Origin: Rubrivivax sp.
GTDB taxonomy: Bacteria; Pseudomonadota; Gammaproteobacteria; Burkholderiales; Burkholderiaceae_C
Reading direction: 5' to 3'
Length of the DNA stretch: 47,375 bases
Assembly (NCBI GenBank): GCA_026785885.1
Contig: JAJAZC010000127.1
Span: 1 to 47,375 of the forward strand
Shown here: piece after piece, positions 1 to 47,375 of the stretch
Position numbering within the stretch: the first letter of the stretch is position 1
How the letters are laid out: each line of letters opens with the position of its first letter
Made by a program: the position numbers and the translations under genes
Notes under the pieces: generated by a model
Database searches by the model: none
The model's input: the letters and a program-made list of their open reading frames with translations, nothing else
Told to the model about the DNA's origin: nothing

Positions 1-1
1 G

Positions 2-394
2 ATCGCGCGTGACGCGCTGGCCGAGGCCGCCGCAGTGCTGGACGCCGTGCCGGCCGATGAAAAAGGCCAGCGCGGCGACCGCGATGCCGCGCTGCGCAAG
101 CGCCTGGCGATGCTGGCCAACCGCCCGGCCGGCGACGCCCAGGCGCTGGCTGCCCGGGTGGCCGCCGACCCGCGGGACTTTGAAGCCCGCTTTGCGCTGG
201 CCGCGCTGCAGGCTTATGAAGGCGCCTGGGGCGAAGCCTTCGACAACTTGCTTGAAGTGGTGCTGCGCGACAAGGCCGAGGGCAAGCCGATGCGCGAAAA
301 GGCGCGCCAGCAACTGATCGACTGGTTCAGCGCCTGCCCTGATGCCGACGCCGTGAGCCGCGGACGGCGGTACCTGGGCATGTACCTCAATTAA
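2..394 (+). CDS. C-terminal part of a thioredoxin-family co-chaperone (YbbN/CnoX-like TPR region), truncated by window edge
   Basis: Open frame from the window start; ends ...EGKPMREKARQQLIDWFSACPDADAVSRGRRYLGMYLN, typical of the YbbN C-terminal TPR_20 region. Confidence 0.7.
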   Translation: MARDALAEAAAVLDAVPADEKGQRGDRDAALRKRLAMLANRPAGDAQALAARVAADPRDFEARFALAALQAYEGAWGEAFDNLLEVVLRDKAEGKPMREKARQQLIDWFSACPDADAVSRGRRYLGMYLN

Positions 395-400
395 GCGGCG

Positions 401-422
401 GGCCCGCTTTCACGAGCGGGCC
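401..422. terminator. Hairpin between convergent genes (GGCCCGCT-ttcacg-AGCGGGCC)
   Basis: Perfect 8-bp inverted repeat right after the stop at 394; no clear T-run. Confidence 0.45.
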
Positions 423-456
423 GGCATGGCCATCAGGACGGCAACCCACGGCGACG

Positions 457-493
457 GTTCACGCCGATAGTTCACGCCGATAGTTCACGCTGG
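457..493. repeat. 13-bp tandem direct repeat (GTTCACGCCGATA, 2.8 copies)
   Basis: 457-469 and 470-482 identical, 483-493 partial. Confidence 0.8.
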
Positions 494-527
494 CCGTTCA
501 TGCCTCTTGGGCCAGCGACGCGTGCAC

Positions 528-1274
528 TTAACGCGCACCGAAGATCGCGCTGCCCACGCGCAGCAGCGTGCTGCCCTCGGCAACAGCAGCCTCCAAGTCG
601 GCGCTCATGCCCATCGACAGCGTGTCCAGCGCCAGGCCATGCGCCTGCAGGGCCATCAGCAGCTCGCGCAGCAGGCAGTGCGGACGGCGCTGCGCGGCTG
701 CATCGGCGCCCGGCTGCGGCTCGGGGATGCTCATCAGCCCGCGCAGCTGCACACGCTCCGGCGGCAGCGCGGCCACGGCGTGCGCCAGGGCCGGCAGCTC
801 GGCCGGCAGCACGCCGCTCTTGCTGGCCTCACCGCTGATGTTGACCTGCAGGCACAGCTGCAGCGGCGCCAGCCCTGCCGGGCGCTGCTCGGCCAGGCGC
901 GTGGCAATCTTCAGCCGATCCACCGTGTGCACCCAGTCGAAGGCTTCGGCCACGGCGCGTGTCTTGTTGCTCTGCAGTGGGCCGATCAGGTGCCACTGCA
1001 GCTGCGCACGCTGCGCCGTCAGCGCATCGATCTTGGTCAGCGCTTCCTGGACGTAGTTTTCGCCGAAAGCATGCTGGCCTTGTGCGATGGCTGCGAGCAC
1101 GGCGTCGGCACCGAAGGTCTTGCTGACGGCCAGCAAAGTGAGGCTCGATCCCGGCGCTTTTCCCGTGCTCAAAGACGGCACGTGCGTGACAAGTTGGGCA
1201 TCGCGACCGGCCTGTTCACATGCGGTTTCGATGCGCCGCTTCACTTCTTGCAGGTTGCTTCCGATGCTGCCCAT
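528..1274 (-). CDS. yggS: YggS family pyridoxal phosphate-binding/homeostasis protein
   Basis: MGSIGSNLQEVKRRIETACEQ...LLAVSKTF...HAFGENYVQEALTKI...WHLIGPLQSNK...GLMSIP...LSMGMSADLEAAVAEGSTLLRVGSAIFGAR; start set at internal ATG 1274. Confidence 0.93.
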   Translation of the reverse strand: MGSIGSNLQEVKRRIETACEQAGRDAQLVTHVPSLSTGKAPGSSLTLLAVSKTFGADAVLAAIAQGQHAFGENYVQEALTKIDALTAQRAQLQWHLIGPLQSNKTRAVAEAFDWVHTVDRLKIATRLAEQRPAGLAPLQLCLQVNISGEASKSGVLPAELPALAHAVAALPPERVQLRGLMSIPEPQPGADAAAQRRPHCLLRELLMALQAHGLALDTLSMGMSADLEAAVAEGSTLLRVGSAIFGAR

Positions 1275-1350
1275 AATGGTTTTCAAACCCGCGCACCCGC
1301 TGTGCGCACCGCATTGTTGAATGCCGGCGCAACACCGGCCGTATCGCTCA

Positions 1351-2394
1351 ATGGACATCACCCAACTGCTGGCCTTCTCCGTCAAGAACAAGGCCTCGGA
1401 CCTGCACCTGTCCGCGGGCTTGCCGCCGATGATCCGGGTGCACGGCGACGTGCGGCGCATCAACGTCGAAGCGCTGGATCACAAGATGGTCCACGCCATG
1501 GTGTACGACATCATGAACGACGCGCAGCGCAAACATTACGAGGACACGCTGGAGTGCGACTTCTCGTTCGAGATTCAGGGTCTGGCGCGTTTTCGCGTGA
1601 ATGCATTCAACCAGAACAGAGGCGCTGGCGGCGTGTTCCGCACGATCCCGAGCAAGATCTTGACGCTGGAGCAATTGGGCACCCCCAAGGTGTTTGCTGA
1701 ACTGTCGTTGAAGCCGCGCGGTCTGGTGCTGGTCACCGGCCCCACGGGCTCAGGCAAAAGCACGACGCTGGCTGCGATGGTCAACCACCTGAACGAAAGC
1801 GAATACGGCCACGTGCTGACGGTCGAAGACCCGATCGAGTTCGTGCACGAGAGCAAGAAGTGTTTGATCAACCAGCGCGAGGTCGGCCCGCACACGCTGA
1901 GCTTCAACAACGCATTGCGCAGCGCGCTGCGCGAAGACCCGGACGCGATCCTGGTCGGCGAATTGCGCGATCTGGAAACCATCCGCCTGGCCTTGACCGC
2001 GGCTGAAACTGGCCATCTGGTGTTCGGCACGCTGCACACCAGCTCGGCCGCCAAGACCATCGACCGCGTGGTCGACGTGTTTCCGGCGGCTGAGAAAGAA
2101 ATGGTGCGCGCGATGCTGTCGGAATCGCTGGTGGCGGTGATCTCGCAAACGCTGTGCAAGTTGAAGGACGGCAGCGGCCGCGTTGCTGCGCACGAAATCA
2201 TGCTGGGCACCAGCGCCATCAAGAACCTGATCCGCGAAGGTAAGGTCGCGCAGATGTACAGCTCGATCCAGACCGGCCAGAGCATGGGCATGCAAACGCT
2301 GGATCAGAACCTGTCCGATCTGGTGCGGCGCAATCTGGTCAGCGCCGCCGAGGCGCGCGCCAAGGCCAAGATCCCCGAGAACTTCCCCGGATGA
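1351..2394 (+). CDS. pilT: Type IV pilus retraction ATPase PilT
   Basis: MDITQLLAFSVKNKASDLHLSAGLPPMIRVHGD...GPTGSGKSTTLAAM...DPDAILVGELRD...GTLHTSSAAKTIDRVVDVFP. Confidence 0.95.
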   Translation: MDITQLLAFSVKNKASDLHLSAGLPPMIRVHGDVRRINVEALDHKMVHAMVYDIMNDAQRKHYEDTLECDFSFEIQGLARFRVNAFNQNRGAGGVFRTIPSKILTLEQLGTPKVFAELSLKPRGLVLVTGPTGSGKSTTLAAMVNHLNESEYGHVLTVEDPIEFVHESKKCLINQREVGPHTLSFNNALRSALREDPDAILVGELRDLETIRLALTAAETGHLVFGTLHTSSAAKTIDRVVDVFPAAEKEMVRAMLSESLVAVISQTLCKLKDGSGRVAAHEIMLGTSAIKNLIREGKVAQMYSSIQTGQSMGMQTLDQNLSDLVRRNLVSAAEARAKAKIPENFPG

Positions 2395-2570
2395 AATTCG
2401 GCCCCCGCGCTCGCTTGCGCTCGCTGCCCCCCGAGGGGGCGTCCGCTGGCGGCCCGGCGGAGCCGGTTCCGCGGCGAGGAATTCGGCCCCCACGCTCGCT
2501 TGTGCTCGCTGCCCCCCGAAGGGGCGTCCGCTGGCTGCCCGGCGGAGCCGGTTCCGCGGCGGGAAGCTTG
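2395..2570. repeat. Two tandem copies (~88 bp each) of a GC-rich intergenic repeat (GCTCGCTTGCGCTCGCTGCCCCCCGAGGGGGCGTCCGCTGGC..GCCCGGCGGAGCCGGTTCCGCGGCG)
   Basis: Near-identical blocks at about 2400-2480 and 2489-2570; third copy at about 30003-30090. Confidence 0.85.
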
Positions 2571-2610
2571 ATCGGGGCGGCCTTCAGCGGCGGCCCAAAC
2601 AAGGAAAAAG

Positions 2611-3747
2611 ATGGAACGTGACCAGGCATCCAAGTTCGTCAACGACCTGCTGCGCCTGATGGTCAGCCGCAGCGGCTCAGACCTTTTTCTCACAGCCGAC
2701 TTTCCACCGGCCATCAAGGTCGACGGCAAGGTCACCAAGGTCAGTCCGCAACCCTTGACCGGCCAGCACACGCTGGCCCTGGCGCGCGCGGTGATGAACG
2801 ACAAGCAGGGTGCGGAATTCGAGCGCACCAAGGAATGCAACTTTGCGATCAGCCCGCAGGGTGTCGGGCGCTTTCGCGTTAATGCATTCGTTCAACAGGG
2901 CATGGTGGGCCTGGTGTTCCGCACCATCCCGGCCACGCTGCCGACGATCGACGGGCTGGGCCTGCCGGTGGTGCTGAAGGAAGTCAGCCTGACCAAGCGC
3001 GGCCTGGTGATCTTTGTCGGCGCCACCGGCTCGGGCAAGAGCACGTCGCTGGCGGCCATCGTCGACCACCGCAACGAACATTCCTACGGCCACATCATCA
3101 CGGTCGAAGACCCGGTGGAGTTCGTGCACGCGCACAAAAACTGCATCATCACGCAGCGCGAATTGGGCATCGACACCGACAGCTGGGAAGCCGCGCTGAA
3201 GAACACGCTGCGCCAGGCACCGGACGTGATCCTGATGGGCGAGATCCGCGACCGCGAGACCATGGAACACGCCGTGGCCTTTGCTGAGACCGGCCACCTG
3301 TGTCTGGCCACGCTGCACGCCAACAGCGCCAACCAGGCACTGGACCGCATCATCAATTTCTTCCCTGAAGAGCGGCGCCAGCAGTTGCTGATGGACCTGT
3401 CGCTGAACCTAAAAGCACTGGTCAGCCAGCGCCTGCTGCCGCGCGAGCAAGGCCGTGGGCGCGTGGCAGCGGTAGAGATCTTGCTCAACACGCCGCTGAT
3501 CGGCGACTTGATCTTCAAGGGCGAAGTCGCCGAGCTCAAAGAGCTGATGAAACGCAGCCGCGAGCTCGGCATGCAGACCTTCGACCAGAGCCTGTTCGAT
3601 CTGTACGAGCAGCGCCATGTCAGCTACGAAGACGCGCTGCTCAACGCCGACAGCGTCAACGACCTGCGGCTGCAGATCAAGCTGAAGAGCCAGCGGGCCA
3701 AGAACACGGATCTGGGGGCCGGCACCGAGCACATGAAAGTCGTCTGA
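2611..3747 (+). CDS. pilU: PilT/PilU family type IV pilus ATPase (PilU)
   Basis: MERDQASKFVNDLLRLMVSRSGSDLFLTADFPPAIKVDGKV...GATGSGKSTSLAAI...PDVILMGEIRDRETMEHAVAFAETGHLCLATLHANSANQALDRIINFFP; directly follows pilT. Confidence 0.93.
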   Translation: MERDQASKFVNDLLRLMVSRSGSDLFLTADFPPAIKVDGKVTKVSPQPLTGQHTLALARAVMNDKQGAEFERTKECNFAISPQGVGRFRVNAFVQQGMVGLVFRTIPATLPTIDGLGLPVVLKEVSLTKRGLVIFVGATGSGKSTSLAAIVDHRNEHSYGHIITVEDPVEFVHAHKNCIITQRELGIDTDSWEAALKNTLRQAPDVILMGEIRDRETMEHAVAFAETGHLCLATLHANSANQALDRIINFFPEERRQQLLMDLSLNLKALVSQRLLPREQGRGRVAAVEILLNTPLIGDLIFKGEVAELKELMKRSRELGMQTFDQSLFDLYEQRHVSYEDALLNADSVNDLRLQIKLKSQRAKNTDLGAGTEHMKVV

Positions 3748-3815
3748 GGTGGCTCCCAGGCTCTCTGCGTACCGCCTGGGCCAGCGCAGCGCGGCATTCA
3801 TGGCAGCATGCCCGG

Positions 3816-4724
3816 ATGAGCAACCGCCCTTACGACACGATCGAACCCCGGCGTGCGGCTTTCATCGGCCTGGGCGTCATGGGGCACCCGATGGCCGGGC
3901 ACCTGGCGCGCGCCGGGCATGCCGTCACGGTCTACAACCGCACGGCGGCCAAAGCGGCGGCCTGGGTTTCTGAATACGGCGGTGACCGGGGCAGGGCCGC
4001 AGCCACACCGCGCGAAGCCGCAGCGGGCGCCGACATCGTCTGCGCATGCGTCGGCAACGACGATGACCTCCGCAGTGTCACCACCGGCGAGCACGGCGCC
4101 TTTGCTGGCATGGCGCCGGGCGCCGTTTTCGTCGACCACACCACCGCGTCGGCCACGGTCGCGCGCGAGCTGCATGCTGCAGCGCAAGCGCGTGGCCTGC
4201 ACTTCATCGACGCTCCGGTGTCGGGCGGCCAGGCCGGCGCGGTCAACGGCACCTTGACGGTGATGTGCGGCGGCGATGCCCAGCCCTTCGAGCGCATGCA
4301 GCCAGTGGCGCTGCACTTCGCGCGTGCGGTCACGCGGCTTGGCGGCAGCGGCTCGGGGCAGCTGGCCAAGATGGTCAACCAGATCTGCATTGCCGGCCTG
4401 GTGCAGGGCCTGGCCGAAGCGCTGGCGTTCGGGAAACGCGCGGGTCTGGACATGCAGCAGGTGCTGGACGTCATCGGCAAAGGCGCGGCCCAGAGCTGGC
4501 AGATGGACAACCGCGGCAAGACGATGCTGGAAGGCCGCTTCGACTTCGGCTTTGCTGTGGACCGGATGCGCAAGGACCTGGGCCTGCTGCTGGACGAAGG
4601 GCGGCGCAACGGTGCACAACTGCCGGTGACGGCGCTGGTCGATCAGCTGTACGCAGAGCTGCAGGCGCAAGGCGGCGGGCGCTGGGATACGTCCAGCCTG
4701 ATGCGGCGATTGCAGCCCGGTTGA
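3816..4724 (+). CDS. NAD(P)-dependent oxidoreductase, 3-hydroxyisobutyrate dehydrogenase family
   Basis: AAFIGLGVMGHPMAGHLARAGHAVTVYNRT...FIDAPVSGGQAGAVNGTLTVMCGGD...GSGQLAKMVNQICIAGLVQGLAEAL. Confidence 0.93.
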   Translation: MSNRPYDTIEPRRAAFIGLGVMGHPMAGHLARAGHAVTVYNRTAAKAAAWVSEYGGDRGRAAATPREAAAGADIVCACVGNDDDLRSVTTGEHGAFAGMAPGAVFVDHTTASATVARELHAAAQARGLHFIDAPVSGGQAGAVNGTLTVMCGGDAQPFERMQPVALHFARAVTRLGGSGSGQLAKMVNQICIAGLVQGLAEALAFGKRAGLDMQQVLDVIGKGAAQSWQMDNRGKTMLEGRFDFGFAVDRMRKDLGLLLDEGRRNGAQLPVTALVDQLYAELQAQGGGRWDTSSLMRRLQPG

Positions 4725-4754
4725 CGGGCGCGCCGACGACCCCCAGGCGTGGCT

Positions 4755-5423
4755 TCAGCGCGGCGGCGACGAAGCCGCGCTGCTGATCGGTGCAGCGCCG
4801 GCGCCGGACGCGCCGCCTAGCTCTTTTTCGGTCACGATCTCAAAGACCTTGACGACCTTTTCGACGCCGCTGACCTGACTGGCCAGTTCGGCAGCGCGGT
4901 TGCCTTCTCGCTCGGTGACGCGACCCATCAAATAAACGACACGCCGTTCGGTGGTGACCTTGAAGGCCTTGGCCTGCACGTCCTTGGCGTCGACCAGCGT
5001 GGCCTTGACCCTGGTGCTCAGCACGCCGTCGGCCGAGCGTGAGGTGAACGCGCTGTTGGCAGCAATCACCACTTCATTGACGACACCGCGCACGTTTTCC
5101 ACCCGCGCCACCGCCTGCTCGACGCTGGCGCGTTCGGTCGCGCCCGGCACCTCGCCGGTCAGCAGCACCAGCCGGTTGTAGCTGGTGACGTTGACCTGCC
5201 CGAGTGTGGCCAGCTCGCGGATGCGGGCCGCAGCACGGAATTCGATGCCTTCGTCCTCGACCTGCGCGCCGGTGGTGCGTCGGTCGCTGGCGACCATGCC
5301 GGTGCCGAGCACGGCACCGCCCACCAGCAATGCGCCACAGCCGGCCAGCAGCGCTGGCAACAGCCCGGCAAGCGCCAGTGCAGCAGCCACCCGGGCCGAT
5401 GAAATCGAATGCGGCAGGTTCAT
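4755..5423 (-). CDS. BON domain-containing lipoprotein
   Basis: MNLPHSISSARVAAALALAGLLPALLAGCGALLVGG lipobox; two BON-like repeats (VNVTSYNRLVLLTGEVPGATERASVEQAVARVENVRGVVNEV). Confidence 0.9.
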   Translation of the reverse strand: MNLPHSISSARVAAALALAGLLPALLAGCGALLVGGAVLGTGMVASDRRTTGAQVEDEGIEFRAAARIRELATLGQVNVTSYNRLVLLTGEVPGATERASVEQAVARVENVRGVVNEVVIAANSAFTSRSADGVLSTRVKATLVDAKDVQAKAFKVTTERRVVYLMGRVTEREGNRAAELASQVSGVEKVVKVFEIVTEKELGGASGAGAAPISSAASSPPR

Positions 5424-5971
5424 GTTCCTTGCTCTCCCATCAACTGAAAATCGACCGCATCGCACAGGCAATGCAGCACCAGCAATTGCAGCTCGGCAAC
5501 CCGCGCGCCACGTTCGTGCGGCACGGCCACCAAGACATCGGCTTCGCCCAGCAATTCGCCGAAGGCAGCAGCACTGCGGCCGGCCAGCACCACGATGGTC
5601 ATGTCCTTAGCCTGCGCCGCCGAGATTACCGCGGTGGTGTCGCCATCGGCATCGTCGATGAACAGCAGCACGTCGCCCGGCAGGCCCAAAGCGCGCACTT
5701 CCTGCGCTGCCGATACCCCCGGCGTCCCGCCCAAAGCCAGCGCCGCCAGCGGTGGCCTTTCACGCTCGAAGCGGCCGGTCAGCAAGCGCGCCATGTGCGG
5801 CGCCAGTGCAGCGCCTGCACCGCTGCCGCAGACCATCACCTTGCCACCGCCGGTGATGGCCGCCAGCAGCGCGCCTGCAGCCTCCGCGACCGGCCGCGCC
5901 AACGTGTCGGCGCAGCGGTACTGAAGGTCAGCGCTGTCGAAAAATTGCTGCTGGATGCGCTGTTCAAGCAT
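5420..5971 (-). CDS. SIS domain protein, GmhA/DiaA-like
   Basis: MLEQRIQQQFFDSADLQYRCADTLARPVAEAAGALLAAITGGGKVMVCGSGAGAALAPHMARLLTGRFERERPPLAALAL; 4-bp overlap with the downstream BON gene. Confidence 0.88.
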   Translation of the reverse strand: MLEQRIQQQFFDSADLQYRCADTLARPVAEAAGALLAAITGGGKVMVCGSGAGAALAPHMARLLTGRFERERPPLAALALGGTPGVSAAQEVRALGLPGDVLLFIDDADGDTTAVISAAQAKDMTIVVLAGRSAAAFGELLGEADVLVAVPHERGARVAELQLLVLHCLCDAVDFQLMGEQGT

Positions 5972-6130
5972 GGTCCCGGATCATATGACAGGGGTTAGCT
6001 GCGCTTGTGCTGCGGCCCGCCTGGCGAACGGGTCTGCACACCGGCGTCTGCGCCACCGACAGTTCTGCTTCGGTGGCAATGCGCGCTGTGGAAGTGATCG
6101 GCTGAAATCGCGGCAGCGCACCCCGCCACG

Positions 6131-6692
6131 ATGGACTTCTTCGGCATTCCGCTGCAGGCCTTTCTCGGCCAGCTGCTGCTGGGCCTGGTCAACGGCTCGT
6201 TCTACGTGGTGCTGGCCGTATTCGCCGCGGTGTTCCTGGCCATCATTCGCATCGTGCAGTCGCCGTTCGGGCAGGTGCTGAAGGCGATCCGCGAGAACGA
6301 GCCGCGGGCCGTCTCACTGGGCTACGACGTCGACCGCTACAAGTTGCTGGCCTTCGTGCTGTCGACCGCGCCGGCCCGTCTGGCGGGATCGATGAAAACC
6401 GTGGTGCTGGGTTTCGCGACCTTGTCGGATGCGCACTGGTCTTTGTCCGGCGAGGTGGTGCTGATGACGCTGCTCGGTGGCATGGGCACCTTCGCCGGGC
6501 CGGTGCTGGGCGCCTTCACGATCATCGGTTTGCAGAACTACTTGGCCGTCGCGCGTGGGCGCGCAGGTCACGGTAATCATCGGTGCGATCTTCGTGGTGC
6601 GCGTAATCGGTTTTCGGCGCGGCTTTGTCGGTGAATTGCTGCAGTGGCAGCGGCGGCGCGGCGCCCGCGGCGGCCGGCCGCCCGACGCGTAA
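6131..6692 (+). pseudogene. Chimeric remnant: LivH N-terminus joined to LivM C-terminus (branched-chain amino acid ABC permeases), with a late frameshift
   Basis: MDFFGIPLQAFLGQLLLGLVNGSFY resembles the LivH start; VVLAVFAAVFLAIIRIVQSPFGQVLKAIRENEPRAVSLGYDVDRYKLLAFVLS...VVLMTLLGGMGTFAGPVLGAF...LQNYLA is the LivM C-terminal half; GAQVTVIIGAIFVVRVIGFRRGFVGELL continues in another frame. Confidence 0.85.
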
Positions 6693-6737
6693 CGACCTAC
6701 GCGTAACCCAACGCCTGACTCGACGACGCCAAGGCGT

Positions 6738-7130
6738 TCAGCCGCCGTCAAAAGCCGCCGGCAGCCACTGCAGCGTGTCGCCGTCGATCGCCACGACGTC
6801 GAAGCGGCACGGCGGTGGTGCCACGTAGCGCAGCAGAAAGTGCTGCGCCGCAAAGACGAGGCTGCGCTGTTTGGCTGCGCTGACGCTGGCTGCAGCACCG
6901 CCTTGGGTGCTGCAGGTGCGGGCGCGCACCTCGACAAAAACCAGCGTGCCGTCGGCGGCCAGCATCACCAGATCGATCTCACCGCCGCGCGCGCCGGGGC
7001 CGCGGGCCACCCGATAATTGCGCTGCACCAGCGTCAGGCCGCGCCGCAGCAGCTCTTGCAGCGCACGGTCCTCGGCCGCAGGGCCTTGCGCCTGCAGACC
7101 CTGTGCCCTGACATCCTTCCACTTGAACAT
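6738..7130 (-). CDS. YraN family protein (UPF0102)
   Basis: ALQELLRRGLTLVQRNYRVARGPGARGGEIDLVMLAADGTLVFVEVRARTC...AAKQRSLVFAAQHFLLRY...CRFDVVAIDG. Confidence 0.92.
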   Translation of the reverse strand: MFKWKDVRAQGLQAQGPAAEDRALQELLRRGLTLVQRNYRVARGPGARGGEIDLVMLAADGTLVFVEVRARTCSTQGGAAASVSAAKQRSLVFAAQHFLLRYVAPPPCRFDVVAIDGDTLQWLPAAFDGG

Positions 7131-7140
7131 CGATTCCTCT

Positions 7141-8043
7141 TTGCTCCAGCGTGCCGCGACTGACGCCGCTGCGCTGCAAAGCCACCGCCCCGGCACACTC
7201 TACGTGGTGGCCACGCCGATCGGCAACCTGGCTGATCTGACGCTGCGCGCGGTGCATGTGCTCAGCCGCGTCGACGCGGTGGCTTGCGAGGACACGCGCG
7301 TCGGCGCGCAGCTGCTGCGCCACCTGGGCATCAAGAAGCCGCTGATCGCGCTGCATGCGCACAACGAGCGTGAGGCCGCCGCGGCCGTGCTGCAGCGGCT
7401 GGCGATCGGTGAATCGGTGGCCTGCATCAGCGACGCCGGCACGCCCGCCATCAGCGACCCCGGTGCCGTGCTGGTGGCGCTGGCTGCAGCGGCTGGCCAG
7501 ACCGTGGTGCCACTGCCCGGGCCCAGCAGCGTGATGGCGGCATTGAGTGCGGCCGGCGACACGCTGTCGCAAGGCTTTAGCTTCGTCGGCTTTGTTCCGG
7601 CCAAAGGCGCTGAGCGCAGCAGCGCGTTGGCCGCCTTGCTGGCCGACATACGCACGCAGGTGCTGTTCGAAGCACCGCACCGCATCGGCATGCTGCTGGC
7701 TGCACTGGCCGCCGCTGCACCGCAGCGCAAGGTCACGCTGTGCCGCGAGTTGAGCAAACAGTTCGAGACCATCGTCACGATGCCGGCCGCGGCCTTGCCT
7801 GCCTGGCAGGCCGCAGATGCCAACCGCGAGCGCGGCGAATTCGTGCTCGTGTTGCACGCCCTGCCCGCGGCCGTGCCGGCGCAAAACGCGCTGCCTGCGG
7901 CCACGCTGCACTGCCTGCGCGTGCTGCTGGCCGAGTTGCCACTGAAGCAAGCCGTGTCGCTGGCCGTGCAGATCACCGGCGCGCCGCGCAACACGCTGTA
8001 CAGCCAGGCGCTGCAGGACAAAGGCAGCGCCGATGCCGTTTAG
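7141..8043 (+). CDS. rsmI: 16S rRNA (cytidine1402-2'-O)-methyltransferase RsmI
   Basis: GTLYVVATPIGNLADLTLRAVHVLSRVDAVACEDTRVGAQLLRHLGI...CISDAGTPAISDPGAVLV...PLPGPSSVMAALSAAG; start ambiguous (TTG at 7123 or 7141). Confidence 0.93.
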   Translation: MLQRAATDAAALQSHRPGTLYVVATPIGNLADLTLRAVHVLSRVDAVACEDTRVGAQLLRHLGIKKPLIALHAHNEREAAAAVLQRLAIGESVACISDAGTPAISDPGAVLVALAAAAGQTVVPLPGPSSVMAALSAAGDTLSQGFSFVGFVPAKGAERSSALAALLADIRTQVLFEAPHRIGMLLAALAAAAPQRKVTLCRELSKQFETIVTMPAAALPAWQAADANRERGEFVLVLHALPAAVPAQNALPAATLHCLRVLLAELPLKQAVSLAVQITGAPRNTLYSQALQDKGSADAV

Positions 8044-8992
8044 GTGGGCCGGCCGCACGCGGCAGCGGCTGCAAGGCCGCGCGGCGGCGCTGTCGCCCGC
8101 TGCGCATGCGCTGCTGTGGGCGGCGGCCAGCGGCGCGCTGTTCTGCGTGCTCAACGCGCTGATGCGGGCCTTGGCGCTGCAGCTGCCGCCGATGCAGACG
8201 CAGTTTTTGCGCTACCTGTTCGGCTTTCTGGTGCTGTTGCCGCTGCTGCTGCGCGCCGGTGTTGCCGCCTACCGGCCGCAGAGCCCGAAGGGGCAGTTCG
8301 TGCGCGGCGCCGTGCACACGCTGGGCCTGGTGCTGTGGTTCCTGGCGCTGCCGCACATTCCGCTGGCCGACACCACGGCCATCGGCTTTACCGGGCCGCT
8401 GTTCATCCTGCTGGGCGCGTGGTGGTTTTTGAAAGAGCCCATGCGTTGGGAGCGCTGGCTGGCCACCGCGGTAGGCTTCTGTGGCGTGCTGATCGTCGTC
8501 GGCCCCAGGCTGTCGGCCAGTGGCGGCGGCTGGCATCTGCTGATGCTGAGCTCAGCGCCGGTGTTCGCGGCCTCGTTTTTGATTACCAAGGTGCTGACGC
8601 GCACCGAGCGCACCGGCGTCATCGTCTTCTGGCAGGCGCTGTCGGTGACGGTGTTCAGCCTGCCGCTTGCGCTGTGGGCTTGGCAGTGGCCGAGCCCGCT
8701 GCAATGGCTGGGCTTCGTCGTCTGCGGCGTGCTGGGCAGCAGCGGGCACTACTGCCTGACCCGCAGCTTCAGCGCCGCCGACATCTCATCGACCCAGTCG
8801 GTCAAGTTCCTGGAGCTGCTGTGGTCGGCGCTGCTCGGCTGGCTGCTGTTTGCCGATGTGCCAGCGCAGACCACGTTGCTGGGCGGTGTGGTGATCTGCG
8901 CTGCCACGTTGTGGGTGGCGCGGCGCGAGCACCAACGTTCGGCCGCTGCTGCTACGGCCGCAGCAGCAGCGGCGGCTGACCCGATGCGCTGA
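8033..8992 (+). CDS. DMT superfamily (EamA) transporter
   Basis: Two EamA-like halves with about 10 hydrophobic helices; Ala-rich C-terminal tail. Confidence 0.88.
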   Translation: MPFRWAGRTRQRLQGRAAALSPAAHALLWAAASGALFCVLNALMRALALQLPPMQTQFLRYLFGFLVLLPLLLRAGVAAYRPQSPKGQFVRGAVHTLGLVLWFLALPHIPLADTTAIGFTGPLFILLGAWWFLKEPMRWERWLATAVGFCGVLIVVGPRLSASGGGWHLLMLSSAPVFAASFLITKVLTRTERTGVIVFWQALSVTVFSLPLALWAWQWPSPLQWLGFVVCGVLGSSGHYCLTRSFSAADISSTQSVKFLELLWSALLGWLLFADVPAQTTLLGGVVICAATLWVARREHQRSAAAATAAAAAAADPMR

Positions 8993-9412
8993 TCAGTTGC
9001 CGCCGGGCGCGGCATGCACGCCGCTGCCCGGGCCGCTGGGCGGCATGCGCTGCGCGCCCGCGGTCTGCGCGTCGTGCTTCTGGTGGCGGATGTTCTTGCT
9101 GGCGCGGTGCTGCTGGTGGTGCAACTGTCGGCGCTCGGCCGCGGTGACTTTGCCGTCGGCCCTGGCGGCGTCTTCGCTGCGCTCGATGCGCGTTTGTTGG
9201 CGCTCCAGGCGGCGGTTTTCACGCGGCGTCAAAGCGCCGCTGGCCCGGCCGTTGTCGATGCGCTGCTCCTGTCGCTGCTGGCGGTTGTCGACGCCGGGCG
9301 TGGCGGCCGGGGCCGACGGCGTTTGTGCCGAGGCGGTGGCCACAACGAGGCTGAGCAATGCAGCGCTCACTGCGGCAGTGAGCGCGGGGATCGAGGCGGG
9401 CACGTATCGCAT
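8993..9412 (-). CDS. Predicted secreted Gln/Arg-rich hypothetical protein
   Basis: MRYVPASIPALTAAVSAALLSLVVATASAQ signal peptide, then NRQQRQEQRIDNGRASGALTPRENRRLERQQTRIERSEDAARADGKVTAAERRQLHHQQ. Confidence 0.7.
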   Translation of the reverse strand: MRYVPASIPALTAAVSAALLSLVVATASAQTPSAPAATPGVDNRQQRQEQRIDNGRASGALTPRENRRLERQQTRIERSEDAARADGKVTAAERRQLHHQQHRASKNIRHQKHDAQTAGAQRMPPSGPGSGVHAAPGGN

Positions 9413-9600
9413 GGCAACTCCGGTGGGTGGGTGGCTCCATTGAACGGCGCGGCCCTTGCATCCGCGCACGGTGGGCCGTTAAGCCGCGGTAAAGAAAACC
9501 GAAGCGCCGCGCGGCCGGTCGCAGTGCGGCGATGTGGGCCGACTTCTACAATCGGCGCCTTGTTTGCGCACCCGCCGCAGCGCCCTTGAAAGCCGCACCG

Positions 9601-11076
9601 ATGATCACCCGTGAACCGACGATCGAACGCCTGGCCATCGCGCAGCAACTGATGTTGGAGCCCTTCGGCCTGTCGGAAGCAACGCTGTCGCAAGCGCTGG
9701 CCGTGATCGGCGAGCACCGCGTCGACGACGCCGACCTGTACTTCCAGACCACGCGCCACGAAGGCTGGAGCCTGGAAGAAGGCATCGTCAAAAGCGGCAG
9801 CTTCAGCATCGACCAGGGTGTCGGCGTGCGCGCTGTGGCTGGCGAGAAAACGGCGTTTGCTTACAGCGACGATCTCAGCGTCGAATCCCTGATGGACGCG
9901 GCGCGCACCGTGCGCACCATTGCCGCGGCCGGACAGCACCGCCGCGTGAAATTGGCGCGGCCACCCCGGCTGGCCAAGAGCCGCGTGCTGTACGCGCCCA
10001 CCGACCCGATTGCCACGCTGGACAGCATGCAAAAGGTGGCGCTGCTGGAGAAGGTCGAGAAGCTGGCGCGCGCGAAGGACCCGCGCATTGCGCAGGTCAT
10101 GGCCAGCGTCGGTGCGGAGTACGACGTAGTGCTGGTGGCGCGCGCCGATGGCACACGTGCTGCCGACGTGCGGCCGCTGGTGCGCCTGAACGTCACCGTG
10201 ATCGCCGAGCAGACGGTAGCTGGCGAGGTGCGGCGTGAAGTCGGCAGCGGCGGTGGTGGTGGGCGCTTTGGCCTGGGCTACTTCACCGACGCGGTGATTG
10301 CGGAGTATGTCGACCATGCCGTCAGCGCGGCACTCACCAACCTGGAAAGCCGGCCGGTGCCGGCCGGTGAGATGAACGTCGTGCTGGGGCCGGGCTGGCC
10401 CGGCGTACTGCTGCACGAAGCCGTGGGCCATGGCCTGGAAGGCGACTTCAACCGCAAGGGCAGCAGCACCTTTGCCGGCCGCATCGGCCAGCGCGTGGCT
10501 TCCAAAGGCGTTACGGTTCTGGACGACGGCACGCTGCCGGACCGCCGTGGCAGCCTGAACGTCGACGACGAAGGCCACGCCACGCAGCGCAACGTGCTGA
10601 TCGAAGACGGCATCCTGCGCGGCTACATGCAGGACAGCCTGAACGCGCGGCTGTCGGGCGTCAAACCCACCGGCAACGGCCGCCGCGAAAGCTATGCGCA
10701 CCTGCCGATGCCGCGCATGACCAACACCTACATGCTGGCCGGCAGCAAAGACAAGGACGAGATCCTGGCCAGCTTGAAGCGCGGCCTGTATGCCACCAAC
10801 TTCGGCGGTGGGCAGGTCGACATCACCAGCGGCAAATTCGTCTTCAGCGCGAGTGAGGCCTACTGGGTCGAAAACGGCAAGATCCTGTATCCGGTCAAGG
10901 GTGCCACCATCATCGGCAACGGCCCTGAGGCCATGACCCGCGTCAGCATGATCGGCAACGACCTGCAGCTGGACACCGGCGTCGGCGTGTGCGGCAAAGA
11001 AGGCCAGAGCGTGCCGGTGGGCGTCGGCCAGCCGACGCTGCGTATCGAGCGATTGACCGTAGGCGGCACTGCTTGA
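9601..11076 (+). CDS. tldD: Metalloprotease TldD
   Basis: Large PmbA/TldD ORF with GWPGVLLHEAVGHGLEGDFNRKGSSTFAGRIGQRVA (HExxxH). Confidence 0.96.
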   Translation: MITREPTIERLAIAQQLMLEPFGLSEATLSQALAVIGEHRVDDADLYFQTTRHEGWSLEEGIVKSGSFSIDQGVGVRAVAGEKTAFAYSDDLSVESLMDAARTVRTIAAAGQHRRVKLARPPRLAKSRVLYAPTDPIATLDSMQKVALLEKVEKLARAKDPRIAQVMASVGAEYDVVLVARADGTRAADVRPLVRLNVTVIAEQTVAGEVRREVGSGGGGGRFGLGYFTDAVIAEYVDHAVSAALTNLESRPVPAGEMNVVLGPGWPGVLLHEAVGHGLEGDFNRKGSSTFAGRIGQRVASKGVTVLDDGTLPDRRGSLNVDDEGHATQRNVLIEDGILRGYMQDSLNARLSGVKPTGNGRRESYAHLPMPRMTNTYMLAGSKDKDEILASLKRGLYATNFGGGQVDITSGKFVFSASEAYWVENGKILYPVKGATIIGNGPEAMTRVSMIGNDLQLDTGVGVCGKEGQSVPVGVGQPTLRIERLTVGGTA

Positions 11077-12287
11077 GCGCCGCGGCCGTCGCCTTCGAGG
11101 ACATCGAAGCGGCGGCCGCGCGGCTGCAGGGCCAGGTTCTCGACACGCCCTGCGCCCGGAGCCAGACGCTGTCGCAGATCATCGGCGCGCAGGTCTTTCT
11201 CAAGTTCGAGAACCTGCAGTTCACCGCCAGCTTCAAGGAGCGCGGCGCGCTGAACAAGCTGACGCTGCTGATGCAGTCGGGCGCACCCATTCGCGGTGTC
11301 GTTGCTGCCAGCGCCGGCAACCATGCGCAGGGTGTGGCCCACCACGCCCAGCGTCTGGGCCTGCGCGCGGTGATCGTGATGCCGCAGCACACGCCGATGG
11401 TCAAGGTCGAGCGCACGCGCGGCTTCGGCGCCGAGGTCGTACTGCACGGTGACGGTTTCGACGCGGCGCGCGACAAGGCGCTGCGGATCGCGCACGACCA
11501 GGGCTTGAGCTTCATCCACCCCTTCGACGACGCCGCGGTGATCGCCGGCCAGGGCACCATCGGCATCGAGATGCTGCGCCAGCAGCCGACGCTGGACACG
11601 CTGGTCATCGCCGTCGGCGGCGGCGGGCTGATCAGCGGCATCGCGACCGCGGTGCGGCATTTGAAGCCCACGATGCAGATCGTCGGTGTGCAGACCAGCC
11701 GCTTCCCGGCCATGGTCAACGCCATCAAGGGCACCGCGCACGTGCAGGGCGCCAGCACGATTGCCGAGGGCATCGCGGTCGGCCTACCGGGTGAGATCAC
11801 GCAAGCCATCGTGCGCCGGCACGTCGACGACCTGGTGCTGGTCGACGAAGGCGACATCGAGCAGGCCATCGTGATGCTGCTGGAGATCGAGAAGACGCTG
11901 GTCGAAGGGGCAGGCGCCGCGGGCCTGGCGGCGCTGCTGAAGGACCCGGCGCGTTTCGCCGGGCGCAAGGTCGGCCTGGTGCTGTGCGGCGGCAACATCG
12001 ACCCGCTGCTGCTGGCCGCCATCATCGAGCGCGGCATGGTGCGCGCCGGCCGGCTGGCACGCATCCGCGTGGCCGCGCGCGACACGCCGGGCGTGCTGGC
12101 GCGCATCACCGGCGTCGTCGCTGAAGCCGGCGCCAACATCGACGAGGTGCACCACCAGCGCGCGTTCTCTTCGCTGTCGATCCAGAGCGTGGAGGTTGAA
12201 CTGGTGCTGCAGACGCGCAACCCGGCGCATGTGCAGGAGGTGGTGGCGCGGCTCGGTGCTGCGGGATTCGAGGCGCGGGTTTACTGA
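11073..12287 (+). CDS. Threonine ammonia-lyase (PLP-dependent, with ACT-like C-terminus)
   Basis: FENLQFTASFKERGALNKL...SAGNHAQGVAHHAQRLG...VAVGGGGLISGIATAV...C-terminal ARIRVAARDTPGVLARITGVVAEAGANIDEV; TTG start overlaps the tldD stop. Confidence 0.92.
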   Translation: MSAAAVAFEDIEAAAARLQGQVLDTPCARSQTLSQIIGAQVFLKFENLQFTASFKERGALNKLTLLMQSGAPIRGVVAASAGNHAQGVAHHAQRLGLRAVIVMPQHTPMVKVERTRGFGAEVVLHGDGFDAARDKALRIAHDQGLSFIHPFDDAAVIAGQGTIGIEMLRQQPTLDTLVIAVGGGGLISGIATAVRHLKPTMQIVGVQTSRFPAMVNAIKGTAHVQGASTIAEGIAVGLPGEITQAIVRRHVDDLVLVDEGDIEQAIVMLLEIEKTLVEGAGAAGLAALLKDPARFAGRKVGLVLCGGNIDPLLLAAIIERGMVRAGRLARIRVAARDTPGVLARITGVVAEAGANIDEVHHQRAFSSLSIQSVEVELVLQTRNPAHVQEVVARLGAAGFEARVY

Positions 12288-12440
12288 GCAGGTGTGAACG
12301 AGCCTTCTGCGCGCCCCGCGGACCGGGCCCGCGCGCGCCAGCCGGTGGAACAACGCGCTGAACCCGTCTGATTTCGTGACGCGCAAATGCGCCGGCTTGA
12401 CCAGAATCGGACACGCGGCCGATCGGCAGCCGGAGCTCCC

Positions 12441-13094
12441 ATGCGCACATCCATCACCCTCTTCGTGGCCTTGAGCAGTGCAGGTGTTTTGCTGGCCTCG
12501 CCGGCGGCGGCCGGTGGGGTTTACGGGCCGGTCGGCTTTCCCGGTGCTGGGCTCGGCTTCGCCTTGCCGCTCAGCCCGCAGTTCGGCCTGCGCATCGACG
12601 CTGCAAGCATCGGCCAGCGCCGGGACACGCGGCACGAGGAAGGCATCGATTACGACGGCCGCTTGAAAGCCGACCGGCTGAGGCTCTTGGCCGATTGGTT
12701 TCCGTTTGCCGGCGGCTTCCGGCTTACCGGCGGCGTCACCGCCAACCAGTACCGGCTGGACCTGCTGGCCAGCGGGGCGGGCGGCTCGCTGACGCTCGGC
12801 AACACGCGCTACACCACCAGCGCGAATGACCGCTTTGCCGTGCAACTGCGTCTCCCGCGCAGCACGCCGTACTTCGGCTTCGGCTGGGGCCACCAGAGCG
12901 GCAACGGCTTGCGCTGGTCGGTCGATGTTGGCGCGATGCTGGGCAAAGCCACCGTTTCCTACAGCCTTACCGGCCCAATCGCCCAGCGTGCAGCGCAGAC
13001 TGACATCGACGTCGAGCTGGCCGAGTTGCGCAGCGGCGTCGGCCGCGTGCGCGCAGTACCGCAGCTGAGCCTGGGGCTGGGTTACAACTTTTAA
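12441..13094 (+). CDS. Predicted outer-membrane beta-barrel-like protein
   Basis: Signal peptide MRTSITLFVALSSAGVLLASPAAAG, alternating hydrophobic strands, C-terminal LSLGLGYNF. Confidence 0.7.
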   Translation: MRTSITLFVALSSAGVLLASPAAAGGVYGPVGFPGAGLGFALPLSPQFGLRIDAASIGQRRDTRHEEGIDYDGRLKADRLRLLADWFPFAGGFRLTGGVTANQYRLDLLASGAGGSLTLGNTRYTTSANDRFAVQLRLPRSTPYFGFGWGHQSGNGLRWSVDVGAMLGKATVSYSLTGPIAQRAAQTDIDVELAELRSGVGRVRAVPQLSLGLGYNF

Positions 13095-13227
13095 GCCGCT
13101 GCAGCGGAGCCCGGCGCGGGCTGCGATCGTTCTTCACAACAGAACGGTTGGCCCCAAACAATGAATTTTACTTGGCGCTCGGTGCTGGGCACAGTCACGC
13201 TCTGCTGCAACCGACGAGTCCTGCGCC

Positions 13228-14982
13228 ATGGATTTACCGCTGTCCGACCTGTCGCCCTGGCGCGCTGCGCTGCTGCTGGGCCCGCCTGCGCTCTATCTGC
13301 TGGCCGCCGCCGCGGCGGCGTTGCTGTTGCCGGGCTCCAACGCGGCTTCGACAAGCGCTGCAACCACAGCTGCAAGGACAGCCACAGCCTGGCGCTGGGC
13401 GCGTGCAGCAGCACTCGGCGCTTGCTTGCTGGCGGCCTTGTCGATGGCCGCGCTGGCCCTGGGCACCAGCGCGGTGGCGCACGGGCCGGTGTTGCTGCCG
13501 CTGGGTGACTTCGGCGCGCTACTGTTCAGCCTGCGCAGTGATTGGCCGGGCGCGCTGGTAATGCTGCTGGTGGGCTTTATCGGCTGGGTCATCGTCGGCT
13601 ATTCGCAGCCCTACCTCGACGGCGAGCCGGCGCAGCGCCGCTACCTCTGCAGCCTGCTGCTGACACTGGCGGCAGTGACGCTGCTGCTGACCACCAACAA
13701 CCTGATGGTGCTGGCGCTGGCATGGATTGCCACCAGCCTGGCGCTGCACGGCCTGCTGACGTTCTTCGACCGGCGGCCGCAGGCGCTGCTGGCTGCGCAC
13801 AAGAAGTTCCTGGCCAGCCGCGCCGCGGATCTGTGCCTGCTGGCGGCCATAGCGCTGGTCGGCCACCGGCTGGGCACGCTGGAGATCGACCGCGCTATTG
13901 CCGCCGTGCAAGCGCTGCCCGGCAGCGACGGCGCACTGCAAGCCGCGGCGCTGCTGTTCGTGACCAGCGCTGTGCTCAAGTGCGCGCAGCTGCCGGTGCA
14001 CGGCTGGCTGATCCAGGTCATGGAAGCGCCGACGCCGGTGTCGGCGCTGCTGCACGCCGGTGTCGTCAACCTCGGCGGCTTTTTGCTGATTCGGCTGGGG
14101 CCGCTGGTGACGGAGGTGGCGGCCGCGCAGGCGCTGTTGGTGCTGGTGGGAAGCGTGACCGCGGTCGTCGCAGCGATGGTTGCGATGACGCGCATCAGCA
14201 TCAAGGTTGCGCTCGCCTGGTCGACCTGCGCGCAGATGGGCTTCATGTTGATGCAGTGCGGCCTGGGCCTGCATGCGCTGGCGCTGGCGCACTTGCTGGC
14301 GCATTCGCTGTACAAGGCGCACGCCTTTCTGGGCGCGGGCGGTGCGGTGGCGCAGAGCCGGCTCGTGCAGATGGCGCCGAAAGCCGTGGCGCCGGATGCC
14401 AGTGCGCTGCTGATGGGCACGGCCGCCGGCGTGGCGCTGGTGGTGAGCGTGTCGATCATCAGCGGGGCGTTGGGCGGCACAGCGGCTTCATCGACTTCAC
14501 CCGCTTCGATGGTGGCCGCGCTGATCCTGGCGCTGGCGCTGGCGCCGATGCTGGCACAGGCCTTGGCCTCGATCCGCGCACAGCCTGCAACGGTGCACGG
14601 TGACACGGTCCGCGCAGCGCGGCCGGCGCTGCTGGGCCGGGCGCTAGCGGCGGCTGCGGTGGTGGTGCTGGCCACGTGGGCGCTGCACATGCTGGCCGGC
14701 CGCGGTTGGGGCGTGTATGCCGGCACGCCGGGCACCGCGTGGCTGGTCTGGGTGGTGGGCTGCTTCGTGCTGCTGCTGGTGCTGCAAAGCGTGGTCAAGG
14801 CACGGCCGCACGGCGCGCTGGCGCGGCGCCTGTACCCGTGGTTCTTCGCCGGCTTCTACCTCGACGAATTGTTCAGCCGCCTGACGCTGCGCGTGTGGCC
14901 GCTGCGCCTGCCCGGGACGGCCACTGGGCCGCGGCTTGTGGCACCCGAAACTGCCCTGCACAACCCGCCCGGAGCTCTGTAA
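13228..14982 (+). CDS. dabB: NuoL-like proton-conducting membrane protein, DabB-type inorganic carbon transporter subunit
   Basis: Antiporter-like core (KCAQLPVHGWLIQVMEAPTPVSALLHAGVVNLGGFLLIRL); TAATG junction with dabA. Confidence 0.88.
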   Translation: MDLPLSDLSPWRAALLLGPPALYLLAAAAAALLLPGSNAASTSAATTAARTATAWRWARAAALGACLLAALSMAALALGTSAVAHGPVLLPLGDFGALLFSLRSDWPGALVMLLVGFIGWVIVGYSQPYLDGEPAQRRYLCSLLLTLAAVTLLLTTNNLMVLALAWIATSLALHGLLTFFDRRPQALLAAHKKFLASRAADLCLLAAIALVGHRLGTLEIDRAIAAVQALPGSDGALQAAALLFVTSAVLKCAQLPVHGWLIQVMEAPTPVSALLHAGVVNLGGFLLIRLGPLVTEVAAAQALLVLVGSVTAVVAAMVAMTRISIKVALAWSTCAQMGFMLMQCGLGLHALALAHLLAHSLYKAHAFLGAGGAVAQSRLVQMAPKAVAPDASALLMGTAAGVALVVSVSIISGALGGTAASSTSPASMVAALILALALAPMLAQALASIRAQPATVHGDTVRAARPALLGRALAAAAVVVLATWALHMLAGRGWGVYAGTPGTAWLVWVVGCFVLLLVLQSVVKARPHGALARRLYPWFFAGFYLDELFSRLTLRVWPLRLPGTATGPRLVAPETALHNPPGAL

Positions 14983-17870
14983 TGACCGCCGTATCGACCG
15001 TTGTTGTGAGCGACACCCCCGAAGCCGCCAAGGCGCCGCTGACCGCCAATCCGATGGGCGCCGCCGCTCAGGCCGCGACACCCGCTGCCGACTCAGCCGC
15101 CATCACGGCCGCAATCACCGCGGCCTGCGCGCGCATCGCGCCGACCTGGCCGCTGGACCGCTTCATTGCCGTCAACCCGTACTGGGGCCACGTGCAGGAC
15201 CCCATAGCCACCGCCGCGGCGCGCCTGGCCGTGCTGTCGGGCAGCCCGTTGTTGGTGCCGCCTGGCGTGATGCGCGCGCACTGGCAAGCCGGGCGCATCA
15301 CGCGCCGGCACCTGCAGGCCGCCATCGCTGCGGCGGGTGCATCGGCCAGCGTCGATGAACTGGTTGCCGGGCTCGGCACCGCGGACGTCGCCACGCCGCC
15401 TGGCGCGCCCACGCCGCCCGCGTTGCCGCTGGTGGCCGACCTGCTGGATGCCCAGCGCGATCTGCGCCACGCACCGGCCTGGCGCGACTTCGTCACGCAG
15501 CACATCAGCCAACGCTGCGCGGCCTACTTCGACCACAGCCAGGCCAGCTGGGCTGCAGACCGCACCGGCGGCCTCTACGCCACCTGGCTGCGGTTGTCCG
15601 CCGACGACCTGAGCCCGGCGCTCTTGATGGGCCTGCGCGGCTTCAGCCGGCGTCTGGCCGCGTTGCCGGCCACGCCGCAGGCGCTGATCACCTCAGCACT
15701 GCAAGCGCTGCGCGTGCCGGCCGCCGCGCAAGAGGCCTACCTCACCGCGCTGCTGCTGAGCATCAACGGCTGGGCATCGTGGGCTGCCTACCAGCGCTGG
15801 CAGGCGCGCCTGATGCAGCGTGATGACGAGCAGATCGTGCACCTGCTGGCGGTGCGGCTGGCTTGGGACTGGCTGCTGCACGACAGCCATGCCGAGGTCG
15901 ACTTCGCTCGGGCTGGTGCGGCTGGTGCGGGGGCCGACACGCGGGATGCCGCGCTGTCGGGCTCAGTGGCTGCCTCGCTGCCGGGCCCGTTGCCTGTCTT
16001 GCCAGCCCGCACGCTGTCTGACGCGCTAACCGAAGCCTGGTCCGACCCCGATGCGGCGGTGGCCCGCGCCGAGACCGCGCAGCAGCACGCCTGGCTGTGG
16101 CAGGCGGCGCTGGAGCGCACGCAGCAGGCGCTCTGGTGCCGGGGCCTGACGCAGGCACCATCGACGCCCGCCGCGGCGGCCGGGCTTGCAAGCGACCTTT
16201 CGCCCACTGCTGCGCCCGGCTCCGCGTCTGCGTCCGCGTCTGCGTCTGCGTCCGCACTTACTTCCGCAACCGCGGTGCGTCCCGCAGTGCAGGCGGTGTT
16301 CTGCATCGACGTGCGCTCCGAGGTCTACCGCCGTGCGCTGGAAGCGGCGAGCCCATCCGTGCAGACGCTGGGCTTCGCGGGTTTCTTTGCGCTGTTCGTT
16401 GCCTACCGCCCGCTGGGCACCGAGATGCTGCGGCCGCAGTTGCCAGGACTGATGGCGCCGACCTTGTGCCTGACCGATGTGTGCGACAGCGACAGCCACA
16501 GCGCCCGCATCAACGCCAACGCCAACATTGCCGGAACCGCCACCGAAGCCGCCACCGAAGCCAACCTTGACAGCAACCCCGACAGCCCCTCGTTGGGCCA
16601 GGTGCTGGCCACCCGGCGCCGCGCCAAGCTGCAGTGGCGCCAGTTGTGGCAGGGCTTTCGCAGCGGCGCGGCCTCGGGCTTTTCTTTTGTCGAGGCCTGC
16701 GGCTGGCTCTACGCAGCGCCGCTGCTGGCGCGCCAGCGTGGCATGCCCGAGCAACCTGCCGCAGTCGAGCAAACGGGCCTCAGCCCAGCCGAGCAACAGG
16801 CGCTGCGCCCGCGCTTCGAGCCCGACGGTGCAACCGGCACCACGCCCACGTTGGCCACCCGCGCCGACATGGCCGCCACCGCGCTGCGGGCCATGGGCCT
16901 GCACGACCGCCTCGCGCGCCTGGTGCTGCTGGCCGGCCACGGCAGCAGCAGCACCAACAACCCGCATGCCGCGGGCCTGGACTGCGGTGCCTGCGGTGGC
17001 CAGACCGGTGAGGTCAACGCCCGCGCGCTTGTGCTGCTGCTCAACGACCCGGCGGTACGCACCGCGCTGCGCGATCGTGGCCTGCAGCTGCCCGAGGACA
17101 GCGTGTTCGTCGCCGGTCTGCACGACACCACCACCGACACGCTGACGCTGCACGACACCGATCTGCTGCCGGCCAGCCACACCGGTGATCTGCAGCAGCT
17201 GCGGGCCGCGTTGCGAGATGCCGGCGCGCGCGCCCGCGCCGAGCGGGCACCCGGGCTCGACCTGGCCGCGCTGGCCACCGAGCCGGCAGCGCTGTTGCAG
17301 GCCATCACACGCCGCAGCCGCGACTGGGCGCAGGTGCGCCCGGAGTGGGGCCTGGCCGACTGCGGCGCTTTCATCGTCGCGCCGCGCAGCCGCAGCCGGG
17401 CGCTGGACCTCGGCGGCCGCAGCTTCCTGCACGACTACCGCTGGCAGAACGACGCAGGCTTTGGCGTGCTGGAGCTGATCATGACCGCGCCGATGATCGT
17501 CACGCACTGGATCAACATGCAGTACCACGCCTCGGTGGTGGACCCGCTGCGATACGGCAGCGGCAACAAGGTGCTGCACAACGTGGTCGGTGGTCACATC
17601 GGCGTGTTCGAAGGCAACGGCGGCGATCTGCGCATCGGCCTGCCGCTGCAATCGGTGCACGACGGCCAACGCTTTCGCCACACACCGCTGCGCTTGAGCG
17701 TGTTCGTCCACGCCCCGCGCGATGCGATGGACCGCATCATCGCCAGGCACGACACCGTGCGCAGCCTGCTGGACAACGGCTGGCTGCACCTGTTTGCGCT
17801 GGGCGATGAACAGGGCGTGTGGCGCCGCACCGGGACCGGCGTGTGGGCCGCAGAAAACGGCTTGGCATGA
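14982..17870 (+). CDS. dabA: DabA (DUF2309/UPF0753) inorganic carbon transporter subunit
   Basis: PLDRFIAVNPYWGHV...FCIDVRSEVYRRALE...GHGSSSTNNPHAAGLDCGACGGQTGEVNAR...FLHDYRWQNDAGFGVLELIMTAPMIVTHWINMQYHASVVDPLRYGSGNKVLHNVVG. Confidence 0.94.
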   Translation: MTAVSTVVVSDTPEAAKAPLTANPMGAAAQAATPAADSAAITAAITAACARIAPTWPLDRFIAVNPYWGHVQDPIATAAARLAVLSGSPLLVPPGVMRAHWQAGRITRRHLQAAIAAAGASASVDELVAGLGTADVATPPGAPTPPALPLVADLLDAQRDLRHAPAWRDFVTQHISQRCAAYFDHSQASWAADRTGGLYATWLRLSADDLSPALLMGLRGFSRRLAALPATPQALITSALQALRVPAAAQEAYLTALLLSINGWASWAAYQRWQARLMQRDDEQIVHLLAVRLAWDWLLHDSHAEVDFARAGAAGAGADTRDAALSGSVAASLPGPLPVLPARTLSDALTEAWSDPDAAVARAETAQQHAWLWQAALERTQQALWCRGLTQAPSTPAAAAGLASDLSPTAAPGSASASASASASALTSATAVRPAVQAVFCIDVRSEVYRRALEAASPSVQTLGFAGFFALFVAYRPLGTEMLRPQLPGLMAPTLCLTDVCDSDSHSARINANANIAGTATEAATEANLDSNPDSPSLGQVLATRRRAKLQWRQLWQGFRSGAASGFSFVEACGWLYAAPLLARQRGMPEQPAAVEQTGLSPAEQQALRPRFEPDGATGTTPTLATRADMAATALRAMGLHDRLARLVLLAGHGSSSTNNPHAAGLDCGACGGQTGEVNARALVLLLNDPAVRTALRDRGLQLPEDSVFVAGLHDTTTDTLTLHDTDLLPASHTGDLQQLRAALRDAGARARAERAPGLDLAALATEPAALLQAITRRSRDWAQVRPEWGLADCGAFIVAPRSRSRALDLGGRSFLHDYRWQNDAGFGVLELIMTAPMIVTHWINMQYHASVVDPLRYGSGNKVLHNVVGGHIGVFEGNGGDLRIGLPLQSVHDGQRFRHTPLRLSVFVHAPRDAMDRIIARHDTVRSLLDNGWLHLFALGDEQGVWRRTGTGVWAAENGLA
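16221..16256 (+). repeat. In-frame hexanucleotide microsatellite (GCGTCT/GCGTCC)n encoding (SA)n in dabA
   Basis: tccgcgtctgcgtccgcgtctgcgtctgcgtccgca. Confidence 0.85.
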
Positions 17871-17917
17871 CCCGGGCCGTGGCCGGCTACGAAAAGCTGC
17901 GTGCTACATTCGCCCGC

Positions 17918-17995
17918 ATGTATTCGGCAGCGTTTCTTGACTCTACGGGCTACTGGTTCTCGCACCGCATGGCGGCTGGAGAGGCAAGCGCGTAG
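17918..17995 (+). CDS. Leader peptide of the DAHP synthase gene (25 aa): MYSAAFLDSTGYWFSHRMAAGEASA
   Basis: Short ORF with consecutive Tyr-Trp-Phe codons (17951-17959), followed by an intrinsic terminator and then DAHP synthase. Confidence 0.75.
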   Translation: MYSAAFLDSTGYWFSHRMAAGEASA

Positions 17996-18054
17996 GTTTG
18001 AAAACACGACGCAAAAGCACCCCACCAACCGCCGGCAGCCCCGGCGGTTTTTTG
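17971..18054 (+). promoter_or_regulatory. Candidate transcription attenuator: antiterminator arm 17971-17979 can pair with 18025-18033; terminator hairpin 18028-18048 plus T6
   Basis: GGCGGCTGG versus CCAACCGCC (8 of 9 pairs); ACCGCCGG-cagcc-CCGGCGGT followed by TTTTT. Confidence 0.72.
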
Positions 18055-18190
18055 TTGCCCGGGGACCCTGCACCGCCCCGACGGACACCGGTGATTACCG
18101 GTAAAAGCACCCGTAAAAACATTGGCATCGACACCGGCGACCACACCGATAACAACGCCGATAACAACGCAGACATGAAGGACCGCCGCC

Positions 18191-19348
18191 ATGAGCCCCG
18201 AGCCCGCCAACGCCAGCCCTGCAGATGAACGTCTGGCGCTGTCCGAGAAGACCAGCCGCACCGACGACCAGCGCATCCGCAACGTCACGCCGCTGCCACC
18301 CCCGGAGCATCTGATCCGCTTTTTTCCGATCGCCGGCACGCCGGTGGAAGCGTTGATCCAGGACACGCGCAGCGCCATCCGCCGCATCATGGCCGGCAGC
18401 GGTGGCGAAAGCAGCGCGGGCAGCGACCGGCTGCTGGTGATCATCGGCCCGTGCTCGATCCACGACCCGGCAGCGGCGCTGGAATACGCACGCCGGCTCA
18501 AGGCCCTGCGCACGCAGCACGCAGCCGAGCTGGAGATCGTGATGCGCGTGTACTTCGAAAAGCCGCGCACCACGGTGGGCTGGAAGGGCCTCATCAACGA
18601 CCCGTATCTCGACGAGAGCTACCGCATCCACGAAGGCCTGCGCATTGCGCGCCAGCTGCTGGTGGACATCAACCGGCTGGGCGTGCCGGCGGGCAGCGAG
18701 TTCTTGGACGTCATCAGCCCGCAGTACATCGGCGACCTGATCGCCTGGGGCGCCATCGGTGCACGCACGACAGAGTCGCAGGTGCACCGTGAACTGGCCT
18801 CGGGCTTGTCGGCGCCGGTGGGCTTCAAGAACGGCACCGACGGCAACATTCGCATCGCCACCGACGCCATCCAGGCCGCGGCGCGGCCGCATCACTTTTT
18901 ATCGGTGCACAAGAACGGCCAGGTGGCCATCGTGCAGACCGAGGGCAACGGTGATTGCCACGTCATCCTGCGTGGCGGCAAGGCGCCCAACTACGACGCC
19001 ACGAGCGTCGCTGCGGCCTGCGCCGAGATCGAAGCCGCCAAGCTGCCGTGCCGGCTGATGATCGACGCCAGCCACGCCAACAGCAGCAAGCAGCACCAGC
19101 GCCAGATCGAAGTCATGCGCGATGTCGGCGCGCAAATCGCCGGCGGCAACCGCTGCATCTTCGGCGTCATGGTGGAAAGCCATCTGCACGACGGCGCGCA
19201 GAAGTTCAGCCCCGGCAAAGACGATCCAGCGCAGCTGGCCTATGGCCGCAGCATCACCGACGCGTGCATCGGTTGGGACGACAGCGTCGGCTTGCTGCAA
19301 GGCCTGGCCGACGCGGTGGCCGCCCGGCGGGCCGGACGGCCCAGCTAA
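18191..19348 (+). CDS. 3-deoxy-7-phosphoheptulonate synthase, class I (AroG/F/H family)
   Basis: LLVIIGPCSIHDPAAALEYARRL...MRVYFEKPRTTVGWKGLINDPYLDESYRIHEGLRIARQLL...SEFLDVISPQYIGDLIAWGAIGARTTESQVHRELASGLS. Confidence 0.95.
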   Translation: MSPEPANASPADERLALSEKTSRTDDQRIRNVTPLPPPEHLIRFFPIAGTPVEALIQDTRSAIRRIMAGSGGESSAGSDRLLVIIGPCSIHDPAAALEYARRLKALRTQHAAELEIVMRVYFEKPRTTVGWKGLINDPYLDESYRIHEGLRIARQLLVDINRLGVPAGSEFLDVISPQYIGDLIAWGAIGARTTESQVHRELASGLSAPVGFKNGTDGNIRIATDAIQAAARPHHFLSVHKNGQVAIVQTEGNGDCHVILRGGKAPNYDATSVAAACAEIEAAKLPCRLMIDASHANSSKQHQRQIEVMRDVGAQIAGGNRCIFGVMVESHLHDGAQKFSPGKDDPAQLAYGRSITDACIGWDDSVGLLQGLADAVAARRAGRPS

Positions 19349-19360
19349 GGAGGCGTGGCA

Positions 19361-19500
19361 CTCCTTCTCGATCGGCCGCGCTGAACCGCGTGCCAGTCCG
19401 TTTCAATCGGCCGCGGTAAAACGCGCGGCGGTCCGTTTCAATCGGCCGCGTTAAAAGGCGCGCCAGTCCGCTTAAATCGGCCGCGCTAAAAGGCGCGGCC
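19361..19500. repeat. 35-bp tandem repeat, 4 units, overlapping the 3' end of the minus-strand gene
   Basis: 19361-19395, 19396-19430, 19431-19465, 19466-19500; consensus gtccgtttcaatcggccgcgntaaaaggcgcgncn; the last unit contains the stop codon of the 19486-22467 gene. Confidence 0.88.
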
Positions 19501-22467
19501 GAGGGTCAAATAACCGCGAGTGTCCTTGCGCCCATCCAGCGCCCGCGCCATGCCAACGCGCAGTTGCAGGCCCAAGGCATAAAACAGCTTGGTTTCGCCC
19601 AGCAGCTCGACACCGACCGCGCGCTGCCAGCCGGCGCCGGCCACGGAGCCCGCACCGAAGGCGCGCCCGGCTTCGACGAACATGGTGGCCGAAAGGCGGT
19701 TGATGCCCAGCGCCGGCACCATCGCGTGGCGGTCGATGTCCAGCAGCGGCGTGCGCCACTCCAGCGATGCCACACGCGCGTTGGCACCGCGCAGTGCGGC
19801 TTCGTCACCGCGGTAGCCACGCAGGGCCAGGTTGCGCTCGTTGAGCACGGGGCCGAACTGCAGCACCTCGTCGATGGCGCCGCCGAGCTGGAAGGGCTCT
19901 GTGCGGCCGCGGGCGCGCGCTTCGGTGTAGCGCAGCGCCAGCACGCTGCGGCCCAGCGGGAGGTAGCCGCGCACATCGCCGCGCAGCACCGTACCGTCGT
20001 AACGCAGCGCGTCGTTGCCGGCCAGCGGCTCGTAACTTTCGATCAACAACCCGGCGTGCCAGCCGCGGTTGCGGCCTTCGGAATACCAATCGTCGTTGCT
20101 GGTGTCGATGTCGATCAGCGCCGCCACCAGGCGCTCGTCGCGGCGGCGTGTCGTGGTGGCCGGGGTGGTTGCATTCCGCAGGTCTACGCGGTCGGTCCAG
20201 TCGGCCGCGGCGCCCAGGCCCAGCACGATGCGGCGCTCGACGCGCAGGATCGGCAGGCGGCTCAACCACTGCAGCCGCGTGTTGCGGTCGTAGACGGTGG
20301 TGGTGTCCTCACCGCCGCTGGTGGTCCAGGCGCGGGCGTTCAGTTCGCGCGCGAGCGACAGGCCGTGGTTGCCGACGAAAAGATATTCCAGGCTGCCGAT
20401 GGGCTCGCGTTGCGAGGTCTCCCACATTGCCAGCGCAGCGTAGCGGTGCCAGCCCAAAGCGTCGCCGCCCGAGGTGCTGGCGCCGAAGGCCGTCAGCCCG
20501 CGGTCAGCCACCGCGGCCGGGAACCAGGAGCGTGGGTAAACCGAGCGCAGCGCCGAGTAGTCGCGCGCCTGGCCGAGCACCGGTGTGGCCGCGTCGTCGC
20601 GCAGCGCAGGGGCGCCCGGCGCTGCGCCATCCACCGCAGGCTGCGTTGCCAGCACCGCAGGCACCGTCTGCAACACCACCGGCTGCGCCAGGCGCTGCAG
20701 CAACACACCACCCGGCGCGATGACAACGCTGGCCAACGCGCCGTCAGCGCTGCTGCCGGCGTGCGTCAACACCGCCGTGTGGCTGTGCGTCAGCCGCTGC
20801 AACTGCGCGCCCTGCAGGCGCCAGACGTTGGGCACGCCGCCTTCGGCGATCACCATCTCCAGGCCGGCAGCGCCGTGGCGCAGGGCCTGGATGGGTTGGC
20901 TGCGGCGCACCAGTTCTCGCAGCGCTGCTACGGGCTCCACCAAGGGCAGCGCTGCTGCGGGCTGCAGTACGCCAAGCGCTGGTGCGGGCTCCATTACGCG
21001 CGGCGCCGCTGCGGGCTGCAGCACATCGATCTGCAGCACACGCCAGTCGGAACCGCGTCGCGTGATGACGGCCACCGTGCGGCCATCGGGCGCAGCGGCC
21101 AGGTCGATGAGATCCGTGTCGTCCTGCGGCGCCAGTAGCTCGCGCTGCACGGCGCCGTTGCCGTCCAGCGCCACCAGCCGCGTGCGGCCGGCCTGCAGCT
21201 GCAGCGCCAGCAGCGTGTCGCCGGCATCGACCGCGCGGCGCATGTGCGCACACCGGGTCAGCGGCTTCAGCGTGTTGCCCTCCAGCCGGTGCAGGTCATA
21301 GGCGTAGTAGTGCTTGTCGCAGATGTCGGGCTGCGCGATCAGCACACGGCCGTCGGCCGACACGTCGATGCGCGCGCCGCGGTTGACCCGCGCGACCGGT
21401 GTGCGCGTACCGTCGGCTGCCACCCGCATCAGTTGCGTGCCGCTCAACCCGTCTTCGACCACCGCCAGCCAGCCGCCGCCGGCTGCAGCAGTGGCCGGCA
21501 AAGCCGCCACGCTGCCGATGTTGAACAGCGGTCCGGCCAGTGTTGTGCCCACGGACTCGGGTGTGCTGCGGATGGGCGCGGCACGGGTGTCGACCTGCTG
21601 CGTCAGATCAGCCAGAAACTCGTCCCACAGCGTGTCCATCGTGCGGCCGGTGGCGGCCCACGGCACACTGTGCAGGCGCGGCACGATGTTGCCGCTGTAC
21701 TGCTCGACCAGTGCCGTCGGCTTGTCGGCGCCATAGCGGCGCGACAGGAATTCCATGAAGTAGGCGCCGTACAGGTACTGCTTGTTCACCGGCAGCGTGC
21801 GGCCATCGGAATTCAACTCTGCGAGCGATAGGAAACCGCGGCTGCGCTCAGCGCGCAGCCAGGCCTCGAACCACGGGCCCTGCAGGCGGCCGTGGCCGCG
21901 AGCCGGGTCGCTTTCGTACAGCACCGCCAGGCCTTCGAGCATCCAGTTGGGCTGGAACAGATTCGGGATGAACCACGGCACGTTGCCGAAGATGGTCTGC
22001 AGCACGCGCGGCACACCGCGCACCTTGTCCAGGTGCACGACGTGCGCGAACTCGTGCACCAGCAGCAGATCCAGCCAGACCTGGTTGGTCAGCAGCTCGC
22101 CTTCGTCGGGCGGCGCCAGAAACACGCCGATCAGGTTGAAGGGCAGCGGTGTCGTGAAGCCGTTGGCCTGATCGACCTCGTTGTAGACCACGATCTCGGT
22201 GCGGCCGCGCGGCTGCCACTGCAGCGCCTGCGTGACGCGCGGCCAGGCCGCTTCAGCAGCCCGCGCCACGGCTTCGGCCTGCGTGCGCTGCACGCTGCGG
22301 TAGTGCACGCGGAAATGCGCGCTGTCGGCACTGGACCAGGGCTGCCGCGGGTCGGCCAGCAGCTGCGCGCGGGCGGGTGCAGCGGCCAACAGCAGCTGTC
22401 CTGCCAGCACCCAGGCGCACAACAACAGCAACGGCATCCAGGTGCGCCTGGCGTGAGCAAACGGCAT
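19486..22467 (-). CDS. Large predicted outer-membrane protein: signal peptide, MA-like HExxH metallopeptidase domain, TolB-like beta-propeller, Omp85/TamA-like barrel
   Basis: Signal peptide ...LLLAAAPARAQ; LLLVHEFAHVVHLDKVRG...WMLEGLAVLYESD; mid-region with SADGRVLIAQPDI/APDGRTVAVITRRG propeller motifs; C-terminus FQLGGAIDEVLQFGPVLNERNLALRGYRGDEAALRG...ATMFVEAGRAF...LGRAF ends in Phe. Confidence 0.85.
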   Translation of the reverse strand: MPFAHARRTWMPLLLLCAWVLAGQLLLAAAPARAQLLADPRQPWSSADSAHFRVHYRSVQRTQAEAVARAAEAAWPRVTQALQWQPRGRTEIVVYNEVDQANGFTTPLPFNLIGVFLAPPDEGELLTNQVWLDLLLVHEFAHVVHLDKVRGVPRVLQTIFGNVPWFIPNLFQPNWMLEGLAVLYESDPARGHGRLQGPWFEAWLRAERSRGFLSLAELNSDGRTLPVNKQYLYGAYFMEFLSRRYGADKPTALVEQYSGNIVPRLHSVPWAATGRTMDTLWDEFLADLTQQVDTRAAPIRSTPESVGTTLAGPLFNIGSVAALPATAAAGGGWLAVVEDGLSGTQLMRVAADGTRTPVARVNRGARIDVSADGRVLIAQPDICDKHYYAYDLHRLEGNTLKPLTRCAHMRRAVDAGDTLLALQLQAGRTRLVALDGNGAVQRELLAPQDDTDLIDLAAAPDGRTVAVITRRGSDWRVLQIDVLQPAAAPRVMEPAPALGVLQPAAALPLVEPVAALRELVRRSQPIQALRHGAAGLEMVIAEGGVPNVWRLQGAQLQRLTHSHTAVLTHAGSSADGALASVVIAPGGVLLQRLAQPVVLQTVPAVLATQPAVDGAAPGAPALRDDAATPVLGQARDYSALRSVYPRSWFPAAVADRGLTAFGASTSGGDALGWHRYAALAMWETSQREPIGSLEYLFVGNHGLSLARELNARAWTTSGGEDTTTVYDRNTRLQWLSRLPILRVERRIVLGLGAAADWTDRVDLRNATTPATTTRRRDERLVAALIDIDTSNDDWYSEGRNRGWHAGLLIESYEPLAGNDALRYDGTVLRGDVRGYLPLGRSVLALRYTEARARGRTEPFQLGGAIDEVLQFGPVLNERNLALRGYRGDEAALRGANARVASLEWRTPLLDIDRHAMVPALGINRLSATMFVEAGRAFGAGSVAGAGWQRAVGVELLGETKLFYALGLQLRVGMARALDGRKDTRGYLTLGRAF

Positions 22468-22705
22468 TAGGAACTCCTCAAACGGCAGTCCGCTCGCCGC
22501 CCGGCGGTATTTCACCACCGGCCAAGCCGCCGGGCGGCAGCGGCTGGCGCTGTTGCAAGCGGACACCGGCCACACGGCCACCCGCATGGACAGCGGCACA
22601 CAAACATGCTTGCGCGGCAGTAGCTGCAGCAGCGTCAGCGTGCGGCTCGGGCAGGCTGGCATGCAGAATCAGCGCCTGAGCCGACACCGCACCAGCCACA
22701 CCCAC

Positions 22706-23434
22706 ATGATCGACGTTCCGACCCTGCAGACGCAGCCCGCGTCCAAGATCCACCTCATCGGCGGCGAGAAGGGAGGCGTCGGCAAATCGGTGATGGCGCG
22801 CCTGTTGGCGCAGTACTTCATCGACCACGACTGGCCCTTCGTCGGCTACGACACCGACCGCTCGCACGGCGCGCTGCTGCGCTTTTATTCCGGCTACGCC
22901 AGCCCCGTGCTGGTGGACAGTTACGAGGCGCTGGACAACATCATCGAAAGCGCGGTCGACCAGCCCGGGCGTCGCGTGCTCGTCGACCTGGCGGCGCAGA
23001 CGCACGAGCCGCTGGTGCGCTGGATGGACGAGTCGGGCGTGCTGGACATGGCCGACCTGTCGGCCATCACGCTGCAGTACTGGCACGTGATGGACGCCGG
23101 GCGCGATTCGGTCGATCTGCTGCAGCGCCTGCTGGACCGCTTCGGCCAGCGGCTGCACTACGTGCTGGTGTGCAACGCGCTGCGCGGCGACGACTTCACC
23201 ATGCTCGAACGCTCGGGCCAACTGGACCGCGCGGTGGGCCTGGGCGCCAAGGTCGTGCACATCCGCCGCCTGCACGACACGGTGATGCAGAAGATCGACG
23301 CACGCAACGCCAGCTTCTGGTCAGCCGGGCACGTCAGCGGTGTCGAAGGGCCAGGGCTCGGGCTGATGGAGCGGCAGCGACTGAAGATGTGGCTGCATGC
23401 GGCGTACGCGGAGATTGCGAAGGCGGATGCGTAG
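22706..23434 (+). CDS. Orphan MinD/ParA-like P-loop ATPase
   Basis: IHLIGGEKGGVGKSVMARLLAQYFIDHDWPFVGYDTDRSHGALLRFY...RRVLVDLAAQTHEPLVRWMDE (deviant Walker A). Confidence 0.85.
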   Translation: MIDVPTLQTQPASKIHLIGGEKGGVGKSVMARLLAQYFIDHDWPFVGYDTDRSHGALLRFYSGYASPVLVDSYEALDNIIESAVDQPGRRVLVDLAAQTHEPLVRWMDESGVLDMADLSAITLQYWHVMDAGRDSVDLLQRLLDRFGQRLHYVLVCNALRGDDFTMLERSGQLDRAVGLGAKVVHIRRLHDTVMQKIDARNASFWSAGHVSGVEGPGLGLMERQRLKMWLHAAYAEIAKADA

Positions 23435-23705
23435 CAATAGGCGGAAGCCGGGCGGCAAGTCGCGCGGCAGCCAATGGCGATCGAAAGCGACCCTGCGTGC
23501 GCGAGGAAACCGAAGATCCCGTTTGCTTTGCTGCCGCATGAACTGTCACCAGTCCGACGCTGGCAATCAAGGCACTGCAAGGCCTTGAATTAGGGGTCGA
23601 ACTCAGAGCGACCTTCAGACGTTTCGGCCGATGGGTGGCTTACGAGCAAACGTAGAGACTTCGAGTGCTGATTGGCGCGCCTGAAAACGCTCTACAAGCA
23701 ACCAT

Positions 23706-23721
23706 GCAAATTGGAATTTGC
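23706..23721. promoter_or_regulatory. Perfect palindrome GCAAATT-GG-AATTTGC just upstream of the S8 peptidase start
   Basis: 7-bp arms with 2-nt spacer, 2 nt before ATG 23724. Confidence 0.55.
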
Positions 23722-23723
23722 AG

Positions 23724-26630
<2,907 letters not shown>

Positions 26631-26696
26631 GGTGCAAGACCAGCCGCTTGGAAATGCGGCTTGTCCTCGCCCACTCGCAGCGGCTCCACTTGCACC
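26631..26696 (+). terminator. Nested inverted repeats after the S8 peptidase gene (GGTGCAAG...CTTGCACC; AGCCGC...GCGGCT)
   Basis: 26631-26638 complementary to 26689-26696; inner hairpin AGCCGC-ttggaaat-GCGGCT. Confidence 0.4.
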
Positions 26697-26707
26697 GCGG
26701 CGATAGG

Positions 26708-26750
26708 CGGCTGCATGACGTGCTGGCGTGCAACGAGCTGCGCGGCGACG
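26708..26750 (+). pseudogene. Short relic matching the orphan ParA-like gene
   Basis: CGGCTGCATGACGTGCTGGCGTGCAACGAGCTGCGCGGCGACG matches 23150-23192 with 4 mismatches in 43; encodes RLHDVLACNELRGD versus RLHYVLVCNALRGD. Confidence 0.7.
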
Positions 26751-26763
26751 GGGCAGCCGTAGC

Positions 26764-27339
26764 TCAATCTTCACCGCGCAACAGCTTCTCGCTGCGCCAG
26801 TAAACATCATCCCCGCCCAGCCCATCCAGATTGGCGCGGTTGAGCACGCGGGCCAGCACGAACAGCAGGTCGCTCAAGCGATTGAGGTATTGCCGCGGTG
26901 CTTCGTTGACCGGCTCGGTGGCGGCCAGTGCCACCAGCGCGCGCTCGGCGCGGCGCGCCACGGTACGGCTCACGTGGGCCAGCGCGGCGCTGCGCGTACC
27001 GGCCGGCAGAATGAATTCCTTGAGCCGCGGCAAAGCGGCGTTGTGCTCGGCCAGCGCTTCGTCCAGGCGCAGCACCGCGTCGGTCTTGAGCAGTGCGTAG
27101 CCGGGGATCGACAGCTCACCGCCCAGGTTGAACAGCTCGTGCTGGATGACCACCACCAGCTCCCGGATGCCGTCCGGCAGCGGCTCGGCCAGCAGTACGC
27201 CGAGGCTGGAGTTCAGCTCGTCGATATCGCCCATGGCGCACACGCGCAGGTGGTCCTTGGGCACGCGGGTGCCGTCGCCCAGGCCCGTGCTGCCGTCGTC
27301 TCCGGTGCGGGTGGCAATTTGCGTCAGGCGGTTGCTCAT
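26764..27339 (-). CDS. PduO-type cob(I)yrinic acid a,c-diamide adenosyltransferase
   Basis: MSNRLTQIATRTGDDGSTGLGDGTRVPKDHLRVCAMGDIDELNSSLG...RTVARRAERALVAL...YLNRLSDLLFVLARVLNR. Confidence 0.95.
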   Translation of the reverse strand: MSNRLTQIATRTGDDGSTGLGDGTRVPKDHLRVCAMGDIDELNSSLGVLLAEPLPDGIRELVVVIQHELFNLGGELSIPGYALLKTDAVLRLDEALAEHNAALPRLKEFILPAGTRSAALAHVSRTVARRAERALVALAATEPVNEAPRQYLNRLSDLLFVLARVLNRANLDGLGGDDVYWRSEKLLRGED

Positions 27340-27436
27340 GGCGTACGGTGTTGGTTCGGAAGGCCGCGATTTGACCATTGGCCAGCGGCTTGGCCTACGA
27401 TGGTTGTCGACATTGCAGCCAGCGCCGCATCTGGCG

Positions 27437-27508
27437 TTTGCACACGCGCTGCATCAGTCTCTGTATGCGTTGCTGCATCAGTCGCAGCATCAGGCCACGC
27501 ACCGCGAA
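27437..27508 (+). repeat. Degenerate 12-nt-period repeat (ctgcatcagtct / ctgtatgcgttg / ctgcatcagtcg / cagcatcaggcc)
   Basis: Phased 12-mers immediately upstream of ATG 27518. Confidence 0.55.
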
Positions 27509-27517
27509 GGACCCGCC

Positions 27518-28939
27518 ATGAACGCACCCTTGCCCGACCACGTGCTGCCCCGCGTTGTGCAACGCCCGATGCCGCCGGCCATGCGCGCCGCGCTGCAGGC
27601 CCGCTTCGGCGAGCGCTGCAGCACAGCCGCCTCGGTGCGAGAGCAGCACGGCCGCGGCGAATCGGTCTACGACGCGCAGCCGCCGGAGGCCGTCGTCTTT
27701 TGCGAGAGCAACGACGATGTCGCCTTCATCGTGGCCCTGGCGCATGAACACGCGGTGCCGGTAATTCCGTATGGCACCGGCAGTTCGCTCGAAGGCCACC
27801 TGCTGGCCGTGCAGGGCGGCGTCAGCGTCGACGTGTCGCGCATGGACAGCGTGCTCAGCATCAACGCTGAGGACCTGACCGTCAGCGTGCAGGCCGGCGT
27901 GACGCGCGAGCAATTGAACCGCGAGATTCGCAGCACCGGCCTGTTCTTTCCCATCGACCCCGGCGCCAACGCCAGCCTGGGCGGCATGGCCGCCACACGC
28001 GCCAGCGGGACCAACGCCGTGCGCTACGGCACCATGCGCGAGAACGTGCTGGGCCTGACCGTGATCACCGCCACCGGCACGCTGGTGCACACCGGCACGC
28101 GGGCCAAGAAGAGCAGCGCCGGCTACGACCTGACGCGTTTGTTCGTCGGCAGCGAAGGCACGCTGGGGGTGATGACGGAGGTCACGCTGCGGCTGTATCC
28201 ACTGCCCGAGGCGGTGATGGCTGCGGTGTGCAACTTCCCGAGCATCGACGCCGCGGTGCAGACCACGATCCAGATCATCCAAATGGGCGTGCCGATCGCA
28301 CGCTGCGAGTTGCTGGACGCCAACGCGATCCGCGCCGTCAACCGGCACAGCAAGCTGACGCTGCACGAATCGCCGTTGCTGCTGATGGAGTTTCACGGCA
28401 GCGATGCCAGCGTCAAGGAGCAGGCCGAAACCGTGCAGGCGCTGGCCGCAGAACACGGCGGGCAGGCCTTCCAGTGGGCCAGCACGCCCGAAGAGCGCAC
28501 GCGCTTGTGGACCGCGCGCCACCAGAGTTACTTCGCGGCGCTGCAAATGCGGCCGGGCTGCCGCTGCCAGAGCAGCGACACCTGCGTGCCGATCTCGCGC
28601 CTGGCCGAGAGCATCAACGACAGCGTCGCGGAGGCCGAGGCCTCGGGCATCCCGTACTGGATCGTCGGCCACGTCGGCGACGGCAACTTCCACCTGAGCT
28701 ACCTGATGGACCCGGACGACGCACGCGAGATCGCCGAGGTCGAGCGGCTCAACGTGCAGATGGTGCAGCGGGCCTTGCGCCTGGGCGGCACCTGCAGCGG
28801 CGAACACGGCATCGGCCTGCACAAGATGGGCTACCTGCTCGAGGAGGCTGGCGTGGCTGCGGTGGACATGATGCGCAGCATCAAGCGCGCACTGGACCCG
28901 AAGAACATCATGAATCCGGGCAAGGTGTTCACCGCGTAG
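27518..28939 (+). CDS. FAD-linked oxidase, D-lactate dehydrogenase (cytochrome)-like / GlcD family
   Basis: VIPYGTGSSLEGHLLAVQGGVSVDVSRMD...FFPIDPGANASLGGMAATRASGTNAVRYGTMRENVLGL...GNFHLSYLMDP...GGTCSGEHGIGLHKMGYL...DPKNIMNPGKVF. Confidence 0.93.
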   Translation: MNAPLPDHVLPRVVQRPMPPAMRAALQARFGERCSTAASVREQHGRGESVYDAQPPEAVVFCESNDDVAFIVALAHEHAVPVIPYGTGSSLEGHLLAVQGGVSVDVSRMDSVLSINAEDLTVSVQAGVTREQLNREIRSTGLFFPIDPGANASLGGMAATRASGTNAVRYGTMRENVLGLTVITATGTLVHTGTRAKKSSAGYDLTRLFVGSEGTLGVMTEVTLRLYPLPEAVMAAVCNFPSIDAAVQTTIQIIQMGVPIARCELLDANAIRAVNRHSKLTLHESPLLLMEFHGSDASVKEQAETVQALAAEHGGQAFQWASTPEERTRLWTARHQSYFAALQMRPGCRCQSSDTCVPISRLAESINDSVAEAEASGIPYWIVGHVGDGNFHLSYLMDPDDAREIAEVERLNVQMVQRALRLGGTCSGEHGIGLHKMGYLLEEAGVAAVDMMRSIKRALDPKNIMNPGKVFTA

Positions 28940-29079
28940 CCGCCGGGGTCTGCATGACGTGACTGTCGTCCTGCTTGACGCCCGAAACCTCGCCGATGGT
29001 CTAGGCTGTGCCTAATCAACGACTCAGGGGGACAGCTTGCCTTTTGCATAGGACGAGGTTCAACCAATCAGGGCCTCAC

Positions 29080-30002
29080 ATGCACAGCGTTCCGCTCTCC
29101 TGCTTTCGTGCCTTTGTTCTCACTGCCGCAGCCGCGGCTGTTTTTTCGGGCTGCGGCGCGGTCGTGCTGTCCAACAGCACGGCCGGTGACGCGTACAGCA
29201 ACGCCAGCGGCGTCAACCAGGGCCAGGCGGTCGGGGCCAGCGGCTGGGTCCACAACAACGCAGCAATGGCGGCACGGTGGGCATCGGCGGTGCGCTGCCG
29301 CAATCGGGCAACGGCTCGGTGGCCTTCACATCACTGAACAACGGCAAGGCCGAGGTCGAGTAACTCGCCGGCGGCTTGAGCGTCGGTGGCAACTTCTTCG
29401 CAACGTCGACGTTAGGTGCCTTCTCGCGCCTGAGCGCGATGCGGTACGACTGGTACCGCGGTGCCGGCAGCACGGCTACCAACTGGCTGCACCCGTCGAT
29501 GCGCGTGTTGCTGGATCTGGACGGCAACCTGGCCACCCCCGGTGACCGCGGCGGCCTGGTCTTCGAGAGCGTCTACAACACCGGCAACGCGGCTGTGGCC
29601 ACCGACACCTGGGTCACCTCGGACATCGGCGCGCGGACGCTGCTGTGGAGCTTTGGCCTCGGTCTGGGTAATGAGTTCGACATCGACATCGACATCGACA
29701 TCGACATCGACAGCGACAGCGACAGCGACAGCGACATCGACATCGACGGCACGCCTTATGACTCGCTGGCCGAGTGGCTGGCCAGCGGCCGCCTGGCGAA
29801 TGCCGTGATCCTGGGCTTCAGCTCGGGTGTCGGCAGCGGCTGGGCACCGTTTGCCGGCGCGGTCGACAACATCGACTGGACGCTCAACGGGCAGTCGGTT
29901 TCGACCAACTTCGAGATTGTCGGCGGCACCGTGCCGGAGCCGGCAACGCTGGCGCTGGTGGGTCTGGCCTTGCTGGGTGCTACAGCCAGCCGCAAAACGT
30001 GA
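29080..30002 (+). pseudogene. PEP-CTERM-type exported protein gene, broken by a frameshift (~29250-29262) and an in-frame TAA (29361-29363)
   Basis: N-terminus MHSVPLSCFRAFVLTAAAAAVFSG...; frame 3 reads SNGGTVGIGGALPQSGNGSVAFTSLNNGKAEVE*LAGGLSVGGNFFATSTL...VPEPATLALVGLALLGATASRKT. Confidence 0.82.
29680..29745 (+). repeat. Hexanucleotide array (GACATC)5(GACAGC)4(GACATC)2 encoding (DI)5(DS)4(DI)2
   Basis: Read directly from sequence. Confidence 0.95.
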
Positions 30003-30090
30003 GCCTCCAAGCTCGCTAACGCTCGCTACCCCCCGAGGGGCCGTCCGCCAGCGGCCCGTCAAAGCCGGTTCCGCGGCGGGAAGCTTGGTT
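30003..30090. repeat. Third copy of the GC-rich intergenic repeat seen at 2395-2570
   Basis: aagctcgctaacgctcgctaccccccgaggggccgtccgccagcggcccgtcaaagccggttccgcggcgggaagcttgg. Confidence 0.82.
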
Positions 30091-30114
30091 CGGCCTGCGC
30101 CGCTGACCTGCGGC

Positions 30115-31671
30115 TCAGGCCGACGGCGCCGGTACGCTCCAGCGCTTGCTCACATCGCCCTTGCCGTTGGTGCTTTCCATGTGCACGCCAAAGCCCCACA
30201 GCCGAGCGACGTGTTTGAGCACCTCCTGGCCGTTGTCGTGCAGCGGCCGGTCGTTGTGCTGGAAGTGGCGCAGCGTCAGGCTGCGGTCACCGCGCAGGTT
30301 GACGTTCCAGACCTGGATGTTGGGCTCACGCGAGCCGAGGTCGTATTGCCGGCTGAGCGATTCGCGCACGCGGCGGTAGCCGCTGTCGTCGTGAATCGCG
30401 GCCACTTCGAGATCGCTCTGGCGCTCGTCGTCGTGGATCGCAAACAGGCGCAGGTCGCGCATCAGCTTCGGGCTCAGGTACTGGCCGATGAAGCTCTCAT
30501 CCTTGAAATTGCGCATGGCGTGGTCCAGCACCGGCAACCAGGGTTTGCCGGCCATGTCAGGGAACCAGGCGCGGTCTTCCGCGGTGGGCTTGTCGCAGAT
30601 GCGCTTGATGTCGGTGTACATGGCAAAACCCAAGGCATACGGGTTGATGCCGCTGTATGCGGGGTGGCCGACGGGCGGCTGGTGGATGACGTTGGTGTGC
30701 GACTTGATCCACTCGATCATCACGCCGTCGGTCAGGAAGCCGTCGTCGTACATGGTGTTGAGCAGCCGGTGGTGCCAGAAGGTGGCCCAGCCCTCGTTCA
30801 TGACCTGCGTCTGGCGCTGCGGGTAGAAGTACTGCGCCACCTTGCGCACGATGCGCACGATCTCGCGCTGCCAGGGCTCCAAGAGCGGCGCGTTTTTCTC
30901 GATGAAGTACAGCAGGTTTTCTTGCGGCTCATCGGGAAAGCGCTTGGTCTCGGGCGTGGCGTCTTCCTTGTCGGCACGGCGCGGCAGCGTGCGCCAGAGT
31001 TCGTTGACCTGGCGCTGCGCGTAAGCCTCGCGGTCCAGGCGCTCGGCCAGTTCTTGCGCCAGGCTTTTGCGGCTGGGGCGGCGGTAGCGGTCGACACCGT
31101 GGTTGGCCAGCGCGTGGCAACTGTCCAGAAAGGCCTCGACCGCATCGAGCCCGTGCTTTTCTTCGCAGGCCGCAACGTAGTGCTTGGCGTACACCAGGTA
31201 GTCGATGATGGAAGCCGCATCGGTCCACATGCGGAACAGGTAGTTGCCCTTAAAGAAGCTGTTGTGGCCGTAGGCCGCATGCGCGATCACCAGCGCCTGC
31301 ATGGCCAGCGTGTTTTCCTCCATCAGATAGCTGATGCAGGGGTTGCTGTTGATGACGATCTCGTAGGCCAGGCCCATGTGGCCGCGCTTGTAGTTCTTCT
31401 CGGTCGCGATGAACTCTTTGCCGTAGCTCCAGTGGCGGTAGTTCACCGGCATGCCCACCGATGCATAGGCGTCCATCATCTGCTCGGCGGTGATGACTTC
31501 GAGCTGGTTCGGGTAGGTGTCCAGGCCGAAGCGCGCAGCCGTGGCCGCGATCGTCCGGTGGTAGGTCTCGACGAGTTCGAAGGACCAGTCGCTGGGCGCG
31601 GGCAGGTGTTCGTGCGGGCGCTCAACCAAAGCAAGCGGTTGCTCCAACGCCATCATCGGCTTGTGCTTCAT
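30115..31671 (-). CDS. SpoVR family protein
   Basis: DWSFELVETYHRTIAATAARFGLDTYPNQLEVITAEQMMDAYASVGMPVNYRHWSYGKEF...LMEENTLAMQALVIAHAAYGHNSFFKGNYLF; adjacent to yeaH and prkA. Confidence 0.95.
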   Translation of the reverse strand: MKHKPMMALEQPLALVERPHEHLPAPSDWSFELVETYHRTIAATAARFGLDTYPNQLEVITAEQMMDAYASVGMPVNYRHWSYGKEFIATEKNYKRGHMGLAYEIVINSNPCISYLMEENTLAMQALVIAHAAYGHNSFFKGNYLFRMWTDAASIIDYLVYAKHYVAACEEKHGLDAVEAFLDSCHALANHGVDRYRRPSRKSLAQELAERLDREAYAQRQVNELWRTLPRRADKEDATPETKRFPDEPQENLLYFIEKNAPLLEPWQREIVRIVRKVAQYFYPQRQTQVMNEGWATFWHHRLLNTMYDDGFLTDGVMIEWIKSHTNVIHQPPVGHPAYSGINPYALGFAMYTDIKRICDKPTAEDRAWFPDMAGKPWLPVLDHAMRNFKDESFIGQYLSPKLMRDLRLFAIHDDERQSDLEVAAIHDDSGYRRVRESLSRQYDLGSREPNIQVWNVNLRGDRSLTLRHFQHNDRPLHDNGQEVLKHVARLWGFGVHMESTNGKGDVSKRWSVPAPSA

Positions 31672-32963
31672 GCGGCTTTTGCGCTTTCCTTTTTGAACAG
31701 GTCGCGGAAGACCGGGTAAATCTGGCTCGGCTCGGTGGCTTTGCGCATCGCAAAGTGTTTGTGCTGGGCCTGCAGGTGCATGTACTCCTGCCATAGGTTC
31801 TGCTCTTCTTCGGCCACCTGCACATACGCAAAGTAGCGCACCAGCGGCAGCAGCTTGTCGCTCAACAGCTCACGGCAGCGGCCGCTGTCGTGGTGCCAGT
31901 TGTCGCCGTCGCTGGCTTGCGCGCCGTAGATGTTCCATTCGGTGGGTGCGTAGCGCGCCTTGATGATCTCTTCCATCAGCACCAGTGCGCTGCTGACGAC
32001 GGTGCCGCCGGTTTCACGTGCGTGGAAAAAGTTCTGCTCGTCGACCTCGGCTGCCTGCGTGTGGTGGCGGATAAAAACCAGCTCGATCTTTTCGTAGTGC
32101 CGCGTCAAAAACAGATACAGCAGGATGAAAAAGCGTTTGCTTAATTCCTTGCGGCCTTCATCCATCGAGCCCGAGACGTCCATCAGGCAGAACATCACCG
32201 CCTTGCTGGTGGGCACCGGCGTGCGCACACGGTTGCGGTAACGCAGGTCGATGGGGTCGAGGTACGGGATGCGCTCGATGCGCGCCCGCAGCGCGCCGAT
32301 GCGCTGCACCAGATCATCGATATGCAGTAGCGCCACCGCATCGCCGGGTTGCAGCGTCTGGCGGCACAGGACGAGCTCTTCTTCAAGCGTGTGCAGTTCG
32401 CGCCGCGAGCCCATGCCCAGGGCGATGCGGCGGCCGAGAGCACCGCGCATGCTGCGCACGACGCTCAGGTTGCTGGGTGTGCCGTCGTTGCTGTAGCCAG
32501 CGCGGTGGCTCTTCCATTCAGGCATTTCAGCCAGCTGCGTGCGCACCAGGTCCGGCAAGGCCAGGTCGTCGAAGAAGACCTGCATGAACTCTTCTTTGCT
32601 GAGCGCAAAAACGAAATCGTCGCCGCCTTCGCCGCTGTCGCTGGCCTGGCCTTTGCCGCTGCCTTTGCCGCCAGCGCCGCCCTTGGGCCGCTCGATGCGG
32701 TCACCGCGCACATAGTCCTGGTTGCCCGGATGCACGGTCTCGCGTATGCCGCCCTGGCCATGGCCGAACACCGGCTCGGTCAAGTCGCGCTTGGGAATGT
32801 GGATGTTCTCACCGCGCTCGATATCGCGGATGCCGCGGCCGTCGATCGCACGCTTGACGGCTTCCCTGATCTGCTCTTTGTAGCGGCGAAGGAAACGCTC
32901 TCGATTCCCGATCGATTTGTTCTTGCCCGCCAGCCGGCGATCGATGATTTGCTGCATACGCAA
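31668..32963 (-). CDS. YeaH/YhbH family protein (DUF444)
   Basis: IIDRRLAGKNKSIGNRERFLRRYKEQIREAVKRAI...VMFCLMDVSGSMDEGRKELSKRFFILLYLFLTRHYEKIELVFIRHHTQAAEVDEQNFF. Confidence 0.94.
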   Translation of the reverse strand: MRMQQIIDRRLAGKNKSIGNRERFLRRYKEQIREAVKRAIDGRGIRDIERGENIHIPKRDLTEPVFGHGQGGIRETVHPGNQDYVRGDRIERPKGGAGGKGSGKGQASDSGEGGDDFVFALSKEEFMQVFFDDLALPDLVRTQLAEMPEWKSHRAGYSNDGTPSNLSVVRSMRGALGRRIALGMGSRRELHTLEEELVLCRQTLQPGDAVALLHIDDLVQRIGALRARIERIPYLDPIDLRYRNRVRTPVPTSKAVMFCLMDVSGSMDEGRKELSKRFFILLYLFLTRHYEKIELVFIRHHTQAAEVDEQNFFHARETGGTVVSSALVLMEEIIKARYAPTEWNIYGAQASDGDNWHHDSGRCRELLSDKLLPLVRYFAYVQVAEEEQNLWQEYMHLQAQHKHFAMRKATEPSQIYPVFRDLFKKESAKAA

Positions 32964-34886
32964 TCAGCTGGATTTGCGCACCCGCAGGTACCACTCGCAC
33001 AAGAGCCGCACCTGCTTTTGCGTGTAGCCCTTGGCCACCATGCGCGTGACGAAGTCCTCGTGTTTCTTGGCTTCGTCGGCGCTGGCCTTGGCGTTGAAGC
33101 TGATCACCGGCAACAGTTCTTCGGTGTTGCTGAACATCTTCTTCTCGATCACGGTGCGCAGTTTTTCGTAGCTCGTCCAGACCGGGTTGTTGCCCTGGTT
33201 GTTGGCGCGCGCGCGCAGCACGAAGTTGACGATCTCGTTGCGGAAGTCCTTGGGGTTGGAAATGCCGGCGGGCTTTTCGATCTTCTCCAGCTCGGCATTC
33301 AAGCTGCCGCGGTCGAATACCTCGCCGGTGTCGGTGTCGCGGTACTCGTGGTCCTGAATCCAGTAGTCAGCGTAGGTCACGTAGCGGTCGAAGATGTTCT
33401 GGCCGTACTCGCTGTAGCTCTCGAGGTAGGCGGTCTGAATTTCCTTGCCTATGAATTCGGCGTAGCGCGGTGACAGCAACTCTTTGATGAAGCCGACGTA
33501 TTTGTCCTCGGTTTCTTTGGCGAATTGCTCGCGCTCGATCTGCTGCTCCAGCACGTACATCAGGTGCACCGGGTTGGCGGCAACTTCGGTGCTGTCGAAA
33601 TTGAAAACCTTCGACAGGATCTTGTAGGCAAAGCGCGTGCTGATGCCGCTCATGCCTTCGTCGACACCGGCGTAGTCGCGGTATTCCTGGTAGCTCTTGG
33701 CGCGCGGGTCGGTGTCCTTCAGGTTGTCACCGTCGTAGACCAGCATCTTGGAGTACAGGCTGCTGTTCTCGGGCTCCTTCAGCCGCGTCAGCGCAGCAAA
33801 CTGGCTCATCATCTTCAGCGTGCCGGGCGCGCAGGTGGCGCGTGCCAGCGACGAGTTCTTCAAGAGCTTTTCGTAAATGTGGATCTCTTCGCTGACGCGC
33901 AGGCAGTACGGCACCTTGACGATGTAGATGCGGTCCAGAAACGCTTCGTTGTTCTTGTTGTTGCGAAACGCCTTCCACTCGCTTTCATTGCTGTGCGCGA
34001 GCACCACGCCGTCAAAGGGAATCGCGCCGAAACCTTCAGTGCCTTTGAAGTTGCCTTCCTGCGTGGCCGTGAGCAGCGGGTGCAGCACCTTGATCGGCGC
34101 CTTGAACATCTCCACGAACTCCAGCAAACCCTGGTTGGCCAGACACAGGCCGCCGCTGTAGCTGTAGGCGTCGGGGTCGTCCTGCGAATAGCTTTCAAGC
34201 TTGCGGATATCGACCTTGCCGACCAGGCTGGAGATGTCCTGGTTGTTCTCGTCGCCCGGCTCGGTCTTGCTGATGCCGATCTGCTTCAAGATGCTGGGGT
34301 GACGCTTGACGACCTTGAATTTGCGAATGTCGCCGCCGAATTCGTCCAGTCGCTTGACGGCCCAGGGGCTCAAGATTCGATTGAGGTATCGGCGCGGAAT
34401 GCCGTACTCGTTTTCCAAGATGGCGCCGTCTTCGACCGCGTCGAACAGGCCCAATGGGGACTCGTTGACCGGGCTGCCCTTGATGGCATAGAACGGCACG
34501 TCCTGCATCAGCTGTTTGAGCCGCTCGGCAATGCTGCTCTTGCCGCCGCCAACCGGGCCCAGCAGATAAAGGATCTGCTTCTTCTCTTCCAGCCCTTGCG
34601 CGGCATGGCGGAAGTACGAGACGACCTGCTCGATCGCGTCGTCCATGCCGTAGAACTCGGCAAAGGCCGGGTAGACCTTGATCACCTTGTTGGCAAACAG
34701 GCGCGACAGGCGGGGGTCATTGCGCGTGTCCACCGTACCCGGCTCGCCGATGGCTTTGAGCATGCGCTCGGCAGCTGTGGCATACGCCAGCGGGTTGCGC
34801 TTGCACTCGGCGAGATAGTCCTCGAGCGAAATTTCTTCTTCACGCGTGCGCTCGAAGCGCGCTGCGAAATGGCTGATCACATCCAT
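32964..34886 (-). CDS. PrkA/YeaG family serine protein kinase
   Basis: MDVISHFAARFERTREEEISLEDYLAECKRNPLAYATAAERMLKAIGEP...ILYLLGPVGGGKSSIAERLK. Confidence 0.95.
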   Translation of the reverse strand: MDVISHFAARFERTREEEISLEDYLAECKRNPLAYATAAERMLKAIGEPGTVDTRNDPRLSRLFANKVIKVYPAFAEFYGMDDAIEQVVSYFRHAAQGLEEKKQILYLLGPVGGGKSSIAERLKQLMQDVPFYAIKGSPVNESPLGLFDAVEDGAILENEYGIPRRYLNRILSPWAVKRLDEFGGDIRKFKVVKRHPSILKQIGISKTEPGDENNQDISSLVGKVDIRKLESYSQDDPDAYSYSGGLCLANQGLLEFVEMFKAPIKVLHPLLTATQEGNFKGTEGFGAIPFDGVVLAHSNESEWKAFRNNKNNEAFLDRIYIVKVPYCLRVSEEIHIYEKLLKNSSLARATCAPGTLKMMSQFAALTRLKEPENSSLYSKMLVYDGDNLKDTDPRAKSYQEYRDYAGVDEGMSGISTRFAYKILSKVFNFDSTEVAANPVHLMYVLEQQIEREQFAKETEDKYVGFIKELLSPRYAEFIGKEIQTAYLESYSEYGQNIFDRYVTYADYWIQDHEYRDTDTGEVFDRGSLNAELEKIEKPAGISNPKDFRNEIVNFVLRARANNQGNNPVWTSYEKLRTVIEKKMFSNTEELLPVISFNAKASADEAKKHEDFVTRMVAKGYTQKQVRLLCEWYLRVRKSS

Positions 34887-34959
34887 GCGGGGAGCCTCCG
34901 TCAAGGGGGCCAGCACGCGGTGGTCAGGACAACCCTGCCCTTGCCCGCGCCTGGGAAGT

Positions 34960-35000
34960 TCTGATGAAGTCCCGGCTGTACGGGCCCAGGCTTCATCAGA
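34960..35000. promoter_or_regulatory. Long inverted repeat upstream of prkA (TCTGATGAAG-21 nt-CTTCATCAGA)
   Basis: Perfect 10-bp arms at 34960-34969 and 34991-35000, extendable by about 7 nt with G-U pairs; inner CCCG/CGGG. Confidence 0.6.
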
Positions 35001-35190
35001 GCTTTCCGGCTGCCGACTCCGGGCGGAGGCAGCGGCGATGTGAACCCAGCATCTTTCATTCTGCGCCTGCAACAGCTGCCGAACTAGCGCCGCATTACCA
35101 CCCTGTTTGTTAATCGCCGTGGCCGCCGTGCATACGCCACGGACATCACGCTGGGCCTTGCAGCAATCCCGCCAACACGGTGAGCCAGCA

Positions 35191-35310
35191 GATGCAAATG
35201 CTCTTGCGGACTCGCCTGTGAACTCGCTATTGAACTCCCTCGTGAACGCCCTCGTGAACGCGCTTGCAGATCCACCTACGAACGCACCTACAGACGCTCT
35301 TGCAAGCAGC
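35191..35310 (+). repeat. Degenerate 12-bp minisatellite, about 10 units (consensus ctcgtgaacgcc)
   Basis: gatgcaaatgct|cttgcggactcg|cctgtgaactcg|ctattgaactcc|ctcgtgaacgcc|ctcgtgaacgcg|cttgcagatcca|cctacgaacgca|cctacagacgct|cttgcaagcagc. Confidence 0.75.
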
Positions 35311-35478
35311 GTGCCTTAATCAACACCACAACGCAGCGACCGTGAATGCCGATGACGCCACCGTTGTCGATCCGCTTACCGCGGACCGGGTTTGCAAAGC
35401 AGGTTTGCAACACCGGTGTCGCCCGCCAATGGAGCCGGCCCGCGCGCGCTTGGTTCCGCCGGTGCGACACTGACCACG

Positions 35479-36657
35479 ATGAACCGTGACCTCCTGCTGT
35501 TGACCGTGTGTCAGGCGCTGTTCCTCACCAACAACGTGAGCTTCATCGCCATCAACGGTCTGGTCGGGTTGTCCCTGGCGCCTGCGGGCTGGCTGGCCAC
35601 CTTGCCGATAACCGGCTACGTTATCGGCTCGGCTTTGTCGGCCATGCCGGTCTCGCGGCTGCAGGCGCGCCTGGGCCGCAAGCGCTGCTTTCAGATCGGG
35701 CTCGTGGTCGCGGCCGTGACGGCGGCCATGGGCGCCGTCGCCGTCAGCATCGGCAGCTTCTGGTTGCTGGTCGCCACCACGATAGTTGCCGGCTTCTACG
35801 CGGCCAACGGCCAGCTGTACCGCTTTGCAGGCCCCGAGCTGGTGGCGCCAGCCTTTCGTGAGCGCGCGGTGTCATGGGTCATGGCCGGGGGTGTGGCCGG
35901 TGCTTTCCTGGGCCCCAACCTGGCCAGCACCACGCGCACTTGGCTACAAGCGCCGTTTGCCGGGGCCTACCTGGCGTTGGTGGGCGTGGCTTTGATCGCG
36001 CTGGCGGTGGTGTCGCTGATCCGCTTCCCGGCCCATGTGCCGCCATTGCCGGGCGCGCCGGCAGGGCGCCCGTTGGCGGTGCTGGCCCGGCAGCCGGCCT
36101 TCGTCGTAGCCATCATCGCGGCCGCCCTGGGCTACGGTGTGATGAACCTGCTGATGGCCGCCACACCCATTGCGATGGCGATGTGCAAACACCCTTTCGA
36201 CAGCGCCGCTCTGGTGTTGGAGTGGCATGTGCTGGGCATGTTCGTGCCGGCGTTTTTTACCGGCAACCTGATCAAGCGCTTCGGCGCCGTGCCGGTGATG
36301 GCGGTGGGTGCTGCGCTGAACCTGGTGTGCGTTGCGGTGGCGCTCAGCGGTGTCGATCTGATGCAGTTCCTGATAGCGCTGCTGATGTTGGGCGTCGGCT
36401 GGAACTTCCTCTACACCGGCGGCACGTCGCTGCTGATGCAGAGCTACCGGCCCGAAGAAAAGAACCGGGCGCAGGGTGCCATGAACGCTTGCGTGTTCTG
36501 GACCATGGCGCTCAGCTCCTTCGCATCGGGCGCGCTGATCACCACACGCGGTTGGACCTGGCTCAACCTGGGCTCACTGCTGCCATTGCTGCTGATCTGT
36601 GCGGCCTTGCTGTGGCTGGCGCTGCAACAGCGGCGGGTGGTCGCGGCAACCGACTGA
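35479..36657 (+). CDS. MFS transporter
   Basis: MNRDLLLLTVCQALFLTNNVSFIAINGLVGLSLAP...GWLATLPITGYVIGSALSAMPVSRLQARLGRKRCFQIGL. Confidence 0.92.
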   Translation: MNRDLLLLTVCQALFLTNNVSFIAINGLVGLSLAPAGWLATLPITGYVIGSALSAMPVSRLQARLGRKRCFQIGLVVAAVTAAMGAVAVSIGSFWLLVATTIVAGFYAANGQLYRFAGPELVAPAFRERAVSWVMAGGVAGAFLGPNLASTTRTWLQAPFAGAYLALVGVALIALAVVSLIRFPAHVPPLPGAPAGRPLAVLARQPAFVVAIIAAALGYGVMNLLMAATPIAMAMCKHPFDSAALVLEWHVLGMFVPAFFTGNLIKRFGAVPVMAVGAALNLVCVAVALSGVDLMQFLIALLMLGVGWNFLYTGGTSLLMQSYRPEEKNRAQGAMNACVFWTMALSSFASGALITTRGWTWLNLGSLLPLLLICAALLWLALQQRRVVAATD

Positions 36658-36712
36658 TCTGGCCGACCGGTGCGCTGGTCGATGGCCTTGGCGGCGATCG
36701 GGCCCAGCCAGC

Positions 36713-37645
36713 TCAACGGTCCTTGACGCCCAGCCTTTCCAGCAGCCCGTCGAGTTCATCCAGCGAGCCGAAGGCGATGGCGATCTCGCCTTCATCACCG
36801 CGGCGCGACCGTCGCTTGACTCGGATCTGCACGGCAGCAGTCAGCACATCGGACAGGCGCTCTTCCAAGCGCGCCAGGTCGCTGTCGCCGCCCCCGCTGC
36901 GGCCGCTCTTGCGGGTGCTCTGGGTGCTCTGGGTGCCGGCCGGGCGGCCTGCCGCGTCGGCCGTGGCGCGGCTGCTGCGCGCCACCAGCCGCTCCGCATC
37001 GCGCACGCTCAAGCCACGCGCCACGATCTCTTGCGCAGCCATCACCTGCTCGGCTGCCGTCAACGAAAGCAGCGCCCGCGCGTGGCCCATATCGATGTCG
37101 CTGGCGAGCAGCATCTGCTGCACCGGCGCAGCCAGGTTGAGCAGGCGCAGCAGGTTGGATGCCGCACTGCGCGAGCGTCCGACAGCCTGCGCGGCCTGTT
37201 CATGCGTGAGGTTGAATTCCTGCACCAGCCGCTGCAGGCCTTGCGCTTCTTCGAGCGGGTTGAGGTCCTCGCGCTGAATGTTCTCGATCAGCGCCATCAC
37301 GGCGGCGGCTTCGTCGGCCACCACCTTGACCAACACCGGCACGCTGTCCAGTCCGGCCAGCTTGGCGGCGCGGAAACGGCGCTCGCCGGCGATGATCTCG
37401 TAGGCGCCGCCATCCACCGGCCGCACCAGGATCGGCTGCATCACGCCCTGGTTCTTGATGCTCTCGGCCAGCTCGTACAGCGAGCCTTCGTCCATGCGCG
37501 TGCGCGGCTGGTATTTGCCCGGGCGCAGCAACGCCAGCGGCAGGCTGGTGGGGGGCCCTTCGGGTGCTGCGGGTGCATCGCTGACCTTGGGGCCGAGCAA
37601 GGCTTCGAGGCCGAGGCCCAAGCCCTTGGGTTTTTTTGTCGCCAT
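36713..37645 (-). CDS. parB: ParB/Spo0J family chromosome partitioning protein
   Basis: MATKKPKGLGLGLEALLG...YQPRTRMDEGSLYELAESIKNQGVMQPILVRPVDGGAYEIIAGERRFRAAKLAGL...NIQREDLNPLEEAQGL...TAVQIRVKRRSRRGDEGEIAIAFGSLDELDGLLERL. Confidence 0.96.
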   Translation of the reverse strand: MATKKPKGLGLGLEALLGPKVSDAPAAPEGPPTSLPLALLRPGKYQPRTRMDEGSLYELAESIKNQGVMQPILVRPVDGGAYEIIAGERRFRAAKLAGLDSVPVLVKVVADEAAAVMALIENIQREDLNPLEEAQGLQRLVQEFNLTHEQAAQAVGRSRSAASNLLRLLNLAAPVQQMLLASDIDMGHARALLSLTAAEQVMAAQEIVARGLSVRDAERLVARSSRATADAAGRPAGTQSTQSTRKSGRSGGGDSDLARLEERLSDVLTAAVQIRVKRRSRRGDEGEIAIAFGSLDELDGLLERLGVKDR

Positions 37646-37694
37646 CGGCAGATTGTCACCGAGGGCTTTGGCCCGGCGCCGTGCTCAAGCGCTG

Positions 37695-38219
37695 CTACGC
37701 ATCGCCCTGAAGCAGCTCGCGCCGCCGGGCTGCGGGGTGGAGCACGTCGCGCTCCAGGTAGCGGCGAAACTTCTGCACCCGCGGATCGTTGCGCTCGGGC
37801 ATCTGCGCCAGGACATGAACCACCGCGTCAACCCGCAGCTGCAGCGCGCCGTCGGCACGCCGGCGCCAGTGCCCGGCATGGCGTGCGGCCAGCACGTCGT
37901 CGCGCTCAAGGCGGCCCAACACGCGCAGCAGCCCGCTGCCCCCGAGCCAGACATGGCGGCCGTCGTCGTCAATCTTCAAAGTGACACCGGCAAAGCTGTG
38001 GTGCACACCGGCTTCGCGCGCCCAGAAACGCTCGCGCAAGGCGGCGTGGGCATCGCCCAGGCAGGCGCGCAGCTGCCAGACCGCTGCCAGCAGCAGCAGC
38101 GCCAGCGCGACACCGGCCAGTAGCGCGACCAGCGTGCGCCAGCCGAGCAGGTCACTCCAGCCCAGCAGCGTGGCGATCAAGACCGCTACCAGTACGGCGC
38201 GTACGTGGCGGCTGTTCAC
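37695..38219 (-). CDS. Hypothetical membrane-anchored protein
   Basis: GTG start 4 bp after the upstream stop; N-terminal hydrophobic [42 protein letters not shown]. Confidence 0.65.
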
Positions 38220-38223
38220 GGGG

Positions 38224-38793
38224 TCAGGGCAGGCCGATCGGGCCGGCACCGGCCGACGCGAGCAAAGCCCGAAGAAGCTGCAGCCCGCCCGGCCAATCGC
38301 CCAGGCCGCTGTCGGCATTGATGTGCCCGGCGCGGCCCAGGTCGTGCACGGCCGCGCCCCAGTCCGCTGCCATTTCCGACGCGCGCGGCTGGGCGCAGAA
38401 GGGGTCGTCGTGGCTGACCACGACGGTGGCCGGGAAAGGCAAGCGGCCGCGCGGAACGGGCCGCCAGTTGGCCAGCTGCGGCGGCATGTCGCTACGGGCG
38501 GTGTCCGGTGGCGCGACCAGCAACGCGCCGCTGACACGGGCTGTGTGCTGCGAGTGGCAGGCCCAGGCTGCAACCAGCTGGCAGCCCAGGCTGTGCGCAG
38601 CCAGCAGCGCGGGGCGCTCGTCGACGAGCACGGCGTCGTCCAGCTGCGCCATCCAGTCGCCGCGGCGCGGCCACAACCAATCGGCCTGCTCGACCCGGGT
38701 AAAGCCGTGCAGCGCCTGCCAGCGGCTTTGCCAATGGGCGCTGCCGGAGTCCTGCCAGCCCGGCAGCAGCAGCACGCGGTGGTTCGTCAGCAT
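38224..38793 (-). CDS. RBBP9/YdeN family alpha/beta hydrolase
   Basis: [39 protein letters not shown]...[16 protein letters not shown]...[17 protein letters not shown]. Confidence 0.92.
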
Positions 38794-38839
38794 TGCCTTT
38801 ATCCTTCGCGCCCAACAGCAGATTGTGTGCGAGGCCCCT

Positions 38840-39790
38840 ATGGCATTCACGGTGTTCGTTGACGGCCAGGAGGGCACCACGGGGCTGCGCATCCATGAGT
38901 ACCTGGCCGCGCGCGGCGATGTGCAGGTGCTGCGCATAGATCCCGAGCGCCGCAAGGACGCTGCCGAGCGGGCGCGCTTGCTCAATGCCGCGGATGTCGC
39001 CTTTCTTTGCCTGCCCGACGCTGCAGCGCAAGAGGCAGCGGCGCTGGTGACCAACCCGCGTACCTGCCTGATCGACGCCAGCACGGCCCACCGCACGGCC
39101 GCGGGCTGGGTCTTCGGGCTGCCGGAGTTGGCGCCCGGACAGCGGCAAGCGCTGCGGGCCAGCAAACGCATTGCCAACCCTGGTTGCCACGCCAGCGCCT
39201 TCATCCTGCTGCTGCGTCCGCTGGTCGACGCCGGGCTGGTGCCGGCCGACGCGGCGTTGAGCGCCACCTCGATCACCGGCTACTCGGGCGGCGGCAAGAA
39301 AATGATCGAGGAGTACCGCGCCGCGGTGGCAGGGTCGGATGCCGCACGACGGCTCGCCGCGCCGCGCCCCTACGCGCTGACACTTACCCACAAGCACCTG
39401 CCGGAAATGATGGCGCACGGTGGTCTGCACCACGCGCCGATCTTCATGCCGATGGTGGGCAACTTCTACCAGGGCCTGGCTGTCACGGCGCCGCTGCAGC
39501 TGGAGCTGCTGGGCACCACCGCAGAGGCGCTGCATGCCGCGTTGAGCCGCCGCTACGACGGTGAGCGGTTCGTCAACGTCCGACCCTTACGCGATGCGGC
39601 GACCTTGCAGGACGGCTTCTTTGACGTGCAGGGCTGCAACGGCAGCAACCGCGTCGACCTCTTTGTCTTTGCCAACGACCGGCAGGCTGTGCTGATTGCC
39701 CGGCTAGACAACCTGGGCAAGGGTGCCAGTGGGGCCGCTGTGCAGTCCATGAACGTGCACCTGGGCGTCGACGAAAGCCTGGGTCTTTGA
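38840..39790 (+). CDS. argC: N-acetyl-gamma-glutamyl-phosphate reductase, type 2
   Basis: [33 protein letters not shown]...[15 protein letters not shown]...[24 protein letters not shown]...[16 protein letters not shown]. Confidence 0.92.
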
Positions 39791-39840
39791 GGCGCTGAGT
39801 CCGGCGTCAGGGCCGGCTGGCGCGGCGCCGCTGACGTTGG

Positions 39841-40662
39841 TTAAGCGCCGACGTTTTGGCTAGGAATCGTTTGGCGATAGTGATAGAGATAGCCGTCCCC
39901 AAAGCCCAGCCGGCGGTACACCTGAAGTGCAGCATTTTTGTTGGCGTCGACTTGCAGGTAGGCCGTTTTGGCGCCTTTCGTCGATGATATGGAGAGCATG
40001 CGCTCACATAGCAGTGTTGCCCACCCTTGTTGGCGCTCATCGGCATGCGTCATCACGTCATATAGGCCGACCAGGTCTTCCTCCCGCGCGAACTGCCCGC
40101 AACATACGACGCGGCCGTCGGCATCGCGCCGAATGACAAACCCTAGGTGGCGAATGGGTGCTTGTTGCAGTCGTTGCGCGTGGGCCTGCCGGTGCGCTGG
40201 TGGGGAGTCGCGCAACGCACCAATGGCCTCGGCAAAGGCCGCAGGAGCCAGCGGCTGCCACTGGTAGCCGGCCGGCAGTGGCTGGACTGTCGACGCAGAC
40301 AGCAGGGAGCTGACCAACACGTGGGTTCGGTCGACCTGCTGGAATTCCAGCTGCGCCAGCGTGGCATCCAGCTCTGAAGGTTGGGTGAAGGGCGTGATGC
40401 GGAAGATCAAAGGCAGTTCGGCCTGGCGGTAAAACGCCGCCGCGAGTTCGAGCCGGGCCGCCAGCGTCAAGCGCCCCGGGCCCAGCGCATGGATGCAACG
40501 CGCCCGTCGTGCCGTGCCCGGCTGCAGGCGCAGCAGCCAGCCGTCCAGCCAGCGCTGCTGCGGGGGCGCGCTGGCGTTGAGGCACGCGTCCTCGATACGC
40601 GCCAGCAGCGCGTCTGGCCAATCAGCCAAGGCGCGCCGCCAGTTCCCTTGCAAACTCGACAA
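39841..40662 (-). CDS. GNAT family N-acetyltransferase
   Basis: GLYDVMTHADERQQGWATLLCERMLSISSTKGAKTAYLQVDANKNAALQVYRRLGFGDGYLYHYRQ; start may lie further downstream (overlaps parA by about 41 bp). Confidence 0.88.
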   Translation of the reverse strand: MSSLQGNWRRALADWPDALLARIEDACLNASAPPQQRWLDGWLLRLQPGTARRARCIHALGPGRLTLAARLELAAAFYRQAELPLIFRITPFTQPSELDATLAQLEFQQVDRTHVLVSSLLSASTVQPLPAGYQWQPLAPAAFAEAIGALRDSPPAHRQAHAQRLQQAPIRHLGFVIRRDADGRVVCCGQFAREEDLVGLYDVMTHADERQQGWATLLCERMLSISSTKGAKTAYLQVDANKNAALQVYRRLGFGDGYLYHYRQTIPSQNVGA

Positions 40663-41383
40663 AAGCCTGGGCGCCCTTGGACGCCGGGTCGAAACTCACG
40701 CCCGGCTGGCCGTAGCTGGGCGCCTCAGCCAGGCGCACATTGCGCGGGATTACGGTGTTGAACACCTTGTCGCCAAAGTGCTTCTTCAACTGGTCGCTGA
40801 CCTGCTGCTGCAAGGTGATTCGGGGGTCGAACATGACGCGCAACAAACCGATGATTTCCAGGTCCGCGTTCAGGTTGGCATGCACCTGTTTGATGGTGTT
40901 GACCAGGTCAGACAAGCCTTCGAGCGCGAAGTACTCGCACTGCATAGGCACGATCACGCCATGCGCGGCACACAAGCCATTGAGCGTCAGCATGCTGAGC
41001 GACGGCGGGCAATCGATCAGCACGAAGTCGAAGTCCGCCTCGACCGTCTTCAGCGCAGCTCTGAGGCGTTTTTCGCGGCGCTCCAGCGTGACCAACTCGA
41101 CCTCGGCGCCGGCCAATTCGCGGTTGGCACCCAGCACCTGATAACGGCCGGCGGGGCTCATGCGCAAGGCTTCGCCCACGCTGCTGGATTCCAGCAACAC
41201 GTCGTAGACGCTCGGGTCCAGCGCCCGCTTGTCGATGCCCGAGCCCATCGTGGCGTTGCCCTGCGGATCAAGGTCAACCAGCAGTACGCGGCGCCCCACC
41301 AAGGCCAGGCCAGCAGCCAGGTTGACTGCGGTGGTCGTTTTGCCGACGCCGCCTTTTTGGTTCGCGATGCAGAAGATGCGCAT
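40622..41383 (-). CDS. parA: ParA/Soj family chromosome partitioning ATPase
   Basis: MRIFCIANQKGGVGKTTTAVNLAAGLALVGRRVLLVDLDPQGNATMGSGID...VLIDCPPSLSMLTLNGL...VIPRNVRLAEAPSYGQPGVSFDPASKGAQAF. Confidence 0.97.
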   Translation of the reverse strand: MRIFCIANQKGGVGKTTTAVNLAAGLALVGRRVLLVDLDPQGNATMGSGIDKRALDPSVYDVLLESSSVGEALRMSPAGRYQVLGANRELAGAEVELVTLERREKRLRAALKTVEADFDFVLIDCPPSLSMLTLNGLCAAHGVIVPMQCEYFALEGLSDLVNTIKQVHANLNADLEIIGLLRVMFDPRITLQQQVSDQLKKHFGDKVFNTVIPRNVRLAEAPSYGQPGVSFDPASKGAQAFVEFARELAARLG

Positions 41384-41497
41384 GGAGCAGGCTGGAGCGA
41401 GCCGGGTGATTGAAAGGTTGCGTACGAATACAGAAGCGCATGCGCTCAATGCGCTTGGGCGATGCTCCTGGCTCGAGCCATGGCGCGACCGTGCCCG

Positions 41498-42109
41498 CTA
41501 TTGGGACGACAAGCGCAAACCAAAGCCGATCAGAAACAGGCCAGCCAAGCGCTCCAGCCAGCGAACCAGTTGCTGGTGGGCCCGCACGCGCCCGCGCAAC
41601 GCACTGGCCATCGCACACAGCGCCAAGCCATAAGCAGCGGTCAAGAGGGCGATCGTCAACGCCATGGCAGCAAACGTGACCGAGCCGCGGTGCTGGGCAG
41701 GATCAATGAACAAAGGAAAGAAGGCCATGTAGAACACGATGGCCTTGGGGTTGAGCAACGTAATAAAAAACGCCTGGCGGGCGTAGTGGTGGGGCTCGAT
41801 GCGCACAGGCGCAGACTCGCCTGGCCGGGCAAAGATCAACTTCAGCCCCAACAAGACAAGGTAGCCGGCGCCGGCGTATTGAATGATTTGAAAAGCCACC
41901 GGATGCGCCGCAAACAATGCAGCCACCCCAGCAACGGCCAGCCACATCAACAATTGATCACCAAGGATGACACCGGCCGTAGCGGCGGCTCCTGTTCGGA
42001 GTCCGCTTTGGGCCGTTGAAGTCAAAAGCGCAAAGGTGCCAGGCCCCGGCAAAGCCAGGAAGACCAGGATGGCAGCGCAAAAGGCGCCGTAGTCGGCAAT
42101 GCCGAGCAT
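41498..42109 (-). CDS. LysE family translocator
   Basis: MLGIADYGAFCAAILVFLALPGPGTFALLTSTAQSGLRTGAAATAGVILGDQLLMWLAVAGVAALFAAHPVAFQIIQYAGAGYLVLLGLKLI. Confidence 0.93.
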   Translation of the reverse strand: MLGIADYGAFCAAILVFLALPGPGTFALLTSTAQSGLRTGAAATAGVILGDQLLMWLAVAGVAALFAAHPVAFQIIQYAGAGYLVLLGLKLIFARPGESAPVRIEPHHYARQAFFITLLNPKAIVFYMAFFPLFIDPAQHRGSVTFAAMALTIALLTAAYGLALCAMASALRGRVRAHQQLVRWLERLAGLFLIGFGLRLSSQ

Positions 42110-42137
42110 GAATCAGCTCCGGTCGATCCAGCAGCGA

Positions 42138-42749
42138 TCAACGGGGCGCTGGCGGGTTGGCATTGTGCTGATGTGGCTGCCAGCGGCTGAGCTCGAAGCC
42201 CTGCCGAAGCAGCTGGAAGCGTATCGCAGTTTCGTCGGCGCTTTGCAGCGTTGGCGTACGTGACAGCACCCACAGGTACTCGCGCTTGGCTTCACTGACC
42301 ACGGCGTATCGGCCGTCATCGGCCAGCTGGATCACCCAGTAATCGCCCCAGATCGGCAGCCATCGCAGCGCCACGGGCAGAAAGCTGACCTCCAGCTTGG
42401 CGGGCTCCAGCCGTTGGCCCCGGATTTCGCTTTCCGCCGGCCGCGCCAGGCCAATCACCTCGTCGAACTGGCCATCAGCGCGCCTGCAGCGGTTGGTGAC
42501 CTGAACACGACCGCCATCCAGTGCCTGATAGCTCGCTGTGGTGTCGCTGACGCACTGGCGTTGAAAGCGGTTCGGGAACCATGCCACTTGATACCAGGTG
42601 CCCATGTAGGGCTGCACCTCCAGGCTTGCCAACGCCTGCAAAGGCTGTGGTGGCGCCGTTTGCCCGTTGACTCCAGCAACGCTACCCGCGCCCATGACGG
42701 TGGTCATCAGGACGCACCGCAAAACAACCGTCAAACGTCGACCCATCAC
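42138..42749 (-). CDS. Lipocalin family protein (Blc-like), exported
   Basis: YMGTWYQVAWFPNRFQRQCVSDTTASYQALDGGRVQVTNRC...AKLEVSFLPVALRWLPIWGDYWVIQLADDGRYAVVSEAKREYLWVLSRTP. Confidence 0.92.
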   Translation of the reverse strand: MMGRRLTVVLRCVLMTTVMGAGSVAGVNGQTAPPQPLQALASLEVQPYMGTWYQVAWFPNRFQRQCVSDTTASYQALDGGRVQVTNRCRRADGQFDEVIGLARPAESEIRGQRLEPAKLEVSFLPVALRWLPIWGDYWVIQLADDGRYAVVSEAKREYLWVLSRTPTLQSADETAIRFQLLRQGFELSRWQPHQHNANPPAPR

Positions 42750-42758
42750 AACCCTCAG

Positions 42759-43391
42759 CTATTTAGCATTTGAGCGCAGCCATACAAGACAGCGCTTGGC
42801 ATTCAACCCAGGCACTTCCAAAGGTTCCACGTGAAACACCGCGACATCGTGCAATAGCCGCTCGATTTCGGCATGCGGAATCTTGGCCTTCATCGCCATC
42901 CAGACGCCGGTTGGCTTAAGAAGGTGCCGCGATAGCGACACGAATTCGGGTAGCGACGAAAATGCGCGCGACGCCACCACATCAAAAGGCCCGCCATGCC
43001 AGGACTCAACACGCGCGTGCACCGCCTCAAGATTCGTAAGCTGCAGGCTGGCTGCGGCCTGCCGCACAAAAGCCGCCTTCTTCCCGACCGCGTCGAGGCA
43101 AGTCACCTGCAGTCGCGGCAGCATGATCGCAAACACCAAGCCGGGAAGACCCCCACCGCTGCCGACGTCGAGCAAGCTGCCATTGCTGCACTTACGCTGC
43201 AGCGTTGAAATCGCGGCAAGACAATCAGACAAATGGGAAACAAGCATTAAGTCCGCATTGCGCAACGCGGTCAGGTTGTAGGTGGTATTCCAACGTTGCA
43301 AAAGTTCGACGAATTGCGCCAGCGCCTCCAGTTGGGCCGCCGTGCTGTCCAAGCCTGAAGCCGCAAGCAGGTCAGCGACCGCGCTGCGCAA
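42759..43391 (-). CDS. rsmG: 16S rRNA (guanine527-N7)-methyltransferase RsmG
   Basis: LAQFVELLQRWNTTYNLTALRNADLMLVSHLSDCLAAI...LLDVGSGGGLPGLVFAIMLP; follows mnmG. Confidence 0.95.
   Translation of the reverse strand: MRSAVADLLAASGLDSTAAQLEALAQFVELLQRWNTTYNLTALRNADLMLVSHLSDCLAAISTLQRKCSNGSLLDVGSGGGLPGLVFAIMLPRLQVTCLDAVGKKAAFVRQAAASLQLTNLEAVHARVESWHGGPFDVVASRAFSSLPEFVSLSRHLLKPTGVWMAMKAKIPHAEIERLLHDVAVFHVEPLEVPGLNAKRCLVWLRSNAK
42823..42838. promoter_or_regulatory. parS-like site (GGTTCCACGTGAAACA) inside rsmG
   Basis: 14/16 match to parS consensus TGTTTCACGTGAAACA. Confidence 0.65.
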
Positions 43392-43402
43392 CGCACTGGG
43401 CG

Positions 43403-45367
43403 TCAGGCGGGCTCTCCCGGTACTGGCAGGCTCAGGGCATACGGCGCCGGTCGGCGTTTTTTCAAATGCACCAGCAGCAGCGATACAGCCGCAGGCGTAA
43501 CCCCAGACAAGCGCGCCGCCTGGCCGACAGTTTCAGGGCGCTGCTTCGCCAAGATCTGCCGAACCTCATGAGATAGCGCCGCAACCGCACCGAAGTCGAA
43601 CCCGGGCGGCAAGCTCAGTTGCTCCAGGCTGGCGGCCCGGTCGACCTCGTCGTGCTGTTTGGCGATGTAGCCAGCGTACTTGAGCGCAATTTCCGCTTGC
43701 TCTATTACGACGTCAGCCTCCGCCGCACCCCAACGGCCCTGCAAGGTTTCACGTGAAACAGCCTCCGGATGTTCGGCCAACTGGGCCGCCTTCGCGGCGA
43801 GATCGAAGGTGACGCCTGGGCGCAGCAGCAACTGCGCCAGCGAGTATTCATGCGAAAGCGCCTGACCCAGCAGCCGTTCTGCGTCGGCCGGGGGCAAAGT
43901 CGCTGGGCGTAGCCAGGTGGTGCGCAACCGCTGCAGCTCCTGCTCCAGTCGCTCCCGTTTGACATCGAAGGCTGCCCACCGCTTGTCATCGACCAAACCC
44001 AATGCGCGGCCCTGTTCGGTCAGTCGCAGGTCGGCGTTGTCCTCGCGCAGTTGCAAGCGGTACTCAGCGCGGCTGGTGAACATGCGGTAAGGCTCGGTGA
44101 CACCCTTGCTGGTGAGGTCGTCGATCAAGACACCGAGGTAGGCCTCATGGCGCCGGGGCAGCCACGCCTCACGACCCTGAACTTGCCGTGCCGCATTGAT
44201 GCCGGCATGCAGACCTTGAGCCGCCGCCTCTTCATAACCCGTGGTGCCATTGATCTGCCCTGCGAAAAACAAGCCGGCGATGGCCTGGGTTTCAAAGCTC
44301 GGGCGCAGCTGGCGCGGGTCGAAGTAGTCGTACTCGATCGCGTAACCCGGCCTCACGATGTGCGCGCGCTCCAACCCTGGAAGCGATTGCACCAGCGCCA
44401 GTTGCACATCGAAAGGCAAGGACGTCGAGATGCCGTTCGGATAGACCTCGGGAGTGCTGAGACCTTCTGGCTCCAAAAAAATCTGGTGCGAGCTTTTGTC
44501 CGCAAAGCGATGCACCTTGTCTTCAATGCTGGGGCAGTACCGCGGGCCGACGCCCTCAATGACGCCCGTGAACATGGGGCTGCGATTCAACCCGGCGCGG
44601 ATGATGGCGTGGCTGCGTTCGGTGGTGTGTGTCAGCCAGCAAGGCAACTGCGCCGGATGCTGCGATGCGTGCCCGAGAAAGCTGAACACCGGAATCGGGT
44701 CGCTGTCGCCTGGCTGCATCTCCAGCCGTGTGTAGTCGATGCTCCGCCCGTCGATGCGCGGCGGTGTGCCAGTCTTCAAGCGCCCTTGCGGCAGTTGCAG
44801 CTCTTTCAAACGTGCAGACAACGTGCTTGCTGGCAGGTCACCCGCGCGCCCAGCGCTGTAGCTCTGCATGCCTACGTGGATACGCCCATCCAAAAAAGTG
44901 CCTGCAGTCAGGATCACCGCCTTTGCCCGGAAGCGGATGCCCACTTGCGTGATAACCCCCGCAATGCGGCCACCTTCTAGCCAGAGATCATCAACCGCCT
45001 GCTGAAACAAGCACAGGTTGGCTTGATGCTCAAGACGCCGCCGAATTGCCGCGCGATACAGCGCGCGATCTGCCTGCGCGCGGGTGGCGCGCACCGCAGG
45101 GCCCTTGCTGCCGTTGAGGATGCGGAACTGGATGCCCGCCTCGTCGGTGGCCTGCGCCATCACACCGCCCAGCGCGTCGATCTCGCGGACGAGGTGGCCT
45201 TTGCCGATGCCACCGATGCTGGGGTTGCAGCTCATCTGGCCCAGCGTCTCGATGTTGTGGGTCAACAGCAGCGTGGCACAACCCATGCGCGCAGCCGCCA
45301 GCGCAGCTTCGGTGCCAGCATGCCCGCCGCCAACGACGACGACATCGAAATTGTCAGGGTGCAACAT
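43403..45367 (-). CDS. mnmG: tRNA uridine-5-carboxymethylaminomethyl modification enzyme MnmG/GidA
   Basis: [95 protein letters not shown]. Confidence 0.97.
43745..43760. promoter_or_regulatory. parS-like site (GGTTTCACGTGAAACA) inside mnmG
   Basis: 15/16 match to parS consensus; perfect 14-bp palindrome GTTTCACGTGAAAC. Confidence 0.85.
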
Positions 45368-45450
45368 GAAGCCGCGATTCTACGAACAGGCCCTTTGCCC
45401 ACCCATTGCCGCCGCTGTCGCTGTCGCTGCAGCAGCCACCGTGCCGGTGA

Positions 45451-45975
45451 TCAGGCCGTAAGCACGGCAAACTGAGTCGTCTTCCGGCCGCTGTCACCCC
45501 CCGCAGGCAGCTGCAGTTGTTGCACCCGCCTGCCAGCCGGCGCCGAGAGCCCCGAGAACAGCAATCGGATATCTGTCGGGCCGCAGACATGCGCTTCACC
45601 GCTCAGCACGCACTGTGCGACCAGACTTTGCCACGGGGTGGCATAGGCGATACGGTTGAGGCCGACGATGCACTGCAACTCGTCCAGCACGTCGTTGTCG
45701 TCGCCGATCAATCGCGCGTTGCTGACAAAGCCGTTGGGGTCGCGGATAGCAGCCACACCAGGCAACAGCTCGACCCATTCCCAGGCCGCACCGATCAGTT
45801 GGTCCTCGTCCAGGTGCGCCACCCACACGGTATCGCCGATCTTTCGTCCCGATTCATCAGGCGACGGCCGCATTCCAGTGCCCATATGTTGAAATACCGG
45901 CCACTGCGACCGGTCAGCCGGGGGCTTCCATTGAACCTCCGGCCACGATTTGATTACCCAGCTGCGAATTGTCAT
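45451..45975 (-). CDS. Conserved-looking hypothetical protein, divergent from the luxR-type gene
   Basis: MTIRSWVIKSWPEVQWKPPADRSQWPVFQHMGTGMRPSPDESGRKIGDTVWVAHLDEDQLIGAAWEWVELLPGVAAIRDPNGFVSNARLIGDDN...; no family recognised. Confidence 0.7.
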   Translation of the reverse strand: MTIRSWVIKSWPEVQWKPPADRSQWPVFQHMGTGMRPSPDESGRKIGDTVWVAHLDEDQLIGAAWEWVELLPGVAAIRDPNGFVSNARLIGDDNDVLDELQCIVGLNRIAYATPWQSLVAQCVLSGEAHVCGPTDIRLLFSGLSAPAGRRVQQLQLPAGGDSGRKTTQFAVLTA

Positions 45976-46060
45976 TTCATGCACCCCGTTTCAACCACGA
46001 CAAGACACCCAGACTGCCGCAGCAGAAGTGACCTGGCAACCTAGTAACCTGAACAGCGAC

Positions 46061-46783
46061 ATGACGGCGGTTGGCTACCAGCACTACCTCGACATTGCCA
46101 GCTCCCGCGACGTTCCGACGTTCAAACGCCGCATCGAGGAGTTTGCGCAACGCCTCGAATTCCCGTTGTTCAGCGCAACGCTCGTGGTGGAAAAGCCTGC
46201 TGCGAATCCGACCATCGTGGCATTGCACAACGCGCCGGAGGCCTTCTCAGACGCTGCCTTTAATGTCGAAGCAGCTGCGCGCGACCCGATAGTCCAGCGG
46301 GTCAAGACAGCGTCGGCACCCATCGTGTACGACCAGTCGGTCTACGTGGGCCATGCCGCTGGCGACTTGTGGGAAGAGCAAGCGCCACACGGTTATCACA
46401 CTGGCATTGCCATGGCCCTGCACCTCAGTGGCGGCCGGCACTTTATCTTTGGCGTCGACCGGCCGGACCCACTGCCTGCCAATCCAGACAACCTGATCCG
46501 CATGATGGCCGATCTCCAGCTGCTGGCAGTGTTTGCGCAGGAAACTGCGGTGCGCTTGCTCATGCCGCAGTGCGCCTCGGAGGAGCCGATCCCGTCGCTG
46601 TCAGCACGTGAGCAGGAAATCCTGAAGTGGACGCTGGCCGGCAAATCCAACCACACCATCGGCCAGCTGCTGCACATCAGCTTGAGCACCGTGAACTACC
46701 ACCTGCGCACAGCGATGGGCAAGCTGGGTGCGTCGACCAAACACCAGGCGGCTGCACGGGCCAACGCGCTCGGTCTGTTGTAG
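46061..46783 (+). CDS. LuxR family transcriptional regulator with autoinducer-binding-like domain
   Basis: N-terminal autoinducer-domain-like region; C-terminal HTH PSLSAREQEILKWTLAGKSNHTIGQLLHISLSTVNYHLRTAMGKLGASTKHQAAARANALGLL. Confidence 0.88.
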   Translation: MTAVGYQHYLDIASSRDVPTFKRRIEEFAQRLEFPLFSATLVVEKPAANPTIVALHNAPEAFSDAAFNVEAAARDPIVQRVKTASAPIVYDQSVYVGHAAGDLWEEQAPHGYHTGIAMALHLSGGRHFIFGVDRPDPLPANPDNLIRMMADLQLLAVFAQETAVRLLMPQCASEEPIPSLSAREQEILKWTLAGKSNHTIGQLLHISLSTVNYHLRTAMGKLGASTKHQAAARANALGLL

Positions 46784-46785
46784 GC

Positions 46786-46816
46786 AAAAAAATGCCGCCT
46801 CACGAATGAGGCGGCA
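46786..46816 (-). terminator. Intrinsic terminator for minus-strand transcripts (TGCCGCCTCA-cgaa-TGAGGCGGCA then T7 on the minus strand)
   Basis: Perfect 10-bp stem, 4-nt loop, A7 tract at 46786-46792 on the plus strand. Confidence 0.8.
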
Positions 46817-46859
46817 CTGAACGTCGGGCTACCGGAGGGTCAAAAGTTCCGACGTTCAG
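46817..46859. other. Second adjacent inverted repeat (CTGAACGTCGG-21 nt-CCGACGTTCAG)
   Basis: Perfect 11-bp arms abutting the terminator hairpin. Confidence 0.75.
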
Positions 46860-46965
46860 GTACCCAAACAGCCATCACCAAAGCTATTGGGCCGAGAAAA
46901 TTTGAGGCGCATCACACACACAGAGAATCCAGTGAGGCATTTGCCGAAGCGCTAGCCCCACAACT

Positions 46966-47016
46966 TCACCAGCCGTGACGCGGCAAGCCGAGCAGTTCGA
47001 AGAAGAAATCGATCAT
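46966..47016 (-). CDS. Possible small peptide ORF MIDFFFELLGLPRHGW
   Basis: ATG with GGAG 8 nt upstream; 16 codons plus TGA; lies upstream of the double hairpin/terminator on the minus strand. Confidence 0.3.
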   Translation of the reverse strand: MIDFFFELLGLPRHGW

Positions 47017-47203
47017 GGCCATCGCTCCAGTTGAAGGGACCTCGTTTCGTCCCTGACGAATGCATTGGAACAAGCTTGATCGCGTTGCGCACCTGCACAC
47101 CTGTGCAGTTCGGACCCCGCGGCGGTCGTCCAGAAGTCACGCCGATGTCATCTGAAATCTGCGGCCGCTATGCGGTGTCCAATCAGATCGCGATCCACCG
47201 CGC

Positions 47204-47375
47204 CTATTTCAGAGCTGCGCTGCGCAGCACCCGGCTCACGTAGACCAGCGCCACCACCGTCACCAGCACGCAGACCGCCGTGGCTGAGGCCACGTCGACC
47301 CAGGCCAGCGGTTCACCTCTCAGCACACGCGCCATCAGCGTGGTTTGGGCCAGCGCCGGCAGCCACAAGTGCCAA
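47204..47375 (-). CDS. C-terminal fragment of a membrane permease (ABC-2-type transporter-like), truncated by window edge
   Basis: Minus-strand frame reads WHLWLPALAQTTLMARVLRGEPLAWVDVASATAVCVLVTVVALVYVSRVLRSAALK*. Confidence 0.6.
   Translation of the reverse strand, partial: WHLWLPALAQTTLMARVLRGEPLAWVDVASATAVCVLVTVVALVYVSRVLRSAALK

Follow-up and report, generated by a model that had tools for sequence, protein, structure and literature searches.

How is the DAHP synthase gene controlled at a locus where a short open reading frame (ORF) and an intrinsic terminator stand just ahead of it? The locus lies within a 47,375-nucleotide stretch of Rubrivivax sp. DNA (hereafter the window), in which the ORF at 18191–19348 (+ strand) encodes a class I DAHP synthase of the AroFGH type, scoring 518 bits to TIGR00034 (aroFGH; cut-off 173) and matching Pfam DAHP_synth_1 (PF00793). 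A search of the assembly with this protein returns only the protein itself. Directly upstream, on the same strand, is a DabA gene (14676–17870; PF10070), whose product is a probable inorganic carbon transporter subunit. We propose that the synthase gene is very probably controlled by a ribosome-mediated transcription attenuator of the trp/phe type. The proposal draws on the sequence elements, their conservation, a codon bias and modelled base pairing, from which we infer the promoter and start site, translation, stalling, termination and the response to amino acids.

The leader peptide ORF (MYSAAFLDSTGYWFSHRMAAGEASA, stop included; 17918–17995, + strand) can be read directly from the window, running for 25 codons from an ATG at 17918 to a TAG at 17993–17995. 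Its putative sensor codons occupy 17951–17959, with Tyr12 (17951), Trp13 (17954) and Phe14 (17957) adjacent to one another, exactly as the original prediction described. Among the 268 short ATG ORFs of the window, three consecutive aromatic residues are found in just two independent ORFs (three entries, two of them nested), of which the leader ORF is one. The form taken here is an atypical, reduced one, F-LDSTG-YWF (17918–17959), with a single adjacent YWF; the F-Y-F part of the usual aromatic run is missing, although present in most close relatives.

Those relatives were sampled through orthologous DAHP synthase genes (approximately 79–89% identical) from 41 genomes, including the window's own, for which the upstream region was available. 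The leader is present in 41/41 of these loci of genus Rubrivivax (GTDB sense), and so is an intrinsic terminator between the leader ORF and the gene. The usual genus peptide reads M-R-x-A-x-F-Y/F-F-x-Y-F-W-F-S-H/P-R-x-A-A-G-E-A-x-A. Conservation of the short ORF and its aromatic codons, the point on which the original prediction had staked itself, thus holds at all 41 genus loci and, as a diverged version, at 25 loci of the wider order; such conservation in relatives removes chance as an explanation. An ordinary reading would assign the hairpin to dabA, as the constitutive terminator of that upstream gene, or would see in it a partial terminator of fixed strength; either way the short ORF would be incidental. 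This gains something from the position of dabA, which ends at 17870 on the same strand, and from a terminator that is good by consensus. We consider it very improbable nonetheless: the leader ORF, aromatic codons, antiterminator strand (strand 2, below) and spacing are kept in 41/41 orthologues whose flanks cannot be aligned, and the same layout recurs with different sequences in other families, none of which a plain terminator needs.

A scan of 84,980 species genomes with a leader-core pattern matched 66 contigs. In 65 of these the match is shown to sit immediately ahead of DAHP synthase; the slice of the 66th stops short of the gene. The matches are mostly labelled Rubrivivax, Ideonella, Aquincola or unplaced Burkholderiales MAGs. 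One contig filed under Terrimicrobiaceae has a leader sequence identical to that of a Rubrivivax MAG (L078 and L117), and this copy is probably a binning error. The second DAHP synthase paralogue carried by the same genomes (~60% identical) has no such leader in the loci examined.

The composition of the peptide argues that it is translated. Phe is present in 72/72 unique Rubrivivax-group leaders, Trp in 68/72 and Tyr in 61/72; an alignment of 69 leaders has several positions where F and Y replace each other with the aromatic class kept, W is found in 66/69, and the last codon is F in 58/69 or I in 11/69. Phenylalanine is written as TTT in 153 of 274 cases in the leader ORFs (L003–L137; 56%) versus 11 of 246 in the DAHP synthase genes (4.5%; p = 7e-41), and the Tyr codon TAT is mildly enriched in leaders (p = 0.016). 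These p-values overstate independence because the sequences share ancestry; the contrast is nonetheless large. Together, F/Y interchange and bias towards a rare Phe codon are hard to explain without translation of the leader, and the TTT bias would fit control codons selected for sensitivity.

Upstream of the leader ATG, the genus-group alignment contains one strongly conserved block, CG followed by TGCTACATT. In the window this extended −10-like promoter box is read at 17902–17910 (+ strand), 7 nt before the leader start codon. A TGnTAnnnT motif is found 6–10 nt ahead of the start codon in 69/72 unique Rubrivivax-group leaders, 7 being the commonest spacing, and the alignment shows neither a conserved −35 upstream of the leader nor, by eye, an evident Shine–Dalgarno sequence. 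The wider order is less uniform, with a possible Shine–Dalgarno in a few leaders, again judged by eye. Because the −10-like box sits so close to the start codon, the arrangement suggests that transcription starts at the leader AUG or right beside it, giving a leaderless leader peptide.

Beyond the ORF, the window holds a terminator at 18027–18053, the sole strong + strand terminator in a scan of all 47 kb. It is built from ACCGCCGG (18028–18035), a CAGCC loop (18036–18040) and CCGGCGGT (18041–18048), ending in six T (18048–18053), so that direct reading and the scan agree on the clean, T6-tailed terminator of the original prediction. Four strands can be assigned along the leader, all on the + strand. 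Strand 1 (GGUUCUCGCACCGC, 17955–17968), taken from the minimum free energy (MFE) structure, overlaps the Trp-Phe-Ser-His-Arg codons and pairs with strand 2 when the RNA is ribosome-free. Strand 2 (GGCGGCUGGAGAGG, 17971–17984) forms the 5′ half of the antiterminator and lies inside the leader ORF; its GGCGG[C/T]TGG motif is present in 41/41 genus loci. Strand 3 (CCAACCGCCGG, 18025–18035, by direct reading) serves both as the antiterminator 3′ half and as the terminator 5′ arm, and strand 4 (CCGGCGGU, 18041–18048, from the terminator scan) is the terminator 3′ arm. Direct reading also bears out the earlier proposal that GGCGGCTGG (17971–17979) can pair at 8/9 positions with CCAACCGCC (18025–18033). 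That prediction had the ORF, terminator and antiterminator pairing right, but overlooked strand 1 (~17955–17968), the −10-like box (17902–17910) and the window's shortened aromatic run.

Does this arrangement behave as a switch when folded? The leader region has a fold z-score of −2.43, and 2:3 pairing is found in the MFE structure of 96/96 loci once strand 4 is omitted. In the whole, ribosome-free leader, 1:2 pairing dominates (probability ~0.80 in the window, mean 0.69 over 72 leaders) and 2:3 pairing is scarce (~0 in the window, mean 0.13). We modelled the ribosome with a footprint reaching 12 nt ahead of the A-site codon, a value assumed from E. coli. When the A site holds the last aromatic codon, the probability of 2:3 pairing is ~1.0 in 72/72 leaders, reproducing the claim that a stall on the aromatic codons leaves the antiterminator free; one codon further on it is 0–0.15 in the leaders listed, a sharp drop that is owed partly to the assumed footprint. 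The modelling thus depicts an antiterminator that is mutually exclusive with the terminator and freed by stalling at the control codons. At equilibrium the terminator is favoured over 2:3 pairing by ~4 kcal/mol, and so the switch must be kinetic, set by the order of synthesis, as in other attenuators.

The other half of the original argument, that translating to the stop masks the antiterminator, is borne out in part. With the stop codon in the A site, the assumed E. coli-like footprint covers ~17978–18005; masking would be only partial because GGCGG (17971–17975) sits at the rear edge of this footprint. The modelled 1:2 hairpin is likely to act as a second safeguard besides masking, one that would also bring about termination when no ribosome is present.

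We envisage the following sequence of events. RNA polymerase would start at or beside the leader AUG from the extended −10 promoter, with a ribosome following on the leader ORF. A shortage of charged Phe, Tyr or Trp tRNA would make the ribosome stall on the aromatic codons, where it would cover strand 1 but not strand 2 (GGCGGCUGG..), which lies immediately ahead and stays free. This free strand would then pair with strand 3 as the latter emerges, no terminator would form, and DAHP synthase would be transcribed. With charged tRNAs ample, the ribosome would enter strand 2 and reach the stop codon, strand 3 would be free to pair with strand 4, and this 3:4 pairing would end transcription at about 18053. 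Were the leader not translated at all, 1:2 pairing would likewise leave the terminator free to form.

An RNA that itself senses the aromatic amino acid, as a metabolite- or protein-binding, riboswitch-like leader independent of translation, might be suggested by the conservation of strand 2 and terminator at the nucleotide level beyond coding need. In the region of strand 2, codons 4–8 show zero third-position entropy, a value partly ascertained by the search pattern. Rfam families (for example, Trp_leader and Phe_leader) gave no match at gathering score, and searches opened to an E-value of 10 gave chance-level matches only; moreover, 1:2, 2:3 and 3:4 pairing account for the conserved nucleotides, and without translation there would be no sense in aromatic codons that interchange F and Y and favour TTT. 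We judge such an RNA sensor the least probable of the alternatives considered here, and extremely so.

Turning to covariation, which the original prediction had offered as a check on both helices, the terminator stem shows compensatory exchanges of G-C to A-U between families. For the antiterminator (strands 2 and 3) the signal is weak, with p = 0.048 for the flanking pairs, p = 0.14 for a second helix and p = 0.17 for the −1/+1 association (Fisher test), and across families own and swapped strand 3 sequences differ weakly. This is explained in part by strand 2 and 3 cores that hardly vary, and largely by the need for one sequence to serve both 2:3 and 3:4 pairing.

How far does the attenuator extend? 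In an even sample of Burkholderiales, 25 loci from ~16 families, among them other genera of the window's own family, have divergent leader ORFs of the same layout, Phe/Tyr-rich and often Trp-containing (for example, MSQRFYFFFYFWSYLSHRRAK, MYTRAAHWFFFGFFLPLAEGIDRRC and MLIKSARFYFFSFYFCPLAEGDGVRA). In these, GGCGG follows the aromatic codons of the ORF and is itself followed by an ACCGCC..GGCGGTTTT terminator. Counting from the last aromatic codon's first base, GGCGG or a shifted equivalent mostly begins 10–15 nt further on (range 8–20). Its reading phase is not constant; what is conserved is therefore the RNA, not the peptide. Many other order members with more distant DAHP synthases (~57–66% identity) are without such a leader. 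Outside Burkholderiales, 28 loci were examined, and 2 of them (L213 and L229, both of one family) have a similar leader (…FYFWYYFPKPLAEEGLRSP) ahead of DAHP synthase. In the family of L196 and L197 (also in L068), CGTCTGA(A) adjoins the leader MLIKSARFYFFSFYFCPLAEGDGVRA, and Trp is absent there. We take this motif to resemble the Neisseria DNA uptake sequence, a likeness from which the attenuator may extend to Neisseriaceae.

Attenuation may be real and yet not the whole story, if the terminated leader RNA (~135 nt) or the peptide had an extra role in trans, as proposed for Sinorhizobium trpL. The predicted leaderless layout resembles that of S. meliloti trpL, a leader with trans-acting RNA and peptide (PMC7298713), and the C-terminal SHRxAAGEAxA is nearly invariant in the genus. 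In L029, L038 and L042, though, the reading frame overlying strand 2 differs and the peptide changes, and the GGCGG[C/T]TGG nucleotides are retained; the C-terminal conservation is thus attributable to strand 2. The C termini of the leader peptides are unrelated in other families. An added trans function is therefore unlikely in our view, if less so than either the plain terminator or the RNA sensor, and attenuation by itself remains the preferred account.

The survey also qualifies what the leader would sense. That one leader reads all three aromatic amino acids, as first proposed, is consistent with the window and the majority of its close relatives; it does not extend to the order as a whole, several other families having leaders that lack Trp. 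Judged by its codons, the leader family is first a Phe/Tyr sensor. On a bolder reading, the first aromatic step was ancestrally controlled throughout Burkholderiales (Betaproteobacteria) by a leaderless attenuator that pools Phe, Tyr and Trp supply in one stalling decision, with lineages adding or losing the Trp input; we entertain this as a possibility, leaning somewhat against it.

The proposed system has known counterparts. With the E. coli trp, pheA and pheST attenuators (trpL, pheL and pheM) it has in common control codons, four strands, an intrinsic terminator and a ribosome decision made between start and stop; it differs in regulating a first-common-step gene, in its mixed aromatic codons and in an apparently leaderless start. 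In the E. coli attenuators strand 2 is located after the leader stop codon, whereas here it lies inside the ORF, upstream of the stop. A leaderless start, probable here, is established for S. meliloti trpL, where the RNA has been shown experimentally to begin at the leader-ORF AUG; that leader controls trpE(G) and responds to Trp only (PMC7298713), whereas here the start is predicted from −10 spacing and the codons are for F, Y and W.

The closest precedent in function is the Corynebacterium glutamicum aroR leader of aroF, a DAHP synthase gene (Neshat et al. 2014), which, as described in PMC11802643, has Phe-Tyr-Phe codons and works by ribosome-stalling attenuation; in that account it responds to Phe limitation and reportedly not to Tyr. 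Both systems place an aromatic-codon leader peptide upstream of DAHP synthase, with stalling attenuation proposed for ours, yet aroR belongs to another phylum and, in the description given there, is without Trp, whereas most close relatives of the window carry F, Y and W. We know of no sequence similarity between the two leaders. For a proteobacterial DAHP synthase gene, attenuation has a prior entry in a table listing an attenuator 'sensing tyr-tRNA' for Shewanella aroF, based on a 1980 study of E. coli aroF-tyrA (PMC2659441); the lineage is different, and the passage accompanying the entry describes no leader. Our search of openly available papers found no attenuator of a beta-proteobacterial or Burkholderiales DAHP synthase gene; an earlier prediction may exist in subscription papers (for example, the classic attenuator surveys). 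The mechanism, ribosome-mediated attenuation, is a known one. The form predicted here is well supported and has some unusual traits: mixed aromatic sensing, a probable leaderless start, the rare-codon bias and order-wide spread.

These data provide a concrete predicted mechanism by which a large bacterial group would control the committed step of aromatic synthesis; the literature searched offers no such mechanism for this group. The heavy reliance of the leaders on TTT, a rare Phe codon, supports the view that sensitivity governs the choice of control codons, and the leader family could readily be proposed to Rfam as a new entry. A natural series of leaders that gain or lose Phe, Tyr and Trp codons would make the integration of several amino acids within one attenuator directly testable.
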